Source: a virus
Strand: one strand, 5' to 3'
Length of the DNA: 22,138 bases
Virus record (IMG/VR): IMGVR_UViG_3300042106_000015
Span: 1 to 22,138 of that record
Shown here: positions 1 through 22,138 of the stretch, piece by piece
Layout: each line of letters begins with the position of its first letter
How positions within the stretch are numbered: the first letter of the stretch is position 1
The notes under the pieces: generated by a model
Seen by the model: the letters and a program-made list of their open reading frames with translations, nothing else
What the model was told of the DNA's origin: nothing
Databases searched by the model: none
Position numbers and translations under genes: made by a program

Positions 1-1142
1 GTTAGCTTGAACCAAGCCACAATACAGAAGTTTCCAGAGCCCCAATCAAAGTCAGTGTCTGTTGCTCTGGTCAGATAGTTACTTGCACTAAACCCGCTAT
101 AAGCCAGCAACTCACCACTCGCACCGTCTGCGGAGGCCGATGTTACAGTGCCGTTCTCAGTAAGCGTGTTGGCCTTGTAGCTACGATCAGCCGTTGCAGA
201 GTTTGCAAGCCATGCGCCACGCACATCCCCGATCATGTAACCAGTGTTGTATGTGCGGTTTATAGCTGCGTTCATATGTGTTTGGAATGATGCTGCGGCG
301 TCCCTTGGGCCATTCAGTTTGCCAATAGTCAAACCCGCAGCGGCTGCATACGCAATTTCACCTTGGCTACGGGCAGATATTCCGTTGTCTACACCTAAAC
401 CATAAACGCCGCCAGTAGTGGAGTTTGCAGCAGTTCCTGACCAGTTATCAGCAGTCATAGTTTCGATAAGCTGACTTTGGAAGGCTCTGTCACCAGATGT
501 TCCGTCTGAGTAAACAACGTAGCCGTTAACTATAGCTGATCCGTAGTTTGCCGCAGCGGCTGTCACGCGATCCCAAACATTACCGTCATATTTGATAACA
601 CCGAAAGCTGCACCGCTACTCATATTATACCCGAAACAAGGCATGTTGCCGCCAGTGCGCGGATCAGAGGGCCAAGTGTCCCAAGTACCCGCACTTACAT
701 CTGTAACTGCATTGCTTCCTAAAGCCGGAGTTGTACTGGTAGACAGTGACCGGGGCCAGCCTACTGTGCGTTCAGCCCAGCTGCCGTCATGTGGGTCTAT
801 AATCGTTACCCCGTCTTCTGAACCGACAATGATGTAGCCCATAGAGGCCGCAATTCCTGTTGGCGTCGCTGCGCCAGTGATCGTAACCGATGCAAGGGCT
901 GTACCACCAACAACATTTGAATCCGTCGCATCCCAAATTTCAACCGTACTGTCAGCCCCAGCGTCTTTCACTGTGGCGACCATAAGTTTTTTGACGACAG
1001 AAAGATTTTGTTTTTCGTCCCATTGTACGCCATCGCGGGCTGGACCAAAGATAACAGCATCAACATATGTGGCATCGGTATCAACCGCGCCACTGAAAGT
1101 ACCTGTACCACCACCCTGGGCAATGTCTAATGCTTTACTCAT
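1..1142 (-). CDS. Large tail adhesin, paralogue of the 811-residue protein (3' end outside the window)
   Basis: The frame is open from the ATG at 1140-1142 to the window edge, giving about 380 residues. It begins MSKALDIAQGGGTGTFSGAV and from residue about 26 follows the 811-residue adhesin closely: YVDAVIFGPARDGVQWDEKQ against YVDAVIFGPARDGVQWDEKL, then KKLMVATVKDAGADSTVEIW and MGYIIVGSEDGVTII. The visible end (DFDWGSGNFCIVAWFKL) is the start of the LamG-like domain. It lacks the three 11-residue stalk repeats of the paralogue, keeping only one GTGTFSGAV unit. The ATGA overlap with the chaperone gene indicates coupling. The remaining LamG and C-terminal domains are expected to the left of the window. 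Confidence 0.85.
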   Translation of the reverse strand, partial: MSKALDIAQGGGTGTFSGAVDTDATYVDAVIFGPARDGVQWDEKQNLSVVKKLMVATVKDAGADSTVEIWDATDSNVVGGTALASVTITGAATPTGIAASMGYIIVGSEDGVTIIDPHDGSWAERTVGWPRSLSTSTTPALGSNAVTDVSAGTWDTWPSDPRTGGNMPCFGYNMSSGAAFGVIKYDGNVWDRVTAAAANYGSAIVNGYVVYSDGTSGDRAFQSQLIETMTADNWSGTAANSTTGGVYGLGVDNGISARSQGEIAYAAAAGLTIGKLNGPRDAAASFQTHMNAAINRTYNTGYMIGDVRGAWLANSATADRSYKANTLTENGTVTSASADGASGELLAYSGFSASNYLTRATDTDFDWGSGNFCIVAWFKL

Positions 1143-1420
1143 TTTGGATTATCCGCCTTTACTTGTGCAATACGGGTGCGCCATGCATCAACATCATGGT
1201 AAATTTCATCTAGTTGATCGCCGACTAATCCGTAGGCGGCGATGCGTGTTTCATCGACTGTTGGTGCCGGCGTGTCGTCTTGCACCTTTGAGCAAGTCGG
1301 GTCAGCCTCAATATCCAATAGCATCTGGTCATAGTGGCGATTACCGGGGGCTACTGCCCACTGCATTTTCCCCCTGCTGAATTGAACTGTGATGCCATTT
1401 ATCTTGTGTTCTATGTACAT
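1139..1420 (-). CDS. Tail fibre assembly chaperone-like protein (module B)
   Basis: A 93-residue protein in the same family as the 100-residue product at 6528-6830. Its C-terminal half (RIAAYGLVGDQLDEIYHDVD, then AWRTRIAQVKADNPK) carries the R..AY..VGDQLDEIYHD....W...I..VK..NPK motif associated with PF16778. The N-terminal half (HYDQMLLDIEADPTC) differs strongly from the module A protein, which may reflect a different client fibre. The stop overlaps the next start as ATGA, so it is coupled to the downstream adhesin. The family call rests on motif recall only. Confidence 0.7.
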   Translation of the reverse strand: MYIEHKINGITVQFSRGKMQWAVAPGNRHYDQMLLDIEADPTCSKVQDDTPAPTVDETRIAAYGLVGDQLDEIYHDVDAWRTRIAQVKADNPK

Positions 1421-1421
1421 C

Positions 1422-2912
1422 CTATAGCTCCGCGTCTATTTCAATATAAGTGATACCAGCACCAGCGTTCCGGAATGTCTGCACCAATGCCCCGTTCCCT
1501 ATCGTTAACCCTGATGTTGTAAATCGGGGATTACAGTTATCATGGGTTATGTACCAACAGTTGAAGGACGTACAATTATATCCACCACCTTGTTGCAGAA
1601 CACGCATGTTTGTTATAGCTGAACATGTAACGGTTGGATTGGTACGTTTCCAAGCAAAGTTTAACTGCCCCTCTAGGTATGTACTGTGTTGAGCAGACCC
1701 ATCTATCCAAAGCCTATAAAGACCCTCACTGTCAAACCGTTCGTAATACCGCTGACACTTAGCCAGCGTATCCCCATAACTCTCATGCTCAAAGCTGGTG
1801 GCTGCGCTGGCAACTTCCAGTTTGACGCCTGTCAGGTATACGTTGTTCGCCGTGTTATCCATCAGGTTCTGCTGGTTTGTCGTTGACCTCCAGCCACCGC
1901 CAGAAGTCCAAGTATCGGCAGTGTTTTCATAACCGTTAGATAACAGGGGGAAGCCGATGCTCAGTGCATAGGTATTATCATCAGGCAGTGCGCTACCAGA
2001 GGTTTGTGCGGGGAATGTCACAGTGAAGTACTCGGCAGTATTCGCCGCCGTGACTGTGAACTCCATAGGGCAGCCATAGTTGTTGTCGTTGTCCACCATG
2101 AAAACGACCTGTGTACCAGCCTTTGGCGACTGCCACCAAAACGAGATCGTAGTTTCTAAAGAGCCAGATGTGCCATGCAATAGATGCTGAACATCCTGCC
2201 CTTCAAACTTATATTGGATGCCCATGAAATCACTACCAGCCAACGAACTTTCGACTGTGGTGCAGTCCACTTTTAATGCAGATGGAAAACCCGCTGCGGC
2301 CATTAAAGCGGGTGATGCCTCGACAGTTGTAGTAGCGATTGCGTTTGTAGTTTCGACAAATATCTGCCAACGATCTGCTGCGGTGTACTCTGTAGAGGTT
2401 ATACCTGTAACAGTCCCACGCTGGCTGACAGTCATGCCGCCGTTGATGATCAGGTTAGGGTTGTTACCCGTTGGCGCACTCGTTGCACCTGTACCGCCCT
2501 GTGCCTCTGACAATGGCGTAGTCAAACCAGTTAGACTTGTTATATCTGCATTGGCTCCATTAAGAGCATATTTTGCATCAACTTCGGTCTTGGTATAGGT
2601 ATCTGCTTTCGCATATGAATTAGGGTTTGTGACTTCACCAAAGGAAAGAACTTCCAATTTCCAACCGGCGGTCATAGCCGCAAGACCAGTGAAACTTGTA
2701 CCAGTTGTTGCTGTATAATCTTCGTCGTTTAGTTTAACACCGTTGAGTAAGACAAGATAATTGCCTTCGCCCACGGTATATGCAAGAGTATTGCCGTTGT
2801 CGTCTGCGCCAGATACTGAAGTTTGAGCCGCTGCCGCGGTGAATTCATAGAGAACAGCACCCTGATAGTTTTCCCACATTGCGCTAGGTATTGATTGAAT
2901 GCCTAATCCCAT
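1422..2912 (-). CDS. Tail fibre / receptor-binding protein (module B)
   Basis: A 496-residue adhesin. Residues about 17-95 form an N-terminal beta domain of a type common in marine phage fibres (GNYLVLLNGVKLNDEDYTAT). A short shaft follows (KADTYTKTEVDAKYA at about 102-116 and LSEAQGGTGAT near 135). NPNLIINGGMTVSQRGT near 150 and DRW near 180 start a jelly-roll, carbohydrate-binding-like domain; NLMDNTANNVYLTGVKLEVA, then FEHESYGDTLAKCQRYYERF, repeats the fibre segment seen in module A. The last 90 residues are a Cys- and aromatic-containing C-terminal domain unlike that of module A, so receptor specificity may differ. A chaperone gene follows after one base. Confidence 0.8.
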   Translation of the reverse strand: MGLGIQSIPSAMWENYQGAVLYEFTAAAAQTSVSGADDNGNTLAYTVGEGNYLVLLNGVKLNDEDYTATTGTSFTGLAAMTAGWKLEVLSFGEVTNPNSYAKADTYTKTEVDAKYALNGANADITSLTGLTTPLSEAQGGTGATSAPTGNNPNLIINGGMTVSQRGTVTGITSTEYTAADRWQIFVETTNAIATTTVEASPALMAAAGFPSALKVDCTTVESSLAGSDFMGIQYKFEGQDVQHLLHGTSGSLETTISFWWQSPKAGTQVVFMVDNDNNYGCPMEFTVTAANTAEYFTVTFPAQTSGSALPDDNTYALSIGFPLLSNGYENTADTWTSGGGWRSTTNQQNLMDNTANNVYLTGVKLEVASAATSFEHESYGDTLAKCQRYYERFDSEGLYRLWIDGSAQHSTYLEGQLNFAWKRTNPTVTCSAITNMRVLQQGGGYNCTSFNCWYITHDNCNPRFTTSGLTIGNGALVQTFRNAGAGITYIEIDAEL

Positions 2913-3241
2913 TAGTAACCTCTAATTTTCTTTAAGCGCGAATTGGCTTCTTCTAATTGCGCTTTTAAATTTCTCAACCTGTCTCTTGACGACTGGTTGC
3001 TACCACGCTTTTCAATGCGGTCTTCAATAGCCCACACTTGGCGTTGAATCTGTTCAACAATAAGTGTTTGGGTACGAACATCAAGACCTACCAGTTGGAA
3101 TTTTACTTCCTCAACTTCGGTATTCCATGCGACCCTAGGAATATCAAGCCCCATTGCGTCTGCACCAGCATAAGCACCACCGATAGCAGAGACTACGCCG
3201 AGAGAAATTGTGATATGTTTTAATGCGTCTATTATGTTCAT
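2912..3241 (-). CDS. Small protein with N-terminal membrane anchor and coiled coil (spanin-like layout)
   Basis: A 109-residue protein. Residues about 9-30 (TISLGVVSAIGGAYAGADAM) are a hydrophobic segment that could be an uncleaved membrane anchor or signal. Residues about 42-106 are a long charged helix with coiled-coil spacing (VEQIQRQVWAIEDRIEKRGS, then RDRLRNLKAQLEEANSRLKK). This layout resembles an inner-membrane spanin (Rz-type), and the gene follows another coiled-coil membrane protein. No overlapping lipoprotein partner (Rz1) or lipobox was found, so the assignment is weak. The stop overlaps the next ATG as TAATG, coupling it to a fibre gene. Confidence 0.68.
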   Translation of the reverse strand: MNIIDALKHITISLGVVSAIGGAYAGADAMGLDIPRVAWNTEVEEVKFQLVGLDVRTQTLIVEQIQRQVWAIEDRIEKRGSNQSSRDRLRNLKAQLEEANSRLKKIRGY

Positions 3242-3249
3242 ATTACTAT

Positions 3250-3579
3250 TTAGCTGCCACCCTTGAATAAATTGCTTATGGCATCAAAAAAGGTGAAACC
3301 GACAGAACCTATGAAAGTAATAGCCAGGATGATACCCGCCCATTTGTTTTTCATAGCGATCAACGAGTTTTGGTTATCAATTAGCTTGTCCATCTTGTCA
3401 GATAATGCATCAATATGGTCTTCGGTCTTTTGATGATAAGCAAGTTCGCGCTCCTCATGTTTTTCTTGACCTTCTTTTATATCATCAATACGGTTAAAAG
3501 CCGTCTTGATTCTTTCGTCGTATCTGGCTTGCTCGGTTTCTAGGTGACCGATTCGTTCGCCGAGGTAATCGTTAGCCAT
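3250..3579 (-). CDS. Small membrane protein with N-terminal coiled coil (XhlA-like layout)
   Basis: A 109-residue protein. Residues about 1-78 are highly charged and helical with coiled-coil character (ERIGHLETEQARYDERIKTA, then ALSDKMDKLIDNQNSL). Residues about 80-101 form one membrane segment (WAGIILAITFIGSVGFTFFD), with a short positively charged tail. The order coiled coil then single C-terminal membrane helix is that of XhlA/haemolysin-type phage proteins that assist lysis. It is followed eight bases later by another one-membrane-segment coiled-coil protein, so the two may be partners. No endolysin gene is visible nearby, so a lysis role is only a hypothesis; a fibre-linked membrane contact is an alternative. 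Confidence 0.7.
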   Translation of the reverse strand: MANDYLGERIGHLETEQARYDERIKTAFNRIDDIKEGQEKHEERELAYHQKTEDHIDALSDKMDKLIDNQNSLIAMKNKWAGIILAITFIGSVGFTFFDAISNLFKGGS

Positions 3580-3593
3580 AGTTGTTGCTTTCT

Positions 3594-4052
3594 TCAGTCT
3601 GCCAGTTCGGCAGGCGTAAAGGCATCCATATCGTCGGTGTTATCCATAGCGTCAAGGGCTACTTCCGCAGCGATAGGCATATCCCGTAGGACTACCTTTT
3701 CCGCTGCGGAGTTGGCTTTGGTTCTGGTAGCACCAGGCTTACCAACAACCTTTTCCATAATTTCTTTGTCGATTTGTTCCAGTTTCGCGTTACGGACCCG
3801 GCGCAATTGTACCATTTTTTCTTCACGAACCTTAGGTAGACGCCAAGCATGGGTCTTCAATTCTTCTTCAGTGACCTCAACAGCCAATGTAGAAGCATCG
3901 GGTACGATAGCCGCGGCTGTTTCGTTGCCTTCTTGGTCGTAAGTGGCAGGAATTGTTGCAGCCTTGACTTTCTTAGCCAGGATACCAGAGACAGAGCCAG
4001 CGTCACCAACTACGGTTACTGAGCCGTCTGCGTTTACAATTTTCTCGTTCAT
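3594..4052 (-). CDS. Hypothetical protein, possibly a fibre assembly factor
   Basis: A 152-residue charged protein with no confident family. Residues about 1-60 are a low-complexity, beta-rich front (VNADGSVTVVGDAGSVSG). Residues about 65-140 are helical, with VREEKMVQLRRVRNAKLEQI followed by a charged stretch and then EKVVLRDMP. The combination RN.KL...D followed about 30 residues later by K..LRD.P is the pattern seen in C-terminal helices of many tail fibre assembly proteins. Together with its place directly after a large adhesin, this makes a chaperone role plausible but unproven. The start is supported by AGAGGAAA and a late promoter-like box. Confidence 0.6.
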   Translation of the reverse strand: MNEKIVNADGSVTVVGDAGSVSGILAKKVKAATIPATYDQEGNETAAAIVPDASTLAVEVTEEELKTHAWRLPKVREEKMVQLRRVRNAKLEQIDKEIMEKVVGKPGATRTKANSAAEKVVLRDMPIAAEVALDAMDNTDDMDAFTPAELAD

Positions 4053-4073
4053 TACTTTGTTTCCTCTTTAGTG

Positions 4074-4081
4074 TATTTATT
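4074..4081 (-). promoter_or_regulatory. Likely late promoter box (7 of 8)
   Basis: Minus strand reads AATAAATA followed by C, one mismatch from TATAAATA, 21 bases before the ATG of the 152-residue gene and just after the adhesin stop. A good ribosome-binding sequence AGAGGAAA lies between it and the start. Position and spacing match the perfect boxes elsewhere in the window. Confidence 0.5.
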
Positions 4082-4084
4082 CAT

Positions 4085-6520
4085 TTACTCGCCTTCAAGT
4101 TCGCCAAACCATACGGCTGAATATGATTGAACATTCCTGGCAGCACCGGCGCCGTTATAGAAGGCTAATCTACATGAGGTATTTGTGCTTTCATCACTGC
4201 CGTCATAGTAATAACAAGTATCTGTCGTCCCGGCATCTGGTTGCATAGTAACCTGACACACATAAGGGATTTTATCCGCACCAGAAACCGATTCCTTAAA
4301 AGGTGTGGCAAATACTACATCAATGTGCCCAGTAGATACCCATGTTACACTCTCTATCCCATATGAACCGTTGATTGTGCTAGTTGAAATTGGTCCACCA
4401 ATAAGCCAAGCCTTCGCCTTACTTAAATCAATACCTTCATGTTGAATACCAAGACCCCTGACAGTTTCAGCCAGTTCTCTAAAATCCTCGGCTGGCATAT
4501 TGATTGAAGCATCGGTAGCACCAATTGCGTAATGACCCTCACCCCAAAGTTTTAGGTGTTCGAATGCGGTTGAAGCGCCATCTTCTACTGAATTTGTATA
4601 GACAAGCCCGTCCCAAATGCCTTTGTCGTCAGCCTGAACTACTGCGACCTTACCGGAAACCGGATCAACATCAACGTCAAGGACCGCATCGGTAGTACCG
4701 GACTGTAATAAAACCAAGGCCGCTGTATCAAACATGGGTTTCTCTGCCAAATACATATTGCGTATCAAGGCGGCAGATGGCGATACGCTTGAAACCCCGG
4801 CAAAGCGGCACATTGTTAATGTGGTAGAAGTGGCGGGGTTTGTTGACCCGTTAGCCAGTGATCCGATAGCAAAAGGCATATTACCGCTGTCAGACATAGA
4901 GCCTGTATTAGTAGTGTCAGAGGCTTCTAAAACGCCGTCAACGTACAAATAGCGTTCTGTGGATGACACGTTTACAAGGTCAGCTTTGTGCCAAGCACCA
5001 TCATCAAATGTCTCTGTTGTGGCAAGTCCACTTGCAGACGCTGATGCGCCGTTGACTTGACAATCAATAACACCACTGGTCAAGAAACTGATATAACTCT
5101 CCACAGACCGAGCAGCATTACCAAAGCCGCAGAATACTTCGCCAGTAGAGTTGCCGGAAGACTTGAACCAGATAGCCATATGAAACGGGCCAGTGCCACA
5201 AACATCCCAATCTTCATCACTTGCGCGAGTATGGTTAATTGTTGAGCTATAACCATTATAGGCTTTAAGTTCTCCAGTAGCTCCGTCAGCGGATACCTCA
5301 GTAACACCTGCACCGTTATTAGTCAGCGTATTCGCGTAGGGACTAAGATCAGCCGTTGCTGAATTGCAAAGCCAAACTCCTCTGGTTGTGTGAAGCATGT
5401 AGCCAGAATTGGTTGCCCTAGTGATTGACGCAGAGGCTAATAGCTGGTTCTGCAATGAGCCTTGACCCATGCGACCAATAGTAAAATCAAGGCCACCAGT
5501 ACCGCCTAGCGCACCAATCTTCTCTCCGATGGAAAAAGCATCAGCAGAGATACCTACACTATCAAGCCCACCGTTAGATGACAGATAACTATATGGTGGG
5601 TTGACACTTTGGTCCGCAGTAATTGTATCAATCGGTCCCGCTGCTCTGAACTGTGATGTAGAATATGCAGCGAACAGCATATCTTGGCCGATGGCGATAG
5701 CAGGAGAAGATGTTGCTGTTATCTGGATTACATCTTTAACTGTTCCATCGTTCTTAATAACAGAGGCTTGGAATGTCCCTGTCCCATACTTGACACCAAA
5801 GGTTGGGATTTGCCCTCCTGTATTACTATCAGTTGGACCACTGGAAAGCGTATTTGCTGCAACTCCAATCACATCGTTGTTGTTCAAATTAGGGGTGTCA
5901 GTTGAGTTTAATGATCGGGGCCAACCTGTTGTGGCTTCGGCCCAAGAACCAAAATGTGGGTGGATGATATGAATGCCATCCTCGGAACCCACAATGATAT
6001 AGCCCATGCTGGCTGCAATGGAAGTCGGTGTTGCAGCACCAGTAATGGTTATTGCCGCCATAGCAGTACCACCGACAATCGTGCTATCTGTGTAATCCCA
6101 GATCTCAACGGTCGTATCTGCGCCTGCGTCCTTGATGGTCGCTACCATGATTTTCTTCACAGTAGACAGATTGAGTTTTTCATCCCATTGAACACCATCC
6201 CTCGCAGGACCAAAAATAACAGCGTCAACGTATGTACCATCAGTTTCAACAACACCAGAGAAAGCGGCTGAAGTCATGGCACCATTAGCAGATACAGCGC
6301 CTGTAAATGTTCCGGTTGTTCCTGCAACAGCGCCTGTAAATGTTCCGGTTGTTCCTGCAACAGCGCCTGTAAATGTTCCGGTTGTTCCTGATACGGCACC
6401 GGATGAAGTCACAGAGGTAGCGGTCACGGCTCCTAGATTAATAGGAACCGCTGTGTTCGCTGATAAGTCCTGAAGTTTGGTGCTTTCAAGAACGTCGGTA
6501 TCAATTGTGTTAATTGCCAT
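4085..6520 (-). CDS. Large tail adhesin with stalk repeats, propeller-like region and LamG domain (module A)
   Basis: An 811-residue fibre or tailspike-like adhesin. Residues 43-75 are three 11-residue stalk repeats (GTTGTFTGAVA). About 95-390 looks like a beta-propeller, with KKIMVATIKDAGADTTVEIW, then MGYIIVGSEDGIHIIHPH. About 445-595 is a laminin-G/concanavalin-like lectin domain (FHMAIWFKSS, DGAWHKADLVNV, RYLYVDGVLEA, FAIGSLANGS). About 690-811 (AKAWLIGGPISTSTINGSYG onward) resembles the C-terminal domain of many phage fibres. A lectin fold suggests glycan binding; no catalytic motif was recognised. The gene at 1-1142 is a paralogue with strongly similar residues from VDAVIFGPARDGVQW onward. 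It follows a chaperone gene by seven bases. Confidence 0.82.
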   Translation of the reverse strand: MAINTIDTDVLESTKLQDLSANTAVPINLGAVTATSVTSSGAVSGTTGTFTGAVAGTTGTFTGAVAGTTGTFTGAVSANGAMTSAAFSGVVETDGTYVDAVIFGPARDGVQWDEKLNLSTVKKIMVATIKDAGADTTVEIWDYTDSTIVGGTAMAAITITGAATPTSIAASMGYIIVGSEDGIHIIHPHFGSWAEATTGWPRSLNSTDTPNLNNNDVIGVAANTLSSGPTDSNTGGQIPTFGVKYGTGTFQASVIKNDGTVKDVIQITATSSPAIAIGQDMLFAAYSTSQFRAAGPIDTITADQSVNPPYSYLSSNGGLDSVGISADAFSIGEKIGALGGTGGLDFTIGRMGQGSLQNQLLASASITRATNSGYMLHTTRGVWLCNSATADLSPYANTLTNNGAGVTEVSADGATGELKAYNGYSSTINHTRASDEDWDVCGTGPFHMAIWFKSSGNSTGEVFCGFGNAARSVESYISFLTSGVIDCQVNGASASASGLATTETFDDGAWHKADLVNVSSTERYLYVDGVLEASDTTNTGSMSDSGNMPFAIGSLANGSTNPATSTTLTMCRFAGVSSVSPSAALIRNMYLAEKPMFDTAALVLLQSGTTDAVLDVDVDPVSGKVAVVQADDKGIWDGLVYTNSVEDGASTAFEHLKLWGEGHYAIGATDASINMPAEDFRELAETVRGLGIQHEGIDLSKAKAWLIGGPISTSTINGSYGIESVTWVSTGHIDVVFATPFKESVSGADKIPYVCQVTMQPDAGTTDTCYYYDGSDESTNTSCRLAFYNGAGAARNVQSYSAVWFGELEGE
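6294..6392. repeat. Three 33-bp tandem repeats in the adhesin stalk
   Basis: Three head-to-tail 33-base units start at 6294, 6327 and 6360. The first two are identical and the third differs only in its last bases. They encode the collagen-like 11-mer GTTGTFTGAVA in frame. Near-identity at the DNA level points to recent expansion by slippage or recombination. Confidence 0.92.
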
Positions 6521-6527
6521 TTATCTT

Positions 6528-6830
6528 TTACCCTTTGGGATATTTAGTCTTCACGGCTTCAACATGGTCGACCCATGTAGTTGTGCCGTTGATAGAGTCG
6601 TGGTATTGCATATCTAGTTGGTCTGTGATTGAAGCGTATTCAGCAGTCCGGTTATCCGCATAGGTGACTTCGGGTGTTGTATCAACCACTGTAATTACAG
6701 CGTCACCAGATTCTACTTCTTCTAACATGCAGAGATACCATTTGGTGGCTGTATCTGTGAAAGTTGTTTTCAATTCGTCGTCGTAGAAAGATTCTACATT
6801 ACCATGAATCGTGTGAATATATTCTTTCAT
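6528..6830 (-). CDS. Tail fibre assembly chaperone-like protein (module A)
   Basis: A 100-residue acidic protein, probably a chaperone for folding or trimerisation of a neighbouring fibre. The C-terminal half (NRTAEYASITDQLDMQYHDS, then TTTWVDHVEAVKTKYPK) matches the short motif I associate with the phage tail assembly chaperone family (PF16778), R..EY.SI.DQLD..YHD....W...I..VK..YPK. The N-terminal half (FTDTATKWYLCMLEEVESG) resembles the variable front of these proteins. It sits between two fibre genes, one base after the first and seven bases before the second. A homologous gene occupies the equivalent slot in module B at 1139-1420. Confidence 0.7.
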   Translation of the reverse strand: MKEYIHTIHGNVESFYDDELKTTFTDTATKWYLCMLEEVESGDAVITVVDTTPEVTYADNRTAEYASITDQLDMQYHDSINGTTTWVDHVEAVKTKYPKG

Positions 6831-6831
6831 T

Positions 6832-7956
6832 TTACATTTCTGCCTTTATCACCATTACGGACGCGCTTGCCGTCGATTGAAGTATTGCCGGGCGGTATTG
6901 CGTGGTACCACTAGCATGTGTTACAGCCAAAGCCCCATACACAATATCAGTATCCGCGTTCGAAGAAATACTGAGGGCTGATCCTACTCTCCCTGTCAAC
7001 GTATCGGCCGAATACCAATGAGCGGCGGTATAGTCACCGAGCGTCGGCGCGGCTCTCATAGGAACAGGGAAACGGACGGTCATTCTTGTGATAGTCGCCG
7101 TTTCTGATATACCATGAGCAAAGGATTTAAAACCACCGGTCGGAACAAGAACATATTGATATCTAAGGCATTTCAAATAATTTTCGTTATATGTTTCATG
7201 GACAAAATCCGTGGCCGAGGAGCCAGCTTCAAATTTAGCATTTGTAAAACCAATATAGTTGTTGGTGGCATCCATCAAATTATCAGCGCCTGTTGTTGTG
7301 TAATGGTCAGTGGTGCCCCATGAGCCGCCGGCATCAGTCCGGGTACTTCCGCCGTATAATCCAACGCTTACCCACAAAGCATCTTCGTAAAGTTCTCTAT
7401 CAAAACCTGGGTTTGCATCTGCCGGAATAGATATCGAAACTCTTTGCCATGTATCGGCCGAAGTGATCGTTACTTCTTCCCAATAACTGTATAGGTTGCC
7501 AACATCAACTTGCGTTCTCACTTGCAATGCCAGTGTGGCGGGAAACGTGATAGAACTTGCCCCATCGGCATGGAAAATTATATCCATTGATAGCGTTGTT
7601 GCTTCGATACCTGTCGTATTATTTACTACTGACAGACAATTTTGCGTTTCAATTTTCTGGACAATCTTGAAACCTTCTGTGGAACCAGGCGAGGCGTCTG
7701 CGGTTGTTACAAGTAATTTATGCCATGGATATAATGCTTCCACACCGCCGTCAACTTCCTGGGATGAAGTAACACGCGCGGTCATAGTCCCTGCGCTTCG
7801 CTGTTGCCATTGATCACAGGCCCCAATAGCATTATTGGTAGCGCCGAAAGAAGTCTGGTCACCCAATTGAGCCACTTCCATTCCACCATTAATTAGCATG
7901 TTAGGATTACCACCACTAGCGCCTGCTGTCGCTCTGAAATCGCTATAGGTACTCAT
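6832..7956 (-). CDS. Tail fibre / receptor-binding protein (module A)
   Basis: A 374-residue adhesin, probably a host-recognition tip. It lacks a long N-terminal attachment region and opens almost at once with NPNMLINGGMEVAQLG (residues 18-33), the start of a jelly-roll, carbohydrate-binding-like domain frequent in phage fibres, followed by CDQWQQ. DNLMDATNNYIGFTNAKFEA then FVHETYNENYLKCLRYQY is a conserved fibre segment, and the last 90 residues (MTVRFPVPMRAAPTL) form a C-terminal fibre domain. The same domain order occurs in the 496-residue fibre at 1422-2912. SD GGAGG lies nine bases before the ATG. A chaperone gene follows one base downstream, as is usual for fibre-chaperone pairs. Confidence 0.8.
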   Translation of the reverse strand: MSTYSDFRATAGASGGNPNMLINGGMEVAQLGDQTSFGATNNAIGACDQWQQRSAGTMTARVTSSQEVDGGVEALYPWHKLLVTTADASPGSTEGFKIVQKIETQNCLSVVNNTTGIEATTLSMDIIFHADGASSITFPATLALQVRTQVDVGNLYSYWEEVTITSADTWQRVSISIPADANPGFDRELYEDALWVSVGLYGGSTRTDAGGSWGTTDHYTTTGADNLMDATNNYIGFTNAKFEAGSSATDFVHETYNENYLKCLRYQYVLVPTGGFKSFAHGISETATITRMTVRFPVPMRAAPTLGDYTAAHWYSADTLTGRVGSALSISSNADTDIVYGALAVTHASGTTQYRPAILQSTASASVMVIKAEM

Positions 7957-7959
7957 ATC

Positions 7960-8856
7960 TTAAACCTCCGTCAACAGCCAGCCCTGCGTAGTGTTGAAAT
8001 ACACTAGCGAGAAAGCGGCTCGTTCTGTGGAAACTGTCATATCGGTATTTGATCCTTGAATAGAAATGCTGTTAGCGTCACGCGCCACAGTAATGTTATT
8101 TGTGTCTGCGGTTCCTTGCGTGTCGATAATACGAACCCAATCACCTTGTGTTGGTGTTACAGGCAAGGTCATTGTCACGGCACCACCAGTTGTCGAAACG
8201 AAGTATCTACCACCGGCGACCATCGTTGTGTTTGACGTTGCTGTGTTCCATGTTGTATCGGTCTTGGCGAAGGTAACGGCGTCGTTTGCAATCTTGATTG
8301 TCGAAACTGCGTTGTTTGCAATCTTGACTGTTGAAACTGCGCTGTCTGCGATCTTGACTGTTGAAACTGCGCTTGCAGATAGTTTAGCCGTGGTCACCGA
8401 TTGGTCTGCGACAACAGCCACATTAGAAGTAAATCCGGTACTACGAATAACAACAGGTACACCGTTCGCTGGTGAAGCGTTCAAGGTGATTGTGTTACCA
8501 GAAGCGGTATAGTTCAATTCTGAATCTTGAACAACACCACCAACCATAACAAATACGCCGTCTGAGTTTGCGGGTGAAGTTGTTACCGTAAAGGAGTTAG
8601 CGGTACCGTTTGCTGTCCATCTATGAGACTTCCATAGTTTGGCATTCACGGCTATTTTCTCAAACGTCACAGAACCAGTCTGAAGTTTTGATGTTCCTAT
8701 GGTATCGTCTGCGGCTGTGACGGTCACATCAGCCGATGATAGACTAATGGTGTAAATCTGTGAGAGGTTGCTAGGCGCGGAAGTGAAGGTTACTGTATTG
8801 CCGTTGACTGAATAATTTGTCACCGGTGTTTGAATCGCGCCGCCTACCCATACCAT
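7960..8856 (-). CDS. C-terminal part of a frameshifted tail fibre
   Basis: A 298-residue segment from the first available ATG, which lies inside a repeat domain (LMVWVGGAIQ) and so is unlikely to be the true start. Residues about 1-35 and 75-130 are copies of one beta domain (VWVGGAIQTPVTNYSVNGNT and VMVGGVVQDSELNYTASGNT). Then come three 10-residue units, STVKIA-type, typical of fibre shafts. The C-terminal 90 residues (GRYFVSTTGGAVTMTLPVTP, then GDWVRIID and FNTTQGWLLTEV) match a common C-terminal domain of phage fibres. It is almost surely the distal part of the fibre begun at 9376, separated by a frameshift. The next fibre gene starts three bases after the stop, with GGAGG overlapping its end. 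Confidence 0.8.
   Translation of the reverse strand: MVWVGGAIQTPVTNYSVNGNTVTFTSAPSNLSQIYTISLSSADVTVTAADDTIGTSKLQTGSVTFEKIAVNAKLWKSHRWTANGTANSFTVTTSPANSDGVFVMVGGVVQDSELNYTASGNTITLNASPANGVPVVIRSTGFTSNVAVVADQSVTTAKLSASAVSTVKIADSAVSTVKIANNAVSTIKIANDAVTFAKTDTTWNTATSNTTMVAGGRYFVSTTGGAVTMTLPVTPTQGDWVRIIDTQGTADTNNITVARDANSISIQGSNTDMTVSTERAAFSLVYFNTTQGWLLTEV
8291..8380. repeat. Three 30-bp tandem repeats in the fibre shaft
   Basis: Three consecutive 30-base units on the + strand, each a variant of ATCTTGACTGTTGAAACTGC plus ten bases. On the minus strand they encode (A/D/N)(S/N)AV-ST(V/I)KIA decapeptides. They lie in frame, so copy number can change shaft length without a frameshift. Confidence 0.8.
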
Positions 8857-9141
8857 AAGGGATGAAGTGTTAGGAGGGCTTGTTGTTACAGTAAATTCGG
8901 TACAAGCACCAGTGCCTGTAAATTCGTCGTGATCGAGAGAAGCGCCACCGGCTGAACTTTCAGCCCATGATAAGGTACCAGCGCCATCTGTTGTCAGAGC
9001 ATATCCGGCTGTTCCGCCGTCGATGTGCAGGCTGGCAACGCTACCGAAGTTTATATTAGCCGATTCAAAGACCGTGTTTGCGCCAGTCCATGTTGTGTTG
9101 GCTGCGATTGAATGAGAATGGTCAAATTGGTTGTTGGATTA
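8857..9141 (-). other. Fibre-coding stretch without its own start; frameshift junction
   Basis: The frame of the downstream 298-residue fibre is open back to a TAA at 9139-9141. It translates as SNNQFDHSHSIAANTTWTGA, then NTVFESANINFGSVASLHID and, further on, TEFTVTTSPPNTSSLMVWVG. This is clearly fibre sequence: the last block repeats as NSFTVTTSPANS inside the downstream protein. No ATG, GTG or TTG occurs in this frame before 8856. The upstream frame ends at TGA 9122-9124, so the two overlap only over 9125-9138. Skipping one base joins them into a protein of about 470 residues. The upstream stop context is ATT-TGA-C, one base from the prfB site CTT-TGA-C, but no Shine-Dalgarno-like stimulator precedes it. 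Confidence 0.7.
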
Positions 9142-9376
9142 TCACATTTGATGTGGCAACAAAATCAGTGTTTCCATCAAAGCTGGCGGAAACAGCAATG
9201 GTCAGATTGTTGGAACTCGAAGTGTTTGTGGTAAACGTGTTTACGTGTGCGCCAGCAACATGAAGGTAGTTGTCTTGACCTTGGGTAATGTCATTGATCT
9301 TCGTCGCAGTGAGGTTATAATTCGAAACCCACTCTGCGAAAGTATTTTGCACATATACGTTAGATAGAAGCGCCAT
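9122..9376 (-). CDS. N-terminal part of a frameshifted tail fibre
   Basis: An 84-residue reading frame (MALLSNVYVQNTFAEWVSNY, then NLTATKINDITQG) with the look of the N-terminal attachment segment of long fibre proteins in marine T4-like phages. The family normally continues into repeats, but here the frame ends in NVIIQQPI and TGA at 9122-9124. The adjacent frame has no ATG, GTG or TTG before 8856 and carries on with fibre sequence. I therefore read this as the 5' part of one gene whose 3' part is at 7960-9138, joined by a +1 shift between 9125 and 9139. It overlaps the upstream 70-residue gene by one base. If it is expressed alone, the product is only a short fragment. Confidence 0.75.
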   Translation of the reverse strand: MALLSNVYVQNTFAEWVSNYNLTATKINDITQGQDNYLHVAGAHVNTFTTNTSSSNNLTIAVSASFDGNTDFVATSNVIIQQPI

Positions 9377-9588
9377 TACTTACTTTCCTTCTCAAGCAAC
9401 ATATGGAGCATTGCTTTTATTTCCGACATTTCTGTCTTTAGAGTATTTATATCAGAGGCAGCCTGTTGGCGTGATAAACGACCAGCTTTATATGATTCAA
9501 GTGAAGCCAAATCTGTTGAAAGAATGGCTCCTGAATCCATATCACGGACTTTATATTTGGTGTCTTCTACATGTGCAAAATTTCTCAT
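9376..9588 (-). CDS. Small coiled-coil phage protein of unknown function
   Basis: A 70-residue protein lying three bases after the giant virion gene. The first 40 residues (KYKVRDMDSGAILSTDLASL, then ESYKAGRL) look like a conserved small protein that I associate with structural regions of marine T4-like phages. Residues about 44-68 (ASDINTLKTEMSEIKAMLHM) form a predicted coiled coil with heptad hydrophobics. The stop overlaps the next ATG as TAATG, so it is probably translationally coupled to the following fibre. The role is unknown; a fibre or baseplate accessory role is a guess from position. Confidence 0.75.
   Translation of the reverse strand: MRNFAHVEDTKYKVRDMDSGAILSTDLASLESYKAGRLSRQQAASDINTLKTEMSEIKAMLHMLLEKESK
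9444..9451 (-). promoter_or_regulatory. Possible intragenic late promoter box
   Basis: Perfect TATAAATA followed by C on the minus strand, inside the 70-residue gene and 67 bases before the ATG of the next fibre gene. The other boxes sit 21-33 bases ahead of a start, and this one also encodes Ile-Asn, so it may be chance. If active it would give the fibre block an independent late start. Confidence 0.4.
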
Positions 9589-9591
9589 ACG

Positions 9592-12500
9592 TTACACCTG
9601 TATAGCCAGCGTTCTTAGATCTTTGATACGTGGTACTTGTGAAGTATCAGAACTTAGCAGAACGACCTTGATTGCGAATGTAAGGTAACCGGTATATGTG
9701 ATAGAGTCGGCTACATATTGCACTTCGCTACTACTACCCGTTAGGTTAGCCGTAGGAATGGCATATTCAAATTCTTTCCAATCACTTTTCAATTCACTAT
9801 CAGATACGGTAGTTGTTGAGGTGACCTGAGTCATTTCAACCCATGCTTTGTCTTTGAAAGCACCACCGTCTTCACCGTTCTGGATCTTGTAATACACTTC
9901 AATGGTCGCAAGGGCTGGATTATATGCTGTCAGATAAACTTTCATATCTTCTGCATCTTGCCCATCATCAAGAGTGATTTGACGAGAGATATATTTAGCC
10001 AGTGCGGAACCAGCGGCTCCTGTTTCACCCGTTGATACGTTGTTGATTTTGTTTTCAACAGATATATTAGAGATACGCTTGGTATCAATTGCAGGTGATA
10101 GAACGTTGGTCGTTGTTGTCAGTGTACCCGTCAATTGATATGACTTTGTGCCACTTTCAGCCGTTTGACCAAGAATACGTTTTTCAGCCGTCAAGTCATA
10201 ATTCTCATTGACTTCAATAGCCGTACCAGTTACATCAATAACGTCTGAAGTATTGGTGGTTTTGATACTCCATGTGGTTTCTGTACCGTTGAATTTCAAT
10301 GCTTGAATCTGTGGGTTCATGGTATCAAGAACGATATTATCCATCGCGGTGATCAATACATCCTTCCCTGAAGTTTGACCCCTGAGATTTTCACCGACAA
10401 TGAAATCACCCGATACAGCAACCGAAGGTGTTGAACCAAGATGAAGTTTGATATCAGCCGAATCGTTCGGGTCGTAATACTTGATAACGCCCTGTGGTGT
10501 TGATTGGCTTGAAACGTCAAATATACCACCGAGGCTGGTTGTAATGTTTTCGGTGCTACTGAATTTGGTACCGGTTGGTACATCCTTGACGCTAATTATG
10601 TATGGTCCGGCTCCTGATACGGCAGTGATTGTACCGTTAGCGCCAGAGGTAGCGCCAGTCACAACATCACCAACGTTAGCAACGCCAGCAGTATATGTCA
10701 CGGTAATTTTTGGTTCACCATGAATAACTTCGCCGACGTTCACCGTATTAGCGGCTGACAATTGGAAAAATTCGGATGCTTCGTTTGTAAGCCTTACGCT
10801 GCCTGTTGCAGTTTCATCAAACGCCGCACGGTGAATTGTGAACTTGAGATCTTCAGATTGGTGCTGAGTCCATGTTCTGTCGTTAGCCGAAGTGAACAGT
10901 ACACCCGCGGCTGGTTGCTTTGTGATACGAATTGTGGTATCAAAGATATCGAATTCGCCAAGCTCTGATACCCAAACATTATAGTCGGGTGAGTTACCAG
11001 CTGGCTTCAGTACCATCACGTATTCTTGTTCGCTGCGGAGATAAACAGGGCTGTCAAAATGGAACGGTGTAACCTTCGCTGCGGTAGTTGAAATATTGAT
11101 CGCGGCTGGGTACAACGTCTTAGAGCCGAATGGTACGACCTTAGGACCAGGGAGACCGTTTATCATTTCACGAATTTCGATCGTGATTGGTAGTGTGGTC
11201 GATTTGGTCTGGAAATAGATATCAATCTTAGATACAAAGAGACCGCCGGGTTGACGAACATAGAATGATTGAGCGAGTGGGTCAGGTGGACCATTGCCGG
11301 GACCGTCAAAACCTGTGGCGTCCCTATTAAATCTATTGATAGCGTTCTGCTGTTCTACATTGACAACGGTAACATTGGTTGTAGCTCGGGTAACATTGGT
11401 TACGTTGCTAACATTGGTTACGTTAGTAACAGTGGCCGCAGGCGTTCTGCCCACAAAGCGTTCACCCGATGTTGTTACAACAGAAACGTCGGACGTTCTG
11501 CGAGTATCGCCGACCGTGCCTATCGAAACATCAGGTGTTCTTGTAGAAATAATCGTGTCTTCGGTTGTTTGAAGAAGACCTGTTGCGTTATAGTTCGCAA
11601 CGGCGGATGTTGAAACGTCACTGTCCACATTAAGCGGGCTGTCTGTAAGTTTCAGAGATTTCAAACCTGTGCGGAATTGAAGTGTGCTATCGTTAGGAAT
11701 ACGGAACACCATCAACAGTTGCCCGTTGGCGTCTGTGACCATACTTGAACCGTAAGACGGTGCAGTCAATAAGGCTTCGGTAAAGGCTGAAACACTAGCA
11801 CAGTAGGCACTTACATCTTCATCATCAAAGAAGGCATAGACACGGGTGTTAGGTTTTAGGCTTTCGGCTGTTACCTGAATGACGCGAGAACGCATAAACG
11901 GAATAACAGAAACGTCAACAACTTTAGGACCGATACTCTGTGTCTGAGTACCAGGACGCACGTTTAACTGAATACCAGTACGAGACTGGCGCTGTGTTGT
12001 CGTCGTTGTTCTTGTTGTTTCTGTACGACCAAAGATAGATCCTTGACCGCCACCGGCGAATGTAATACGGTTAACACCAACGTCGGCTGTTTCAGAAGAA
12101 GTAGAAGAACCCGTCCAGTTAGTTTGCCAATCGTTCCATTGCGTACCCCAGGCGTTTGAGAGAGTTTCCCATGCGTCCATGTTGCCATCGAAGTTTACTT
12201 GAACGTCAGGCTTCTGTGAAGTATCGGTCCAGTTATCTTGGTCAGGATTGAGAGTCATTGTACCAACCCAATGGAACAATAGTTCGCCAACTGCGTTGCG
12301 TGTCTTAGACGCGAACGGCTGGTGAACTTGAACAGAGTGGGTGTATGGTAGGGTCAATAGTTCGCCATCAGTAGGCAATTGAATTGCTGTCACTGTGGCT
12401 GTTGCGCCAGACGAATCGCCTGTTGCTGTAGTCGAGACTGCCCATGTGCCGGAAGTAATTTCAATATATAAGCGGTCAGTGTTGTCGTGAACAATTTTAC

Positions 12501-15500
12501 CCTGGGCTGTTGCTGCGCCGAGGTTCGCACCCTGATAAACATCTTCACGTATGGTGAAAGTGCCCGCAATAGGTGTTACATCAAGACGGGCATCATTAGG
12601 CTGAAGCACGATATTGGTCGAGTTGCTTGAGTCATAATCGAGTTCGTTGTTGTATAAAGAAAACTGAGGTCTTGCAGATTGTTCTTTCTCGTCTATTGCG
12701 ATTTTGTAATCTGTGTTGGTTACATCACCTTGACCATGCCCAGTAAATGGGTCTACGAACATACCATTCTTGAATCTGTCTACGCCAGAACCATCAAGAA
12801 TTTGAAGTTCGCCAGTATCTTTTTCCAGTAGTGATAGAGAGGTGTAATATTCAAGGTTGTTGATACGCTGTTCAAGAACAGAAATATCTTTCATTGTGAA
12901 ACGTCTGTTATCCATTTGACGAATGGTAGACGATAGTTCTGATCTACCAATGTCACGGGCCACGTTAGGAGCCAGTGAAGGATAAGGTGGAATAGTAACA
13001 ACAGCCAGAGACATAGCGGAGTCAATATCTTCCGGTGTCTTAGGCGTTAATGATGGTGCGCCTTTAAGGACTTTGAATGTTCCCTCAAGGTCAAGAACAA
13101 CTTTGTCTTTACGACCAAGATAATACTCAAGGTCAAATGTCATGTTCTCGTTCGGTGCTGACATATGCACACCAGCAGAAGTAACCTGAAATACGGATGA
13201 ATTGGCTGGGTTCGTTGTTACAGTGCCAAATGTTGTTGTGCTTATGGCTGTGTTGGCGCGGAACGGTCGTATATCAATGGAATCCCTCAAATCAAACTGA
13301 GCACCAGTTGTTGGTGAAGTGAAGATAGGAATTTCTTTGGTCGTGATTGCGGTCGTGTCAGCCGTGTTCGCATCATTGATAGGATACGAGTCAACGGAAA
13401 GGTAACCGATACCCGATGAGGTATCATGGGTGAAGTGATCCAATTTGATAAGGATATAGTCACCGGAGGTGATTGTCAGAGTCGATGATGCTTTTTGTTC
13501 AAGCAAGGCATGGTCATAATAGTTATCTTTTTGGCCCGTGTCTAATTCGAAATGCGTAGTAACGTCTGTACCTTCACCGACCGCAGTAAAGGCTGTTGCT
13601 TTCTTACGGACTTCAGTGATTTGGTAAACATCAGATAGGCCTAGACCCCAAGGACCAGCAGTTGTTTCGCTGTGGGTGTCGGTGCGGATCATGACATAAC
13701 GAGCCTGGTTGCTTGTCTTAGCAATCTCTTGACCGTCAGTCTTTTGAAGTTTCGCTTGGACAGATACCGTAGATGTTCCGGTCAAAGTTTGTAGTACAGT
13801 GAACGCCGAACTGGGTGACGAACCGACAATTCCTCGGGTTCCACCTGTAGTGACGCCTGACATATCAAGGATGGTTCCAGATTCTAGCCACTTTGTATAT
13901 GTGTTAGAAGAAAGGTTACCAGGTGCTGTTGTAATAGTCAAAGAAGTTTGGGTTGGGATACCATCAATGATATATGGACCGTTTCCACCAAGCTTGATTT
14001 GGTCACCAACATCAAATTCAGTTTGGAAAGCAGTGCCTATACCAGTCACGGTGCTTGTTGTCAATGATGCTGTACCAGTCAGAGCGGTTGTCTCTGCGTT
14101 GCTTTTCATTGACACAACGAAACCATCTAGTTTTTGTGTGGCGTTCAAGGCGCCTGTTGCGGCATACACCTCATCGGCTTCACCAGTTGCAACAGCAAAT
14201 GTGCCGTCTGTCGCCATCGTTACTTCAAAGTCTTTAAGGAATTGGAAGGTGTTATCGATCGAGCCAGTTGAGTCACGCAGGCGTTTTGTGTAACTTTGTG
14301 GAATGGCAAAGACGCTGGTATTGAAACCAGTTTCTTTCAAGACAGCCAAGGATGATTCCAAAACGGGATCACCGAAAGCATCTGCACCCGAGGAGTTGTC
14401 CAGATATATACTTCTCACGGCGCCAAATGTGCCAGAAGTCATCTGAATATCAAAGAGATATAAACGATAAACACAAGCCGCATCACCAGGGTCACCTGAT
14501 TCGTAAACTACAGCCCGGATGTAAGCAGTACCTACTTCAGAGCCAGGAGCCGCTGTAATACCGTATGTACCAGATGTAACAGAATCTGCCGCTGTGTCTC
14601 TCAAGGAAACGGAAGGGATACCATCAGTATTCCAGATACCCGACATTTCATTGACAAGAACATAGTTACCATAGTTGGCTGGAATTGGTTGTGCTTCAAC
14701 CTCAAGAGCATCGGTGCCCTTATCAGTTTCAAGATAGGTAGTTACCAGAGTTTCGTATTCAAAGCCGTGTACGAATGCTTTACCGGCTTCAACACCGATG
14801 GCTAATTTGTTTACGTCACCAGAGTTAGCCAGTGTTAGATAACCAAGGTTTGTGCCATCATTCAAGTGTTCACGAACACGAATTGGCATTGGTTGTACGG
14901 TGTAGTTGCCCGACTCGTCAAATGTACGACGAGCGAATTCTTTGCGTAGTTCCGCATATTGAGTACGGTCACCACGGGCTTTCACAACACCAGCATCAAT
15001 CTGCATCAATTCATAGAAGTCGGTAAGGTCGGTTGTGTTCAAAGATTTCGTAGCCAGTGTGGCTACCATCTTGAAACGGTCAGCACCAGGGGCCGCAAAG
15101 TTGAATGAACCCTGTGCAGGATCTAACAGAGTGGCGTCTGAGGTAGAATCTACGGTAGATTCCGTAATTGTGTAACCGATTTTGTATGACGGTGTCGGTG
15201 TGTATTTGTCGAGGGTAACAGTCTGCTTAGAAACACGAATGAAGTTTCCTTTGGCATAGATGATACCGGCGTCAATAGTAACAGCCGAACCAAGACCAGC
15301 CTGTGTTGTTGTGTTTACGACGTTGGCGTTTAGACCTGAGTTAGAGGTCAATACTTCATTAGCCGAAAATAGTTGTGAGGTATTGTTAGAACCAGAAGAG
15401 GTATATTTGACGAACAGAGTATTGTATTCAGGTGCACCAACTTCTGTACCTGCAGCATAACCAACAACTTGTGCGGTTACACCACTTGTATTACCAGTGA

Positions 15501-15795
15501 TTGTCGTACCATCGAATAAAGAAGCATCAACAGTACCGCCGCCGTGGTTATCATCGCGCAAATGAACGTAGTTGTATTCGAGGTCGAGTGATAGTTCACA
15601 ACCAGCAACAATCGTGCCTTCTTTAAAAACGTGGGTACCATGCTTCGCAATCTGGTCCTGTAGATAGGATTGAATCTGCGTTAGTTCACGGGCTTGTACC
15701 GCGAAACCTGGACGGAACAGAATTCGATGAAAATCGTTGTCTTCATCAAAATCGTCGTAGTACGGGTCCACATTTAAGTCGGTGGTTAAAGTCAT
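9592..15795 (-). CDS. Giant baseplate/tail virion protein, DUF4815-type
   Basis: A 2067-residue structural protein and the largest gene here. Its N-terminus (PYYDDFDEDNDFHRILFRPG, then FAVQARELTQIQSYLQDQ) is the DUF4815 signature of large virion proteins in T4-like cyanophages and related myoviruses. A conserved block at about 925-1060 includes TIPPYPSLAPNV, RRFTMKDISVLEQRI and FKNGMFVDPFTGHGQGD. Near 1320 is NTRVYAFFDDEDVSAYC. An Asn-Val-Thr-rich linker at about 1455-1485 precedes DPLAQSFYVRQPGGLFVSKI, and YLRSEQEYVMVLKP lies near 1585. The final 130 residues (YISRQITLDDGQDAEDMKVY, then LTAYNPALATIEVYYK) resemble a widespread virion C-terminus. Short beta modules of the form GE.V.G.TSG.....V recur. 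By position after gp8 it may occupy the gp9/gp10 peripheral site where fibres attach, but this is inference. Confidence 0.85.
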   Translation of the reverse strand: MTLTTDLNVDPYYDDFDEDNDFHRILFRPGFAVQARELTQIQSYLQDQIAKHGTHVFKEGTIVAGCELSLDLEYNYVHLRDDNHGGGTVDASLFDGTTITGNTSGVTAQVVGYAAGTEVGAPEYNTLFVKYTSSGSNNTSQLFSANEVLTSNSGLNANVVNTTTQAGLGSAVTIDAGIIYAKGNFIRVSKQTVTLDKYTPTPSYKIGYTITESTVDSTSDATLLDPAQGSFNFAAPGADRFKMVATLATKSLNTTDLTDFYELMQIDAGVVKARGDRTQYAELRKEFARRTFDESGNYTVQPMPIRVREHLNDGTNLGYLTLANSGDVNKLAIGVEAGKAFVHGFEYETLVTTYLETDKGTDALEVEAQPIPANYGNYVLVNEMSGIWNTDGIPSVSLRDTAADSVTSGTYGITAAPGSEVGTAYIRAVVYESGDPGDAACVYRLYLFDIQMTSGTFGAVRSIYLDNSSGADAFGDPVLESSLAVLKETGFNTSVFAIPQSYTKRLRDSTGSIDNTFQFLKDFEVTMATDGTFAVATGEADEVYAATGALNATQKLDGFVVSMKSNAETTALTGTASLTTSTVTGIGTAFQTEFDVGDQIKLGGNGPYIIDGIPTQTSLTITTAPGNLSSNTYTKWLESGTILDMSGVTTGGTRGIVGSSPSSAFTVLQTLTGTSTVSVQAKLQKTDGQEIAKTSNQARYVMIRTDTHSETTAGPWGLGLSDVYQITEVRKKATAFTAVGEGTDVTTHFELDTGQKDNYYDHALLEQKASSTLTITSGDYILIKLDHFTHDTSSGIGYLSVDSYPINDANTADTTAITTKEIPIFTSPTTGAQFDLRDSIDIRPFRANTAISTTTFGTVTTNPANSSVFQVTSAGVHMSAPNENMTFDLEYYLGRKDKVVLDLEGTFKVLKGAPSLTPKTPEDIDSAMSLAVVTIPPYPSLAPNVARDIGRSELSSTIRQMDNRRFTMKDISVLEQRINNLEYYTSLSLLEKDTGELQILDGSGVDRFKNGMFVDPFTGHGQGDVTNTDYKIAIDEKEQSARPQFSLYNNELDYDSSNSTNIVLQPNDARLDVTPIAGTFTIREDVYQGANLGAATAQGKIVHDNTDRLYIEITSGTWAVSTTATGDSSGATATVTAIQLPTDGELLTLPYTHSVQVHQPFASKTRNAVGELLFHWVGTMTLNPDQDNWTDTSQKPDVQVNFDGNMDAWETLSNAWGTQWNDWQTNWTGSSTSSETADVGVNRITFAGGGQGSIFGRTETTRTTTTTQRQSRTGIQLNVRPGTQTQSIGPKVVDVSVIPFMRSRVIQVTAESLKPNTRVYAFFDDEDVSAYCASVSAFTEALLTAPSYGSSMVTDANGQLLMVFRIPNDSTLQFRTGLKSLKLTDSPLNVDSDVSTSAVANYNATGLLQTTEDTIISTRTPDVSIGTVGDTRRTSDVSVVTTSGERFVGRTPAATVTNVTNVSNVTNVTRATTNVTVVNVEQQNAINRFNRDATGFDGPGNGPPDPLAQSFYVRQPGGLFVSKIDIYFQTKSTTLPITIEIREMINGLPGPKVVPFGSKTLYPAAINISTTAAKVTPFHFDSPVYLRSEQEYVMVLKPAGNSPDYNVWVSELGEFDIFDTTIRITKQPAAGVLFTSANDRTWTQHQSEDLKFTIHRAAFDETATGSVRLTNEASEFFQLSAANTVNVGEVIHGEPKITVTYTAGVANVGDVVTGATSGANGTITAVSGAGPYIISVKDVPTGTKFSSTENITTSLGGIFDVSSQSTPQGVIKYYDPNDSADIKLHLGSTPSVAVSGDFIVGENLRGQTSGKDVLITAMDNIVLDTMNPQIQALKFNGTETTWSIKTTNTSDVIDVTGTAIEVNENYDLTAEKRILGQTAESGTKSYQLTGTLTTTTNVLSPAIDTKRISNISVENKINNVSTGETGAAGSALAKYISRQITLDDGQDAEDMKVYLTAYNPALATIEVYYKIQNGEDGGAFKDKAWVEMTQVTSTTTVSDSELKSDWKEFEYAIPTANLTGSSSEVQYVADSITYTGYLTFAIKVVLLSSDTSQVPRIKDLRTLAIQV
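11343..11432. repeat. Asn-Val-Thr linker repeat in the giant virion gene
   Basis: On the + strand, variants of GTAACATTGGTTACGTT recur several times in this stretch. On the minus strand they encode alternating NVT and NVS triplets (TNVTNVSNVTNVTRATTNVT). It lies in frame in a low-complexity linker between two folded blocks of the protein. Confidence 0.7.
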
Positions 15796-15825
15796 TCGCT
15801 ATACTTTCGTGTCTTCATTCATGTA

Positions 15826-15833
15826 TATTTATA
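15826..15833 (-). promoter_or_regulatory. T4-type late promoter box upstream of the giant virion gene
   Basis: Perfect TATAAATA on the minus strand, 30 bases before the ATG of the 2067-residue protein. It overlaps the TAA stop of the homing endonuclease (15829-15831). It gives the giant gene its own late start, so the endonuclease insertion need not have cut it off from transcription. Confidence 0.75.
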
Positions 15834-16572
15834 ATACTTGGACAAAATAGCCTTTGTATTGTTTTAGTTTACCACTGGCAACCGAGGACATATTACCAGC
15901 ATGTAGATTATTTTCTTTACAATATTTCGACATATTCTCTATTATTTCTTCTGTACCATCGGGGTGTGTGAGTAACCATTTTTTAGTGTTCCTCACGATA
16001 CCCATTTTACTTTCGCTTAATTTCTTCTTCGATATTGCTGACATAGGAACACCTTTGTTTGGCGCAGTTCTTCCTGTAGCCTTTTCACTCATTTTCTTCT
16101 TTGTTTCATCACTATGTTTTTTACCGTATAGTGGATGATTAATACCAGCGGTTTTACCCCTACGGTTTCGCCTCATCTTCTCTATGGCTTCGGCACTATG
16201 TTTCCTACCGAACATTGGATTTAAATCACCAGAACGGTCTTTACCCCTCCAATGATTATTATCACTCATTTTCTTCTTTGTTTCATCACTATGTATGAAT
16301 AGTCCAGAACCACCTTTATTCATGTTATAGCCATTATCAAAACTGTCGTATTTTTCAACATAAAACTTTTCCAGCGCGGTCGCTTCTTCAATAGTTTCTA
16401 CCGAATCAATTTCTTCTATGGAGAAATTATGGGTCCCTAAAGAAATCATTGCCTCATGTAAATCATAACCACTTTTCTTATGTTCATCAAAGCGCCCCTC
16501 AATTGTATTCTTAGTAAGCCCGATATAGTTCTTGTCGTTTTTAATGTTCGTTATTCTGTAAATATGATACAT
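15829..16572 (-). CDS. Free-standing GIY-YIG homing endonuclease with NUMOD3 repeats
   Basis: A 247-residue site-specific endonuclease of the T4 Seg/I-TevI type, expected to cut an endonuclease-free allele so that repair copies the gene in. The GIY-YIG domain covers residues 1-88, with HIY at 3-5 in place of GIY, YIG at 16-18, Arg27, His31, Glu68 (LEKFYVEKY) and Asn83 (GYNMNKGG). These match the catalytic Tyr, Tyr, Arg, His, Glu and Asn of I-TevI. From about 90 to 190 come four NUMOD3-like DNA-binding segments (HSDETKKKM, HSAEAIEKMRR, HSDETKKKM, SAISKKKL). The C-terminus (KWLLTHPDG...NMSKYCKENNL) resembles the helix-turn-helix tail of such enzymes. It looks more A+T-rich than its neighbours, which fits transfer. 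All catalytic residues are present, so it looks intact. Confidence 0.93.
   Translation of the reverse strand: MYHIYRITNIKNDKNYIGLTKNTIEGRFDEHKKSGYDLHEAMISLGTHNFSIEEIDSVETIEEATALEKFYVEKYDSFDNGYNMNKGGSGLFIHSDETKKKMSDNNHWRGKDRSGDLNPMFGRKHSAEAIEKMRRNRRGKTAGINHPLYGKKHSDETKKKMSEKATGRTAPNKGVPMSAISKKKLSESKMGIVRNTKKWLLTHPDGTEEIIENMSKYCKENNLHAGNMSSVASGKLKQYKGYFVQVL
16085..16294. repeat. Two identical 33-bp direct repeats inside the homing endonuclease gene
   Basis: The same 33 bases occur at 16085-16117 and 16262-16294, 177 bases (59 codons) apart and in frame. They encode the HSDETKKKMS core of two NUMOD3 units. Identity at the DNA level suggests recent internal duplication or gene conversion of the DNA-binding repeat. 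Confidence 0.85.
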
Positions 16573-16595
16573 GATAATTCCTTTGTTGTATCATG

Positions 16596-16603
16596 TATTT
16601 ATA
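16596..16603 (-). promoter_or_regulatory. T4-type late promoter box upstream of the homing endonuclease
   Basis: Perfect TATAAATA followed by C on the minus strand, 23 bases before the endonuclease ATG, which also has AAGGA ahead of it. The surrounding + strand TCATGTATTTATAA nearly repeats the sequence on the other side of the endonuclease gene. Confidence 0.75.
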
Positions 16604-16633
16604 AGAATTTAGAATTGTATAACGCTTTTGACA

Positions 16634-18148
16634 TCAAAAACGGATTACGAGCTTCACATCCTCGATCTGGTCAGCCGCACGACTAACAGGTGACCGATGT
16701 TCAACGTACATAATATCGCCTGAGAAATCTAACAGAGGTCCGTTGTTCGCAACAGAAACCGTTGCTGTCGCACCAGAGTCTGTACCGGTAAGGGTCTCTG
16801 CTACTGTAAATAGCCCATCAGTTTGTGTCGCATTGACCAGTGTCGTATTCGCTTGAACCACATAGCCTGTGGTGGTCGATGTTCCACCTGTTACGATTTC
16901 ATCATTTGTGAATGTACCGGAGATACCAGTAATAGTCAAAGCAGTTGATTGGTCGTATGATGAGGCTGTTGCAGAAGAACCGTTAGCCAGTAGTGGGTCG
17001 CGCAACAAACCAATAACTCGGAAGTCATTACCTGTTGTGAATGTACCTGATTCACCCTTATCGAATTTGGTGTTCAAGAGAACATTGTAACCCATCAATT
17101 CTTGAGCGGCATCAGCACCGTGACCGCTTGGTGGTCCAACATATGCAGAACCAGTCACACCAGATACACCGTTGCCTGTTACAGCCACAGTTGCTGTTGT
17201 GTAACTAGAACCAACCGCAGTAACCGTCATTGAATAGACAGTATTCGAGGTCACGTTCATTGAAGCAATAGCCGTCGCTAATGTACCATCGCCAGATATA
17301 GCGACAGTAGGTGCGATAGAATAAGTTGAGGTGCCATCCAATAGAGTGGTGAAAGCAGTACCCACGACCACAGTTTTTGATGAACCTGTATAGCCTGAAA
17401 TTGTTCGTTGCTGACCAACACCTGTTCCGCCCGTCACATATAGGGTATTGGTGTTGTATAGATTATCGACCGGGCTTGCTCCGGCATCAATGACCATCTG
17501 TGTTGTGTTAGCAACAGAGACCAATGTACCAGTATTGTAATTATCGAATTGTGTTCCACCGTTTGTAACTTCAACAACCTCAATAGAACCGTTCACAGCA
17601 GCCGCTTGCACATCCCATTGGGTCGTACCGTCGTCGCTTGAAAGAGTCTTTACAGGTATATAATCCTCTGTCAAAAACTTCACAGCATCAGCAGCCGTCA
17701 GGGTATACATGAATTTCCAGATATAACCATCAGCCGTTGTTATCGCTGTTGTGCTTGTGCCAGTTGGCTTTGTGGTTGACGTTGCACCGTTGTCATTGAA
17801 CAGGCATTTATAGACATTGAAATCTTCAGTAAGAACAAAGAAATCAGCCGTATTCAAGTCAGCCGTATGCGAGTATTCGGTATATACGGTACCTGTTGTC
17901 CAATCAACACGACGGGCTACAAGAGAGAGGTCAGTAGATTGAACTCGCTTGGCGCTCATCATATCGCGCCAGTGTTCAAACTCGGTGTTTGCTGTTGCGT
18001 CGATAGGAGTTGGTGGGTTGTTGTCGTCAGTCCATGACCGTGTGCGCCCTATAAACATATAGAGATATGAAGGCGCCGCTTCGCCAAGGGCTTCCTTGAA
18101 CTGGTCGGCGTTATAGACTCTAAATTTAGAGGTGACTAATGATGGCAT
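16634..18148 (-). CDS. 8: Baseplate wedge protein, T4 gp8-like, with inserted domain
   Basis: Baseplate wedge subunit homologous to T4 gp8. Shared motifs, in order: LVTSKFR at 4-10 (T4 IVTSKFR); FIGRTRSW then PPTP at about 32-48 (T4 FGRSEPW, PPYP); MMSAKRV...LVARRVDW at about 63-83 (T4 MMGTVKV...VIPRRDW); ADGYIWKFMY near 140 (T4 GDGYVWEYLF); EDYIPV near 160 (T4 NEYIVV); and the C-terminal SGDIMYVEHRSPV...ADQ at about 476-495 (T4 SGEMIYMENRPPI...MDQ). At 504 residues it is about 170 longer than T4 gp8. The extra length lies mostly between EDYIPV and the C-terminal motif and includes beta modules such as FTNDEIVTGGTS and FTVAETLTGTDSGATATV. The position near gp6 fits. A homing endonuclease gene follows immediately downstream. 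Confidence 0.88.
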   Translation of the reverse strand: MPSLVTSKFRVYNADQFKEALGEAAPSYLYMFIGRTRSWTDDNNPPTPIDATANTEFEHWRDMMSAKRVQSTDLSLVARRVDWTTGTVYTEYSHTADLNTADFFVLTEDFNVYKCLFNDNGATSTTKPTGTSTTAITTADGYIWKFMYTLTAADAVKFLTEDYIPVKTLSSDDGTTQWDVQAAAVNGSIEVVEVTNGGTQFDNYNTGTLVSVANTTQMVIDAGASPVDNLYNTNTLYVTGGTGVGQQRTISGYTGSSKTVVVGTAFTTLLDGTSTYSIAPTVAISGDGTLATAIASMNVTSNTVYSMTVTAVGSSYTTATVAVTGNGVSGVTGSAYVGPPSGHGADAAQELMGYNVLLNTKFDKGESGTFTTGNDFRVIGLLRDPLLANGSSATASSYDQSTALTITGISGTFTNDEIVTGGTSTTTGYVVQANTTLVNATQTDGLFTVAETLTGTDSGATATVSVANNGPLLDFSGDIMYVEHRSPVSRAADQIEDVKLVIRF

Positions 18149-18159
18149 GGTTTGTTACC

Positions 18160-18345
18160 TTATTCGTTTAGCAATTCAGGACTGTCTGTGCCTGTTTCTT
18201 CTGTCTGTGTTTCGGTTGACCCGCGCTTAGCCAATTCATTGTTGATAGCGTTGGAAACGTCAACGTATGCTGGTACTTCTGCACCCTTGAGGTCAACACG
18301 ACCTAGAAAGACTGCGGTGTTTTTTAGTTGTTCGTCTGTAAACAT
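18160..18345 (-). CDS. Small conserved-type phage protein of unknown function
   Basis: A 61-residue acidic protein (MFTDEQLKNTAVFLGRVDLK, then GAEVPAYVDVSNAINNEL). I recall similar small EQL...FL.RVDLKG.E.P proteins in structural regions of T4-like marine phages, without an assigned function. An in-frame ATG at 18363 would add MKRNQL, but the strong ribosome-binding sequence AAAAGGAAT sits inside that extension and is spaced correctly for the ATG at 18345, so I prefer the later start. The C-terminal third (STETQTEETGTDSPE) is polar and probably disordered. The gp8-like gene begins 11 bases after the stop, with AAGG in the gap. Confidence 0.7.
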   Translation of the reverse strand: MFTDEQLKNTAVFLGRVDLKGAEVPAYVDVSNAINNELAKRGSTETQTEETGTDSPELLNE

Positions 18346-18378
18346 CAATTGATTCCTTTTCATAATGTTTGGTCGTTG

Positions 18379-18386
18379 TATTTATA
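18379..18386 (-). promoter_or_regulatory. T4-type late promoter box
   Basis: Perfect TATAAATA on the minus strand, followed by C as in the extended T4 consensus. It lies in the short gap after the stop of the 117-residue gene and 33 bases before the preferred ATG (18345) of the next small gene. It could drive the small gene and the gp8-like gene behind it. Confidence 0.75.
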
Positions 18387-18390
18387 AGCG

Positions 18391-18744
18391 TTATACGGCT
18401 ACAATCGTTCTATCACTTACCCGACGCCAATTGGTGCCATCAGAGAAAGCCATTGTTGCACCACCGGCATCGTCGGTGACATATATCAACCCCGCAGCAA
18501 CAGCCGCAGATGGTACTGTACCCACTGTATATGAGGTGACAAAAACAATATCACCTGTGATATTACCAGTCGTCACGATATTCTGAGTACCCGAAGCGCG
18601 GAGTAACGGCACACCACCGAGGGTCACGCCGTCATGAACAACAGCCGTGATCTTCGTTGTATCAACGGTAATTTCACCAGATGCACCTGTAAAGGTAGAA
18701 TGCTGTCCAGTAGTACCGCGTCTGAATTTTGTCTCTGTTGCCAT
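18391..18744 (-). CDS. Small virion protein with Mtd-N-like fibre-head motif
   Basis: A 117-residue protein, probably a small structural or fibre-associated component. Residues 6-42 (KFRRGTTGQHSTFTGASGEI, then TVDTTK and VVHDG) match the N-terminal motif found on many phage fibres and receptor-binding proteins, resembling the N-terminal domain of major tropism determinant. Residues about 86-112 have GLIYVTDDAGGATMAFSDGT then NWRRVSD, also common in phage structural proteins. No C-terminal receptor-binding domain is present, so it is a stand-alone version of a domain normally fused to a larger fibre. Start choice is supported by GGAG ten bases upstream and by the late promoter box. It lies between baseplate genes, which argues for a tail or baseplate location. 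Exact role unknown. Confidence 0.7.
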   Translation of the reverse strand: MATETKFRRGTTGQHSTFTGASGEITVDTTKITAVVHDGVTLGGVPLLRASGTQNIVTTGNITGDIVFVTSYTVGTVPSAAVAAGLIYVTDDAGGATMAFSDGTNWRRVSDRTIVAV

Positions 18745-18772
18745 TGAATATTATCTCCGAATATCTTTCTTC

Positions 18773-18780
18773 TATTTATA
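18773..18780 (-). promoter_or_regulatory. T4-type late promoter box
   Basis: Minus strand reads TATAAATA, the full T4 late consensus, 28 bases before the ATG of the 117-residue gene. A Shine-Dalgarno GGAG lies between box and start. It falls in the decayed stretch between two genes. T4 late boxes are recognised by the phage sigma factor gp55 with gp33 and the clamp gp45; whether this phage encodes them cannot be seen here. Confidence 0.75.
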
Positions 18781-18784
18781 AGTC

Positions 18785-18902
18785 TTAGACTGTACCGTAA
18801 TATGAATTCGATGTTACAACCGAAACGATAAGGCCATAATCGCTGTTCGCTGTGATTGACTGAGTAATCAAGTTTCAATCAATCTGGGTATCACCAGGTA
18901 AG
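18785..18902 (-). pseudogene. Decayed 3' end of the 482-residue structural gene
   Basis: This stretch between two genes still reads as coding in the frame that would follow if one copy of the adjoining 10-bp duplication were removed. That frame gives DYRDLPGDTQID, then a TGA, then NLITQSITANSDYG, then LIVSVVTSNSYYGTV and a TAA. The Asp-aromatic-Gly pattern recurs at 13-residue steps, the same period as the DWG repeats in the intact part. If the TGA is read as a mutated TGG, it falls in the Trp position of the repeat. I infer a lost C-terminal repeat tail of about 45 residues. An alternative is an assembly error for the duplication, but the TGA needs a second change. Confidence 0.6.
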
Positions 18903-18920
18903 TCACGATAAGTCACGATA
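18901..18920. repeat. Perfect 10-bp tandem duplication at the gene end
   Basis: AGTCACGATA occurs twice in a row on the + strand. Ten bases is not a multiple of three, so it shifts the frame of the 482-residue gene and brings in a TGA right after RDLS. Deleting one unit restores an open frame for seven more residues before the next stop. Confidence 0.9.
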
Positions 18921-20351
18921 ATCATTGTAGACCATAGGTGCTTGTGTCAGTGAACCCCAATCAAGTGACAGGGTAGACACAACAGCAACAGAACCCCAAT
19001 CCAATGCGCTTTCATTGGTCAATATAGCAGAGCGTTTGTGAACTGTACCAGCCGCAAGAATACCCGAATAGACGTTGTTTACATCAATGAAGGTATCGCC
19101 ACCGATAGCATCAACAAGGAAGCCTTGGTCTGGATTTGTTTCTGTTGGGTCAACAACAATAATGAAGTCACCGATTTCAAGTTCTGTTGTGAACAGAGTA
19201 CCTGTACCGATGAACGACGAACCGTTACCGATCTCACTAATAGGAATACTGGCGTACAATGAGATAAGGTCAGATTCATAGAATTCAATGGTCGAGTTAC
19301 CAGATGGTGTCACGGTTCCTGTAAGCGTTGACGAGCTGGTTGTCTCTGTTACGCCATATTGAGGTACATCATAAGGAGTTGACCACGTATCGGCTTCAAC
19401 CGTGATTGTAATTTCACTGTTAGCAAATAGGTTGTTCGCAATCAAGTCTGAGATCGCAACCATTTCTGGCTCAAGGTTATTGGTTAGTTCCAGAGTCGTT
19501 GTAGACGAGAGGTCAAGGTCGTCAATAAAGGCAATCTGCCCAAACATCGCTGTACCTGAAGGGTGGACAATGCGCTGCAATATGTCTCGGTAGCGTTCGA
19601 CATACTGTGTCGTTTTCAGAACATATGAATATTCCTGGTAATAGTAGTTATCCTGTAGGTACTTGTTAGATGATAGAAAGCCATCAGTACCCACGAACAA
19701 ACCATCAGAAGAACTAACAACATCAACAACAAAGGTCAGTCCAGAGGTAGATGTAACGACTTCTTCGGCCACGAACGTACCAAGTTTTGGCGAGACATAG
19801 AACGTATAGGTGGGTGCACCTGCGCTGTACGTCTTCAATACTTGTTCAACAACACCAGAAGCACCTGAGCTACCACCTGTTATCTGAAAACCCTCAGCCG
19901 CGAACAATTCATCAGAGCCATTGTAACCAAGTGCGGTCAGTGTGGTCTTGATGGTCCATTTACCATCTGAAGCGCGGAGTATGTCAGTACCAGGGTAATA
20001 GAATTCTACGCTGTCATCATAGAGAATGCGGAACATAAGTTCAAAAGATTTTTCAGAACCCCTCGCACGATAGAAAGATGAAACATTCTTCAGTAGGTTA
20101 GGTGTGTTGGCTAAGTGCGACCGAGGTATGTTGGGTAGAAAGTCAGCCTCAAAGTATTCAAGATATGCATCAAGTGTATTGTCAACGTCGTGGTATGACA
20201 ACAGGTTCTGGTTAGCGTCAATAGCATTACCCGTTTGCTCCATCCATTCATAATAGGCTTCCATAAAAGCCACGAACATAGGACCATCAGTGCGAATGAA
20301 TTCGGGAAATTGCTGTTCAACCAGCGTTGATATCTTGTTTACAGTCGTCAT
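18903..20351 (-). CDS. Putative baseplate/tail structural protein (gp7-position), C-terminus apparently shortened
   Basis: A 482-residue virion protein lying between gp6-like and gp8-like genes, where T4 has gp7, so a baseplate wedge role is inferred from position. Its N-terminus (about 13-43: FPEFIRTDGPMFVAFMEAYY then EWMEQ) is a block I associate with baseplate-region proteins of T4-like cyanophages and marine myoviruses. Residues about 136-215 contain a beta module with SSGASG and a following FVAEEVVTSTSG. A second module near 375-430 has GTGTLFTTELEIGD. The C-terminus holds D-W-G repeats spaced 13 residues apart (ALDWGS, then LDWGS). The gene ends abruptly in DYRDLS because of a 10-bp tandem duplication; see the adjoining remnant. 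It is far shorter than T4 gp7 (about 1030), so orthology with gp7 is uncertain. Confidence 0.72.
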   Translation of the reverse strand: MTTVNKISTLVEQQFPEFIRTDGPMFVAFMEAYYEWMEQTGNAIDANQNLLSYHDVDNTLDAYLEYFEADFLPNIPRSHLANTPNLLKNVSSFYRARGSEKSFELMFRILYDDSVEFYYPGTDILRASDGKWTIKTTLTALGYNGSDELFAAEGFQITGGSSGASGVVEQVLKTYSAGAPTYTFYVSPKLGTFVAEEVVTSTSGLTFVVDVVSSSDGLFVGTDGFLSSNKYLQDNYYYQEYSYVLKTTQYVERYRDILQRIVHPSGTAMFGQIAFIDDLDLSSTTTLELTNNLEPEMVAISDLIANNLFANSEITITVEADTWSTPYDVPQYGVTETTSSSTLTGTVTPSGNSTIEFYESDLISLYASIPISEIGNGSSFIGTGTLFTTELEIGDFIIVVDPTETNPDQGFLVDAIGGDTFIDVNNVYSGILAAGTVHKRSAILTNESALDWGSVAVVSTLSLDWGSLTQAPMVYNDYRDLS

Positions 20352-20353
20352 GG

Positions 20354-22138
20354 TTACACGGTACGATCTTCAACAGAGGTTATGGTTGTGTCTTTGATAT
20401 TGATAATTTGAGCAAGTGTCGGTGTTATGTCGTTGTCAGTAGGTGTGATAGAAATTTCCAGTATGCCTGAATTACCTACAGCCGTAGGGTTGAAAGCATC
20501 AAGAGATACAGCACCCGTATCATAATTGACAGTACCTGCAGCAGCCTCAAGAATGACCTTATCACCACCATCCCAGCGGTATATCTGAATAATACCAGAA
20601 CCATCATCTTGTAGAAAAGAGGTGAAGCCAAGGTAAGTGAATGACGTAGACTGAATAACACCAGTATGAGCCGTATGAGGATCATGAGTTTCCGTATGTA
20701 GAATAGCGTTCTTAAACTGAATGGTGTATGAGGTAGCCACACTCACGGTTGGTGTTATCTCCATCATCATTTTCACACTAGACAGGTTACCACGAATAGA
20801 GTTATCCGTTGCATCAATGACGGTAGAGAAAGCAGAGAACCTGAACTTGTTACCGAAGTCATCCAAGGTATCTGTCTGATATGTCGCAATCGAAGCAGCC
20901 ACTTCACTCTCAATGGTACCTGCGTTCTTTGTTGTCAAGTCTGGGTTCCACCTTATCTCGACAGTCGGGATAACATAGAGGAATTCAGCATCAACCACGA
21001 TAGGGTCAATACTCATTACATTGCGAGTCTTCAGTGAGGCTACCAAGATTTCTTTACGGGTGTCTGAAATGATGGTACCTACCGAGGGATTTACTGCGAG
21101 ATACACACGGCCGTAAATAGGTGGGTCATTATCTTCACCACCCCATACGTTGACCGAGGTGAAATCTGCGTTCTCTGCCATGATAACACGCTCGTAATCA
21201 CCTTGAGTGACCACACGGTTCTGTCTCTCGTAGTACAGGGGTGCATTAAACTTAACAGCAGCCACAGTTTCTAACTCTCGACCACCGGCAGCCGATGTTG
21301 TTGTCGCAATCGTCACATCACTATAACCAGCAATGGCAGAGAGGTTAGTGAATGAGGAGGCTCCATTACCCTGTGTGGTGTTACAAACGTGGTAGTCAAT
21401 GATGACCTGATTACCATCTGATAGAGATACGCCGAGGATATCGTCACCGAAGTAGATGCGGAATTGCTCGTCGTCTGTCTCCTCAAGGAAATAGACTGTT
21501 GACTCACCTGTAAGTTGGGTTATGTCGTCTGCAAGGGTGTATGTTGTGATTGTAGAAGAACCTGCAGATGGCTTGACTGTTATGCCAATACGAGTCGTAT
21601 CGACATTTTTATTCGGTATGACATATTCAACAGGGCTACCTGTGTCAACGGTATATGTGTGGGTTAGTGGATAACCTTCAGCTATCGTCACTCCCGTTGC
21701 GACATAGGTGTTTGCACCACTCTTAGTTATCAACGTACCTGATGAGGTCGTGAAGGTCAGTGTTATGTCATCGACCACAGTGGTCATTTGTGTATTGACA
21801 GGAATGGAGATACTGTCAGGTGAATCAGTAGGTACGATGGTGATGGTTACTTCTGCAATAGCACCGGCGGCTGACGATGGTGTGTACCCTAATTCTTGCG
21901 CTCTTTCAATCACGTTGTTACGAAGTTGGGCCGACTTCAGGAACGACTCGTTGGCGACCATATTTGTATAATAAGCGTTGTAATGTGTATTGTAAGCCAG
22001 TATGTCCAGTAAGGTACTGATATTAGAACCATCAAAATCATAGTCAGCAAAATTCGATTGTGCCGCCATAAAGGTCTTCAATGACGCACGAATATTACCA
22101 AAATCCAGTTCGGTGACTTGTAGGGCTGAATTAGCTGT
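20354..22138 (-). CDS. 6: Baseplate wedge protein, T4 gp6-like (5' end just outside the window)
   Basis: Probable baseplate wedge subunit; in T4 gp6 joins neighbouring wedges into the ring around the tail hub. The frame is open to the window edge, and the visible 594 residues begin TANSALQVTELDFGNIRASL, so the initiator is probably only one or a few codons outside. The first in-window start-like codon, a TTG at 22081, cuts into this conserved N-terminus and should not be used. Residues about 20-90 carry the family N-terminal block (DYDFDGSNIS, LAYNTHYNAYYTNMVANE, LGYTPSS). A baseplate-J-like core follows near 300-345 with RQNRVVTQGDYE and NVWGGEDNDPPIYGRVYLA. Length is close to T4 gp6 (about 660). 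The 482-residue gene starts two bases after the stop, so translation is probably coupled. Family recognition is from remembered motifs, not from a search. Confidence 0.88.
   Translation of the reverse strand, partial: TANSALQVTELDFGNIRASLKTFMAAQSNFADYDFDGSNISTLLDILAYNTHYNAYYTNMVANESFLKSAQLRNNVIERAQELGYTPSSAAGAIAEVTITIVPTDSPDSISIPVNTQMTTVVDDITLTFTTSSGTLITKSGANTYVATGVTIAEGYPLTHTYTVDTGSPVEYVIPNKNVDTTRIGITVKPSAGSSTITTYTLADDITQLTGESTVYFLEETDDEQFRIYFGDDILGVSLSDGNQVIIDYHVCNTTQGNGASSFTNLSAIAGYSDVTIATTTSAAGGRELETVAAVKFNAPLYYERQNRVVTQGDYERVIMAENADFTSVNVWGGEDNDPPIYGRVYLAVNPSVGTIISDTRKEILVASLKTRNVMSIDPIVVDAEFLYVIPTVEIRWNPDLTTKNAGTIESEVAASIATYQTDTLDDFGNKFRFSAFSTVIDATDNSIRGNLSSVKMMMEITPTVSVATSYTIQFKNAILHTETHDPHTAHTGVIQSTSFTYLGFTSFLQDDGSGIIQIYRWDGGDKVILEAAAGTVNYDTGAVSLDAFNPTAVGNSGILEISITPTDNDITPTLAQIINIKDTTITSVEDRTV

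Follow-up and report, generated by a model that had tools for sequence, protein, structure and literature searches.

A baseplate wedge gene in a marine, T4-like phage has most likely undergone recent C-terminal pseudogenisation, in which a two-set gp7-type gene would have been cut to one set of repeats by a 10-bp duplication and a TGA codon. We analyzed a 22,138-nt stretch of DNA, referred to here as the window, that comprises positions 1 to 22,138 of the IMG/VR virus record IMGVR_UViG_3300042106_000015. The gene ends inside the duplication, a second stop follows in the displaced frame, and the DNA beyond that stop is coding-like and matches repeats from other phages. Gene truncation by slippage is common and well known, and the present case is one more. 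It provides a clean case of C-terminal shortening of a baseplate protein in which the lost coding sequence can still be read. The positions of the relevant features are given in Table 1.

Table 1. Features of the truncated wedge gene and its surroundings (window positions)
Feature	Position	Strand	Remarks
gp6-like gene, baseplate wedge subunit	20354-22081		phrog_219; flanks the wedge gene
gp7-like baseplate wedge gene (482 aa), 3' end apparently truncated	18903-20351	minus	stop TGA 18903-18905
Retained repeat triplet, NESALDWGSVAVV / STLSLDWGSLTQA / PMVYNDYRDLS	18906-19016	minus	PWM ranks
10-bp perfect tandem duplication, TTATCGTGAC twice, then TTA	18899-18921	minus	shifts the frame
Second lesion, TGA in frame with the tail	18875-18877	minus	aromatic position of a repeat unit
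Putative remnant of lost repeat triplet, NLITQSITANSDYGLIVSVVTSNSYYGTV	18788-18874	minus	profile, PWM, codon score
TAA, probable former stop of the gene	18785-18787	minus	after YYGTV; compare the stop after EDYGTL in L091
T4-type late promoter element TATAAATA for the gene at 18391-18744	18773-18780	minus	
117-aa tail protein gene, next downstream	18391-18744	minus	phrog_9648
gp8-like gene, baseplate wedge subunit	16634-18148		phrog_438

Judged by its sequence, the 482-aa product is a T4 gp7-like baseplate wedge protein. It matches the Pfam family PF23786 (Baseplate_wedge) with 52.3 bits (cut-off 27), and it matches phrog_17744 with an E value of 2.5e-72. A profile built from 15 relatives of the protein matched residues 648-758 of T4 gp7 in the solved structures 5hx2/5iv5 (E 5.8e-7) and also matched the gp7 structure 9f4a. 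gp7 is a component of the wedge (PMC3004832). The neighborhood agrees with this similarity, with a gp6-like gene on one side and a gp8-like gene on the other, the latter separated from the wedge gene by two small genes of 67 and 117 aa. In T4, gp7 likewise sits between gp6 and gp8. The T4 protein differs in its length of 1032 aa, and the D-[WY]-G repeats at the C-terminus of the window protein have no counterpart in the gp7 match. A comparison of 80 relatives placed the conserved part of the family mainly in the first 270-310 residues, with an insert in many members, and found highly divergent C-termini. Further along the window, a gene for a GIY-YIG-type homing endonuclease (15829-16572, minus strand) lies between the gp8-like gene and a gene for a 2067-aa structural protein and has its own upstream TATAAATA element at 16596-16603.

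The preliminary description had placed the end of the wedge gene at a 10-bp tandem duplication, and the sequence bears this out. On the minus strand, the two copies of the unit (18921-18912 and 18911-18902) are followed by TTA (18901-18899), which gives a 13-bp match at a lag of 10. The product as encoded ends in ...ESALDWGSVAVVSTLSLDWGSLTQAPMVYNDYRDLS, and its TGA falls within copy 2. No second perfect tandem with a period of 8-30 exists anywhere in the window. None of 60 simulated windows that keep the trinucleotide make-up of the original contained a perfect tandem with a period of 8-13 and a match run of at least 13 bp. TTA flanks the 10-bp unit on both sides, and this pair would form a usual substrate for copying slippage.

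Translating the displaced frame gave ...YRDLPGDTQID, a TGA, 29 open codons and a TAA, as expected from the earlier proposal that a TGA and a stretch with a 13-residue period follow the gene. At 13-residue spacing, the gene reads D-W-G, D-W-G and D-Y-R (LDWGSV, LDWGSL and NDYRDL) and the remnant reads D-stop-N, D-Y-G and Y-Y-G (D-stop-NLI, SDYGLI and SYYGTV). The truncated protein stops one residue past its first repeat set. The second TGA had been described as standing in place of a Trp; it does occupy the aromatic slot of a unit, whose former residue may have been Trp. Reassignment of TGA was considered and rejected: the standard code leaves the long genes of the window open, and TGA also terminates other genes. 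The remnant also contains a 7-bp perfect tandem (ACAGCGA twice, minus strand, 18840-18853), which is probably chance or old because it leaves the 13-residue spacing undisturbed.

Three measures of the remnant were obtained. In the displaced frame, the remnant has a codon score of 0.52 bits per codon, which is above that of 80% of real gene segments. Real segments of 37 codons have a mean score of 0.36 (sd 0.17), while off-frame segments have a mean of -0.36 (sd 0.20) and none reaches 0.52. We also scored the window with a 13-position weight matrix (PWM) derived from five loci of other phages, none from the phage studied here. Among 44,200 window 13-mers, units of the tail ranked 2nd and 17th and retained units ranked 3rd and 5th. 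The chained PWM score of the remnant was matched by none of 3000 shuffles and, within the window, only at the end of the wedge gene. This matrix is not blind, since the tail itself served as the query that led to one of its loci, from the jumbo phage Phosso, and the other four were found via Phosso. That query, 42 residues of the displaced frame with X at the stop, had given a weak match to Phosso (E 0.4, SEDYGLVTEGVTGSEDYGLVTEGITSSEDY). Finally, a profile built from six foreign triplets (A1) had a single match in the window, at 18791-18871 (E 7.2e-5), and it also matched the copy of the remnant in a sibling contig (E 3.5e-5).

We found similar triplets in other phages, where they form sets of three, mostly with 13-residue spacing (L083-L087, L091-L106). 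The unit has a 13-residue period and a conserved D-aromatic-G-x-[IVL] core, and the repeat of the window conforms to it by both PWM and profile. Carriers include relatives of the tip protein J (phrog_31), giant fibre-like proteins (phrog_11522), a jumbo-phage protein and another wedge protein. Some of the giant proteins contain many sets. The other wedge protein (L084/L096) has an internal triplet and has PHROG matches in common with the protein of the window. In the hypothetical protein XYS97267.1 of Sinorhizobium phage Phosso and at loci L084-L106, the spacing, the core and the three units per set are the same as in the window; these repeats differ in lying in intact open frames and in having mostly Y rather than W. 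A 163-aa frame at L091 ends in DYGLITEAVTSTEDYGLITQLVTSTEDYGTL followed by a stop (EDYGTL-stop), so a triplet with a YGT[LV] end occurs as a C-terminus elsewhere. The window fits three plus three units, and both the grouping in threes and the ability to end a protein are found outside it. Because the codon score, the PWM, the profile and the L091 C-terminus agree, we regard 18788-18874 as a relic of coding sequence, on the strength of its sequence character. The same lines of evidence support the original suggestion of a structural gene truncated by two lesions with its repeat tail still readable.

The triplet repeat is a more interesting by-product of this analysis than the truncation. Searches of Pfam and PHROG with the repeat region of the window gave no convincing match, and a limited literature search did not find the repeat described. 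It seems to be a shared module of phage tail proteins that the libraries and literature searched do not describe. AlphaFold models had low confidence both for the wedge protein (mean pLDDT 46) and for a J-type repeat fragment (mean pLDDT 35). Tentatively, phage tails may exchange the D-[WY]-G triplet as a module, so far undescribed, that is gained and lost set by set. The loss seen here would then have stopped at a set boundary, and a marine population now in circulation would carry a wedge protein that still works with one set; we consider this broader proposal possible but rather doubtful.

We searched for relatives in which the tail is intact. The lesions themselves, a frameshift and a premature stop, are clear, and the tail DNA has a single relative, a nearly identical sibling contig. 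None of the collections searched contained a close relative whose tail is intact, and the genome collection yielded no relative. The nearest wedge proteins (L002/L003, 44% identity) have an unrelated domain at their C-termini, and the chained repeat is absent from the remaining wedge relatives compared. A tblastn search of phages with the C-terminus of the gene gave no match. A scan with a degenerate DNA pattern of the tail recovered nothing but the sibling contig and two matches that we dismissed as chance: they lack similarity to the window and run antisense within an unrelated gene. Since the search yielded no relative that carries the double triplet intact, the direction of change, loss of a tail rather than a tail never expressed, is suggested by the coding character of the remnant and not by the family tree.

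An improbable alternative is that phages exchange the repeat block freely as a module and that this copy was already broken when captured, with its second triplet never expressed. In favor of this, unrelated phages carry triplets in unrelated proteins (wedge, tip J and giant fibre-like), and members of the wedge family differ greatly at their C-termini. The second TGA could be original to an acquired cassette that was never fully expressed. However, a once-intact gene would be expected to show just this arrangement: the register runs unbroken from the retained triplet through the remnant to the old stop, and the promoter lies at its normal spacing.

We propose that the ancestral C-terminus of the wedge protein would have consisted of six 13-residue D-[WY]-G repeats, arranged as two sets of three. 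A copying slip between two TTA triplets 10 bases apart would have generated the 10-bp duplication, and the resulting frameshift would have closed the reading frame where the first set ends. The additional TGA in the second set would stem from a point mutation. The present 482-aa product would close with a single repeat set, a natural ending of some other phage proteins, and the second set would persist as recent, barely decayed non-coding DNA ahead of an ordinary late promoter. We infer this order of lesions, the slippage route and the continued function of the one-set protein.

The position of the late promoter bears on the former end of the gene. T4-like phages use TATAAATA as their late promoter element (PMC2984593). 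The window contains five such sites against 0.99 expected, and none of 100 shuffles reached five. The element upstream of the 117-aa gene starts 4 nt past the old TAA. Another, at 18379-18386, starts 4 nt past the stop of the 117-aa gene (18391), so the two spacings are equal. Between the annotated end of the wedge gene and the next gene lie 158 nt, as against 40 nt when the gap is counted from the old stop; the remaining gaps in the window are 0-61 nt, except one that is accounted for by a deletion. The preliminary description had put the late promoter near the end of the remnant and suggested that the tail DNA was reused as a leader. The element in fact lies past the stop of the remnant. A late transcript begins downstream of TATAAATA, and the tail DNA is therefore outside that leader. 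The promoter position thus supports an old gene end and lends no support to leader reuse. No terminator was found in the remnant.

The absence of decay in the tail codons might instead mean that the tail is still made, through a hop of 10 nt from TTA to TTA or a +1 shift at TGA-C, followed by readthrough of the second TGA. The tandem duplication supplies matched codons 10 nt apart, and bypassing of the gene 60 type is known in phage T4 (PMC5009743, PMC11194080). The matched codons around the stop resemble gene 60, and TGA-C followed by a +1 frame resembles prfB-type frameshifting. The resemblance ends there: no stimulatory structure was found (RNA fold z -1.04), TCG to CGT is a poor slip, and a further in-frame TGA lies downstream, so that two independent recoding events would be required. 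Any tandem duplication trivially yields matched codons, and the lesions may be too young for visible decay. We consider continued synthesis of the tail barely credible and favor its loss.

Errors are possible in metagenome contigs, and elsewhere the window lacks 131 bp and one 33-bp repeat copy that a sibling contig (L112) has. The 10-bp duplication could accordingly be an assembly or sequencing artefact in a gene that is intact except for one stop. This is very unlikely because both lesions recur unchanged in IMGVR_UViG_3300024261_000387 (L001/L090), which has 6369 bp in common with the window at 99.94% identity. This second contig, with few differences, has the identical 23-bp array. The 10-bp unit is also shorter than usual assembly word lengths, collapse of a repeat would not create a duplication, and the second TGA would persist anyway. 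The two contigs may belong to one sampling series and would then not represent two independent lineages.

Other strain differences were observed in the window. A fibre-like gene is split into two frames (9122-9376 and 7960-8856, minus strand) with a junction at about 9131-9137. In L112 (IMGVR_UViG_3300024261_000067), this gene is one open frame of ~515 aa; the 131 bp that lie there between two CCAACAA copies are missing from the window. The reading frame of the fibre-like gene extends upstream of the annotated ATG at 8856. A 33-bp tandem repeat at 6294-6390 encodes TGTFTGAVAGT units of an 811-aa protein, and its copy number varies between strains, since L112 has one extra copy.
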